Source: Archilochus colubris (taxonomy: Eukaryota > Chordata > Aves > Apodiformes > Trochilidae). From it: DNA of 64,000 bases. Within the stretch, counting starts at the first letter, position 1; each line of letters opens with the position of its first letter. Positions 1-64,000 of this stretch are shown here, piece by piece. Both the position numbers and the translations under genes were made by a program. Below the pieces are notes generated by a model that ran no database searches, was not told where the DNA came from, and saw only the letters and a program-made list of their open reading frames with translations. The DNA lies in contig CM041084.1 of NCBI GenBank assembly GCA_023079485.1, positions 66,931,709 to 66,995,708 on the forward strand, written 5' to 3'.

Positions 1-823
1 TTAATATTATTTTCATACTGAGGGTTAGTAGTAGTAGTAGAACTGCTAGCACACATAAATTATTTCTGGTGTGCAAAGGCAGGCCTTTACAAGTGCCTTC
101 TCTAACAATCTGCTCATGATGCTCTCAAGAAAAATTATTTTCCTCTGAAGATGGCAGTCTGGAACAGAGCTCTCACTCTCAATTAAGCTGGGCTGGTTCA
201 AGTTAGTGAAGTGGAAAGGAAAGGGAAAAAAATTAACAAGATATATTACACTACTTTTACCATATTTACATTCAGTCCGAATTTAACCTGTTTCCAGATG
301 TAAGGTGAAGATTTGATCAATACATCTGGAAAGTTAAATTCAGTGAAGAGTTATTATTTTATTTCCAGTGTATAAATTGTGTCTTTTCAAAAATAACAAC
401 CAAGTTACATCAAGAAAAGGCAATCACAATTTAAAAGTCTTCTCTAGAAAAGTTTAGCTGAAAACAAAGATTGAATGAAGTATGTCAGTCCTACCTTCAA
501 GGTTTAGAAGGAGAATCCAGAGGACTACTGGCAAGTCCACTTCAGTCCCTGGGAAGGCAGTGGTACAACTAACCCTGGACATAGCTTTTAAAATACGTGA
601 AATTGATTAGAAGCCATCAGCATGGATTTCTGAAAGGGAAATCATGTCTGATCCACCTGTTAGCCTTCTATGAAGAGAGTGCTGGCTTGGTGGATGAGAG
701 GAGAGCAGTGGATGTGTTCATCTTGCTGTAGTAAGGCTTTTGACACCGTTTCCCATAATATTTTCCTAAACAAACTGATCAAGTACAGACTAGATAAAGG
801 GACACTGAAGTTGACTGAAAACT

Positions 824-1418
824 TGTAGTGAAATGAGACAACCAGGTGCCACTAATTGCCAGGGAGTGGCATGAGCTTGTGTTAAGTCCACCTGTGCCTG
901 ATTAAGGCAGACCCTAACTGTGCATGAGCAGGACCAGGGGGCCAATAAAAGGTGAGGCCTGAACTCACAAACTCAGCTCACACTGGAACTCACAATCTTG
1001 GTGTGCTTGGCTTTAACTGCTTCTCCCAACACTGCATTACCTTTATTGCTCCACTAGTGCTCACCGCCATCAGGGTGAGGCTTGAGTGGCGCAGCCGGCT
1101 AAGCACGCAGTAACCGACAAACCCGAGCAATGCCGAGGCTGCGGGTTCGAGACTCAGAAGCCTCACCCTGACGGCGATGAGCTCTAGTGGAGCAATAAAG
1201 GCAGTGCAGTGCTGAGAGAAGCACTTAAAGCCAAGCACGCCGAGATTGTGCGTTCTAGCGTGAGCTGAGCTTGTGAGTTCAGGCCTCACCTTTTATTGGC
1301 CCCCTGGTCCTGCTCATGTTCAGTTGGGGCCCGCCCTAATCAGGCACAGGTGGGCTTAACACAAGCTCATGCCCACTGCCTGGTAATTAGTGGCACCTGG
1401 TTGCCTCATTTCACTACA
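824..1418. mobile_element. Palindromic LTR element: LTR, tRNA-like centre, inverted LTR
   Basis: The element begins TGTAGTGAAATGAG and ends with its reverse complement, CTCATTTCACTACA. The arms 824-1086 and 1155-1418 are inverted copies of each other, roughly 90% identical by eye, and many differences are transitions. Each arm resembles the solo LTRs at 6499 and 33747 over the U3 part and has an AATAAA signal (944-949 in the left arm). The LTR-like portion of each arm seems to end at CCACTAG (1051-1057) and its mirror CTAGTGG (1184-1190). Between the arms lies a tRNA-Ile-like sequence. There are no coding regions. The perfect flanking 6-bp duplication argues against two separate insertions or a later local inversion. 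Confidence 0.85.
1084..1157 (+). ncRNA. tRNA-Ile(UAU)-like sequence with Pol III A and B boxes (not a functional tRNA)
   Basis: An A-box-like TGGCGCAGCCGG lies at 1087-1098 and a B box GGTTCGAGACT at 1144-1154. AGCAATGCCGAGG at 1126-1138 matches the region after the anticodon-loop intron of vertebrate tRNA-Ile(UAU), as I recall it. The expected anticodon and 5' intron portion are altered, so it should not decode. Flanking GAGGCTT (1077-1083) and AAGCCTC (1158-1164) can pair as an acceptor-like stem, but they are also part of the palindrome arms. A SINE head derived from tRNA-Ile is the main alternative. Confidence 0.65.
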
Positions 1419-1624
1419 AAAACTGGTTGAACAGTTGTGCTGAAAAGATTGATATTAGATGCAAGAAGTCTGGCCGGACACCAGCAGCATGCCCCAGGGG
1501 TCAATACAGGCTCCAATACTATTTCACATCTCCATTCATGACCTAGACAAAAGGATAGAGTGGATTCTTAGGAAATGCACAACTGATACAAAACTCTGAA
1601 GAGTGATTCATACACCTGGTGAAC

Positions 1625-4600
1625 ATGGTTTCATTCTAACCACAAAAGACTGGAGAGACCACTGACAGAAGCTTCATCTTTTTTTTTTTTTTTTTTGTTA
1701 CTATTTTCACCTCTCCTATTGAAAAAGACATGTATCTTATTCAAAGATGTATCACATAAGCATGTCATCCCCTCTCCTACCCACTGCAGTTCTTTAGATA
1801 GTAATATAAGCATTTCAGTCCTTTAAGAGAGGAAAGGACAGAACACTGACCTTTGGGTCAGGTGCTTCATGCAGCTGCACTGCTTTAACCAACACTAGGA
1901 TTGAGCCCAGTTGTTTAAAAAGGGCACCAAGTAGAAGATTAGCAGCAAGTGAGAACACTTTAGACACAAACATTTGCCACAGCAGAGAGAGAAATTCAGA
2001 ACTGACAGACACTCTTTCAAATTTACCTCAGTTTGAAGGGCTTATTTACCTTAACTGAGGCAAATGGGTTAGTTTCACCACAAAACCTGTTAAAAATGTT
2101 CACTCACAAAGCATTTTGCTGAATACCTACACTTTGACCATACATTTTATTCCTCTCTTAAAACTCTTATTTCTACATTATTAAATAAATGAATGTAGGA
2201 ATGCCTCACTGTTAATAGCTACATACATCAGCCTTGATTCAAGGAAATAACTCAGTATCTATGCCTAACATTAGATACCAGGCCATTTATGTTGCAATTT
2301 AAAATGGAAAGGACACACCTGTCATTAATCACTGTTTAAGGCTCTACACCTTCAATCTTCCAAAAGATGGCCTATTTCATGCCCACTATGCAATTTTCTC
2401 TAGTGGTTAAAGGTAGAATAGAACATTAATTGCAAGAAATATGGCTGGATGAGAAACACACACGGTTCTCAGCTGTCACACTCATTTAGGGTTTTTTGCA
2501 TAAAAATCTAAATGTTCTTTACCAATCCCATTTTGTGATTTGAGTGCTGCCTCATTTCTGAGGTTAGAGGAAAGCCACAGAAAGTGAGTCCAAACCTTTT
2601 AATAACAGTAGTATACTTTGGACTTGAGATGGGGGACTTAAACTACTGAAATAAACAATTTGTACTCTAGTGGTGAAGACATACAGGATCTTCCTCAAGC
2701 AATTCAGACTAATAGAGATGGAATACATATCACTGGCCCAGATACCAACATTAAAAGCCAGATACCTAGGCTGACTCCCCTTTGTAAAGAAGTCTCTCCT
2801 GAAAACATTAAGATCTTTTTTTGTACCAACATTTGGAGGGGAAAAAAACAAAAAAATCACTGCGGTCAAACTAAATTCAATTATGTTGACATGACTCTCC
2901 ATCACCAATGACAAACCACTGTTGTCATCACTTCAGCCTGCATACTGTAGTTTAAAGCTCAATGTTACCGAAATGCAAAGTCAACAGAGTAATTATGTAG
3001 GGAAAACAGTTACTATGAGTTCAAAACCATGGATAAAATATGTCATTCACCAGAGGCAAACTGCCCCAGAGAAAAGTTGGAAGAACACATTAAGAACAAT
3101 GTAAAAGTTTAAACATAGGTAAATACCTATAAATTTCACTCTTGATTACTCAGTAGCTTTATAAGCTACTGTACTGTATCAGGTCTCAGTAGTCTCAAGC
3201 CACTTCTGACAGACCTGTTTACAATAATCTCAGGGTACTGCACTACCACTCACAAAAATAAAGATTATAAAGCCTCACAGTAACAAAACAAAAAAACCAA
3301 TCTGGAGAACTTTACTCTTCACCTCCTCCAATGTATCATCTGTGATTTATCTTTCTCCTTTCTTTATGGCAGATAAAGAAAGCTATTTATTAAAACAGCA
3401 GAGCAAGAACAGATGTAAGGACAGGTAATGAGAAAATAATGCAGCGATCATGAGGATAATGTGAGGGTCAGACATTTGTTTAAATTGTTGTCTGGTGGCA
3501 AGAGGAACTCTTTAATAGCTACATAAAAAATACAGTACAGGGTAGGAAGAATCATACTGCTAATTCAAGGCAGAAAAGAGAGCAGGAACAGGCAAAGAAA
3601 TGAGGGAGATTGGTTAATATTCAGTGTCTCAACAGAAGCAGCTGGGAGCAAGAGCTGCAAAAGGATGTGCTGGCAGTATGAGGAAAAAGACACCCCAGAT
3701 GTCCACAAGACAAAAAAATTTCTATTGTTTTCTAGTAAACATATTCAAGAAATGGGAACCAGGCCTGAAACTCAAACTTTATATTCTTTATGGTACTGCC
3801 ACTAGGCATATCAGTGCTTACAGTCCTCAAGAGCAACATGATACAAGTAACAAAACAAGTAAATCTGAGTTAAATATGATTGAATTTCTCAGGTTTTCCT
3901 GCACCCACGGCCAGCCATAAAATGTACCTAAACATTTAAATTAAGCTCTATGTTCATCTATATTGACCTCTCCTCCAATGTTGCCTATTTCAGTTTTAGG
4001 AACATATTAGAGAATAAAGTTTGCAATCGCAAATGGAAATCTGGGAACAAGTTTCAATAGCAAAGTACCAGCTCTCCAAAATGATAGGGAAGCAAAGCTC
4101 TCTCAGCAGCTGTTTAGGAGTACTGCTTGAGCTCATCTTTGTGGTTCCCACCAGAGCATTTTTACACCCACCAGATAATGGCTTCTCATTGCACAAGAAG
4201 TCCAATAGATTGTAGATTTCAATAGGATCCACCAAGCATGTAATACTGGACTCAAAGAAAAGGTGGGTTGACCAGCACAGCTCTGTGCCAAGTAGATATT
4301 CAATAAGAGTCAACAGAGAAGTCATGGTCTGCACATACAGCACCCTCCAGGGTCTCTCCAGGGAACTTCCCACTCACCTCTCTCCACTCAAGCACACACA
4401 GTAGCAGCTTTGCCCTCCCAGGAGAGGGAAGGAGGAGGAGGAGTTTGCAAGAAGAAAGGAAGAAAACATAAGGGAACAGCCATGAAACAGTGGCCTGGCC
4501 CTTCAGCCAGAGAATTTATTTGGCCTAGTATCAAATATGCTTTCTGTTGACCACACACTTAAATACAGGTGACGCATTTTAAACTTGTATTCAGGAGAAC

Positions 4601-6492
4601 TGTGCATATTCAAAAGACTTTCTAAGAAAACAGAGCAAATTTATCATAATGTAAATACTCAAGTGAGAAGGCTTCTAGATGAATAGTGAGCAAGCAGTGA
4701 AAAGAAGCAACTGCCTTACTTCAGAGATAGATGTACATGATAGGTATGGGTTTGTCCTACACAGTCAACTCTAACACAGTGTAGACAACATCACACTCAA
4801 AATAAAGGTTTTCCAGTTTAGAGGCATATTCCCTATCTCTTCAGAGAATAAATTGTTGACTAAACTTTTTTAAATGTACTTTTATATAGTTAAAGCTTGT
4901 TTTTTCATCACTTGTGTCTGACAAATTAGTGTTCTGCTCTCTTGTGATGAGAACAAACGCAAGATGATGGATTCTCGCTGGTTAATTTTTTTAATATTTC
5001 AACTTAAAAGAGAACTGCTATATTAATAATGAAAAATGGTAAAATAGTCCACTAAAGACACACATAATTTAGTGTTGCATGACTTACTTTATAAGGACAG
5101 ACTGGGGAATATAATATATATATAAAATATATATCCTTGAGCCCAATACTCAGCAAATACTCAAAGACTTTGCATCAGCCCCAATTGGAGATCCCTTGTT
5201 AACTTTAGAATTCAGAACATCCAAAGAACAGAAGCAAAAAAAATCCAGCAGATGGCTCTAAATGAGGAGAACAGAGACAGGTGACTAACTAGTCTAAGAG
5301 GAATAAAAATAAAATGGGAGCAGTGCCACAGTGTTAGCATTTTTGTTGAGCCACCTGGAGAGGTAGCAGGCTTACCAATGAATGCCAAAAATGAGTAGTG
5401 CCCATCTGCTCACCCTAATAAATATCCTTAACCAGAAAAAACCAGAAAATAATCTAATTCCCTCAGCACTACTCACATGCTTTCAGCAGACCTGTTTGTT
5501 TAAAATGTTCATTTGGGTCTTATAGGGCTAAAAACTACTTGCCGGGAATAAAATAATGCTCTAAGAAGACCCATGGAAGTACACAGCAAGTCAGTAGCTC
5601 TAAGAATTCACAACAGAAAGCTCCAACAACTTCCTGTTCAATAAGCAAAAGGTGTGTTGCTATCCCTGCCTTCCACATGTCTTTAGAAAGATACCACTGG
5701 CCACCTGAATGGACTGATGGCAAAACCCTAAACAGGATGGGCAGTTCAGGACTTGAAAAGTTAGTACTCCCCTGGTGATAACAGCAGTGGGAAGTATCTT
5801 CATTCAAAAGGAAGTACAAGAACCAAGGTACAAGCTCAGTTTATCTCCTCTGATGGCTTCCCCGAGTGGCAGCAAGTACCACCCTTTTGCTGACTATAAA
5901 CGTGGACTGAAAAAGGAGGTCAGAGGTGGCAGAGAGTGGAATAAGGAATGCTCAGGTCCCTCATTAAATACCACTACACAAAAACCTGGGATGGAAGAGA
6001 AACTAAAGCAAACGGGTTTGTTGGCCTTCCATGAGTTTGAAAACAAAATGCCTCCTTCTTAGCACTAATCCTTATCATATCCAAACACTGTTTTTATATG
6101 AATGAGGGTCTAAGAGTCTGGAGCAGAAATTCAAACTAAGACTGAGACATTTTCAAGCTGGTCTGATTCAGAGCTGTATTTATTTTTCATAGATGACAAA
6201 TGCAGCTGAAAAAAACCCCACCTGTTCTGTTTAACATCATCAATTCTACTTACCCAATAAAAGAGATTCAATCACCACTGTCTGGATTCACACAAAGTAA
6301 TCCAGAACAGGCCAGGCCTTTAGGTGTTCACAACCATCTTACAAAGTTATCAGAGTATTTTAGTTTCCTTTATACTAGGACTCACGCATAAATGTTTCAT
6401 GCTAGATTTTGATTTTCATATGGCAAAAATGTGACAGAATTAACCTTTAAATATGCCTACATAAACATGTATGAAGAGAAAAAAGAACTATT
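1625..6492. other. Non-coding AT-rich stretch, no recognised gene
   Basis: This holds a T18 run at 1679-1696, short A/T-rich runs near 5110-5140, and open frames that look like chance (for example 125 codons on the minus strand at 3996-4373, with no family I recognise). No CR1 or LTR signature was seen. Confidence 0.6.
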
Positions 6493-6712
6493 GAGAAATG
6501 TAGAGAAACAAGATAAACCAGGTGCCTCGAGTTGCCAAAGAGTGGGTGTGAGTCCACCTGTGCCTGATTAGGACAGGCCCCCTATTACCAGGTGGCCAAT
6601 AAAGGTGGGACACACACCCACAGAGGAGAGCTCACTCTTGCAAGAGGCACTGGAGAAGCCAGCAGCTCGTTGAGCCTCAGGAGCAAGAAAGGCTCTCCCC
6701 GCTACAGAGAAA
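6493..6712 (+). mobile_element. Solo LTR of the TGTAG family (6499-6706) with GAGAAA target-site duplication
   Basis: The LTR runs from TGTAGAG at 6499 to GCTACA ending at 6706 (208 bp). GAGAAA occurs at 6493-6498 and 6707-6712 as a perfect 6-bp target-site duplication. The 5' part shares CCAGGTGCC, CCACCTGTGCCTGATTAG and GGCCAATAAA (AATAAA at 6598-6603) with the other two family members. No internal retroviral sequence or second LTR follows, so it is a solo LTR, most simply left by LTR-LTR recombination. Confidence 0.85.
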
Positions 6713-9700
6713 ATACAAATCACAAAATGTATCTACACAGTTCCAAGTTCTGTTCATGTCTGCATGCGAGAGCAGACAGTGTTCTTTTCACAGTTACTAG
6801 AACAGAGTTTTTAAACCTCCCAAAGAGCAGTCTGAAAAACCATCCCTACTAAAATGAAGCAAACATGCTCTGCTGGGTGCAACACAGAAAATCAGCACTG
6901 AAAGTTTATTTTTCTGTTCTAATCTAATATTCTGGAAAACTCCTTTCTTCAAGCTATTTTGATTAAATTCCTTTAAACTTGCTTGTGTTCAAAATTTTTT
7001 ATGCCAGCAAGAGCTATAAAAAGTCTGACAAACTGTTCCTTGGACTGAAGGGAGACACTAGGTTCTTAAAAGTCTCAAAGCACAGCTAACAAGTACAAGC
7101 TGAAGCACAAAAGACAACACTATACTTGTGCACGTTATTTCCACTGGTTTATACTCCTTGCATTAGTATGAACTCACAGTCAAGTAATAAGAACTAGCTA
7201 AAGTGATTTGGTTCATCCATGAGCTCATTTAACCTTTTTTAAATAAATGTGGGCTAAAAGTGTGAACTCTCAACCACAATGCCAAACAGCAAATTCTGTT
7301 TAAATCCAAATGATCAATGCCTTAAAGCCAAACAAACTCCCAATGTTGGGTTGCAGGGTTTTTAACTACAGCATTACTCACATGATATCCCCTTGCTAGT
7401 CCAATAAAAGCAGCTGTTACACTTTAAAAAACAAATATTTTTTATTAAACAGAGTAAAGCCTGCTGAAAGTTTGCATGCAAAACAAACTTCTTTAATTTT
7501 TAACCTTTACTATAAAAATACATCAGGAGAAAATTTAAAGTTCCCATGTTTATCATTCAAAGTTTGTAACAAAATATTCCTTATATTTCCTATTTTAGTT
7601 TACTGCATCTTATTTTTAAAACATCTGTGTTTCAATATGGTAGGAGTAAGGCACATGATAAAACAGATTGTGCCCATGCTACAAGAAAGAAAAGAGGCCC
7701 ACAGCCAAATAATTTTTAAAAGGCCTTGGGTAGGGCTTTGCACTCACTGTCAAAAGCTTCTCCTCACATCTCTAAGAACAGTGTGACCCAAAAATTAAAG
7801 ATACAACACATTTTTTCATGTTATCAAGTATTAATTTTTTCTCATTAGAAAATGCAAAAAGTATGCCCAGAAGCATATCACTGATCTTTAGTTATACAGA
7901 CCACTGAGACCACTCCTACCCTTTTATAATGGTCTTGTGGGGACAGGATTCATCCCAGTGCATGGCATTCTGCTCTCTAGTGCACGTAACACTCTTAATC
8001 TAGTAAATAAGAAACTGTAATCATCTAACTAGATACAGCCTTCAAATTTAACCTCCAAAAACATTTCACTTCGCAAAAATCCTCATTAAAAAAAAAACCA
8101 AACAAAACCACAACACAAAAAACCCCACAGGGTTTCAGTGTTCTCTTTAAAAAAGCAGATGCACACAAAAGCAACAAAACTTTACTCAGTACTTTGATGG
8201 AGGCATTATTTTTATATAAACTGAACAATCAATAGTTAACCCATGACACAATAAATACAAAACCTCATTTTGTCATGTAACATTGAATCTTTTTAAGAAA
8301 TTCATTTTGGCTGGCATCTATGTGCAAACACAGATGTTTTGTGGATCACCGTTTTCAAGGTACAATATCTACTTGCTTAAAAAAGATTTTTTCCTAAGAG
8401 AGTGGGTATTTGAAATGGAAGTATTTTAGCCACATTGGAAGAATCAATCAAATGCATGAAATATTTGCTGATGCCAGCACCAGGTTTTTTTAGCTCCAAG
8501 TTTACAACAGAAACATCAGAGTCTTTCTAGGACAACAGACCTAATGCTGGTAAGGTCCAACCTACTATCAAACAGGTGAACTCTGTTCTCTGCCTTCCTA
8601 TGCAAGAGAAAAACTTGTGCCAGCTGAATCAGATGGGTTGTTTTTGTTTTAAATCTGTTCTGTGTATCTACTTTAAGCATATTAATCTAATTATTTGGCC
8701 TTATCGTAGTGTGCTAGGGGGAATTTTGTTTAAATAATTCTGCTGGTTTTCCTGGCTGGCTTGGAGAACTAGGAAACTTCTACAAGCAAAGCAAACAAAT
8801 GAGCAAAACAAACCAGATGCTCCTTCTGGTGCACAGAAGATTAAAGTTTTCAGCTACGCAGACATTCTTAACTATTTTCAGCTAATAAGTCATCTGGGTA
8901 AAGTTGCTCATTGTAGTAAAGGTTCTGCATTTCTCTGTTGAGTTAATCTCTTGGAGTGCTCAGCATTTAATTGAGAAATAATTAAATAGTTTTGTTTTTG
9001 TTTTTCTTCCAGAAATCAAGAAGGGAGCAAAGGCACAATGTGAACCTAGCAATAAAGAAGCCAAGAAAAGCAGGCTTTCAGGTTTTTATACCACTTGTAA
9101 GACATCCTGCTGCTACTGAACAATGCCAGAGAACTGCTTTAGAGACTTTAACCTTGAATATTCAAGAATCAGCAAAAATATCTCTATTATTTACTACCTC
9201 ATATAAGAAGGAGTGATGGCAATGACAACTAGAAGATGCACAGATAGCTTGCATTACACAGCAGTCATCACTACGTGGTACACAGTCATTCACCAGAGTG
9301 TAGTTTATTTGTCCCTAGGATTTTAGCACAGGAACAACAGAGAATACAGCCCTTGATGCTCAAAAACTACCATAAGCAATTTTCTACAAAAAAACCTTAA
9401 CATCTCATTCTGTTTATGCTCTGGCTTCCTATAAGGATAGAAGTTAGAGAATCTAGCTCCAAATGCAAACCATTATCAAAAGGTTATCAATAGGTGCTGG
9501 ACAGGCCATCAGAAGTGAAGCTCTATTATTAGCAACCATCATGAGGAAGTAACACTAGTTTTCTATGAATTTTGTATTCATATCTAGTGATGAGATTTTT
9601 ATATCTATTATATATATATATTTATATATATATCATCAGTGATACTCTGAATGCGTATAGTTTGACAGATGCAAATCTTAGATACTAGATATTACTACAT

Positions 9701-9939
9701 GACTTTGACAGTGATGTAAGACACCGTTTCATGATGTAAATATATTACCTATAATATGACTGGCAGACCAACATCTTGAAGAAATTTTAAAATACTCCTA
9801 GCTTGTCATTTGTTTTTTTGGTTTTTTTATGCAGCCCTTCATATTTCAAACAATGGAAAGCAAATCAATTTGATATCAGTAGCATTCTATTTTATTTTAT
9901 TTTTAAAGTCAAATTACTTCAAGTATTTCCAATAATAGA
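6713..9939. other. Non-coding AT-rich stretch, no recognised gene
   Basis: Nothing beyond low-complexity sequence is recognised, including a TA-rich microsatellite at about 9606-9632. Open frames are short and unrelated to known families. Confidence 0.6.
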
Positions 9940-10995
9940 ATAAGGTTATCTAAGTCCTACAAAACCTCCCTGTTCAGCCAGACTGGTCATCTTCCCTGCC
10001 AGCTTGCCTTTCAGCACACAGGGACAGTGCTCCTGTGCACTCAAGACTTGTTTCTTGAAGTACACCCATCCCTCCTGGACCCCTTTGTTTTCAAGGGCTG
10101 TTTCCCAGGGCACACTCTGAATCTGTTTTCTGAATAGACCCTGCCCTCCAGAAGTCCAGTGTAGAGGTTTTATTGTCCCTCCTTGCATCCCTGAGTACTG
10201 AAAACTATCATTTCGTGGGCATTGTGCCCCAGACAGCCTCCGACCACCACATCTCCCATCAGCCCCTCTCTGTTTGTGAGCAGGTCTAGTGGGGACCTAT
10301 CCCTGGTAGGCTCATTTACCAGCTGGAGCAGGAAATTATCCTCTATACGCTCTAGGAATCTCCTAGACTGCCTGGAATTCCCAGCAGGAATTCCCAGCAG
10401 ACATCTGGCAGGTTAAAGCCACCCATGAGAACAACGTCTGATGGTTTTGAGACATCTGCCAGCTGTTTGTAGAATAATTCATCACTCATCATCCTGGCTG
10501 GGTGATCTGTATCAGACTCCCATGAGCATAACAGCCTTGTTGGCCTTCCCCCTGATTCTGATCCACTGGCACTCAGCTTTATTGTTACTGACCTCAAGTT
10601 CTACAGAGTCAAGAGACTCTCTGACATACAGAGCCACCCCTCCACTTCTCCCTTGTCTGTCCCTTCTGAAGAGCCTGTAGCCATCCATGGCAGCACTCCA
10701 GTCATCCCACCACGTTTCCGTGATGGTGACAACATCACAGCTTTCCTGCTGCACCATGGTTTCGAGCTCCTCCTGTTTGTTTCCCATACTGTGTGCTTTG
10801 CTGTACATGCACTTCAGCTGGGCTGCTGATTTTACTCTTAACTCGGGCTTTTCACCTCTACGCTCACCTCTGGAGAGCCCGGTTTCAATCCCTTCCCCCT
10901 TCAAACCTAGTTTAAAGCCCTCCTGCTCAGCCCCACCAACTCACAGGCTACAGTCCTCCTGCCCCTGCTAGAGAGATGCAGCCCATCTGAGCTGA
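9940..10995 (-). mobile_element. CR1 LINE 5' half: end of ORF1 (esterase tail), ORF2 endonuclease and linker
   Basis: Read on the minus strand, 10990-10907 encodes SDGLHLSSRGRR, the D..H end motif of the SGNH-type esterase domain known in CR1 ORF1. Next comes the ORF2 endonuclease: ITETWWDD, then GYRLFRRDRQGRSGGVALYV, in the frame 10904-10512. The motif normally read GDFN is here GGFN near 10420-10430, so a catalytic aspartate is lost. A 13-bp tandem duplication (GGAATTCCCAGCA) near 10375-10400 shifts the frame. A further frame at 10188-9946 carries the linker (VPWETALENKGVQEGW). No reverse transcriptase or 3' end follows, which is odd because CR1 copies normally lose their 5' part. The 5' side abuts the 12-mer array. 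Confidence 0.88.
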
Positions 10996-12955
10996 GAACA
11001 CGGGAAACACACGGAAAAAACACACACGCAAAAACACACGCAACAAGACACGTAACAAAACACAAGCGACAAAACACGTGACAAAAAACACGTGACAAAA
11101 CACACGTGACAAAACACATGACAAAGCACATGACAAAACGTGACAAAACACGTGGGACAAAACACGTGACAAAAAACACGTGACAAAACACGTGACAAAA
11201 CACATGACAAAACACATGACAAAACACGGGACAAAACACGGGACAAAACACGGGACAAAACACGGGACAAAACATGGGACAAAAACACGCAAAAAAACAC
11301 ACGGAAAAAACCGCAACAAAAAAACACGCAACGAGACACGTGACAAAACACACTTGAAAAAACACACTCGACAAAACACACTCGACAAAACACGCGACAA
11401 AACACATGGGACAAAAAACACGTGATAAAACACACGTGACAAAACACGCAAAAAAACACACGGAAAAACCACACACGCAAAAAACACGCAACAAGACACG
11501 GGAAAAAAAATCCCGGGTCAAAACACACGGGACAAAAAACGCGGAACAAAAAACACATGATAAAACACGTGACAAAAAACACGTGAAAAAACACGCAAAA
11601 AACCCACACGTTTTTCCGTGTGTTTTTTCGCATGGTTTTTTTTCCGTGTTGTTTTTTACGTATGTTTTTTTACGTGTTTTTTCACATGTATGTTTTTTGC
11701 GTGTGTTTTTACGTGTGGTTTAGTGCGTGTTTTTTCACATGTGTTTTTTCACGTTTTTTACGTGTGTTTTTTTCCGTGTGTTTTTTCACATGTGTTTTTT
11801 CACGTATTTTTTTTTCTGTGTGGTTTTTAACGTGTGGTTTTTTCCTGTGTTTTTTTACATGTGTTTTTTCATGCGTGTTTTTTCATGTGTGTTTTTTCAT
11901 GTTTTTTGCGTGTGTTTTTAACGTGGTTTTTTGCGTGTGGTTTACTGCGAGTGGTTTTTTGCGACAAAATACACACGTGACAAAACACGTGTCAAAACAC
12001 ACGCGGCAAAACACGCAAAAAAACACGCCAAAAAACACACGGAAAAGACACACAAAAAACATGCAACAAGACAAAAGCGACAAAACACACGCAACAAAAG
12101 CACACAAAAAAAGCACACGGAAAAAAACACATGCAAAAAACATGGGACAAAACACGCAACAAAAAACACGCGACAAAACACGCAAAAAAACACATGACAA
12201 AAAAACACGCCACAAAAAACACATGGAAAAAACACGGGACAAAACAAACGTCGAAAACCACACGACAAAAACCACGCGACAAAATACCACGCGACAAAAA
12301 AACATGTGACAAAAAACGCGTGACAAAACACACGCAACAAAACACAGGAAAAACACACGCAACAAAACACACGCAACAAAAAGCAAAAAAACACATGGAA
12401 AAAACACACGCAAAAACCACGCAACAAGACACGGGAAAAAAAACACGACAAAAACCACACGGGACAAAACACGTAAAAAAACACAAAAAAACACAAGCTA
12501 AAAACACGCAACAAAACACGCGACAAAACACACGGGACAAAACATGACAAAAACCATGTGGCAAAATACATGTGACAAAACACACGACAAAAGCCCTGGG
12601 AAAAAACACACGTGACAAAACACACGCAACAAAACAGGCAACAAGACACGGGAAAAAAAACACAGGACAAAACACACGGGAAAAAACACACGGGAAAAAA
12701 CACGTGCGACAAAACACACGCAAAAAAACACGCGACAAAACACACAAAAACCCACGCAAAAACACGCAAAAAAACGCGCAAAAAAACACACGCAAAAAAA
12801 CACACGGGACAAAACACACGCAAAAAACGCGCAAGAAAACACAACAAAACGCAACAAAAACACACACAAAAACACACGCAAAAAAAGCACACGGAAAAAA
12901 ACACACGCAACAAAACACGCGACAGAACACACGTGACAAAACAAAAAAAACCGAT
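10996..12955. repeat. About 2-kb degenerate 12-mer array (ACAAAACACGTG-like) with an internal inverted block
   Basis: The unit is about 11-14 bp, typically ACAAAACACGTG with variants ending CACGGG, CACATG or CACACGCA. Segments 10996-11610 and 11963-12955 read with the A-rich strand on +, while 11611-11962 reads in the opposite sense as T6-rich units (TTTTTTCACGTGTG type). By eye there are at least 15 copies of the palindromic E-box CACGTG, nearly all in the two outer segments. Many overlapping open frames arise only because the unit lacks stops in several frames; they translate to Cys/Phe/Val-rich or Lys/Thr/His-rich repeats and are not called as genes. Confidence 0.9.
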
Positions 12956-12971
12956 AAACACCTAAAAAAAA

Positions 12972-13009
12972 CCCGAAGCCCCCAAAAAACCCCACCAAAA
13001 CCCCCCCCC
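12972..13009 (-). other. Potential G-quadruplex on the minus strand
   Basis: C-runs on + at 12972-12974, 12979-12983, 12990-12993 and 13001-13009 give G3, G5, G4 and G9 on the minus strand with loops of 4, 6 and 7 nt, which fits the canonical quadruplex pattern. Another C-run at 13025-13031 extends it. It lies between the array and the promoter-like block. Confidence 0.7.
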
Positions 13010-13029
13010 AAAAACCACCAGCAACCCCC

Positions 13030-13223
13030 CCGTCCCGGTCCCGGTCCCGCAGGGCGGTGTCTCTCTCTCTCCCTCTCGCCTGCCTCCGGCCTAGGCCCCC
13101 CGTGGCCGTTTAAATCCCTCCCGCGGCTGCCAGGCCACGCCCCCCGCCGCCCCTGATTGGCTGAGCCAGCCAAGGAGCTTCCGGGTTCCTTCCCGCCTTT
13201 CTGTGCAGCTGTGCGGGGTGAGC
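13030..13223 (-). promoter_or_regulatory. GC-rich promoter-like block next to the 12-mer array
   Basis: On the minus strand there is an ETS-type GGAA core (TTCCGG on + near 13179), a CCAAT box (ATTGG on +, 13156-13160), GC-box-like sequence and TTTAAA at 13109-13114. The CCAAT to TTTAAA spacing of about 45 bp is that of classical promoters, so a minus-strand start near 13080 would transcribe into the array and the CR1 5' half. On + the same block could drive outward, with a possible donor GTGAGC at 13218-13223. It may be a CR1 5' UTR promoter. A GTCCCG triplication lies at about 13031-13050. Confidence 0.45.
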
Positions 13224-13584
13224 TGATTGCTAGTGCTGAAAAACCTTAATTAGAAGCAATGGTAAAGTGATACCTAAAGTACAGTGAGAGCTGCATTTCT
13301 CCATCACGTTTCGGAATTGCATTAATTTCCCCTGGTGTGGGAAAATTTGATACCTCCAGTTCTCAAAATAGGTAATTAACTACTGCTGACAGCGGGCCTT
13401 CCTCTCGCTGGTGATGAATACCAGATAGGAGCAGCTCTCTCAGCACAAGTTAGAGATTGGAGAAATGAAGTTTTAAACAGCCTCCCAAAACTGCAGGGAA
13501 AAACAAATGAGCAGTATAAGGGAAATATTTTTTGTTGAAGCTTGCTTGCAGGATACAAGAGCATTCCTTGGCTTTAGAGACTCC
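13224..13584. other. AT-rich spacer between promoter-like block and CR1 3' half
   Basis: About 360 bp with no resemblance to CR1 ORF2 that I can see and no gene. It separates the inverted CR1 5' half from the forward CR1 3' half. Confidence 0.5.
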
Positions 13585-14796
13585 ATCTGACCAACCTGAT
13601 CTTCTTTTATGATCAGGTGACCCGCCTGGTGGATGAGGGGAAGGCTGTGGATGTGGTCTACCTGGACTTCAGCAAAGCGTTTGACACCGTCTTCCACAGC
13701 ATCCTCCTGAAAAAGCTGTCAGCCCGCAGCTTGGACAGGAGCACCCTGTGCTGGGTTAAGAACTGGCTGTAGGGCCGGGCCCAGAGAGTGGTGCTGAACG
13801 GGGCTGCATCCAGTTGGCGGCCAGTCACTAGTGGTGTCCCCCAGGGATCAGTGTTGGGCCCAGTTCTGTTCAGTATCTTTATTGATGATCTAGATGAGGG
13901 GATTGAGTCCATCATCAGCAAATTCGCAGACGACACTAAACTGGGGGGGGAGTGTGGATCAGCTGGAAAGCACGAGGGCTCTGCAGAGGGACCTGGACAG
14001 ACTGGAGAGTTGGGCTGATTCCAGCGGGATGAGGTTCAACACAGCCAAGTGCCGGGTCCTGCACTTTGGCCACAACAACCCCATGCAGCACTACAGGCTG
14101 GGGACAGAGTGGCTGTGAGCAGCCAGGCAGAAAGGCACCTGGGAGTCTGGATTGACAGGGAGCTGAACATGAGCCAGCAGTGTGCCCAGGTGGCCAAGAA
14201 GGCCAATGGCATCCTGGCCTGTATCCGGAACAGCGTCGCCAGCAGGTCCAAGGAAGTGATTCTGCCCCTGTACTCAGCACTGGTGAGGCCACACCTCAAG
14301 TACTGTGTCCAGTTCTGGGCCCCTCAGTTCAGGAAGGATATCGAGATCCTGGAGCAGGTCCAAAGGAGGGCAACCAGGCTGGTGAAGGGACTCCAGCACA
14401 GACCCCATGAGGAGAGGCTGAGAGAGCTGGGGGTGTTCAGCCTGGAGAAGAGGAGGCTCAGGGGAGACCTCATCACTCTCTACAACTACCTGAAAGGAGG
14501 GTGTAACTGGGTGGGGGTTGGGCTCTTTTCCCAGGCAACTCTCAACAAGACAAGAGGTCATGGTCTCGAGTTGTGCCAGGGGAAGTTTAGGTTGGATGTT
14601 AGAAGGAATTTCTTTACGGAGAGAGTGATCCGGCATTGGAATGGGCTGCCCAGGGAAGTAGTGGATTCTCCATCCCTGGAGATATTTAAAAAGAGACTGG
14701 ATGTGGCACTCAGTGCCATGGTCTGGTAACTGCAGCGGTAGTGGATCAAGGGTTGGACTTGAGGTCCCTTCCAACCCAGCCAATTCTATGATTCTA
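13585..14796 (+). mobile_element. CR1 LINE 3' half: reverse transcriptase core to 3' end
   Basis: It opens with LTNLIFFYDQVTRLVDEGKA and VVYLDFSKAFDTV (13585-13695), then [20 protein letters not shown] (13828-13888) and the catalytic FADDTKL near 13925, then the C-terminal part in one frame at 14049-14729 ([18 protein letters not shown] near 14265-14320). A stop interrupts NWL*GRAQ near 13770, and the G-run near 13943-13950 shifts the frame. The 3' UTR ends with the TTCTATGATTCTATGAT repeat at about 14780-14797. It is the best-preserved CR1 in the window, but dead. Confidence 0.93.
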
Positions 14797-17700
14797 TGAT
14801 CTGCTCCAGAAAGAAGCTGGAGCCCCAGGTAACATGATACAGATACACAAGAGCCCAATGGTTTAGCAACTGGAATTCTTCTCATCTCTTTTGTTCACAG
14901 TATGAACACTGTTGTTTAAAATCTCAGTTTTAAGTCCTCCACCACCAAATTAATTACAGTGAGGGTCCATCTCCTGCTTTCTAACTTCTCTTGATGGTTA
15001 CTGCCCCATGAGGGTCAAAACTGCCCACAGGGAAGTCAAGGCCCAGTAACAGCAACAGATGGACACAGAGCTGGGTTTAGGGATGACAGGATTTAACGCG
15101 TACTCTGTATAACAACAATCCCAGCACCAGCCTCCTTTAGAAGTGGATACAAACGTTATTTCTGCAATTCCTAGGATTAAAGAATATTAGAATAACTTAG
15201 TTTCAAAGAGACCACTTCATCAAAGAGATGATCTAGGCAAATACCCTGTTCAAAGCAGGTTGCATAAGACTCACCCAGCTGGGTTTGTATGTCTCCAAGA
15301 ACAGTTTCCACAACCTCTCTGAGCAATCCAGTTATAGATAATTTGAATTTAATGCTCTTGCCCACGGGGTTCTCATACAGAGAGACCCACAGGGTAGATA
15401 CATTTACTTGCTAACACACAGAACCAAACCTATAGGTGAGCAGTTTCCTGAACATTTTCAAAAAGGGAGAATGGACAGAGGCTGTACGTGCAAAACTTTG
15501 GAACAAATCAGAGCTGCACAACTATGTTGATAAGTCACACAAAGAGAAATCTCCCATTTACAAATCCATTATTTGGGTCTTAGAAACCCTGTTCACTATC
15601 TACCTTGTCTATACCTGACCTGAAGTGCATAATGTACTATAAATGCCTGCCTTTCTTTTCTTTATACACTAGTTACCAACATAATGTACTGATGGACTTT
15701 AAGCAGCTCTATAAACATGACAGAATTCTTCTGAAGAGCTGATTATCCACAGCTCTGAGAAAAAAAAATATGCTGGGAGAATACACTGTGGTTTATACAG
15801 AGAAGCAAACAACCAAAATATATTAAAACAAAAGATTAACTGATTTCTTGGACTTCTGTTTGTGAAATTATTTTTCTTAGTTTTGAATTTGTATACGAAA
15901 CAGAAAATTTCTATTCATAATTCAATTGTTGCAAGAGGAGTTAAAACCACAACTGCTTTAATTTAAAGGTAATTCTTTCAACATTTCATACATTCCCAAC
16001 AGAAATGTTCATTTGAAGAGAAAGTTGATATGTTTATGACAAGCTGTTGTGTACTTTTCCAGATGATGGTAACATGCTGACAGCTTAAAAAGTAGATGTG
16101 CTACTCTAAGGTTCATTGTCTAAGTAATGACTCTCCCTCTGCAACAATTTAACAGCTTACATTTACAGTTGATTATAATTTCTATGAAATTCCAATATTT
16201 GCTAATGATCTGCAAGACTGGGAAAAAATAGCATCTTCTGTCTCAAACCTTCTCCCATAGACATGCTACTCTTCTATAACAGTCTAAAAGACAACACATA
16301 CACTTTTTTTCATAACCTATCAATTCTCAGTTATTTCAAAATAGTTCAGACAATGTTATTCTCTTTTCTACTTCTGTAAGATGTGTCAGCCAATGGAACA
16401 TAATTCATCCTTGGGGAAAACAGTTTAGAGTAAGATTTTTTTTGCAAGCAGCAGAGCCACCAAACTTTATTTCCTCTAGGTCTGGAAGCAAAGACAAATT
16501 CATTCTGCTATTTTCCCCTTAGCTGAGGCATTAATAGGGTATACATCTTATTTATTAGTCCCTTTATTCTTACACATCACTCTAAGTTGCTGTCTCTGGT
16601 GATCTGGACACCCCTTGTGAAATCTGACTGAAAATAAGAGAAAAAATAAGCAGATGTACAAATACCATCTCACAGACCTCAATTCCATAGGAATCTAGGC
16701 TTAAAACTGGAATTTTTAGGAAAAATATTAGACTCAACCCAACAGTGCCTTAAAAAAGACAGCAATACCTTAAGTGAGAGTTGCACTCTGGTTCTCAAAA
16801 GTATATAACTATTCTCATTGGTAAAGGTCATTGCTACAGAACACACAGGTAGTCTGCTTGTCTAGGAGCAGATTACACTTAGATTTATCCATTTCACTTC
16901 TGCCATATCATTCCTTAAAGGATACAGAGATACTCTTGTAATACATAACCCCCAAAATCATTGTAGATGATACATAATCATACATAGTATGGCCTCAGCA
17001 CGTGTCATGATAATTTAAGAAGGTAATGTCTGCCTCACAAGTATTATGTGTTCTACACTATGTTGCATCACTACAGAAACTTTGGTCTTGTAAAGCTGCA
17101 GAGAAAATAACACCTAAAACCTCAGCATTATGTTCATATATTAATGTTGCTTCAGTAACTCTTAAATGCCCCTATAAAAACAAAAACCAAAAATGTTCCT
17201 TTCAGTGTTTTTTTCAATGCCTAAAACATTCCATCTACACAGAGACACAAGCTTAAGTGAAAAATGGTCTCTAGACAGTCTGAGTAAAACTTGTGCCTGC
17301 AGTCCTGCAGAGTTGGTCACCTTACATCCTTCCTACTTTAAAACAGATTTCAAGCCTTTCTTGTTGAAAAACACATTTTCTTTGATCAAATCCATTACAT
17401 CCATGTTCAGAAAGCTGTGTATGTATAGCAAAGAGGTTTCCTCCTAGCACCTCCGTCTAGTTCATGTTAAAGAATCACATTAAAAACAACAGAAATGGAA
17501 CAGTGTTACTACAACCTTTATTACCACACCTCCAGTCCCCTTTGCTATAGCTATAGCAAAACTCAGATGCCCTGGACAGCTGAGCTGTGCAACTGGGAAC
17601 CTGGTGCAGTCAGAGCAGCAGGGCTTTATTTTCATGCAGTGCAAAAACATCCCTATGGAGCCCTGAAACCCTAGAACAGGAACGTGAAATGATCTCCCAG

Positions 17701-20700
17701 TCTGCTTCCTCCTTCTCACTCAACCCCTGCCCAAGCCCAAGGAGAGAAAAAACAGAAAACAATGACTGAAATTCCTGCCATCTTTCTTCTGTTTTCCTTT
17801 GTCAGAGAAGATTTCTGCAGAGGCACTTTCAGGCATCCAATTAGAAGTTATGATAGCAGGTTGTTGGTTTGTTTTTTTCTTTTTTTACTGGGTTCATGAA
17901 TAGTTCTGAATATTTCACAGAAATAATTTGAAACTCAGCTCTTGACTGAGTGCAGACATAGATGTAGAATAAAATAGACTACTGTAGTTCAAGTAACAAG
18001 TAAAAACTGATTCCTATAAATTTACCCAGGCACTAATAACGCTCTTGAAAAACACTTAAGAGACTTCTCTACTTCAAAACACTGCTGTTGGTTCACTCTT
18101 CTTAATAAGGACCCATTATTCCTGAAGTGCGTAAATGAGGCCTACAAGTTGTACTAAGAAGTAAATTCTATTTAGTCCAACATTTTCTCCTTACATGCTG
18201 CAAAAACCTTCATTGCTTTCATATGATTCCCTGTTGCTGGAGGTTTTTTGTGTTGATTGAGTGAAACAAATCAATGAGGGGTTTGTTTTTATTTTCATTC
18301 ATTTATGTGGTAGCTGTGCATTTATGTTCTGTTCTTTCATTTAGGCTGTTGTGTTCCCTTACTATTATTGGGATTTAGAAGCAGAAGACCCCTTCATATC
18401 ACAAGAACCCAAAGTCTTAGGCTGGAATTAAAAATACATACTATGATAATATGATAAAGCAAACAACATCTGTTTAGGAACTCCAATCATTTATACTCAA
18501 TCCCACATCACATGGATTACAGATAGTAATAGAGTAGGAAAAAAATAAAAGTACAGGAAAAAGCAGCTAGCCTATAAAGAGTGAGGCATTGGCATGTCTT
18601 AAAAGGAAAACAAACTACCCACGAACACAAGTTTCTAAATGACACAGTTCATTCCAACCCATTTAACCTACACAAAATGCCAGATGCATATGAACAGCAG
18701 GATTTGCAAGCAATACAAACAGCTCTGCCAGCAAGTCTCATAATCACAGTATCTGTCTCAATACAGCTGGTCTCACAGCAATACAAATTTGAGAAGGTAA
18801 AGCAAGAATGAAGACCGATTGATAAACATTTTCAGTTTCTTTTACCCTGGTCTTTTGAGCAAATTTATTCACTATATACATTTATTTTTTAACTACTCTG
18901 GTGTTATTACCTTGATTCCAGCACTCAATTTACCACAGATACATGGATAATATATTTCTTCAAAATCCCACATGACTTACTCAATCCTCTGTGCTACCAC
19001 ATCGGTCTACCAACTAACACATCACTGGGCTTGCTTTGCTATTATAAGAACAAGTGTACTTGAGGAAACTCACAAGAAGTAACTGCCTAGCCAACCCTCC
19101 ACTAACAAGTTTAAAAATTTTACTTTGTATGTTCTAGTTATGAATGTATACAAAGTTACCAAAAGACAGAAAAACACATTTTGCAAGTATTCTATTTATA
19201 TTATGAAACAGATCTGTAACTGTAGGTAAAGAAATGCCTTAACAATGCTTAAAGCCAAAGGGTAAAAAAGTATCATCTTTTCCCTTTAAAAATAAATGCA
19301 ACAAATAATACTGAATTATAAACAACGCTGTTGAGAAACACTTAGAAATTTTATAATGAAGTCCCTCAATTTCAAGTTCTGCCTATTCAATTAAATACTA
19401 GTCAAATTTTACCATCAATTAGCTTAATCCTGTTCTAATTTCCTGATACAACCGTGCTCTGGTTCTGCTAAAGTTTATGGCTAGGTCTAATTTCCTCAGT
19501 GACACTTATAATGTATTCAGGCACACACACCTTGTAACACTGTTTGACTATGTCTGAACACTACTGTCTATACAGTGTTCAATACATTTTGACATTTATA
19601 GCTTGTTAAAGAACTAGTTCTGAGATATCCTGTAGCAATCAAAGCAAGGGAAGTGTGACTTAAAGGTTTAAATTGTCTCTCCATACAGTCCTGCTACCAC
19701 AGGATAAAAAAAAAAATAGTTACAGTAGAAAGAACAAGATTAGTATCACTAATTTCTTTCTTTGTCATTAATGCTAGGAAATAGGATACATTTGGGTCCA
19801 TGGCTCACAGCACTGTAGTGTAATAGGATCCCAAGCAGCTTCATGCTTTATCATCTTTAATGTTACCAGGTAAAATTTCCTATAAGGCTTGCTAATGTTG
19901 ATATACTTAATGCAGACAAAGCATGGAAAAAAAGAACAAAAGAAAACCTGTGTTTGAAAGGCTTTGAGAGAGCCTTATATTTTAATTACGTCAGAGAATC
20001 CTCAAAGAATACTCAAGTCACACTTCCATCCAGAGCAAGCCTCAGTGAAATAAAAGTTAGAGCTTAAAATACACATCTTAAACTACAGCACAAAGAAGCT
20101 TCCAGCACACAGAAGCATCCAGTCTTTACATAAGAAAGACAACATCCCTTCATCTTGCATTTTAAGGCAAGATATATACATTGATGGGGCAGAAGGAAGA
20201 AACTATACGTATTAGGGGAAAAAACAAAACAGTAATGTGAAAGATTTGTCTTTATTATTATTGAATAATAAGGTTTTTTTCTAGCTCAAGGTGACACGAC
20301 TAAATAATCTTCAGTTAATGCCACATCCATTATGTACTGAAGAATCAAAAATAACAACCATAATATTTTAATTTGTAGAATTGCAATTTACAACATGCTG
20401 AAAGATGAAGCTCCACAGGGGCCCAAGCAGTCTCTGTCACTCAGTGTCTAGAATGAGAGCAGCCAGGGGACACACGGACGAAATGAACTACTAATATCAG
20501 GTAAGGAAATAAGATTTGGTAGAACCTGCAATATCTCTAAAATGATGTTTATATATTAAAAAATATTTAAAAAACAACATCGGGAGTCTGATAAAAGAAA
20601 CTAGAATAGGCATGGCTTTTCTACATACTTAGTTCAAGTATTCATCTATTCAGCAGAGTTTGGGTTTGTTGAATGAATACTGTATTGAGAATATAATCTG

Positions 20701-23700
20701 CAACAAGAAAACGGCAGAGCAGTGGCAGCATCAGAAAAAGATATTTTGGGAGTGGAAGGGTGGGGCAATAAAGAAACAAAGTTTGTGCAGGGAGGGAGAG
20801 GGACAGAAAGGAAAACAGAACACAACCATTATCAGACAACACCTTGACAGAGCTAGTGTGCCAACACAAAAAGTAAGTAGCTTTTATAATTTTAACAAAC
20901 TTACTTAGAACTGCTATTTAATTATCTGTTCAATATCTGACAGTTTTACATGTGTAATACTGTATTGCCCCTTTCAGAATATTAATCTTCCCAAGGGAAG
21001 AGCTGTTGTAAAGCACTAAGAAATTTTTTACCCTGGAAGCAATTAGTATAATAAAAAGCAAAGTTAAAATTAATGTTTCTGCAAAAATAGGAAAAAAAAG
21101 CCTATGTTGACAGCCAAAATAAATAAGGAAACAATGCAAACATTATGTTAATACTCTCAAAAATAAGAGCACAAGGTCTTGAAAATCAAACCAATTTTGA
21201 AATCATACACAAAAAATTTTAAAAGAAGCACTATTCAGTCTCTGTGAGAACCCTGATAATTTGCTCTGTTTATCTGTCGGGGTTACTTTTATTTTATATG
21301 CAGAACACATATTTCACTAGGAATCATTTCCAAAAAAAGTAAAAATTAAAATGATTATGAAAATCACCTGCCAGGAAAACAAAACAAAACAAAACTCCAC
21401 ACACACACACACACACAAAAACAAACAAAAAACTCAACACCCACATCAGCAACCTGATCTTGAGCAAGACTAATCCTAGGCTACAGAACATACCTGAAAA
21501 AGCTAATCACAGAAATTCTACAACAAGGAGACCCTTAATTCAGGAGTGCAGACAGAAGAAGTCATACATTCTTCTCACAATAGTACTTCAAACTACTTCT
21601 TCCCCTATTCCTCTTTCCCGTGTTTGTGCAGAATGTTGAACTCACCCCTTATAGGAAAGCTGGCAGCTTCATTTCATAGGTTTGCACCCCCACCTAGACC
21701 CACCCTCATCCCCAGTTTGGTCTCCCACATGAAACTTCATGAAGAGACATGGATACACACTGCACTTAGCTTATTCTGCTACAGAGATAGCAACATAACA
21801 GACTAGAAGGTTAACAGTGGGATTTTTAAGGCCCTAACCATTGCTTCTCACAAGAGATCACCGAGCTCATTCCCCATTCACCAGAGCATCCTAATTCTTC
21901 CACCTGTTCTCACTCTAAACAGCAACTTACTGCTTTTGTAGTTAGACAGATTTCAAAGGGATTATATACGATGATATGGACATACTTCGATATAAAGATG
22001 ATAGAATTTGTCCTTCAGAAGATGATTATTCTCTACCTATCTACCTACTATTATTGTCTACCTATCTGTGTATTTTAAGTCTCATTATTTTCTGTCTTAG
22101 GAGTAAAAAACCACATAAATTCTACACAAAAAGCAAAGTTAGATAGTTAGCATACCTAATTAGCACACCTGTCTTTAACAGTTGGTGAAGATGAAGAAAG
22201 ATTATTTTATTAACTAAAATGAAGACAGACTGAAAACTGTCTAAAAAGACTGGCAGTGCTGGTGTCAATGACATTCAGAATGCTACATTTGTTTGTTATT
22301 ACTTACCTACGAGAAGAGATAATCTTTCTTCAGCTCTTGTAAGCTTTAGTCACTGCTTAATCTCTTCTCTTACGGGACTGGCTGAAAGACAAATTTTGGC
22401 ATAGTCACCCCAGATATAAAAAAAAAAAACAACTGAAGCAGAAATAAAAGAAACTTCAGTCTAGAAGAGTGAAGGCACATAAGGAAATTTCAATGATTCA
22501 TCTCATCTTACAAGTGCATCAGAAACATTATATAATTAGAAACATGTCCCTAATATACTATCATGAATGGTGGCCAGAGTTCTGGGGAAATAAAATGGAT
22601 AATGACACAAGATTAAAGATCAAAAATGCTAAGATCATGCAAAATTATCTTCACTTAACCTCTACCATTACCATAATTTGCTATTAAGTGTATATGTTTT
22701 CCTCATTTAAATGAAAACAATGCTCCATAGTTTTCTTTCAATTACAGAAATATTCTCTTTAGATTTCTTTGATTCATTTTCATATTTAAATTGTTGGGCT
22801 TTTTCTGCACCAAAAGTCCAAGCTACCAGAACAAAAGGTCATATAGATGCATAACACCATAATATGAAAAAAAATTACAACTGGAAAATCATATTGCCCT
22901 CCCCTCATCTTACAGTCAGAAAACTGAACAGATTGCCTACTTACTTAATCCTTGCTGCTTTACATATCCATTGTAAGCTGCAGTTCTACTTAACTTCTTT
23001 GCCTAAAAGAAAATAAAATTAGTGATTTCCATACATGCAATTTTCAGAGGTCACACATGTCCCAGATAACACCTTTAGAACACATTATGCAATAACTTTG
23101 CATTCTAAATGAACCTTGGATAACGTTTTCTTGTATCAGCTCCAGTCTACCTCATAGCAACACAGTTTTCCAACACCCACAGATACTTTGCTTCAAGAAT
23201 TGCTTCCAGGAAATAATCACACAAGAAGTATTTATAAGAAAATGCTTAGGGAAATCAATTTGCAGGGAAGGACTTAAGCAGTAGCCAGAGCCAGCCCCCT
23301 GTATTGGGTGACATGAGGGCCCATGCACACAATGCAGGCGTAGGGAAAAGAACCAAGATGCACCCAAGCAGGAGGTCGTCTTTGATTTCCTATACCTGAC
23401 AGGTGGGACTAAGTAAACAGAAAAAAAAGCCCCACAGCCCTGTGTTAGCTGTGCACAAATCCCCACCACCACAGCATGGAGGATCCAGGATGAACTCTGT
23501 GACTGTCACCTTTACTAACACCACACAACTTTGCGTGTGCTTTTACATGTATTCACACGTGCTTTTACACACATTCATATATGACAAAAATAAATGCAAG
23601 AAAAGAATAAACTTTGCTCTAGCAATATATCTTAGATGCAACGATGGTTTTTAACAAAAATTATTTGTAACAAACCTGGCAAACCCCAAATCACAAGACA

Positions 23701-24180
23701 GCAAAAAATATAAGAGATTTCTACGAAGAGATTCTCTGCTGCTCTTAAAGTATCAGTCCTTGTTTTACAGCTAAATTTGCTTCCTAAGCTGAAAATTTCC
23801 ATGTCCACTGAAAAAGAAAGGGAGAGGGGAATAAATCAAAATGACTAAACAAGTTATCCTGGCTGGATGAGAGCTATAGAGAAATATGATGATAGTGTAA
23901 ATCAGAGGGGGAGAGGAAACGCAGAGCATTGCTTCACGAGGCCTAAGTAAAGGCATGGGATGAAAGTAAGGGAAATAGGTACCATAGGCTGAGTGTTGGA
24001 AAACATTTCTTAACTGCAAGATACAATATAAAGTAGAATATTTTTCCCACAGAAAGGGAAGTTATTTGAGATTAAATTAGATAAAAGACTGGAACCGCAC
24101 AGCAAAGAAAACATTTCTGAATAGATGTGGTCATGGATGAGAACACTTAATAAATCCACTTCTCATGATCAGGTTTCTCA
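14797..24180. other. Long non-coding AT-rich stretch, no recognised gene
   Basis: Over 9 kb with only simple-sequence features: an (AAAAC)n tract at about 21377-21394 followed by (CA)n at 21398-21417, several short A-runs, and chance open frames under 90 codons. No exon, RNA gene or transposon was recognised. Confidence 0.55.
21377..21417. repeat. (AAAAC)n then (CA)n microsatellite
   Basis: Compound simple repeat read directly from the sequence, with about ten CA units after an AAAAC-rich tract. Confidence 0.9.
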
Positions 24181-24182
24181 GC

Positions 24183-24287
24183 AACATTTCAGTGCCATAG
24201 TCTAGCAACCGCAACGGTGGTAAAAGGGTTGGACTCGATGATCTCTGAGGTCCCTTCCAACCCAGCCAGTTCTATGATTCTATGATA
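24183..24287 (+). mobile_element. CR1 3' end fragment
   Basis: The stretch matches the last part of the CR1 at 13585-14796: CAGTGCCAT, GGGTTGGACTCGATGAT, GGTCCCTTCCAACCCAGCC and the terminal TTCTATGATTCTATGAT. Only the 3' UTR is present, as expected for 5'-truncated insertion. Confidence 0.9.
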
Positions 24288-26036
24288 ACAAGCAATCATA
24301 CAGCAAAACCACCTTCACTTCTTGTTGGATTCCTGTCTTGAAAAATACCATGGATTATATCAGCATCGCTGATATAATTAGGTTAGAAGCATCACTTACA
24401 TTTCATGCAACTACTACACACCAAACTCTTCAAGCATTATTCCTAACTTTAATCCCCTAGAACTTACTCTCTTGCCTACTGTAGCAATCAAATTTTCCTT
24501 TTTATTCTGGACTTCTATAGCATTTGTATTTCAGGCATTACGAAGTACTTTATCAAAATATGTCTATCAACATGTTTCCAGATCAATATGGTAAGTATCA
24601 ACATTGCATGCCATTGATCTGGAAGTTATCCCATGACTGCAGAACTGTCCAGCTGCTTGATATGATACATATTTAGCAGGCAACATGATGCCCATGAAAT
24701 CCCCTGGTGTTGCACATAGCCATAGGAAATCAGAAGAGTAAAACTAAAGCCAATAAGCAAAACAAAATGGAGCATTTCCTTCAGTTTGAAGCCTGCAGCG
24801 TGTGAGAGATCATAAACCAGCAAAGGTTTAGGAGCAGTGGTAAAACAGCTTTTCCCTTACCAACACAAGTTTCACAACAACAAAAAACATTACTGGTTTT
24901 GTGAGTTTGTGTTTTTTTTCCCCCTATTATTACTATTCTTACCATCTCACTTCAAAAACTGCACAGCATTCTGCAGTTCAGTTCAAAAAGAGATGGTCAC
25001 AAAAAATGACTAAGAGCTTCTTCCCTCTGAACTCTTAGATAGAATTTTCCAAAATACACAAATAACTTAGGAGCATAGCTGAATTTGAAACATGGAATTT
25101 TCTCCTCCTATTAAAATTCCTTTTCCATAGGGTAAATCATTTTTTTTTCAAAAGGACAGTTATTCAAAGTCTCCTTTTGACACTGTGAAAATCTTACTCA
25201 TTACAGGTAATGGTTAAATGATAATTTGATACATTTGTGACTGAAATCCCCAAATTCTTGTGATTTATAGTCCTTCCAACTCTACAGTGGATAGGATCTC
25301 ACTGCATAAAACACTGTCCATCAAAAACTACAGAACAGGGAAGAAGTGAGAAAAACAACACCGCAGAAGCAGGGAAAAGATCCCAAACATTCACAAACTG
25401 AAAAAAATAATTAAAAGGGATTATAACACCACAACAATCAATTATCATTCTGACCCTCAAAGAAAAATAATGAAGAAGAACAGCAGCGTACCAGGAAAGA
25501 ACAAGCTTTCTTAAAGAGTTGAGTACAGTGTCATAAAGCTGAAATAGTGTACCACAAGGAACAATTCAGCCAAGTATAACAAAACATCCAATATGTACCA
25601 CAGAATGTAACAGATGTTGCCTTTCACACCAGTTTATAGTCTCTGCAGGTATTTAATCGAAATGCCTTCATTTATTTTTTAACAGCTACACATTTAAAAT
25701 ATTAGTAACTATTCCAGATACTGTCACTATTATTTCATTCTCAAAGTGCTTATTTACCCCAAGAGATGCAGAAAGCCAAGGCACAGGCTGCCTTCCTTCC
25801 TCAGACCAAATGCCGAAACCAAAGACTCTTGTACATATGAATACTCAGAAACCACTCTTAACAATTATCATATGTATCCCTGCAATTAAGAAAAACATAT
25901 CTCTAGGCCCATCCCCATAAACTGTAACAATAAAACAGCATTAAGTTTTAAAACAGAGGAGCCTGGGGGTAAAAAACAACAACAAAAAAATCACCTGCCC
26001 TTTAGAGAACTATAGTTCTATAGAACTATAGAACAT
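24288..26036. other. Non-coding stretch, nothing recognised
   Basis: AT-rich sequence with short homopolymer runs and no gene or transposon signature that I can support. Confidence 0.5.
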
Positions 26037-26170
26037 CCATCACAGGATGGTTTGGGTTGGAAGGGACCTTAAAGACCATCTAGTTCCAACCTCCCTGCAT
26101 GGGCAGGGACACCTCCCACTAGACCCTAGGTTGCTTGTCTTAATTGGTCCTGGCTTGGTGTCCAGATAAA
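26037..26170 (-). mobile_element. CR1 3' fragment (minus strand)
   Basis: The + strand reads ATCACAGGATGGTTTGGGTT, GGAAGGGACCTTAAAGACCA and TAGTTCCAACC, GGGCAGGGACACCTCCCACT, which is the reverse complement of a CR1 subfamily 3' end different from the ATTCTATG copy at 14.8 kb. The distal boundary is approximate. A short inverted repeat (CTATAGTTCTATAG) precedes it at about 26009-26030. Confidence 0.85.
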
Positions 26171-28440
26171 GTTCAGGTGTGGCTTCTCTCGAAGGAATGA
26201 GGATGCAGTTAATATAATCAAGTGATCATTTTAGCTTCCCCATACCAATGCTCTAGTACCACAGGACACAACGGAGCTCATTTGAGCAGTAACTATCCTT
26301 TAAATTTTCTTCAGGCTTACAATGATGCACATAAACAGAAGGCTCGAAGAATCACATGTGCCCCGGTCATAGCAGAGGTGATAACCACTCACTGCAGAAG
26401 AACAGGACTTCTGAGACCATAATACATGGCTTTCAAGAAAATGCAATAATAAAATACATAAGAAAATAGCTATTCCAGTCAACAGTGTCAATCCAACTGC
26501 ACAAGGGTGATGACTTTCTGCAAAAAAATTGTTCTTCCCTCCTTTAGTATAACAAAAGTTAAGCCAGGAGAGGGAGATGAGAGGAACGTCCCTCGGTATG
26601 TTTTCTTTGCATTTGATAGTAAATTGCATGTGATTACTGCTTATTCTAAACACATGAAGTTTCCATTTTCATTAATAAATAAATAAAACCACAAAAACTG
26701 TCAGGGAGATTCAGGAACAGGATAACAGGATAACAGAATCAGCATCTGGGGCTATTTCAAAATCATTTATAATTACTTCACAAATATTAAATCAATAGTA
26801 CTCTTGTAAAGAAAATTTAATTACACATTTTGCTTTCCTTCCAATTATTCTCTCATCTTATACAGCTGAAAACATAGGCATCAAAATTTTATTTCTCATC
26901 ATAAGAAAGAGGGCTGTTGTGAAATCAGCCACACTCACCCACAGAATGATTTAACGTAACTCTGCTGAACTTGCAAAGCAAGGTTTTGTTCTGTACATGG
27001 CAGACCCACATATTTTAAGCTGTCTGAAGCCCATGACAAAAACAAAGGGCAGGGCTGCCACTGCTTTCAGGAAAGATGATAAATCTGGAGACACAAAGTA
27101 AGTGTTTTAACACTGTATTAAGGACCACAGCCACCAAGTGCTCCACAGGTGGGGGCGTAGCAGCACCTCAGATGGATTCCACTTCTCATGTGGCAATCTG
27201 TGTCAATATGGCTTGGGGTACAAGGAGAATTTAGTCCCATGGGCAACTAAAGCACATGCTTGCCTTACATATTTCTGTTCAAGTCTCCTGAAAGCTAGCC
27301 CAAAACACAGGGTTTTGTAACTGACATGGGAAGGCCTCAAAAGCATGATGCTTATCAAAGTACCTCAGTTGATAACTTAAATTTTTTACAAAACCACAGC
27401 ATTTCCTCTAGTTTGGGTTTTATAAAGAGAATATCCAAGAAATTTGTTATATATGGAAAATCCCAGTTTCCAGAAGCCTAAAAGGACTGCTAAAACATAA
27501 CATGACTTGACATAAGATGACTTCAGATAATTCATATGTATCTATTACTTTAATTCAGAAGCATGGAACTATTTTTATTCTATGCAATAAACTGTAAATT
27601 GTTATCAGATGTGCAACTGACTCAAATGATAACACTCAAAGTTCATATACAGTTAAATATGAGCTCAATTAGTAGCAGCAATTGAAGCAATTTTGCCAGA
27701 GCAACATCAAAAGTATAAAAACATTTACTATATACAAAACATACCATGGAGAAAGTAGGAATCCTGTAATGATTATCAGTAAACCATATTACTGATACTT
27801 TTTAAAAATCAGTATTAAATGCAGCTGGGGATCACACCTGTAATTTACAAGGTCAGGTTTATTCTACAGTTGGAAAACTTTCAGCAGAAGAGAATGTTAG
27901 GTATATGGTGCTTCCAGCAGCAGAAGTATCAGGATGCCTCTCAAAATAATAACAGAAATGCTTAAGTAGAAAAAGAGCCACAGTAGAGCCTTAGAGAAGA
28001 ATACAAATCAAGACAAACAGGCAGAATCTATTTTTTGAATGGTTCAACTAACCTGCTGCTCTGTGGACTGTACAACACACAAGCACTGTGTACACCAATT
28101 CCTGCTCTCTTCAAGGCCACTTTCAACACATGAGGGCCTGTATGTTAAATTTACCCCAAGTACAGAGTCATTTTCTTTCTGAAAACCAGCACAGATAAGG
28201 AACCTTAGAGGAGGCCACTGATAAAACTCCTGTGATCATTTCTCAGTGCTGGTAAAAAAAAGTAAGAAAAAAAAATAAACTGGTATTTCTCATCACAGAG
28301 AAGTGTGAGCATCACACATTTCTCACCAAGCACAGAGGCAGGAAATCCCCGCCAACCTCCTTCAGAGAATCTCACTACTTAACCTGAACACTATCTGAGT
28401 TAGAACTACCCAGGTCAACAACAAAATTTAATTTAAGACA
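26171..28440. other. Non-coding stretch, nothing recognised
   Basis: No exon or transposon was recognised. A 117-codon minus-strand open frame at 26300-26653 has no recognisable domain and is taken as chance. Confidence 0.5.
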
Positions 28441-29051
28441 GGATACTAAGAGAGAAATCGCTCACGTAGGGTTGCAACACATCAGGCCCTGGCACAGGGA
28501 CACGGGGAAACATTCACTTGAAACTTACAGCGCGATTTGGATGCGATGCCCAAACGCCCACCACCTGTTGCTCCTGTCGGGGCCCTACACCCACCCCACT
28601 TTGCCAGCAGCCACCCCTCCATACAACACACCGACAAAACAGCCCCTGGTGCGCACAAACACCCTACTGTCACCCAACGCTGGTTTTATTTTACCCCTAT
28701 CGCTTAGGCCTTCCCCTACACCCCCCACCCCCGGTTCGGGCCGCTCAGAGCCGCACTGACGAAGCCCGAGCGGAGCCCCCGCGGGTCGAGGCAGCCTGAG
28801 GCTTGACCCATAACCCGGGGGCGCAGCCCAACAGAGAGCGGCCCCGCGGATCTACCCCACCTGCTACGCCGGAAGGGGCAAACCCAGGAGGACTGCTCGG
28901 GCCTGGCATCTGCCCCGAGCCCTCACGGCTGCCCCAGCCGGGGGAGTGCCTTCCCCCCGCGCCGCTCAGGCCACGGCCCCGCCCCGGCCCTTGCGTTGGG
29001 CCCCGGCCGAGCCGCAGCCGCTGCCCGACCGCTCGCCGCTCCTCCACTCAC

Positions 29052-29200
29052 CGCCAGGCCGTACGCTTCTGCTTCTGCCGCTACCGCGGCTGCCCCCGCC
29101 CCTGCCTGCCCGCCGCGGAGGCGCGCAGAGAAGCCCGGCGCAGGCGGCTGAAGGCGGCTCCGGGGGCCGGCGCGGCCCCGGGCGCTGCGGGCGGGGAAAG
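29052..29200 (-). other. FARS2: Candidate FARS2 non-coding exon 1
   Basis: On the minus strand the sequence reads GGCCTGGCG then GTGAGTGG, so the exon would end at 29052 with the intron starting at 29051. The donor matches consensus. The exon start is unknown and is set only approximately inside the CpG island. FARS2 charges mitochondrial tRNA-Phe in the matrix. The assignment rests on mammalian synteny, because no FARS2 coding sequence is visible here. A second, weaker possible donor (CTAC then GTGAGC on the minus strand) lies near 28460. Confidence 0.4.
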
Positions 29201-29238
29201 GGGCCTCGCCGCGGGAGGACCCGCCTGTTGTGGGTAAC

Positions 29239-29324
29239 ATGGCAGCGTCCAGCCGGGCCCAGGTGCTGCGGCTTTACCGGGCCCTGTTACGGGAAAGCCA
29301 GCGTTTCGACGGCTACAATTACAG
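29239..29324 (+). CDS. LYRM4: LYRM4 (ISD11) coding exon 1
   Basis: Encodes residues 1-28 plus two bases of codon 29, starting [20 protein letters not shown]. The family-defining LYR tripeptide is at residues 12-14. LYRM4/ISD11 is a small mitochondrial matrix protein that binds and stabilises the cysteine desulfurase NFS1 together with acyl carrier protein, and so is needed for iron-sulfur cluster assembly on ISCU. The start has a strong context (A at -3, G at +4) and matches the known vertebrate N-terminus. The exon ends CAG before the donor GTGAGC. Residues such as R11 and D24 differ from the human protein as I recall it; no disabling change is seen. Confidence 0.96.
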
Positions 29325-32300
29325 GTGAGCTCCCGGCCCGGGCGGGGATGGGCTTCGGGGCAGGCAGCTGCCCCTGACGCCGCTTATTTCCGCGAAAGAA
29401 TAGGGGTAACGATGGGGAAACGGGGAATGCCGGCGTTTTTTATGGGGGCTGGGCCGGGTTCGCGTGAGGAGCTCGTCTTCGGGGGGTGCGGGAAAGCTGT
29501 GACCTCCGGGGACCCCACGGAGGAGCGGCCGCCGGCCCAGGCCGAGCCCTGCCCTGCCCTGAGGGAGGCCTTTCCGGGCCTGGGCCCGGGCACGATTCGA
29601 GGGGGCCAGAGGAGGGTGATCCCCCGATCCAAGGGCTTGGCCACAGGCTGCCCCAAAGCCTAAGGTGATGAACCCTCCCTGTCACAGGAGGAAGGGACAG
29701 AACGGAGATCGTCCCATCCTGGAAAAGCTCGTGTCTAGTCTGGATGCCGCCCGTCTGGTAGGGGAGAGCCGGGGCCGCGCTGCAGCCTTGGATGTGCGGG
29801 AGAAGGGCGGCTCTGCTGCTACTCATGGGCACCATGTGCTGTACCTGAGGTCAGGGGGTGAGGGAGCAGGATTCACCTGTCCAGCCAGACGGGATGCCAT
29901 GCTGCACGGCCGACTGCCTTCCCTGGGTGTTGGTGAAAGATGTGCACAGGTATTTTGGCGAAGAGTATGCCTGCTTGTGTGCCAGAGGCATAGCCTTGGC
30001 CTCCTTTAGCTACACACTGGTTTCACAGGGGGGCTTCTTGCTGACACAGGCAAAATAATATTGCCCACTGGCCATTTGTTGGCTTTACCAGGCAGTTGGA
30101 TCATGGAGAGGGACATGTGGGCTGTCTTTGCTGTGAACCATCTCCAGCCTGGCAAGAGTTGGAAAGGGAAGCCTTTGAACTTGCATAACATGGCAAGGTC
30201 GGCGCTTTTCCAGGCATAAGTATTCTCTCGTGTGAGGGAGTGCCTTGGAAAGAAAGCCTGTGGAGGTAGAAGCCTTCAACTCTTGCTGGTGGAGCACAGG
30301 GGACTTGGGGAATTGTTGGCATCTCCTGTGTACACTATACTCGAAACCCAGCCCACCTCTCCAGGTATTCCAGAAATGAACTGTGTACTTGACAGGTCTT
30401 GGCTCTATGGAAATTTTTGCATGTGTCTCAAAGGTAAGGCTGTCAGGTAACAGTAGGTGCACCAGTGAGATTTTTGCATAACGTAATGTAAAACTTGTAG
30501 TTCTGGGTTTTTTAGTGTTTTTATACTTGTGAATTTTAAAGGATATAAAATACTGAGAAATGTGTTTACCAAGGTTATCAGTCATTTATGCCACCATATC
30601 AGGGTGCATGTTTTCCGTTTCCTGAAAGATCTTAAGTTTTAATGGCCCTGTCCTGAGATACTATGAAGTCTGCGACTGTGTAAAATCTTGTGGTATATAC
30701 ACATTTGTGAGCACTAGAAACAGAAATAATAAACAGCTGTTACATGTAGAGATCTGCTGGGACCAGAACAACTATTCTGTCTCTACAGTTTTATGTAGCT
30801 AAAATGGACACCCTGTTTGCTTCTTCTGTGCCAAGATAAGCAGTCCTGCCATGTCCTCAGGGCTGCCGTAATGTGATATGGTTATACCCTGGAGTAAACC
30901 TAATGACTTCGTAAAGATCCAACTTGTAGCAAAGTAGAAAGTATTCATTTTATTGATTCATGACTTCAGTTAGAGAATTTCAGAATATTTTATTATTGCA
31001 CAGAGTGCATATTTGTATGTGTACATCTGAAGTGTATCATCAGCTGGTTGGTGTCTCCTTATTTGCTTGGTATCCTTTTTCCCTTAAACGTGTACATATA
31101 GATTTGATGGAAAATTCAGGGGTTTTTGTGCCTTTCCCAGTACATACATTCTGTGTGTCACTTCTATATGTCAAATTTGGTAGTGCCAAATTGTCTTCCA
31201 CCTCCCAAAAGAACTTTTAGTTTTGTAACTGTAAAGAGTAACATTTATGCCTTACAGTAGAATAACAGCAGACAGGAGCATCTCCAGGTCCTGTAGTAAA
31301 TGTTGTGGAATGTTTGGGGGTTGTGTGCCAGGTTTTAGCAGCAGAGAGTAGACTTCAAGTAATTCAGTAGACTGTAAGTAATTTGATTTCTGCCTTGTTA
31401 CCTATGCACACAGTCTGAGTAAAGAAAGTTATTTGTATTGGAGGAAAATCAATATGCAAATGGAGATGCTAGGTATTGAGTAAAAAAGGTGTTCTGTAAT
31501 GAGTGTTCTCTTCTGCTTGGTTGGCACAAATCAGATCCTCTGGTGGTTTATAATGTTCAGGATTACAGTCTCAAATAAATTGATTCGAGGGATAATTTCT
31601 AAGGATTTGTGTTCTTAATAATGATTTTATGGTGTGTCTGTTTTGTTACTGTAAACAAAAGAATTTGTAAACTTTTGAAAGCTGTTAAAACACATCTGGT
31701 TGCAAATAAGAATAATGTCAACTTTTTTTCTAACATAACTGAAGCTCAGTGGTCAAAACATACGGGAATCTAGTGGTAGAAGGTTTTCTCTTGAAGGGTA
31801 GTGCAGGACTGGAGCAGGTCACCTGGAGAGATTTCACATCTCAGTTTCTGAAGATTTTCATGGCAGGATTAACCAAACTGCACCATGGCTGACCTGACGT
31901 TGTTGCATGTAGGCCTATTTCAACTGGAAGGTTGGCTAGAATAAGCTCCAGAGATTCTAGCTAACCAACATCACTGTGCTTTCCAGGACCCTGCCTTCCT
32001 TGGCCTACACAGATACCTACAGTGGCAGATACTCTATGACGTGCTTCTGGATCATCTTCTTTCTAATTGTTTAGTTTCTTTCAGTTATAGGTAAACTCAG
32101 AAACTTTGGGGTTCTCTGTTAGGAATTTTCTGCAAATAAATTATTTGGTTTTTTAAAGCTATTTCTTGATTTACATTCATTCCAGTTAACTGGTGGATGT
32201 TGTGTTTTTATATATAGATATATTTTTCTTGTCTTTGTGAATGACACTTAAATGGATTTTGATTTTTTTATTGGAATGTGCAATATATTTGATTAATGCA

Positions 32301-32544
32301 TAAAACTAACCAGAATCTAGAAGGATTGGGGAAGATAATTTATCAAAAGGTTTTGCTTTCGAAACTGCATGCACACAGATTAATCTGAGATGTGTCCTTC
32401 AGGATTTTAAACCAGTAAATTTGATTTTTGCAAATCTGTGCTAACCTAAGAACAAAGCTGAGCAAACTAAGTTACACTGAGTTTTTTCAGTGCCATTTGC
32501 CTTTCCTACCTTGAATGATAGAGTTATTGATGTGATTTTAGGGA

Positions 32545-32605
32545 ATCATGGGACATGGGACCATCAAACATCCCACATTGGAAGGGAACTCCAAAGATCA
32601 CCCGA
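32545..32605 (-). mobile_element. Possible very old CR1 3' fragment
   Basis: CATTGGAAGGGAACTCCAAA and GATCACCC on + resemble the reverse complement of a CR1 3' end (GGAAGGGACCT..AAAGATCAT). It is short and diverged. Confidence 0.35.
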
Positions 32606-33740
32606 AAGGCAGCCAAAGTGAAACTGTAAAAAGGACTGAGATGATAACACTCTCAGTTGAATTAAAACATGGAAATCCATGCACTTTTGGGGAAAATGTG
32701 GAGACAAAATTACAAAATGTGATTATGAATTATCAGACTTTGGTCTGACAACACTGAAGTATTTCCATTTGACTTCAGTATCCATATATAAAATATTTTG
32801 GAGACAGAACTGTACCAAAAATCTGAAAACATAAACATTAGATATAATCAGAACATATTTCTCTGAAAAGAAATCTTAAACCAGATGAAACAATTTTTCC
32901 AAATGTTTTCATTTTTTTATAGTAGCATTTCCCAGCTGAAAATAATTCCATCAAAGTTCTGTTGGTTGTTCATCAGAAGTTGTTTTCTTGGTACTAAAAG
33001 TACAATGGTGATGGTTATTTTCCAAATATATTCACTTTACCTTCATAAAATTTTGCTGCTTCTAAACAGCAAAGGATATTTACACATCCGTTTTGATGTA
33101 ATTTTTGTAGCAGAGGAGTATTTTGAGTAAAAGTAATTTGGAGGCAGAATTTGGAGCACATATGTGTCATACAGAGTTCTGGGAAAACTAAAGTTTTATG
33201 GTTAGAAGACACATAAGTGGGGACACCCTCGCAAAACTGATTAATGGACTTTATAATTTTAGCAAAGGCACCCAAATAGGGTAAATCTGATGTGGTTGCT
33301 ATCCAAGACGTTATTTGCATTTTTTGCATAGCACAGTAGAACAGGGACATTTTTCTTCTCTACACAAGATTTAATTATCAGTAGAATTTGTTTGAGAACT
33401 AATGAGAATAATAGAAAAATTGCTGCCTCTGGCAATGATTCACGATAATAGACTTATGCATATGATTACTGGTAAATGAAAAACACTCTGTAATGTAGTA
33501 ATAGTTTTAGCTATTGAAATGCTGTCCTAACTCACCTCCTCCTTTTCTTACTCCTGAATGTGAGTTTAGCACTTAGTTCCTCACTTTATTCATCTGTGCT
33601 TTGCTGAAAATGAAAAGATGCTGACTCATAGAATAACAACGTATTGAAGACACAGTTGATACAGGCTACTGAAATTTCAAATATTCTCAGCATTCTGGAT
33701 TTTGGAAAAAATCAAGTAATTTTGCAAAAAAGGAAACAAA

Positions 33741-34077
33741 CTGCAGTGTAGCAAGACAAACCTCTTTTAGGGTACGGCACTTTCAAGGTCCAACCAGGTG
33801 TTCCAGGAGGGACTCACGAACAGTGCTCTAAGCCTATAGCCCTCAGGGTTGACTAGCCTGGATCAGTGCTATTGCTCTGAGAGCAACTGACCTCTCTGCT
33901 GGCTTGCTCAGGATTGAGCTGAGCCTGTGCTTCAAGCTTCACCTTTTATTGCCCCCCTAATCCTGCTCATGCGCAGTGGGGGCCTGCCCTAATCAGGCAC
34001 AGGTGGGCTGAACACAAGCTCATGCCCACTCCCTGGCAATTAGTGGCACCTGGTTGCCTCATTTCACTACACTGCAG
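33741..34077 (-). mobile_element. Solo LTR of the TGTAG family (33747-34071) with CTGCAG target-site duplication
   Basis: The 325-bp LTR lies between perfect 6-bp repeats CTGCAG at 33741-33746 and 34072-34077. Read on the minus strand it starts TGTAGTGAAATGAGGCAACC and ends TTGCTACA. It shares its U3-like half with the palindromic element at 824-1418, including the stretch around CATGAGCTTGTG and the AATAAA signal (TTTATT on +, 33945-33950). Its distal part differs from the palindrome arms, so it is another subfamily. No internal viral sequence remains. Confidence 0.9.
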
Positions 34078-34485
34078 TTTTTTAGAACCACTGCTACAGT
34101 AATAGATAGCAAGAGTGCTGTCTGAACTACCTCTTTTATAAAGCTCCTCCCATGTTTTCTGGTTTGCTGACCAAAAAAGTATAATCCTAGATTGTACATG
34201 GTTGTTTGCTTTTCCAAGAAAAATGGACATGAAAATAAAACTTTCTTTTTTTTTTTTTCTTGCATGTATGAATACTTGGACCATTTGTTCTGTGACTGTT
34301 TTGCACAGAACTCAGTACAGAGGATGTCTTCAGTAAGGAATACTTTAGGAATTCTTGATATTGTAATTCTTTCTCAAGAGTGAAGATGCCACAAATCATT
34401 CAGACAATATTCTGGCTAGGATGGGGTTATGAAAAATTGCCTTGGTTTTTTTTTTTTGTTTGTTTTACATTTTTTTTCTACTTTT

Positions 34486-34510
34486 TATTCTATTCTATTC
34501 TATTCTATTC
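34486..34510. repeat. (TATTC)n microsatellite
   Basis: Five TATTC units in a row, preceded by T-rich sequence from about 34446. Confidence 0.9.
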
Positions 34511-37500
34511 CTTTTTACTTGATCTCTTTGTAACATCTTCTGAGGATGCAACACACAATAAAACATATTGTATGATAATAGTGAAAAGATTAAGTTACGT
34601 TCGGATGCTGTCTTCTTTAACAGAATATGTACGAAATAAAATCTTTAAATTATTCTTTAAGAAAATTTGAAGGTCCTGTGGTGTGAATGGCTAAATGCCA
34701 GCCTTGCTGGTATTCACACTCTTACTATTCAGGACTAAGCTTTTCTTCAGCATCTTGTTTATTACAAAATCTTGGGAGAAGGTGCTGCTCAGATATATTT
34801 TTCAAATTTTTAAATAAATAGCCATTGGTTGAATAACATTTAAGCCTTCTAAAGAAAAGAAGCCTATGCACAAAGTAAATACACTCTGTGTGTATGAATG
34901 TCTGAATGTATTGGTATCAAGAGGTCAGAAATTCACTTCTGCTCCATCCCAATAATCCCTTTTCAAAAGTACTTGTTAAAAGCAAGCTGTGAAGCCATTG
35001 TGGAAGCCAAAGGAAATACAGTAGGTGTGTCAGTGTTTTTGCAATTCAATCTCCATTGAATTGCAGTGCTGCTCTTTTTCTTGAACTTGTTAGCATTTAG
35101 ATCAAAATATGTTTAGTTTAAATTTAGGATGTGGTGGTTTATAAGTTGACATAATTAACTTTTTTTTTTAGTACTATTTTCAAGAAACTAGTATTTAAAT
35201 ACAGCTTCATTAAATTTTTAGTTCAAATCAACGTGAGATTTAAAATGTCTTCCAGGATTCTGACTATGACAGGAGTGAGATTCTCCACAAACTCCATTGC
35301 TAGGTCTTGACAGTTCTGAGTCTCCTTGTGTGGCGTATTCTGGTCTGGAGCCATGAAAAGCCTCTTCCTAAATGATTAGCTTAGGTAAAAGTATGGTTGT
35401 CTTATTTTAGCTGCCTGAGTGCACGTTTTAAAAAAAAATAAATCTTTCCCTGTTACTTATTTACAACATATGGGCAATAACCACTAAACCATTATGATAT
35501 TGAAGCCCACAGAGTGGAAATTAGTTCTTTGACTTTTAAGTGCCTCTGAGGATGAACTGTTGTGTCCTGTGAGGTCAGCCTCTAGAGAGTCTCCATCTAT
35601 CTTTTGCACAGCATTCTAAGTCTGATTCTGTTTCTCCATCAAACATACAGATTACCACAAGGCTCAGCTGCCTGCCCAGGCAGATGTAAACATCTGTTCC
35701 CTCCTGCATAAGCAGGAGAACTGGAGACACAGCTTTCCTCCAGAGCCTTGATGATGAAGAAAATCAGTTTATGTCATGGATTGCTACCATTGATGGTTAC
35801 ATGTTTAGTGAATGTTAAACACTTTTCTGCAGACTATGTTAGAATAGCAGTGGAAGAGTTAAATGGGAAGGGTGGTTGAGGAGGAGAAGGGCAGGGCTCG
35901 TTTTCAGAATCCATCATTTATTTTGGGGGGCTAGGTACCAACCATCACATTTCCTCAAGTTTTGGATTGTACCTACCCTTGTAATCAACGTTTCTATTTA
36001 TTTAAATAACTTCAGACTGTCTCCTTCTCAGGAAAATGTTTTGAAGTCAGTACAGCTCAGACGAAGCGCTGCAGACATAGTACAAGCCATCCTATGTCCT
36101 AAAGGTTTTATAGCTTGAATTATGTTCTGGATGTCAAGTAGCAGCATGTTGTGTTGAAACTAACGTGCTAGTAAGTGCCAGGAAACATCTTTGACTCATC
36201 TGAAATATCACAATATTTCTCTAGCCCAATAAATAGGCAAATAGGTTTTCAAATTAATGTTCTTTATATGTAAACTAGTTTTGAAGGGAGGAACATGTAT
36301 TGATCGATTTAAGTAGTTTCATCGCTGTCCAAAATAAATTAGATATCACACTCTTAATGTATTTTCACTGACCTTGCTAATTTACAACATGAAAATAAAT
36401 GTTTGTGTTTTGTTTACAAAACAATAATAACATGTATTTCATGTAGACCTCTAAAGAGGTTTCCTGATTTCCAGAGCCATTAATCACATTTTTTTTAAAT
36501 TTCTTATTTTATTATTTTCAGTTTGTAATTTATACCAAAAATTGCTGCCTATTATTTTCCCATCTTGAATGTAAAGGTGAATATTTGTCAAACTGGTGTG
36601 GCACCATCACAATCACATCCAAAAGCAATGGGAACATAGCATGAACATAGCCCTACCAGCTATAGTGATGCAGTGGTGGGCAGGTAAGTATCCTATACTC
36701 CCGTACTTACATAGAACTCTTCATTCAGTGAACCAGTAGCAGTACTTAAAAACCTGTGTGTATTTTTAGGCTTGATTTTGGGGGTTTATTTCTAAACAAT
36801 TTTTTTTAATCCTTAAGGGAGGAATTCTCTTACCATTGCAAGTTATTGCTACCATTAGCTAGGGACCTGGTGCTTCTGAAACTTTTATGGGTAATTTATT
36901 CTGGGATTATAAACTTTTTCTGCTACTCTAGGGAATGGAAGGGCTTGTCACATGTCAAAGACAAAGTAATCTGCCCTTGTCATAAAATGTTATACTGAAA
37001 ACATTGTTATGATAAATAGATCACTCTTCATACCTCTTTTCCTCTCCTAATATCTCATGTGGTAACCTTAGCCAATGCTCCTCTGAGTTACTGATTTTTA
37101 GGCCAAATGTTAATTCCGCATTTGAAGTAAACATTATCCTAGAGGAACTTCCCTTGTAGCCATGTCCGTAAGGAAGGAAGAGGAATTGGGTTTTGCTGTA
37201 TTTTTTTCTGGACTGAATGTGCTACTATCACTTGTGTTAGTGAATATTTTCTTGTGACTTAATTAGCTATTAAGTGCTATCTCTGCTTCTTTGTAACACA
37301 TTTTTGCCCTGAGATGCAGAACCTTTTGTGATATGTAAATGTACCAATTTGAACTTACTCTTGTTCAATAGAATATATACATAGATGTCTCTTACAGAAA
37401 CAGGATCAGGGTGGGGTTTTTTTCCTTCGTCATGTAAACCTCCAAGTGAGCATCATAACCGGTTTTCAAGGAAAACCCCTGAAAAATTGCTGATCTTTTC

Positions 37501-38943
37501 CTTATCTTTATCTTCACCTGTAAATTTTAATATCTGAACTTAACATATTTGGGCTTGACTAGCCTAAAAGGCAGTATTTAGTCAATGCTTCTCTTCTTGG
37601 AGAAAAAATTTACCTGTTTTCCTGAATATTTCTGATCTCCCTTTCTGTTGCAGTGGTTAGATTAAACTGTTTCACTGCACAGGAGATGGGTTGGCAGTTT
37701 TATTGGATGACTTGTTTTCACTGAACTGGTGTAAGCTTAAATTTTAAATCTAATTTCATTTTTCTATCTGATATTAAAATATATGTGTTCTGGTCTGGTC
37801 AGGTCTAAGTATTGCATTTTATGCTGAGATCTTCAGTTAGAAGAGCAAGAGTGTGGGTGCCACAGTTTTAAAGGTGGAGGCTACACATAGCCCAAAAGAG
37901 AGGTTTTGGCTGGTAGACACTCCTTGCTGCATAAAAGCAGATTGTTTATACTACATTGTTTTTTAGAGTAACTATTGGAACAAAAATAATAAAATATGTG
38001 TAATGTTTCTTTTTTCCTGTTACATGAAATAGTTTAACATGTGTGAAATGTGTTACTTCACTTAGGATGTAGTAATTTCTTTGATTTGTATGTTACTTTT
38101 GGACTGCAGAAATACTCATGGAATATGTAGTTCCTGAGAGGCTGAGTTTTAAAATTTTACTGGAGCTAGCAGAGGTCTCCTCTATGTCTTAGCTGATCAT
38201 TACGCTACAAAGATCAGAAGGCTGGGGGCATATTATTTTGTAACTAGCCTGCAAGTATTCAAACAGTGCTTGCTTGTGCTAAGAGCACCTGGGAAATACA
38301 AGGAGTGGAAAGCCATAGTGGATAGTTCTGGCACATTGTGCCTGGTGCATAGGGATGTTACGTAATTTATGTAGATGAACATCAGCTGTGCCTGCCTCAA
38401 AACCTCAAATCTGCCTCTGACTTGGTCTGTGAGTGAACCAGTCATTCAGCTTTGCTGAGCAAAATATTCTTTTCCCTCCATTCAACCATGAATCCTTCTG
38501 CACTTTTATTGTGTAAGTAGCTGCATCCGATTTCCCATGAGCATGAATTTTGCACCCATGGCATTTCTGGGTAATTATTCCGCTCCTGGTTGAGGCTGGG
38601 GTGTTCAGCCCCCATTTCTTTTTGGTAATGTTATAATCTATAAAGCTTGTGAAGACTTCTGGGTTGTGTTACTAATTAAACAGAAAAAATACACAAGGAA
38701 AGATCTAGTTCACTTGACTTTCTGTGCCTTAGGTAGTATTCATAGTGTACAAAACAACCTGCTTTTTTTTTTTCTGAGCCTCTGGTATCAGAATCACAGT
38801 ACTCTATATCTGAACCTCCTTGAATCATTTCATATATTATCCAAAGGCACTACATTTACAATCCCAAATGTCTAAAAATGATATTCAGTACTCTGTTGTA
38901 GTCACAAAGTAGGACGGTGGGTTTGTCATGCATTTCAAATGGA

Positions 38944-38965
38944 TTTTTTTTTTTTTTTTTTTTTT
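38944..38965. repeat. Poly(T) tract
   Basis: A run of about 22 T on +. No retrocopy was recognised beside it. Confidence 0.9.
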
Positions 38966-40223
38966 AGTCTCTAGATTTGACTAATAAGCTTTGCATATAT
39001 TAGAGTTTTCTATGCTGGTAAATATTACCTTGTAATTTCAAATGCCAACATTGCTGTCAAAATTGATGTTGTAAGTTTGCAAAACTAAACATGCTATAAA
39101 TGGGGGAAAGTCATTGAGCCATGGGGTAATGGGAACTCCAGTGGGGGATGTTTGTCATTATTGACTTGAGTTATAAGAAACAAAGATTTTTGGATAATCT
39201 TTGAAGCTGATAGAAATGGAGGAGAGGATAGAGATTGGCAAATAACTCAAATATTCCAAATCCTGTAACTTCTTCTATGTTGTTTATAAACTGACAGAAC
39301 ACTTGGTCTGTTGGTTCATATGGATTGTTTAATAAATTGTACTTACGGTTTATTGTTGTCTTTTTTGTGACATGAGTGGATCCTGTCGAAATTCTATGTC
39401 TATTCTATTACTAGATTCATTTTGTGTCTGTGCTTAAATTCTTCAAGAGACATAATTAAGCATCTTTGTTACTAGAATCCAAGTAAAACTGTGTTAGGCT
39501 CAGAATTACTAGACTGCCAAAATGACCAGCAAAGACTCACCTCAGCCTTCAAAGAATTGTCTTTTGTCAGTCCAATTATCTTAGTTATTTTAAAACTGAA
39601 TGTTGTCAACATATTTATGATATTCAATTCTTCTTGTCTTCTAAAGAATTGACATGTTATTGTTTCCATATTATAATATTATGGGTACTGTAACTAGATA
39701 GGTAGTAAATCTAAATCTTTAGTTTCAGAAATAATGCTGTGCTTCAGAAGTGTCCTCTCCAAATTTCATCATCGTCTACCCACACTGCATTGAGGAAGTT
39801 AAAATAGCTCAAGGCATTATGTCTTGTTGCTTAATTAAAAAAAGCTAAGCACTCTTGCTTCATCAAAGAGAAATCATGTTCCACTGGCATGTGGGAAATG
39901 CTTTCGTCCTGGAAGGCTGCTTAGCACCAGTGAGCTTCTAAATTGACAGTCACCAAGAGGTGCCATGTGGTTAGCCCTCCTCAGGGTACCTAAGTCACAA
40001 ACTATACTACGTCTCTAATCTTAGAATAGAGGGTAACTCCTAGTCACACTGAAAAGAAGAAATTTGGGCCACAGGGCTGGACTAAAACTCTTATCTTTCC
40101 TGAAAAGTGTAGTAGAATTTGTAATGACAGCTTGCAGAAGGCCAGGCATCTTTTAAAAAGTGTTCAGAAACAGCAGTACAGCAAATGGAATGGTGTCTTT
40201 CTGCCTCAAAAGGAAGAAGAGAG

Positions 40224-40305
40224 AAAAAAGCCTTGTCAGGATTTGAACTTGTGGTTTCAAGGCATTCCCCACCTGGTAATTGGACTGCTGAGCTACTCAG
40301 GTGTC
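40224..40305 (-). ncRNA. Possible tRNA-derived fossil (tRNA pseudogene or SINE head)
   Basis: On the minus strand TAGCTCAGCAG (40295-40285) resembles a Pol III A box and AGTTCAAATCC (40249-40239) a B box, at normal spacing, followed 9 nt later by T6 (A6 on +, 40224-40229) as a possible terminator. The D and acceptor stems do not pair properly, so it is not a working tRNA. Chance resemblance is not excluded. Confidence 0.3.
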
Positions 40306-40759
40306 CTGGTGAGCTGTTGGCAGGGTCTTGGCAGTGAAAGCTTAGCAGAAAACTATTTGTCATTTCAGACCATCAGGACACTTTTCATCTGAGGCAAATT
40401 CTGTTTCTAGTTCCTGCAGCACATCTTTGTCTGTTGCCTCGTTAACTGAACAACTTGTTCGATTGGGTCCTTCACTAGTAACCTTTTTTTTTTTTAACCT
40501 CTTCTGCAATATAACATTGCAGTTGCAACTCCAATGAAGATCAAAAGAATGCTTTCATTTGGACATTTTTCTTTTAACCCTGACCTCTGAAAAGCACTCT
40601 CTTCTGCATAGATTCTTTACACTTAGAATTAAACTGATAACTGCTTTTAGTTTTAGAAGCATAGTAAAAAAATTCATCTTTCAAAGAGCTGTGAAAGCAA
40701 TCCTAGTTAACTGTGAATAGCACAGATAGCATTCTGGGACCATGAAGATGATGATGTTT

Positions 40760-41880
40760 GGAGACAGAGGATAAATCATGCCTGACCAACATCATTGACT
40801 GGATTTGTGAATGAGGGCAGAGCAGTGGATGTTGTTTACTTCTGTTTTAGGGAGGTTTTCAGTGCTGGTTCCCACAATGTTCTTGTATCCAAGTTAGCTT
40901 GCTATAGTCTGGATAGACGTACAACCATGGGCCTTTGAGAGTGGTTGGATGCTAGGGTTTAGATGTTAATGGATCTTGGTAGTTAATAATGGTAGTTAAT
41001 GGATCTTCAGAGGGTTATCCTGGGACTCATTCTGTTTCACATCTTCATAAATGACCCAGAGGAAGTTACAGTGCAGTAAAGTTTGCAGATGATGCCACAT
41101 TAGGGAGCCAACATGCTCAAGGACTACTGTCCAGAGGGCCTTCAGAAGCCTGAAGGGAATCCCTGAAGGAAAAGGCCAACAGTAACCATATGAAATTTAG
41201 TAAGGACAAGTGCAGTGTACTACACCTGGGAGGGGGATGCCCTGGACACACATCAAGCTGAAGACTGACTGGCCAGGAATCAGCTCTGATGAAAGGGGGT
41301 TAGGGGTCCCAGCAGCCAGCCACATGCTCTGGAAACAAGGAAGGCCAAGAGCTTCCTGAGATGTATCAACAGTTGCTCAGGCAGCAGACTGAGAGGGGTG
41401 ATTGCCCCCCTTCTAGCTGGTGCTTGTTAGACTGGAGTACTACATGCAGTATTGCCCCAACCCCCCATGCAGAAAGGACATGGATAGCCTAAAGCAAGAT
41501 ATGCAGAAACCACCGAAGTTGTTGGGCAGTGAAGCAGCTTCCTTGTGAAAAGAGCCCGAGGGAACTGGGCTGGGTCATCCTGGATGAGTGAAAACATTGA
41601 GAGAACATAATAGAAGCCATTACATCAAGGTATCCAGGGTTGCTTGGAGGGAGGGCAAGAGACAGCAGAAGTCAAATGAAGGAAGAGGTTTTCTGAGTGG
41701 CTTTAAGGAAAATATTTTTCCCCACAAGGACAGCCAAGCAATTCAGCATTATTCCCCAAGAGGTGGTCCAGTCACCATCCTGGTTTCGAGACCTGACTGG
41801 ACAAAGCCATGAGTAGCCTGATCCAATCCCATCACTGGCCCTCCTCCCTGAAGGAGCTGAGACTGGAGACCTCCTGAGCT
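40760..41880 (+). mobile_element. Old decayed CR1 LINE (reverse transcriptase region to 3' part)
   Basis: Fragments in CR1 order are readable: CCTGACCAACATC (LTNI) near 40780, GAGGGCAGAGCAGTGGATGT (RAVDV) near 40815, ATCTTCATAAATGACC (IFINDP) near 41042, AAGTTTGCAGATGATGCCAC (KFADDAT) near 41080, and a 3' part near 41590-41830 with AAGAGGTGGTCCAGTCACC. Many stops, frameshifts and deletions are present, so it is one of the oldest copies here. Confidence 0.8.
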
Positions 41881-44800
41881 GCTTTGCAGCGTATCTCTGG
41901 TGCTGTTCTCTGCCAGCCATGCTTCTTATCAATGCCACTGGAACTCATATTTTGTATGTAGCAGAGAAATGAAGTAATGGCTTGTGGATTTCATTTGTAG
42001 GCTTTTTGTGAAGACTGTCTAGAAACTCTGACTAGAACCAGAATCAGGAAATATTGGATTAACCAATGGTCTTAATTTTTGTTTCTTTTCTCTCCTCCTT
42101 TCCCAGCTTCCAGCCACCAACCCCGCTCCCCCAAGCAAATTCTGGTTCCAGAAATAGGCTAAATAGGCTTTGCTTTGATTTTATAAAACAGACAGGTGTC
42201 ATTGTTGCTGTGCTGTAACTCAAGGTGGCAGTGCTGAAAATGTGTCGAATGATGGAGTTTGAGGAACACCTTGCTGATAAAACATTTCCTCTACACCCTT
42301 CTGTTGGTCCTGTGTTTAATTAGGGAGGTCACAACTACTTCCCTATGAATTAATTACCTCTGAGTCTCAAACAAACATCTGTTGTCAAGTGTTTCTTTTT
42401 TTTGGTAATAAATGGCAGCTTTTATCTCACCTTTGTTGGAGTCCCTTAGTGAGACCTTTGTAGAGGAAAAAAGAATGTAAATAAATACCTATATATGGAA
42501 ATCCTTATGTCTACACATATTTATATGTAAATAAAGATTCCTTCTGAAGTAATTCTATACATTGAGACATCCTCACTAGTGCTAATAAAAGTTTAAGGTA
42601 GGCTAAAATTATTTTTCTGCAAATATTTTTTTAATTATAAAAACTTTCTATTTTTAAATGCTAAGTAATTCTGAAAATTCAGCTAGGCAAATGCAAATTT
42701 CACCTGGTGCACATTTTACTAGTAATAATGAGAAATTAGGAAAATGTATACTATCCCTACCTTAAGTGAATAGATGTTAACTGGAAAGGACAAGCAGTAA
42801 GAAAGTATAGTTAGTGAAACAACAACCTGTTATAAAAAGGATCCTTCACTTGATTTAATATTACTGTATTGTAAGTCAATATCTCACTTTTGCACATTGT
42901 GTCCTTAAATAAAAGCATTATATACTTCATTTCAGAATTACTGACCAGAGTGGGATTCCTAGGGGTTAGCTACTGATCACTTGCCTTGATAAGTTAAATA
43001 GAATTTAAGCTAATAAAGAAAAATGTATTTTACTTCATTGCTTTTGAGACAAACATTGCTTAGCTAGGTTTATTTTGAGGGGATAGCACTGGGTAGTTAG
43101 AGGTATGTGCTGTGTTTCAGCTTTTTTACACTCTGGTTTAGCAGAGCACAAAGATACAAGAGTGAAAGGCTGAAACTGATATTTTATTTTATTTCGGTTT
43201 TTTAATTCTGTTTGAGCATGACATAAGTCAACATTTTGAAATAAAAACATCTATATCCCTGAGCAGCTAGTATTTTCTGAAGCACTTTATTGCAATTTCA
43301 TTTTTTCTTAGTAGCCGTGGTTTCAGACTTGGCTTCTCGTAAGCTTCATTTTTATGAGGACACGTTAGGTTTTCGATTGTGCTTCAGGGAAGGAAGAAGA
43401 TGAACTCTTTGAAGGTAGAGGTGAATGACTTATTATTAAGAAAAGACTGTCTTCTAACTATAACCCTGTTTTTTACTGTTATTAGGGGGCATGGTTTCTT
43501 AACAGGTGGTGCCCGTTCCCTGGGGGTCTGTGGTAATGTTTTTTGCCCTGGTCTTGTTCTCACATGAAACCCCAACCAATCCCAAAGGTCTGCAGGAACT
43601 GTTTGAGTGTATGCAGAATTGCTTTCTCATTCTCTTTCTTCAGAGGGCTTGCTTGGTACTTCTTTGATGAAGAGTCCCCTTTGTTTATGGGACTTTGTCA
43701 GCCTCTCTTGGTGGGATCTATTGCTAACTTTATCCATCTAAATCAGTACTGCTGTGTTGCTGTGTCCCCTCTCCCTTGGCCCTGATGCTCATCCAGTCCC
43801 ATGCAAAGCAAATGGAGCTCAGGGATCCAGAAAAAGCAAAGCAGCAAAAAAGGTTCAGTCTTTTAGTAGACTGGCCTTCTCTCAGGTTACCAAGTTGGAC
43901 TGGCTCACCTCAAGACTTGCTGTGCTGGTCTGAAGGAGGCAGAGGGAGGTTTTGTGGCTACCAGGGAGGGTAGCAAAATTGTAGTAGTTCCCCTTCACTC
44001 ACTTGCTGCAATGTTGTACGCCCTCAGTTCTGTTGTGCCAGCTTGGGTAAATAGTCACCAGTAATACAGCAACTGTGTCACTTCTGGTATGCTTTTCATC
44101 TGTCACTCTGTCTTCAGATACTTATTCTTCTAGGTTAATGTAAAGTTTTCTGAAGATAGCCATCTGTTGTCTGCCACTGGCATTTTGAGTTGTGACTCCA
44201 ACAGTACATGATTGGTTTTAGTGTTTATGCTTATTGGATTGCAAGTACATACCACTAGATTAGCTGGCTACTCTTTTCATCAACCAGAAGATCTTTGGAA
44301 TAGCGATCTTTAAAAAAAAAAAAAAACAAAAAACCAACATATACATGTCTGAATGAACAGCTTCTTTTCATAGTGTGCGTTTGTGTAGTACATGTTGCTA
44401 TACCTGTTGCTGTAATTTCAGAAGAACTCCATTGTCCATGGACTTGCAGCAATATCACAGCCTTAGTGTCAGTGTTAGCTTTTAACACAGCTCAGAAACT
44501 CTTGGAATGTAGAGTGTATTGAATTTTGGAATTGACCCTGCTCACAAGGGCTGTTGTGTATAAAGAGCTGTTGTTTAAAAAACAAACAAAACAAAACACA
44601 CAGAAATATCCAAACCAAAACCAACCATCAAAACTACCAGTTTGTTTATCTCTTAACACTTTTTACATAATTTTCAAAGAATTTGAGTGTTGGTGAAATG
44701 TTCCCCTAGCACCTCACAATGAGGAAGAAAGTATGGTTTTACAGTCATTATAGGACTGAGTTTGAGCTTTGAGTTCAGGTTATTCTTATTTTAAGTGACA

Positions 44801-46567
44801 TATTGAATCTCCATGTAATCTTAGTAAAGAGTAGTACCAGGATGTTCATCTAGTTTTTGAAGTGTGTTTAGAGAATACTGAAGACGTATAGATTTAGGAG
44901 TAGAATTAAGATGGTGCTAAAGGCTATGTAAAACAACTTTATTTGGCTATTAACATTCATACAGGTTTAAGGAAATTATAAAAGGAAAAAATTAGTCTTT
45001 GTATCTTTTGGAAACCTTCCTTCCTTGCAGAAAATATTAATGTTTCTGCAGTTTAACCCTACACGTGTATATGTAGTGCTTTCACCGCATCTTAATGATT
45101 CGGGGTTGTTACTTTTCTAGCAGAAATAAGCTGCTTCCCCTTCAAATCTTGCTTGGGCAGCAGCTGCAGATGGGAATGAGCTTCCATATTTAATACATTC
45201 TATTAAGTTCACACATGCAAACACACAGACTCACTCACTCATGCACCCCAGTGTCACATTATAGGTGAACAGGCCCTAATTAAAAAGCACACACCATCTG
45301 CCGCTGTGTGGCAGCAGGGTGGCACTCCACAACCATCCTGACTCCAGTGAACAAAATGTATTATTTATGAATTTATTATTTATTTACAGAGAAAATATGC
45401 TGCTTGGTTGGTGGAGGCTGCATTAGGAGCTGCATAGCACCATCTAATGTTATGGAGTGCTGCTGGCTATTCATCTTTCTTCTTCCTCTCTCCCCGCCCT
45501 GAATATTTTGGGTTTTGACATCATCTTTAGAATTTTTTATGATTGTGTTTCAGAGAATTTTGTTTCATGTTTCACTTTTATACAAGACTTAAAACAGTTG
45601 TTGAAATATTACGCTGTTTGTGGTATCTGCAGCAGCTTTTTTTCTTCTTCCTAGCACCACACATAGGGTTTCAGTTTCTTTAGTAAAATTAGTACTGATG
45701 TGATGTGGTGGTAGAGAAGGGGAACGTTATCAAGATAGCTGGGCAGGATCAGTTTACTGCCATTTATCCTTCTCCTCCCTTAGCATGTGTGTAATGAAAG
45801 TAGCTATTGTTCAGTCTGAAAATTTTATTTTAATATTGAAGTTGGCCCTTTTTTTTATTGAGCAGTGCAATGGTGTGAAGGGTTTTTATTGGTTTTAAAA
45901 GAAATAGGAGAGATGCAGAGATGACTGCAGATGACTTTGAACCTTCCTTTATAAGAGGAGAGATGATACCTGCTTCCAACTTGCAGAGCTTGTGTCCTGT
46001 TATTGCTTCTTAGTGGGGAAATGGATGAGGTGTTGGACTGAGACTTTTTCAAAGAGGAAAGGGCTGATGGGGAAGGAGTTCTTTTTTGTATGATTGGTCT
46101 ATCAGTCCACCTTTGACTGCCAGATTACAAAGTAAGACCTAGGAATAACGTGCAATATGTATGTTGATGGTAGAATTGAGAATAATGATATTTAGGCTAT
46201 GCAGAATAATAGTCTGATTCAAAAAGCCTTTTGTGGATTTTTTTTTTTTGGTTCTTAGCTTTTTTGTATGTTGAGCTTTACAGTAACCATGCCAGGCATC
46301 CAACAGTATGTTTACAGCAGTAAGGACTGGACTTGTGTAATATGATATTTTCCTACAATAACATCCAGTAAGAGCACTGTTTCAGTTAATGATTATGGAC
46401 ACTGTTTCAAATCAGTCAAGGCAAACCCCTGAATAGAAAGATTTTTCTATAAAACTGGGAAAAATATGTGTGTGTGTATATATCTAGATTTGTAAGACAA
46501 TTCTGCTTTTTGAGTGCTGTGAACTATAGTACATCTATGAAAACATCGTCTTACTGTTTATGTTTAG

Positions 46568-46688
46568 AATGTATGCCATCAGAAGGATAAGAGATGCCTT
46601 CAGAGAAAACAAGAATATAAAGGATTCTGAAAAAATAGAAGAACTTGTGAATAAAGCCAAAGCAAACCTAGAGGTTATTCATCGGCAG
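46568..46688 (+). CDS. LYRM4: LYRM4 (ISD11) coding exon 2
   Basis: Completes codon 29 (AG from exon 1 plus A, Arg) and encodes residues 30-69, beginning [20 protein letters not shown] and ending EVIHRQ. It aligns residue for residue, without gaps, to vertebrate LYRM4 (69 residues over two exons). The acceptor is TTTAG before 46568, and the donor GTATGT follows CAG at 46686-46688. Arg68, which I recall as the site of a human disease substitution, is kept. A tract of about 22 residues normally follows in a third exon, which was not recognised to the right. Exon phases (2 then 0) agree with the two readable exons. Confidence 0.96.
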
Positions 46689-47525
46689 GTATGTTTCTTT
46701 CTCTCATTTTATCCAAGACATGTGCACTTCTCAGTAAACTGTCTTATGCCATTACAGATAAAAAATAGATTGTGCAAAACATCTCAGGATGAACACTACT
46801 TTTTGTATGTCTGAGTTTGAGAGGGTGGGAACCATGAGTTTTTCCATGCTGGATGCAGGGATGTTCTATTAACCAGAACAGGCCTAGTTGTCAAAAATTT
46901 GTATGCTCTTCTGTTAACTTTTCTGCTGTTTGTTTTACTGTCTTTTCATTCTTCTTATCTGTTCTGTCCTAATTTTCCTTTGCATCCGTTTCCTCTAGCT
47001 CATGTGTATTAGATTCCTTTCCTCACTCTTTTTATCTTCCTTCCATCACAGGTTTACAAGAGTGGCTGTGACACTAACTCCAAATAGTCTTGCTTTCTGT
47101 GTTTGTTTTCCCCCACTTCCTGATACAGTGTTATAACAGTAGCAGTACAAGAAAATTCAGAATTAAGTAAATGCTGTCTAAATGTGTCCAAGGAGGGTAA
47201 CAGATTTTTCTTTGCAAAAAGTTGAGTCACGAGTTATATTTTTATCTGAACTTGTCTGAGTAGCATTTGTAGCTTCTCTGTTACTTCCATTGGGTGCTGT
47301 ATTATTTAGACATATTACAGATTGTTGTACTTAAGATACTTCACATTTGATACGTACCTGCCTATCTACAGGTATCTACAATGTCTATCTACATTGACCA
47401 CTGAAAATTTGAAGAAAGCAAACTTCTGTGCCTGAACTCTCTAAGGAACCTTGCAATGCTTAAGCTATCTCACTGCAAAATCTGCACTTACTGACACTGG
47501 TCGGAGCTCAGTAGTACTTTTATTA

Positions 47526-47628
47526 AATATCAAGTGAATATGTACACCTGTACCTTCATGGCCTATTTTAACATAAATATCAAGTGAATATGTGAACCTG
47601 TTCCTTCATAGTCTATTTTAACATAATT
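47526..47628. repeat. 50-bp tandem duplication
   Basis: Two head-to-tail copies with period 50: ATATCAAGTGAATATGT near 47528 and again near 47578, each followed by ACCTG..CCTTCAT..TCTATTTTAACATAA-like sequence, with about five differences. Confidence 0.9.
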
Positions 47629-50600
47629 CTTATAACAACCAGCAGGTCAGTTAGCTGGATTGTTATAACCATAGGAAGCTGAACCCTTCAGTTTTGCAAT
47701 TAAGTATGAATAGTTTGGTGCATATTAAGTTATTTTTTAAAATGTCTTATCCCAGGAACAGGTGTTCTTTTGTGCTGCCATAGAAGCAGTTCACATTGTA
47801 TTGATTCATTACATTTATATTAAAATGTTGGGATGCTTTTTCTGTTACCTGTAGGTGGTGAGTAGCATTTTCAGCTCTTTCTTTTTAAAAAAACCTCTTT
47901 TGAGGTTTTATTTTGGAGAGCCTTGATATCCAGTGTTCTCCAGGGAGGTATTAGAGGCTGGAGAAAATCATGAAGGAGGTTGTGCCAAAACATTAGAATG
48001 CACTTCTGCCACTTACAGAAATCTGCATCAAAGAGATAACAATTTGTGGACGTGGGATCTCTCATAGTAAAATGCTACAGAAAATCTCTTCTAGATAGTG
48101 GCTAAGATAAATTCTTGTCTACCTGTCGGGAAATGCTCTGTGAAGGCTGTCAGAATGTAAACACTGTAACTTTAAGAGATCAGTAAAGCATTAGTGAGGC
48201 TCCCACTGTAACTGTTTTGCCATGAAATGAATGACTGAAGTGTACTTTTTGTTTCAAAAATAACTGAGCTAGAACCTACTTGGCAGAGCTCTTTTATAAT
48301 ATCAAGTACTTTCTTTTTCTGAAGAGTTCATTTCAAGGTATCAAAGCACTTGAGATAGGTGTGTAATGTTGTTCCTGCTTCATAGATGCATATGCTAAAA
48401 TGAGAATGCTAAAACAAGGACCCTGGTTTGTAGTGCCTTAGTTTTGAGGTGCCCTGATTTGATGTGGGCAGAACTTGGCTCTCGCTGGTTCTATGAGCAT
48501 AAGTAAAAACAGGCAGTTCTTACTCAGATGATAGGCAAGTCATGTTAAAATAAATGTTTTCCAGGGTTTTTTTGGTTTATTTTTTTCCAAAACATGGTTC
48601 TGCTGACTGAACTGAGCCATAATAGATCTGGAATAGGTTTTAAAGTAAAATCTCTCCTGTTGGGGTCCTGTAGACACCCAGATTACCTTGCTGCCCTGAA
48701 AAAAGACTCTTGACAAGACAAACTCATTTGCTTCTCAGACATGGGTGTTGTTTTGTACCTTTAATGAAGTTTTCTTTTAGCCTAACGATTACCCCTCAGA
48801 ATCAAATAACTCTTTTGGCTGCCTTGGAAAGATGAGGAAGGGCAGGCAGGCTTGGTTCATCTCTGACTGGTATACCCACTTGCTCTTATTTGTAAAGGAG
48901 TATAGGGTTTAAGAACATTTTTAGTTCATTGGTTGCTAGTGAACATTTTGATCAGACATAAACAAATATATGTGCCTGTACATACTCAAGTATCTCTGAT
49001 AAGCCTGTGCATGAACAATAGGTAACTTTGATATACCAATTTTTACACTGGTAAAAGTGTTCTGATATATTCATTAAATAATCAGGACAATTGTAATCTA
49101 CTACACATTTTTCCCATTTTGCTGCTTTGTAGTTAGTAATGACAAAGCTATTTTTTAAGAATCTTTCTTAAGATTGAGATCAGTATCTTAAATATATTAT
49201 CATCAAATTCTTGTCAAATAAACAACATTAAATGCCTATCTTTCTACTACATACTTGTTATTTAAACTTATCTTTGTCACTGGGATGTACAAGAATAATG
49301 CAGAATGAGCTCAGTAATTCCTATACCTTCAGAGTTTTGCTTGTTTATTTGTTGTTTCAAATCACAGCTATTTTAGTGGTTTCTCTCACATGTGAAACCA
49401 CTCTGCTAAAGCTAAAGTAGTTCTAAATTGGATCGTATTTTATCGTTCCTAGTAAGAATTCAAGGAAAAATATATTTGAAAAGCAAGGAATATTAAAGAG
49501 AATCTGACACAATTTCCCAATTGTAACACTGCTAAACCAGTGAAACCTAGTTTTAAATATATCTTTAATGTCACACTTTTAAAAACTTTCCAAAGTATCA
49601 TCATGCTGTGTTCAGTTTTGGAAGTGTGTGTATTTCTTACATGTTTGTGGGAGCAACAGATAGTAACAATGGAGTTCTTAACAGAAAATAACCTGATAAA
49701 ACAAAATTAGTTTATCAAGATAATTTTTGAGTCATGAGTTCCTGTAAGACTTCTTGCTCCTTGGGTAATAAGGATTACTTTTTTCTGACTCATTACCCAC
49801 CTCCCCTTAGAGAAAAAAAAAAGTTTCTGGAAAAAACAGAACTACTGTTTGCAGAATTTCTATTACATCTCAGGGTCATCTCATTTTCAGCTGGAAAACG
49901 AGATGAATATTGGAAAGTACCAACACTATCTTAAAAGTAAGCTTTCCATCAGAACTATTAAAAACCTTAGCTTCTAAATTCATTGCTTGCTGTCAAATTT
50001 AATCATGCTCTGTTGAAAAAAATTAATCCTTGCTCCCTGTTTAATTGAAGATTTAAGTAATGAAGTCAACTGACATTATTAAGACTTCATATTTAAAACT
50101 AACCAAGCATAATATGAAGTGGTTTTATTTTTAAATGCAGAAGCACTGAAGCAAACATGAGCTCTAGTGTGTGTTTTTTCACAAAGTTTGGGGATTATTA
50201 AGATGTAGCACATCTTGGTATTGCTGACTTTTTCATAGTGTGTCAATAGAAATTAAATAATATCCCACATTGCTGACAATTTGTTGTTACTCTAAAATTA
50301 AATTTATATTCACTTTATATTCTAATTTATGGTTCAGTCATCAAAGTGACCATTGAAGTGTAAGGTTCATAAATAACTATGTGGATCAGCCTAGTGGGAA
50401 ATGTGAAATAGTGACAGATTACTGTCATTTTGTTCATGTCAATCACTGTACAATTTGCTTGAATGTTATAAAAGTAGCTTTATAAAGCTGAAAAGCATGG
50501 AGGAACATTAATCTCTGCCCTAGTCCTCCTCTGGTTGTTATTGGTTTCAATTTAAAACTCGTCTGGCTAAAGGAAGGAACTACTCTGATTCTTTTCTGAA

Positions 50601-51754
50601 CACTGTGGAGATTTTTTTTGTGTTTACTGTGTAAACAGCACAATTAGTGGTGTCTTCCCTTTAAAGAAGGGCTTTTTAAGAAATGCACTGTCACAAGTAA
50701 GTTTGAAATACAAATTTTTAAAAAATTCTGATGCTAAGTCTTGAAATCCTTTTCCTCAACTATGATATTATGACTTCATTTGCGAGTTTCCATCATTGGA
50801 ATATTTCAGTGTTAGGAGAATGACTGCTGAAATGTTACTGATGTTGCTGGGATTCAAGATTTAGAGAAGCCACTTTGAAGCTGGGATAATACTGTGTGTT
50901 TTAAATTATTCGCTAGTTTTCTTTGTGGCATGCTGTCAAGTTTTGAATTGAAGGCATAAAAGTGAAATTCAAAAGCTATATTAGGCCCATGTGCTCTAAT
51001 TAAATCCCTGTTTAAATTTATAGGGCATTTAGTTGCTATATATTCCTTCACAGTACTTTATTCTTAGTTTTAGCTTGCACCTGGAAATTACCAGTCATCA
51101 TCTTGTCCAGCTTGGAAGGATTATTTCTGTTTTCCTGGCACTTCTGAAGGCTTCAGTATCAAATATACTGCTTTTGACATCACACAAATGCAGCAGTCTT
51201 CAGTGAAATAGATTTGATATTTCACAGCCTTTGTTTGTCCTTTTGAATAATCCAGATTTGTTAGAATCATGGTTTTCACAAGCCTTTAGCAGGGAGACAG
51301 GAGTTGCACCATGCACAGTTAGAGGGGCAGGATGTGTGATTCTGCTTCCTCTGCAGCTGGCTGGTCATCATGCTTTCTACAGGAAGGGGCAGACAGTGAA
51401 GACTTTTAGTTTTCATAAATTTGAGTTTTTCTTCCTCCAGCTTGACCTCTCTCATGATTCCCTTCAGATGTGTAGAAGAATGAAGGAATGTGATTTTGAA
51501 CTATGAGAAGGGTGCCACTGATATGCTAAATATTGAGCACTTGTAGCATTGTTCATACTTACAGCTTGTTTCAAGTGCATTCTAATCCTTGCATTATTAG
51601 CTTGTTATAGTAACTTTAGCTCCATATCCTTTAATGAAGTACTTCATGCTGTGCCTTCATGATAGCCCGTGTCATCCTTTGTGTGAGACTGCACAAGTGT
51701 GCAAGTACACACAGCATGGGGAACAAACAGTAGGAGTTATTCATGTGCATGCCT

Positions 51755-54465
51755 GCAGGGTTACAATGTCACCAGCATCACTGAAACATGGTGAGATGAC
51801 TCCACTGAAGTGTGGGAATGGTTGGGTACAAGCTCTTTAGGAAGGACAGGCAGAGAAGAGGAATTATTTGTCAACCTCCAGCAGTGCCCAGCTGGAGTCT
51901 GTTGAGCTTCTTGTGGGGATGAAGACTGAGAGCTCATGGGTCAGGGTTAAAGGACTGATGTTGTCATAGTGAGGCTGCTACAGGCGAACCAAGGAAAACC
52001 AAGTGGAATGATGTCTTCTGTAGAGAGATTGGAGCAGCTTTGCATTCATAAGCACTGGTCACAGGAAATTTCAGCCACTCCAGTCTCTGTTGGAGGGAGA
52101 ACACAGCAATGAACCAGCAGTGCAGGAAGTTCCTGGGATGCATCAATGATAATTTCTTTCTCCAAGTGGTAGAGAACCCAGTGAGAAAAGATGCTATGCT
52201 GGGCCTTGTTCTCATTAATTAGGGTGGGCTGGTGACACTGAAGAGCAGCCTTGGCTGCAGCGTCCATGCAGTGATGTAACTTAGGCTCTTTAGGGGAACA
52301 AGGAGAATACAAAGGAAGTTCACTCCCCTGGACTTCAGGAGAGCAGACTTTGAGCTCCTCAGAGATCTGCTGGTGGGGTACCATGAGGTAAAGCTCTGGA
52401 GGGGAGAGGAGCCCAAGAGGGCTGGTCAGTATTCAGGAATCACCTCCTCGAAGCCCAGGAGCAGTGCATCGCAAGAAAGAGGAAAGCAGACATGAATAGC
52501 AGGAGGCCTGCATGGATGAGCAAATAGCTTCTGGACACACTTGGATGTAAAAACAAAGTCTACAGAAGGTGGGAGCAAGGAAAGGCAACCTGTGAGGAGT
52601 ACAAATAAGTTGTCCTAACAGCCAGGGATCAGGTGAGGAAAGCTGGAGCCCAGATAGAATTAAATCTAGACAGGACATCAAGGGTAGCAAGAAAAGCTTC
52701 TGTAGGTATTCAGTGATAAAAGGAAGACTAGAGTCAATGTAAGCCATCTCCAGAAGGAAACAGGAGAGATAGTCATGCAGCCTGTTGAGAAGCCTGAGGT
52801 ACTCAATGACTTCTGTTACCTCAGTCTTCATCTTCAGAGGCTCTGACCACACCACCCAAGTCACAGAAGGCAAGGGTAGGGACTGTGAGAAGGAAGATCA
52901 GCCCACTGTAGTGGAAGAGCAAGTTCAAGACCATCTAAAGAACCTGAAACTGTGCAAGAACATGGGACCTAACGAGATCTATCCTTGGCTCCTGAGGGAG
53001 CTGGCAGATGAAGTTGCAATTCACTGTGCATCATATTTGAAAAGTCAGGGTAATCTGGTAAAGTTCCCACTGACTGGAAATAGGGAAAAAGAGCCCCCGT
53101 TTTTAAAAAGGGAAAAGAAGAAGACCCAGGGAACTGCAGGGCAGTCAGTCTCTTCTCTGTGCCCAGCAAGATCATGAAGCAGATCCTCCTGAAGGTTCTG
53201 CTAAGGCACATAGAAAATGAGGAGATGGTTGGTGGCAATCAGCATAGCTCCACCAAAGACAAATAGTGCCTGACAAATCTGGTCACCTTTTATGATTGGG
53301 TCCCAGCGTCAGTGGACTAGGGGAGAGCAGCTGACATCATCTGCCTGGACTTGTGCAAAGTGTTTGACTCTGTCGTGCTTGACATTCTGCTAACTGAACT
53401 GGAACAATATCAATTTGATGGATGGACCACTTGGTGGGTAAGAAATTGCCTGGATGGTCGCACTAAAAAAGTTGTGGTCAAATGGATGTCCAAATGGAGA
53501 CCACTGATGAGCGGTATTTCTTAAGGTTTGGTACTGGGGCTTGTACTGTTTAATATGTTTGTTGATTGCGTGGACAGTGTAATTCAGTGCGCCCTCAGCA
53601 AGTTCTCTGATGGCAGCAAGCTGTGTGGTCCAATCAACACACTGGAAGGAAGAGATGCCATCCAGAGGGACCTTGCCAGGCTTGAGTGGTGGGCCCATGC
53701 CAACCTCATGAACTTCAGCAAGGCCAAGTGCAAGGTCCTGCACCTGGGTCAGGGCAATAGCAAGTACAAATAGAGGGTGGGTGGGCAACTGATTGATAGC
53801 AGCCCTGAGGAGAAGGATGTGGGATGGTGGTTGGTGAGGAGCTCAACACAAGCTGAAAATGCAGCCCAAAAAGCCAACTTTATCCTGAGCTGCATCAAAA
53901 CAACAGTGGCCAGCAGGTCAAGAGAAGTGATTCTTTCGCTCTGCTGCACTCTCTTGAGACCTCACCTGGAGAACTGTGTCCAGCTCTGAAGCCCCTAACT
54001 CAGGAACGACGTGGAGCTGTTGGAGCAAGTCCAGAGGAGGGCCACAAAGAAGCTCAGATGGCTGGAGAACCTCTCCTGTGAAGACAGGCTGAGAGAATTG
54101 TTATGTTCAGCCTGGAGAAGAAAAGGCTCCATGGAGACCTTATAGCAGCTTTCCAGCACTCGAAGGGTCCTGCAGGAAAGCTGTGGAGGAACTTTTTAGC
54201 ACTTTTTGTCCTGTAGTGATAGGACAAAAGGTAATGGCTTTAAACTGGAACAGGGTTGACTTAGGTTAGACATTAGGAATAAACTCTTTTGTGTGAGGGT
54301 GGTGAAACACTGGAGAAGTTGTGCAGAGTTGTGGATGTCCCCTCCCTGCAAGTGTTCAAGGCCAGATTAGACAGGACTGTGAGCAATCTGGTCTGGTGTC
54401 CCTGCCCATGCAGGAAGGATTGATGGTCTTTAAGGTCATTTACAACACAAATCACTTTATGATTT
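51755..54465 (+). mobile_element. Nearly full-length CR1 ORF2 remnant (endonuclease to 3' end)
   Basis: An endonuclease motif is readable near 51764-51790 (VTSITETW). The linker and RT start appear at 52900-52990 (VQDHLKNLKLCKNMGPNEI), then QSVSSLCP near 53145, DLCKVFDSV near 53350, FVDCVDS and SKFSDGSKL near 53560-53630 (the catalytic FADD is degraded to FSDG), then EGRDAIQRDLARLEWWA near 53650 and KAKCKVLHLGQGN near 53720. The 3' part continues to about 54465 with the LTLGQ/LEQVQ-type end. Stops and frameshifts are many. At 2.7 kb it is the longest CR1 here, and LYRM4 intron 2 carries it in sense orientation. Confidence 0.9.
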
Positions 54466-55189
54466 TGGTCTTATATTCTTGGTTTTCTTCTTTACACTTG
54501 CCATTTCTAGTAAAAATCATTAGTATGGCACTGTTTTGGAAACTGTGTAAAATAAGAACAGTTGAACAGTTCTTCTGGATTATTTTTTTTAAGCAAGCCA
54601 TGTTGCCAGTGCAGTTCTGTAGCCAATACTGAGCCTTCTTGGGTCTTTAATTAGCAATATTCATCTTAGGAGTATCATGGAGCCAAATAACTGTTGAATG
54701 GAAGTGGAAATTATTCTGAAGAACTGTGCTAATACAGCACTTGTTATCAACTGATCATAATATAGCCACAGCAAAGGGAAGCATATTTCTGTTAATCCAA
54801 ACAGTGTAAATATTAAAGCATGTTTAATAACTGTTAGCAAAACAAACAATTTCAGTTGTAGTTACTGAAAAAAAAAAACCACAGAAGGTAAGGGACCTTA
54901 TCTTACTGCACCTGCTTTGGATGTTATTGCTTGGCCTTTGTGGCTTTATCAGCAAATACTGCCATTGTTTTCCACAGTTCAGTTCTAGTAATCCTGTGAT
55001 TGATCTGCAGCAATAGCAGGTAAATAGTAAATGACATGTTGTGTGTATTTCTGGATTGAAAGCTTATTGTTGTGCATTCAGGGAACTGGTACCAGTTTAC
55101 ACAGTTGTGACATTAGAATAGACTGTCTCAAGGAAATTCTCAGCCTTCAAAAAATGTTCTGTGTATCTGAAGATACCTATGTTTATACT
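54466..55189. other. Non-coding spacer between two CR1 copies
   Basis: AT-rich single-copy-looking sequence with no recognised gene. Confidence 0.5.
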
Positions 55190-55808
55190 GCAAAGCCAAT
55201 GGCATCCTGGCCTGTATCAGGAATAGTGTGGCCAGCAGGGCCGGGGAGGTGTCCTTACCCCTGTACTCAGCACTGCTGGGGCTGCACCTTGAGTGCTGTG
55301 TTCACTTTTGTTTCCCTCACTACAGAAAGGACATTGAGCTACTAGAGATGTCCAAAGAAGGACAACGAAGCTGATGAAGGGTTTGGAGCACAAGTCTTGC
55401 AAGGAGCAGCTGAGGGAGCTGGGGTTATGTAGTCTAGAAAAGAGGAGGCTGAGGGGAGACCTTAGCACTCTCTACAGATACCTGAAAGGAGGTTGTAAAG
55501 AGGTGGGGATCGGTCGTTTCAGTGAAGTTACATGTGATAGGACAAGAGGTAATTGGCTCAAGTTGCACCAGGGGAAGCTTAGACTGGATATAAGGAGATA
55601 ATATTTCTTCACTGAAGGGGTTATCAGACATTGCAATAGGCTGCCCAGGGCAGTGGTGGAGTCACCATCCCTGGAGGTATTTAAGAGTTGTATACACATA
55701 GTGATTGGGGTTATATCTTAGTTAAGGTTTTGTAAGTGTTAGGTTATGGTTGGACTTGATGATCTTGGAGATCTTGGCCAGCCCAGGTGATTCTGTGGTT
55801 CTGTGAAA
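55190..55808 (+). mobile_element. CR1 3' fragment (ORF2 C-terminus and 3' UTR)
   Basis: It starts within [19 protein letters not shown] sequence and carries [20 protein letters not shown] and [16 protein letters not shown] in the frame 55374-55601, then GGGCTGCCC-type and GGACTTGATGATCTTGGAGA sequence to a 3' end near GTGATTCTGTGGTTCTGTGA. It overlaps the 3' region of the copy at 51755-54465, so it is a separate insertion from a different subfamily. Confidence 0.9.
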
Positions 55809-56448
55809 GCACTGTAGGATGGATGCCTTAGTAGGAGAAGGTTCATTATGATAATTCTTATTGGTAATTTTAGTCTACAAGTAATTTTTTTCTAAATTCT
55901 ATGAATATGTAGGAAAGTTGCAAAATACTGTATATTTGATTATGATATCAGCAATTTTGAAGCCAAAAGGGAAGAATAGATGGAAAAACTCTTTAGGCCC
56001 TTCAAGAACAAGGTGCAGCACCCACACACTGTTCAGGAATGTATGTGGTATTGGCAAGTCATGTTTTCCTCCTGACAATCAGTTATGTTGGAGCTCTAAT
56101 ATGGTTTCTCCTTACCAAGTTTGTCACTGCAAGCAAGTTGTAAAATCACAGGTTAATTTACTGCTTTTCTCAAGAAGCTCCCTGAATTTTTTTATTATTT
56201 TTTTAGAATTTTCAGAATTTTCAGCTTCAAAGTGGCAAGTACCTCTTTTTCTACAAAAATTTATAGACCTACAGCTCACGTGCAAGAGGAGCGTCCTTGG
56301 AAGTTTTCTGCTTTTCTTTTTCCTTTTTTTTAATTTTTTTTATTTTATTTATTTATTACAGCTGCACCTACATGTTCCAACCAGGATATAGCCAACATTA
56401 TGCACAGAGAGCACTATTCCTACCTTTCAAGCCATTTAGTTTGTTAAA

Positions 56449-56468
56449 GCAGGAAGGAAGGAAGGAAG
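56449..56468. repeat. (AGGA)n short repeat
   Basis: AGGAAGGAAGGAAGGAAG read directly. A T-rich tract lies just upstream, at about 56315-56360. Confidence 0.85.
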
Positions 56469-58377
56469 AAGGAAACGGTTTTCAAATACCTCATTCACAG
56501 AAGTGCAGGAGGTGGATGGCATGATCAGATAGCTGAAAAAGATCCTATTAAAAAAGCTTTAACAAGTCACTGCACAATATCAGTTTTTGAAGGTAATAAA
56601 GAATCTATACACTTCTAAATACTTGCAGTAGCACATAGAATTTAGCAAATGGTTGCCATAAGCCTTCTGCACTTATCTTGCTCTTGGACTGTTGCAGTAC
56701 TGGTAGTCAGTTTGTAATTGCTTTAGCAGATCATGAGTTCTCACTTGGTTGATTCCCTATATAAATTTACTAAAACTGTGCTGGAAGCTTGAGGCAAAGC
56801 CAAACACTGAATTTAAACATTTGTTATGTTCAAGTTGTATTTACTTTTGGTGTGATTTGAAAATATAACTGGAAATATACATTTGTATATTTCTTCTCAT
56901 GTAATAGTAACCTACAAGGAAGAATGCAATTAAGAAGGAAACAGAAATCTTTAAAGTAGCTGAAGTTTCAGTGTCCTTTACTTGCAGAGGTGCAAATGGG
57001 GGGAAGTGTATATGTCTTTTAGTGAATAAAAGAAAGCCTGAAAGCAAAATTGAACTGAGGCATTCAATTCAGAACTATACTAATTTTGTATTCCAGTAAA
57101 GGCATTTTACGTCCATTAAATATCCATAAGGGCTGGGGTGAGTAGTGGGGAAAGGGAGGGAGAATGAAGCAAAAAAAATGCAGTAGAGGTGACTTTGAGG
57201 AAGGTTTGGTAAATTTAAACAGAAACCCAAGTGAATCAGAACTTTGCCATTTGCATAACGTGTTAGCAGTGAGGTCCCCTTCAGCCAGCGTTTTCAAATA
57301 GCTTTTTCATCTTTGCATGTGGAATAGCTTTGGAGATACGCAGTATTGTAGCAGATATCAGTATCCCAGAACTGTCATAGTAACTTAATTTCCAGTATTT
57401 GTATGCTCAGGAACTATGACAGACATCTTACCTGTTTTCAGGTAGCATTGCTCTCCAGGTTACACCTGTTTGAGTCTCCAGAGCAGTGTTATTCCTCAGG
57501 CTTTCATTTAACTCTCCTGATGGAGATGAAGAATTGTATTTTTACAAGTGGTTGGGTGTTTTCTATGCTGCGGACTAAATTACAAGTGGCAGGTTCAGCC
57601 TGCTGCAATATTAAATATCAGATTAGACTCTGCATTATAAGTAATCTTTAGGCTACAAGCAAAGGCAGTTCAGAGGTAAAATGAGACTTTGTCTTCTGGT
57701 CTGGAGGCCTTAATGTAAAATGCAGCATTTGATGTATGCAGTAACCTTCCCTTAAAAAAAAAAAAAAAGATAAAGGCTGTTGAGTGTTGGCAGGTGCTTT
57801 TAAAATACTTTAATTATCTCTCATAAAGAGATGAAATTATTTTTTTTACATTTATTTAGTGGCTTGTCCAGGAGATTGGGGCCTTGCCATAAATAATAAG
57901 TAGTTACATAATGCATTCAGAGCTCTGAGCATCTGATGTTATGCACAGCGGAGAACTGTCTGAAGGACAGGAGAAGGACTTTTTAGTGAGCAGTTTGGCT
58001 TCGCAGTACGTCGTATCTGATCAAGTAGATGCTTGGTATAAACTTCCACATACAAAAATGTTTCACCAGCCTGGCTGGTCAGTAGCTTCTTGAAACAGCA
58101 GTACTAATGGAATCAGTATGGGCTAAAGAAAGTTTCAGAAGCAAGGAAAGGCCACATTTGCAGGAGATGTGTTGGTTTACCCCTTGTCCTTTCATGCTTT
58201 CTGCTTCTCCATGTTTGGTGTCTCAAGGGCTTATGCTCAGTCTGTAGACAAATGCAGATCATAGGAGTATCTGTTCCAACAAAACTTCAAGACACCTCAT
58301 CCAGATTAGGCGAGTAACAGCAAACACATGCGTATCCTAGTATAAATATAAAATACTGCCAAGAGGGGGAAGATAAA

Positions 58378-58535
58378 AATCATAGCATTACAGAATGGTT
58401 TAGGTTGGAAGGGGCCTTAAAAATCATCTAGTTCCAACCTTCCAGCCCCCCTGCAATGGGCAGGGACACCTCCCACTAGACCAGGTGGCTCAAAGCCCAT
58501 CCAACTTGGCCTTGAACACTTCCAGGGATAAATGC
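58378..58535 (-). mobile_element. CR1 3' fragment (minus strand)
   Basis: On +: CAGAATGGTTTAGGTTGGAA, GGGGCCTTAAAAATCATCTA, GGGCAGGGACACCTCCCACT and CCATCCAACTTGGCCTTGAA. This is the reverse complement of the same CR1 subfamily end seen at 26037-26170. Confidence 0.9.
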
Positions 58536-61500
58536 TGGTAGTTTTGATTGCAGCTCAAATGACTTCTGCCATGTTTTTCACTGAGACCTTGAGTTGATGC
58601 TTTTCCATTCTGTTTTGTAGTGGTGCTACTTGAAGGGAGGGTTTGTAGTTTGAGCTTCTAGCAAGAAAGATAATGACTTTGAGGAACTTTGTCTTTTTTG
58701 TTGTGTGGTATCTGTGTGTCTGTGAACACTGGTGAAGGATGTCTTTTTTTTTTTACTTACTGAATAGGAGAAGGAGAAGCATGGCAGTTCAATGTGTTAC
58801 TTATGAAACATATAACAATGTAAAAGACTTTCCAATGTATTTGTGACTTGCATTCATGCAAGAACATAGATCTCTCCTGTCTGCTCCTTTTCAGTGGTGT
58901 TTCCATGGGGTAAACCAGTTTTAAGCCCAGCTAGACTCAGGGGTAATGAAAGGGATTGCTGTTCTGGACTTTTGAAAAATAATGAGAGGCACAACAGTGC
59001 TGTTATAACAACAGTGATCTCTGTTTTGATCTCCCAGAGTTTGCTGAATGCTTTTTAATCTGTTGTTGTTTTATTCACTTTCCTTGTTGAGAAAACTCTC
59101 CTCCCTGTCCTCCCTGGTTTTCAGTTTGCTGACTGAAAGGAGGCAGCATGAGGGTCAGTGGCACCGCAGCTGAGCAGGCACACTGCCCTCCAGGAGGAGC
59201 TTTGACACTTTGCATCAGATCCTCAGAACTGTGTTCTGCTGCCTTGAACTGCAGTAATTCAGAATGATGATGTTGGTGTTGGTACCCTCACTGTCTGACA
59301 GGTCACCTAGTCCTGTACCTGAGGTACAGTGCTTTTTTAAATAACCTCTCCTCCCATGCTCAGTGAGACTCAGCATATTATAGTTACAGTTTTTCCCTTA
59401 ACAGCTAAAGAAGGGAAGAGGGCTCCTCCTTAAGCTACTTGTTTTCTTTTCTGGCCTTTCAGATGGCCATGCTTCTCGATTCAGCACACACAAAATACAA
59501 TAGGTAAAACCTTCCCCTGGTACTAAATCAGATGCCTTTTTTGTTTCTCCCACAGATAGTTTGTCAGGACTACAGAATTTATTCTCATCTTCATTTTCAG
59601 CATAATGCCAGTCTGCAAAGATCTCTGTTGTCCTCTTTTCTCCAAGAATCTGGCTTCACAAGCCAGATGGCTTTCCCCATTTTATTTTTGTGGTTCTTCT
59701 GTGGTTCAGTCACTAAAATTCTTCCATAGTACCAGTTGTTTTCTTATTTTAAAATTGCTTGTCAAAAATGAAACTTATTTATAAAACCCACCAACTTTAA
59801 CTGTCATTTAATAAAAACTTGGGAAAAAAGTTTACTTGTTTTTAATCAGCCTTCTTCACAGTCCTGTCTGGTGTGTCTGTATGTATTGTAGTGTTCTGGG
59901 GGTCCACTGTGGGTGTCCATTGAATATCAAATGTGGTCTCTCTAAGTCATATCATTTGACTGAATTTTGCAGCCAGGTAAATTAACAGTGATCAAGTTTT
60001 ATCTTTACAATAACCATAAACACATATGTGGCTTTCACACAAAGCTCTTGGAAACAAAGAATGTTTATCATTGATGTGTTAGATTTCAATTTTATCTTCT
60101 TTGCAGTCATTTCAATTCTGTCTAGTGTCTCAGAATTAAGTTGCTTTTATTTGAGGGAAATGTGTTTGATCCATGAAGTTATGATGAAGGCCAAGCTTTA
60201 GGGAAGAATGTTGTTAGACTCCAGTATCAGCATGTCTGATCCTTGGAAGTTTAAGCAGGGAGAACTGTTTTCTAGACAAGAGTATACAGAGAGTTTTAGT
60301 GTTTACGCAGTCTCCTTGGTACTGGTGCAATGCTGCTGACTTTAGCTCTGTGCTTTCTGAGCTGAGCCTGGGATTTTTTTGGTCATTAAAAGCTATAGCT
60401 GCAGTGCCCTTCATCTTGGTGACAGGCATTATGCCAGTACATTAATTCTGAAAACAGGTAAAAAGAAAATGAAAGAAGGAGCCCAAACTCTCTCAGTCAC
60501 ATTTAAAACACAAATTGACTTAATCCTGTTGTTCTCTCTGGGGTATGTCCCATACATGCTTCCTCCCTCCAAGGTATGGACTGCTTGAATGCCCTTAGAC
60601 TGTTGGCTTTGCAGGAACTAAACCACTTCTAAGTGGAGTTTAAAGTTCACCTTTATAATTCAGTCACCTGTAGAATGTACATAAAAATGTACTTTGAAAC
60701 AAAAGTCTGACGTTTATCCTCTAACCAATCTTATCCTTCTCTAGGGCAGTTACGAATATTACAATGTAGAGGCCAGAAAATACTTTCATAGTCCTTCTCC
60801 TAGGGCCATAAATTTACTTGCTAAGCAGTTGCTTTGATAATTTTTAAGCATATTTTCATCCAACTGTATGGTTGATGAGAGCATTATGTGACCTCAGCCT
60901 TTCACATTAATGCAGATTATGTTTGTAATTCTGTTGATTTTTCTGTTGACCCAGTGCTTTGGTTGTGTGTTCAAATTATCTTAATTTTAATTGAAAGTAC
61001 TTTTTGTTTCACAGCAGTCTAATTTCTATGCACTTTTGTCTGTAGTGAAAACTTATTGGGGGTGATTACTCTCTAACTGCTTGTACCAGTATACCTCTGG
61101 GAGGTTAATCAATCTTGTACATTTTAATTGACATCAATAATGTGTTTACATTTATCAATATTTCTTAATTGTCAAGTTATAACAGTGGAACTTAAATAAT
61201 AAATCATGCCAATGGTTAACTCCATACATTATATTTTTAAGGGTCTCCTTAAGCAGTCTGATGTAAATTGCTTTTAAATGATTTCTATGTATGCTCATGA
61301 GGGAGGAGGAAGAAAAATCGGTATCTAAAGTTGTGCTGTAGAATAGTATTGAATAACTAGCACACTGACAGTAAAATATCTTTACTATATGTACTCTATG
61401 GGTAAAAAAAAGAAAGTCTTTTCAAAGTGCTAGTTTTATTGCTACTAATTCTGTGGGTGTATCAGTACACATGCATTTGTTATGCTGTCCCAAGGGGCTT

Positions 61501-61875
61501 GTGAGCACTGAGAGTGCTTCCCTTCTCCAGCTGTCCAAGGAAGTCAGAGGGCAGAGAGAATTCCTCCTCCTACTGCTCCTTTACAGAAGTAGCAGTGAAG
61601 TATGGGAGATCAAGGCACTCTGATTTTAACTGTGTATTTCAACACGTGCCTGTCCATAAGATATTGAGGAGGAAATTAAGGAGGCTGCTTCTAAATGTTT
61701 ACATTTAGGCTTATGTTTAAAGACTTCAGTGCGTAGGGAACTAAACCGTTTGCCCAGGTTCCCAAAGTATGCTTACTGCAGGAATTAAACCATGATACTG
61801 TAAGTCTTACAATACTGTCTATCTCAGTGGGTGTGCCTTTATCTTCTGTCTTAATGTTTTCTCTTTTGTCCCTAG

Positions 61876-61902
61876 GTCCAAGTAGCTGAAGACTATAGAT
61901 AA
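61876..61902 (+). other. Speculative alternative LYRM4 terminal exon
   Basis: A long pyrimidine tract ending in CCCTAG (61850-61875) makes a strong acceptor. In the phase left by LYRM4 exon 2 the following codons read VQVAEDYR then a stop. It does not resemble the usual LYRM4 C-terminus beyond the first residue, and no polyadenylation signal was seen nearby. It is probably chance. Confidence 0.12.
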
Positions 61903-64000
61903 CTTCTTAGACAATAATCTGGCAGGGTGCTGACCACGTAGTGTCACTCTTACAATGCTTTATGAGCCACACTGGAGACAATATAAGTATTTAAAATACT
62001 GAGTAATTAACAGTGAAGAAAGACTCAATAGTTGACGTTATTTGCACGTTAAGTCAGAGCCAGTGTGAACACAAACACAAGAGAGAAGTAAGGAAGCAGC
62101 TGTTTGTGGGGTTTGCAATTTTACTTTTCTTTTTAATTGAGATCTTAAAGGTGAACCGAAGTTTTTCAAGTAAACATACAAAAATTGAGATTAAAAGTTA
62201 GTAATGTTGTTGGACTCAAAAATGATACAAAATCAATTATTTTAATATCATGTTGTGTAGGGCCTAACATGACAATGCTACTTGTAGAAGGAACTGTTCA
62301 CTAAATTAGTTATCTGAAATGCTGTAGAATTAAATTATACTTTACATAAAGTTAGAGGTGCACCATTTTTTTAAGTTGAAAATGAGATTAGGAAAATGCT
62401 TGTTTTGGAAAGAAAAATAAGAAGGAGACGAACTTGATAACAAACCCCTTTATTCAAGGGCTATGTAAAAATTCACCAGTGTCTAATTCCTAGGAGACAA
62501 AAGATCTGATTTAAACATCCAGATCTTGATGCAGGTAGCAAAATTCTCTGTCATTTGAGCAATTCAAGATCAGAAGTGTCTGAATTCTTGTTCCTCATAC
62601 CTCTTTTGTTCTAGATCCTTGTGTAATATTTACTCCAAAATACTGTATCCGTCCATATTGTAAATAAGATACCGTTAATTGAAAACTACTGTCAATAGAT
62701 TAATGGGTTTTTTTGCTTGCTTGAGCTTGTATGAGAGAAAAACATCTGCCAAACAGGGGAGCTGAACACCAGTATGAACCCTGATGGCATCCAACCCAGT
62801 GTCACAATTGAATTTTCTGTTTCTGTAATTCCTGTCCTCACCTTACTAAATTAATAACTTATGTGTTGCTCATACCCTGAAAAAAAAAAATCAGACTCAG
62901 CGATGTTATACTTGATGTACAAAACCAACGTGTCTGTAATCTAACATCAAGGCTTTTATATGAAAAGACAAAGTATTACCTGTTTTGATTTTAGTCTAGA
63001 AGCCATTTTGTTGACTTCCTGCAAGAATTAAATGTAATAAATAGAGCCTCGTGCTCCTTTTTTGCATGAGACGAGTCAGCTAAGACACAGCGATCTAACA
63101 AGCAAAATTACAGTGGTTACCAAATCAGGTTGTGTAAAAGCATGGATGTGTCATCAGTCTCTTTGTGAAGGGTAAAGTAATTCAGAAGTCAAAAACATAG
63201 CCCATTTCTTTAGCATGGCAGATTAAATACATTCGCTGTGTGTGTAGAGGGTTTTGCAATAGGGTGCTTGTGTGAATATGTGATGTGTAGGTTTGAAAGC
63301 AGGCACCCTGGGAGCTGATGGAGTGTATCAGCCCAGACTCTGCTGTGCAGGTTCTGAGCCAGAGGTTGTTTGCATCAATGTCTAGAAGGTAAGCTTGGGC
63401 CAGTGTGTGAATGTGTGAACACAAGTCATTAGTTTAATGAGTGGTGACCTTTCAGTGGCATTCAAACTGTATTTGCCTTTTTGGTTTCAAATTTGCTAAG
63501 AAACCTGAGATGTATCTGAAATTAAACTTAGTTTTGCTGTTAGTGAAGAATGTTAGAATGATGTGTGAATTAAGTTCACAAAAGATATTCATGCATTATC
63601 CTCCAAAAATACATTTAATGCCAGCATAGCCTGAACAGTAGGTTAAACCAGTTCAATTTGCAGATATTCCAGTACTTTTGAGGAAGACTGAAAATGCTGC
63701 TACCACATCATGAAGTGGGGTATATTTTAAAACCTAAGTGAGCCTGGTACAGGAGACTTGGCACTTAACCTTCCTCCCTTCCTCAGACATCCTGCATCAA
63801 GTGAGTACCAAGGCTACAGAGAAAGTAAGGAGTGTAATGAACATCCATAATGTATATTCTCATAGGCTCAAAAGAGAGGTGGCTCATCTGTTCAGAGGAT
63901 ACCTGAGCAGAATGATAGCAAAGATCCAGGTTTGTCTTCAAACATTCATGCTGTTTTATATAGGTGCCTAAGAGCTCAAGGTACTCTGGAAGTTGATACC

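Follow-up and report, generated by a model that had tools for sequence, protein, structure and literature searches.

A near-palindromic LTR-like insertion with Pol III box motifs in its core in the genome of the hummingbird Archilochus colubris

Can the DNA of an LTR-type unit already be palindromic when it is integrated? The question is raised by a 595-bp near-palindrome at positions 824-1418 of the window analysed here, a stretch of 64,000 nucleotides (64 kb) from contig CM041084.1 of Archilochus colubris. The element has a retrovirus-like appearance. Its left arm of 260 bp (824-1083, + strand), in which an outer U3-like part (approximately 824-980) is distinguished from an inner part (approximately 981-1083), is separated by a core of 74 nt (1084-1157, +) from a right arm of 261 bp (1158-1418, - strand) that is the left arm's inverted copy. 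Aligned over 260 columns, the two arms show 24 mismatches and a single gap (K2P 0.100); the mismatches, among which 19 of the 24 are transitions, are scattered over the whole length. The element starts with TGTAG at 824 and finishes with CTACA at 1418, its outer ends being two copies of one U3 end (TGTAG...), and it is flanked by identical copies of the hexamer AAAACT at 818-823 and 1419-1424. A sequence-only reading of this DNA had reported the TGTAG...CTACA ends, inverted arms of about 260 bp and the perfect 6-bp AAAACT duplication, and all of these were found. As an observation it thus holds largely and is partly confirmed, the tRNA-like core that it proposed being the unsupported part.

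Several candidate signals lie within the arms. A TATA-like box, AATAAAAGG, is present in the left arm (944-952, +) and again in the right arm (1289-1297, -). From 1081 to 1420 the + strand has a single TTTT (1291-1294), which is part of the inverted TATA-like box and may serve as a Pol III terminator; an AATAAA at 1194-1199 (+) is a possible poly(A) signal for a transcript starting from the left TATA-like box.

Inverted pairs whose members are 40 nt or longer and lie within 3 kb of each other number 16 in the window. The element accounts for two of them, with segments of 216 and 47 nt, the former being the longest of the 16. Thirteen others lie inside a tandem array at 11-13 kb, and the remaining one joins CR1-like ends, two stretches that we take to be CR1 3' ends. 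No second palindromic copy was found within the 64-kb window; nor did we see a PBS, a PPT or a direct-repeat partner of the element, or a second direct copy of it in the 64 kb. The tandem array (10998-12943) is itself large and degenerate, made of AAACACACGTGACA-like units with periods of 12-88 and carrying long spurious ORFs; its middle, 11611-11943, is on the opposite strand. It sits between a minus-strand frame at 10515-10940 (Pfam Exo_endo_phos, E 1.3e-06) and a plus-strand CR1-like stretch at 13586-14798. A short inverted repeat at 278-342, TTTCCAGATGTA...TACATCTGGAAA, could be a small palindromic repeat of another kind; it matches Rfam mir-3688 on both strands, with E values of 0.05 and 0.39 that are far below gathering.

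The sequence-only reading had further proposed that the palindrome was integrated as one unit. When the element and one hexamer were removed, and the joined flanks were aligned to the rest of the window, matches running across the junction were obtained at three sites: 13586-13942, 40799-41073 and 53211-53474. The best of these paralogous empty sites, at 13586-13942, matches at 62.5% of 360 columns (225/368 in the junction alignment) and carries the hexamer once, reading AGAACT/GGCTG against AAAACT/GGTTG at the element (the slash marks the junction). The second is weak, with 59.9% of 287 columns (171/287 in the junction alignment), as is the third, with 59.3% of 268 columns (131/224) and gaps at the junction. 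The best relative, at 13.6 kb, has 14 extra bases, missing at 1425-1430, that start 5 bases to the right of the junction; since the other two sites have 0 and 6 extra bases near the junction, this is most likely an unrelated indel. That the flanks align across the junction once the element is taken out points to one integrase-type insertion. Retroviral-type ends, a single duplication and an insertion that is precise by comparison with paralogous empty sites all bear out the proposal. The element interrupts what looks like a CR1 copy. This label is our own assumption, drawn from a reverse-transcriptase frame and from tail octamers: tandem ATTCTATG octamers are found at 14783-14798, downstream of the frame at 14019-14726. 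Pfam gave no family for the frames at 664-828 and 14019-14726, so the label is a presumed one, helped by the tail octamers. An octamer motif is expected at the tail of amniote CR1 elements (PMC5729268).

Two related solo LTRs had been said to lie nearby, and they are real. One, at 33747-34071 (- strand, 325 bp, not palindromic), is flanked by the duplication CTGCAG; the other, a distant relative at 6499-6706 (+), is flanked by GAGAAA and matches at 73.9% over 92 columns. Both show the TGTAG...CTACA end type and perfect 6-bp target-site duplications (TSDs). The 325-bp copy resembles the two arms at 88.6 and 90.5% over 158 columns; the outer part of the left arm aligns to its stretch 33915-34071 (88.6%, 158 columns), and the match spans the conserved AATAAAAGG and about 28 bases beyond. 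Homology is confined to the outer 157 bp or so of each arm, that is, to U3 and the TATA-like box. Eight comparisons of the inner 100 bp or so of the arms and of the core with R-U5 of both solo LTRs gave nothing significant, 138 to 594 of 1000 shuffles reaching an equal score (169-250/1000 for the inner arms alone, with the family represented by two LTRs). CTACA, the 3' end of the LTR, is absent from both inner arms, and homology over the whole length was found with neither of the two family LTRs compared. The outer-only homology and the missing inner CTACA indicate that the arms are U3-bearing pieces and not demonstrably whole LTRs; the earlier description of "two inverted LTRs" therefore goes too far. 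With its TG...CA ends and 6-bp TSD, the element otherwise has the marks of an ERVK-type solo LTR. A 6-bp TSD denotes ERVK by convention, and on TSD length and anatomy the element would probably belong to this class.

The core had been described as tRNA-Ile-like, a claim that found no support. ARAGORN recognised no tRNA in the window, and Rfam gave no tRNA match at E<=1 in 1-6000 or at E<=10 in 1040-1200, and nothing at the gathering score in the entire window. The core was also aligned to 22 tRNA sequences, with 1000 shuffled cores as control. Its best match was to iMet, with a score of 32, a value that 144 of the 1000 shuffled cores reach; Ile-AAT scored 28. Nor is there an unusual fold at 1083-1158 (z -0.29; 67 of 200 shuffles fold equally well). 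The core as a tRNA was accordingly rejected on all three counts, ARAGORN, Rfam and the alignment to 22 tRNAs. Two further candidates were set aside. Rfam matches to MIR1437 in 1040-1200 (E 2.9e-06 and 6.3e-06; 42 and 40 bits, the gathering score being 168) are read as reflecting the long hairpin, and a 100-aa frame over the core and inner arms is read as a chance ORF, none of its 16 word-sharing candidates reaching E<=1.

What the core does contain is a pair of Pol III box motifs. An A-box motif, TGGCGCAGCCGG, at 1087-1098 (+) agrees with the consensus at 12/12 positions, and a B-box motif, GGTTCGAGACT, at 1144-1154 (+) at 10/11, or at 9/11 by the stricter GGTTCGANTCC. The starts of the boxes are 57 bases apart, and this is the sole A+B box pair in the window on either strand (at most 2 mismatches, 30-79 bases apart). 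An equally good pair (35-64 bases apart) occurred in 0/3000 order-1 Markov sequences of 595 bp and in 0/3000 of 90 bp, statistics to be read in the knowledge that the consensus was set after the sequence had been inspected. From the motifs given for Helenus elements, the core holds four of the five letters of TRGCY, and YGG and GGTTC are present (Kojima 2024, PMC10886601).

The core also stands out in its CpG content. The CpG o/e is 1.08 in the core (8 CpG), 0.06 in the left arm (1), 0.36 in the right arm (7) and 0.23 in the window; the solo LTRs have 0.13 and 0.19. Fourteen CpG fall in the 182 bp of 1084-1265, the core and right inner arm, against one in the left arm. Other 74-bp stretches with 8 CpG (10-base steps) occur only in the array, at 12.2-13.1 kb, and in a CpG-dense region at 28.7-29.5 kb. 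Among GC-matched stretches, 4/83 reach 8 CpG, all in the CpG-dense region; outside both regions the count is 0/41, with a mean of 1.1. At each of the five CpG-type transitions that distinguish the arms, it is the right arm that retains CG (sign test approximately 0.06). At one of these sites the left arm and the solo LTR are alike, and the right-arm CG may there be a gain. This retention of CpG would be consistent with an unmethylated Pol III unit that stretches from the core as far as the TTTT at 1291, and equally with a younger core. The CpG-dense stretch at 28700-29470 may, on its own account, be a CpG island or a gene start.

How old is the palindrome? Differences were counted three ways at 155 U3 sites among the left arm, the right arm and one solo LTR, an unrooted comparison with no outgroup. 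Private differences number 6 in the left arm, 4 in the right and 9 in the solo LTR, all three sequences differing at 1 site. Arm differs from arm at 11/155, and the arms differ from the solo LTR at 16/155 and 14/155. The arm-to-arm difference being so close to that between the arms and the solo LTR, the palindrome seems to be nearly as old as the split from the family copy, which speaks against a recent duplication and against false assembly. Any arm-to-arm conversion could only make the palindrome look younger. The sequence-only reading had proposed just this comparison of arm-to-arm with copy-to-copy divergence, and its outcome, 11 versus 16 and 14 of 155, makes the palindrome look old.

We lean, on balance, towards the view that the element is a non-autonomous ERVK-type LTR unit with internal Pol III boxes, whose mobile DNA was already palindromic at integration. 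One could envision that, in a parental element, a growing DNA strand had copied U3, then the inner region and the core with its boxes, before a strand switch led back to the U3 end. Such a fold-back template switch might have occurred while the element was being reverse transcribed, or else in a genomic copy of the parent. An ERV integrase acting in trans would then have accepted two U3 ends, as the TGTAG...CTACA termini of the element, which are the end pair of ordinary LTRs nearby, lead us to suppose. Two transcripts could then be made from the inserted copy: a Pol III transcript, driven by the internal boxes, that would start near 1080 and stop at the TTTT at 1291, and a Pol II transcript that would be driven by the left TATA-like box and reach as far as the AATAAA at 1194.

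The alternative that survives best, a possible one but clearly less probable, is that the insertion at AAAACT was at first an ordinary one, of a solo LTR or a provirus, and that, soon afterwards, a replication template switch made the palindrome as a one-off event. The TGTAG/CTACA ends would be those of the original LTR, whose U5 side was replaced by inverted U3 and inner region, with the core as the loop. The 5-bp inverted repeats TGTAG...CTACA could have guided such a switch, which would account for a right end that coincides exactly with that of an LTR; the AAAACT duplication would be that of the original LTR, and the outer TSD would look identical. The presence of no further palindromic copy within the window is likewise in keeping with a single event. 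Against this, arms that are 11/155 apart, as compared with 16 and 14 to the family copy, require the switch to have followed closely upon integration, and nothing in this scenario leads one to expect Pol III box motifs in the core. It is on account of the age result, and of both termini being exact U3 ends, that we rank a palindrome formed before or at integration above one formed soon after.

Long inverted arms, small size and a non-coding core would also suit a MITE, a DNA-transposon-like element bounded by long terminal inverted repeats, in which case no LTR derivative would be at hand. We consider this improbable. The non-palindromic element of 325 bp to which the outer 157 bp can be aligned has TG...CA ends, a 6-bp TSD and a TATA-like box, the anatomy of an LTR. 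The relatives at 6499 and 33747 are both absent from the long inverted pairs, so that shared terminal inverted repeats were not found. By virtue of this anatomy the 325-bp relative would be a putative LTR.

More doubtful still is the origin put forward in the sequence-only reading, in which strong-stop DNA with the tRNA primer still attached served as template for an LTR / tRNA / inverted LTR structure that was then integrated. The core, at 74 nt, has about the size of a tRNA and includes A-box and B-box motifs. However, this model needs the LTR 3' end CTACA and a primer-binding site at each junction. CTACA is absent. When the junctions were compared with the 3' ends of 22 tRNAs, the highest primer-site matches were 12/18 and 11/18, values that 50/200 and 186/200 shuffles equal. 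The core, moreover, is not recognised as a tRNA, its full-length tRNA similarity being not significant (144/1000 shuffles), and what the arms share with their relative is the U3 part only. Minus-strand strong-stop DNA holds R and U5 only; the presence of U3 would therefore need a completed first strand transfer. The model thus fails at the arm-core junctions and in the nature of the core, which leaves it very unlikely and the interpretation of the earlier reading, taken as a whole, partly supported. An assembly or library artefact, to which long hairpins are prone in the form of false inverted duplications, is just as hard to credit, given that the arms differ at 24/260 columns, mostly by transitions (19/24) and in a scattered manner, while a false palindrome would be near-identical, and that a TSD flanking both outer ends would be unexpected.

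If we return to a unit that was palindromic at integration, it is tempting to speculate that it stands for a whole non-autonomous ERV family, in the bird or a near relative, in which the LTR itself is palindromic and a Pol III promoter central. We put this forward tentatively, as a doubtful extension. In such a family the integrase would use two identical U3 ends, the U5 end being dispensable, and the transcript would be a long hairpin; the core has stayed CpG-rich, in contrast to a left arm from which CpG has almost disappeared. Should the element prove recurrent, it would indicate that DNA which bears an identical U3 end on both sides and lacks a U5 end can be mobilised by an ERV integrase, that a vertebrate ERV-type unit can hold a Pol III promoter, and that such a unit is a built-in source of long double-stranded RNA. 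As a one-off, it would offer a clean example of an LTR turning palindromic.

Known relatives were sought in two ways. Among the literature matches listed, seen as titles and starts of abstracts with subscription journals and preprints under-represented, none reports an avian LTR that is palindromic and has a Pol III core, a negative that is no proof that such a structure is undescribed. Seven sequence-pattern scans of viral, bacterial and archaeal collections gave no relative of the element: two patterns run against the viral collection returned 9 and 4 loci, the best matches to the element spanning at most 22 columns, at the pattern itself, and the longest match outside the pattern spanning 26 columns (E 2.4); the other five scans were empty. 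Given the nature of these collections, the misses say little about the host.

The closest parallel is with Helenus (TRIMp3), a non-autonomous element whose LTR contains Pol III A and B boxes like those of a tRNA gene (Kojima 2024, PMC10886601). As far as the available text of that paper goes, the boxes are conserved, most copies are predicted to be without a working tRNA, the elements have two direct LTRs with PBS and PPT, TSDs in animals measure 4 bp, a palindrome is not mentioned, and the section on animal results names no bird (PMC10886601). The element described here resembles Helenus, as portrayed there, in being an LTR-type unit with A and B boxes and no recognised tRNA, its Pol III activity being predicted from motifs. 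It differs in that it is a single palindromic unit, that its TSD is 6 bp long and its U3 contains a TATA-like box, and that no direct LTR pair with PBS and PPT is present in the 64 kb, although it may be a solo derivative. Cassandra TRIMs of land plants carry 5S rRNA in direct LTRs (PMC10886601). They share with our element a Pol III promoter within an LTR-type unit, as far as that account of them extends, and are unlike it in that the promoter is 5S-derived and the LTRs are direct. TguSINE1, a passerine repeat with a tRNA-Ile head and a CR1 tail (PMC5729268), is likewise short and has an A/B-box promoter. In contrast with TguSINE1, as the available part of that source presents it, the element is without the tail octamer ATTCTRTG, which is absent within 818-1424, and its core is not significantly tRNA-Ile-like. 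DIRS elements have inverted LTRs, are not known to generate TSDs and use a tyrosine recombinase; inverted terminal repeats are common to both, whereas our element has a perfect 6-bp TSD. In this respect it is like the solo LTRs of avian ERVs, with which it shares 6-bp TSDs, TGTAG...CTACA ends and the TATA-like AATAAAAGG; some 157 bp of U3 are common to it and the copy at 33747-34071. What sets it apart from ordinary members of that group is a U5 side that is the inverted U3 side, and a core that bears the boxes.
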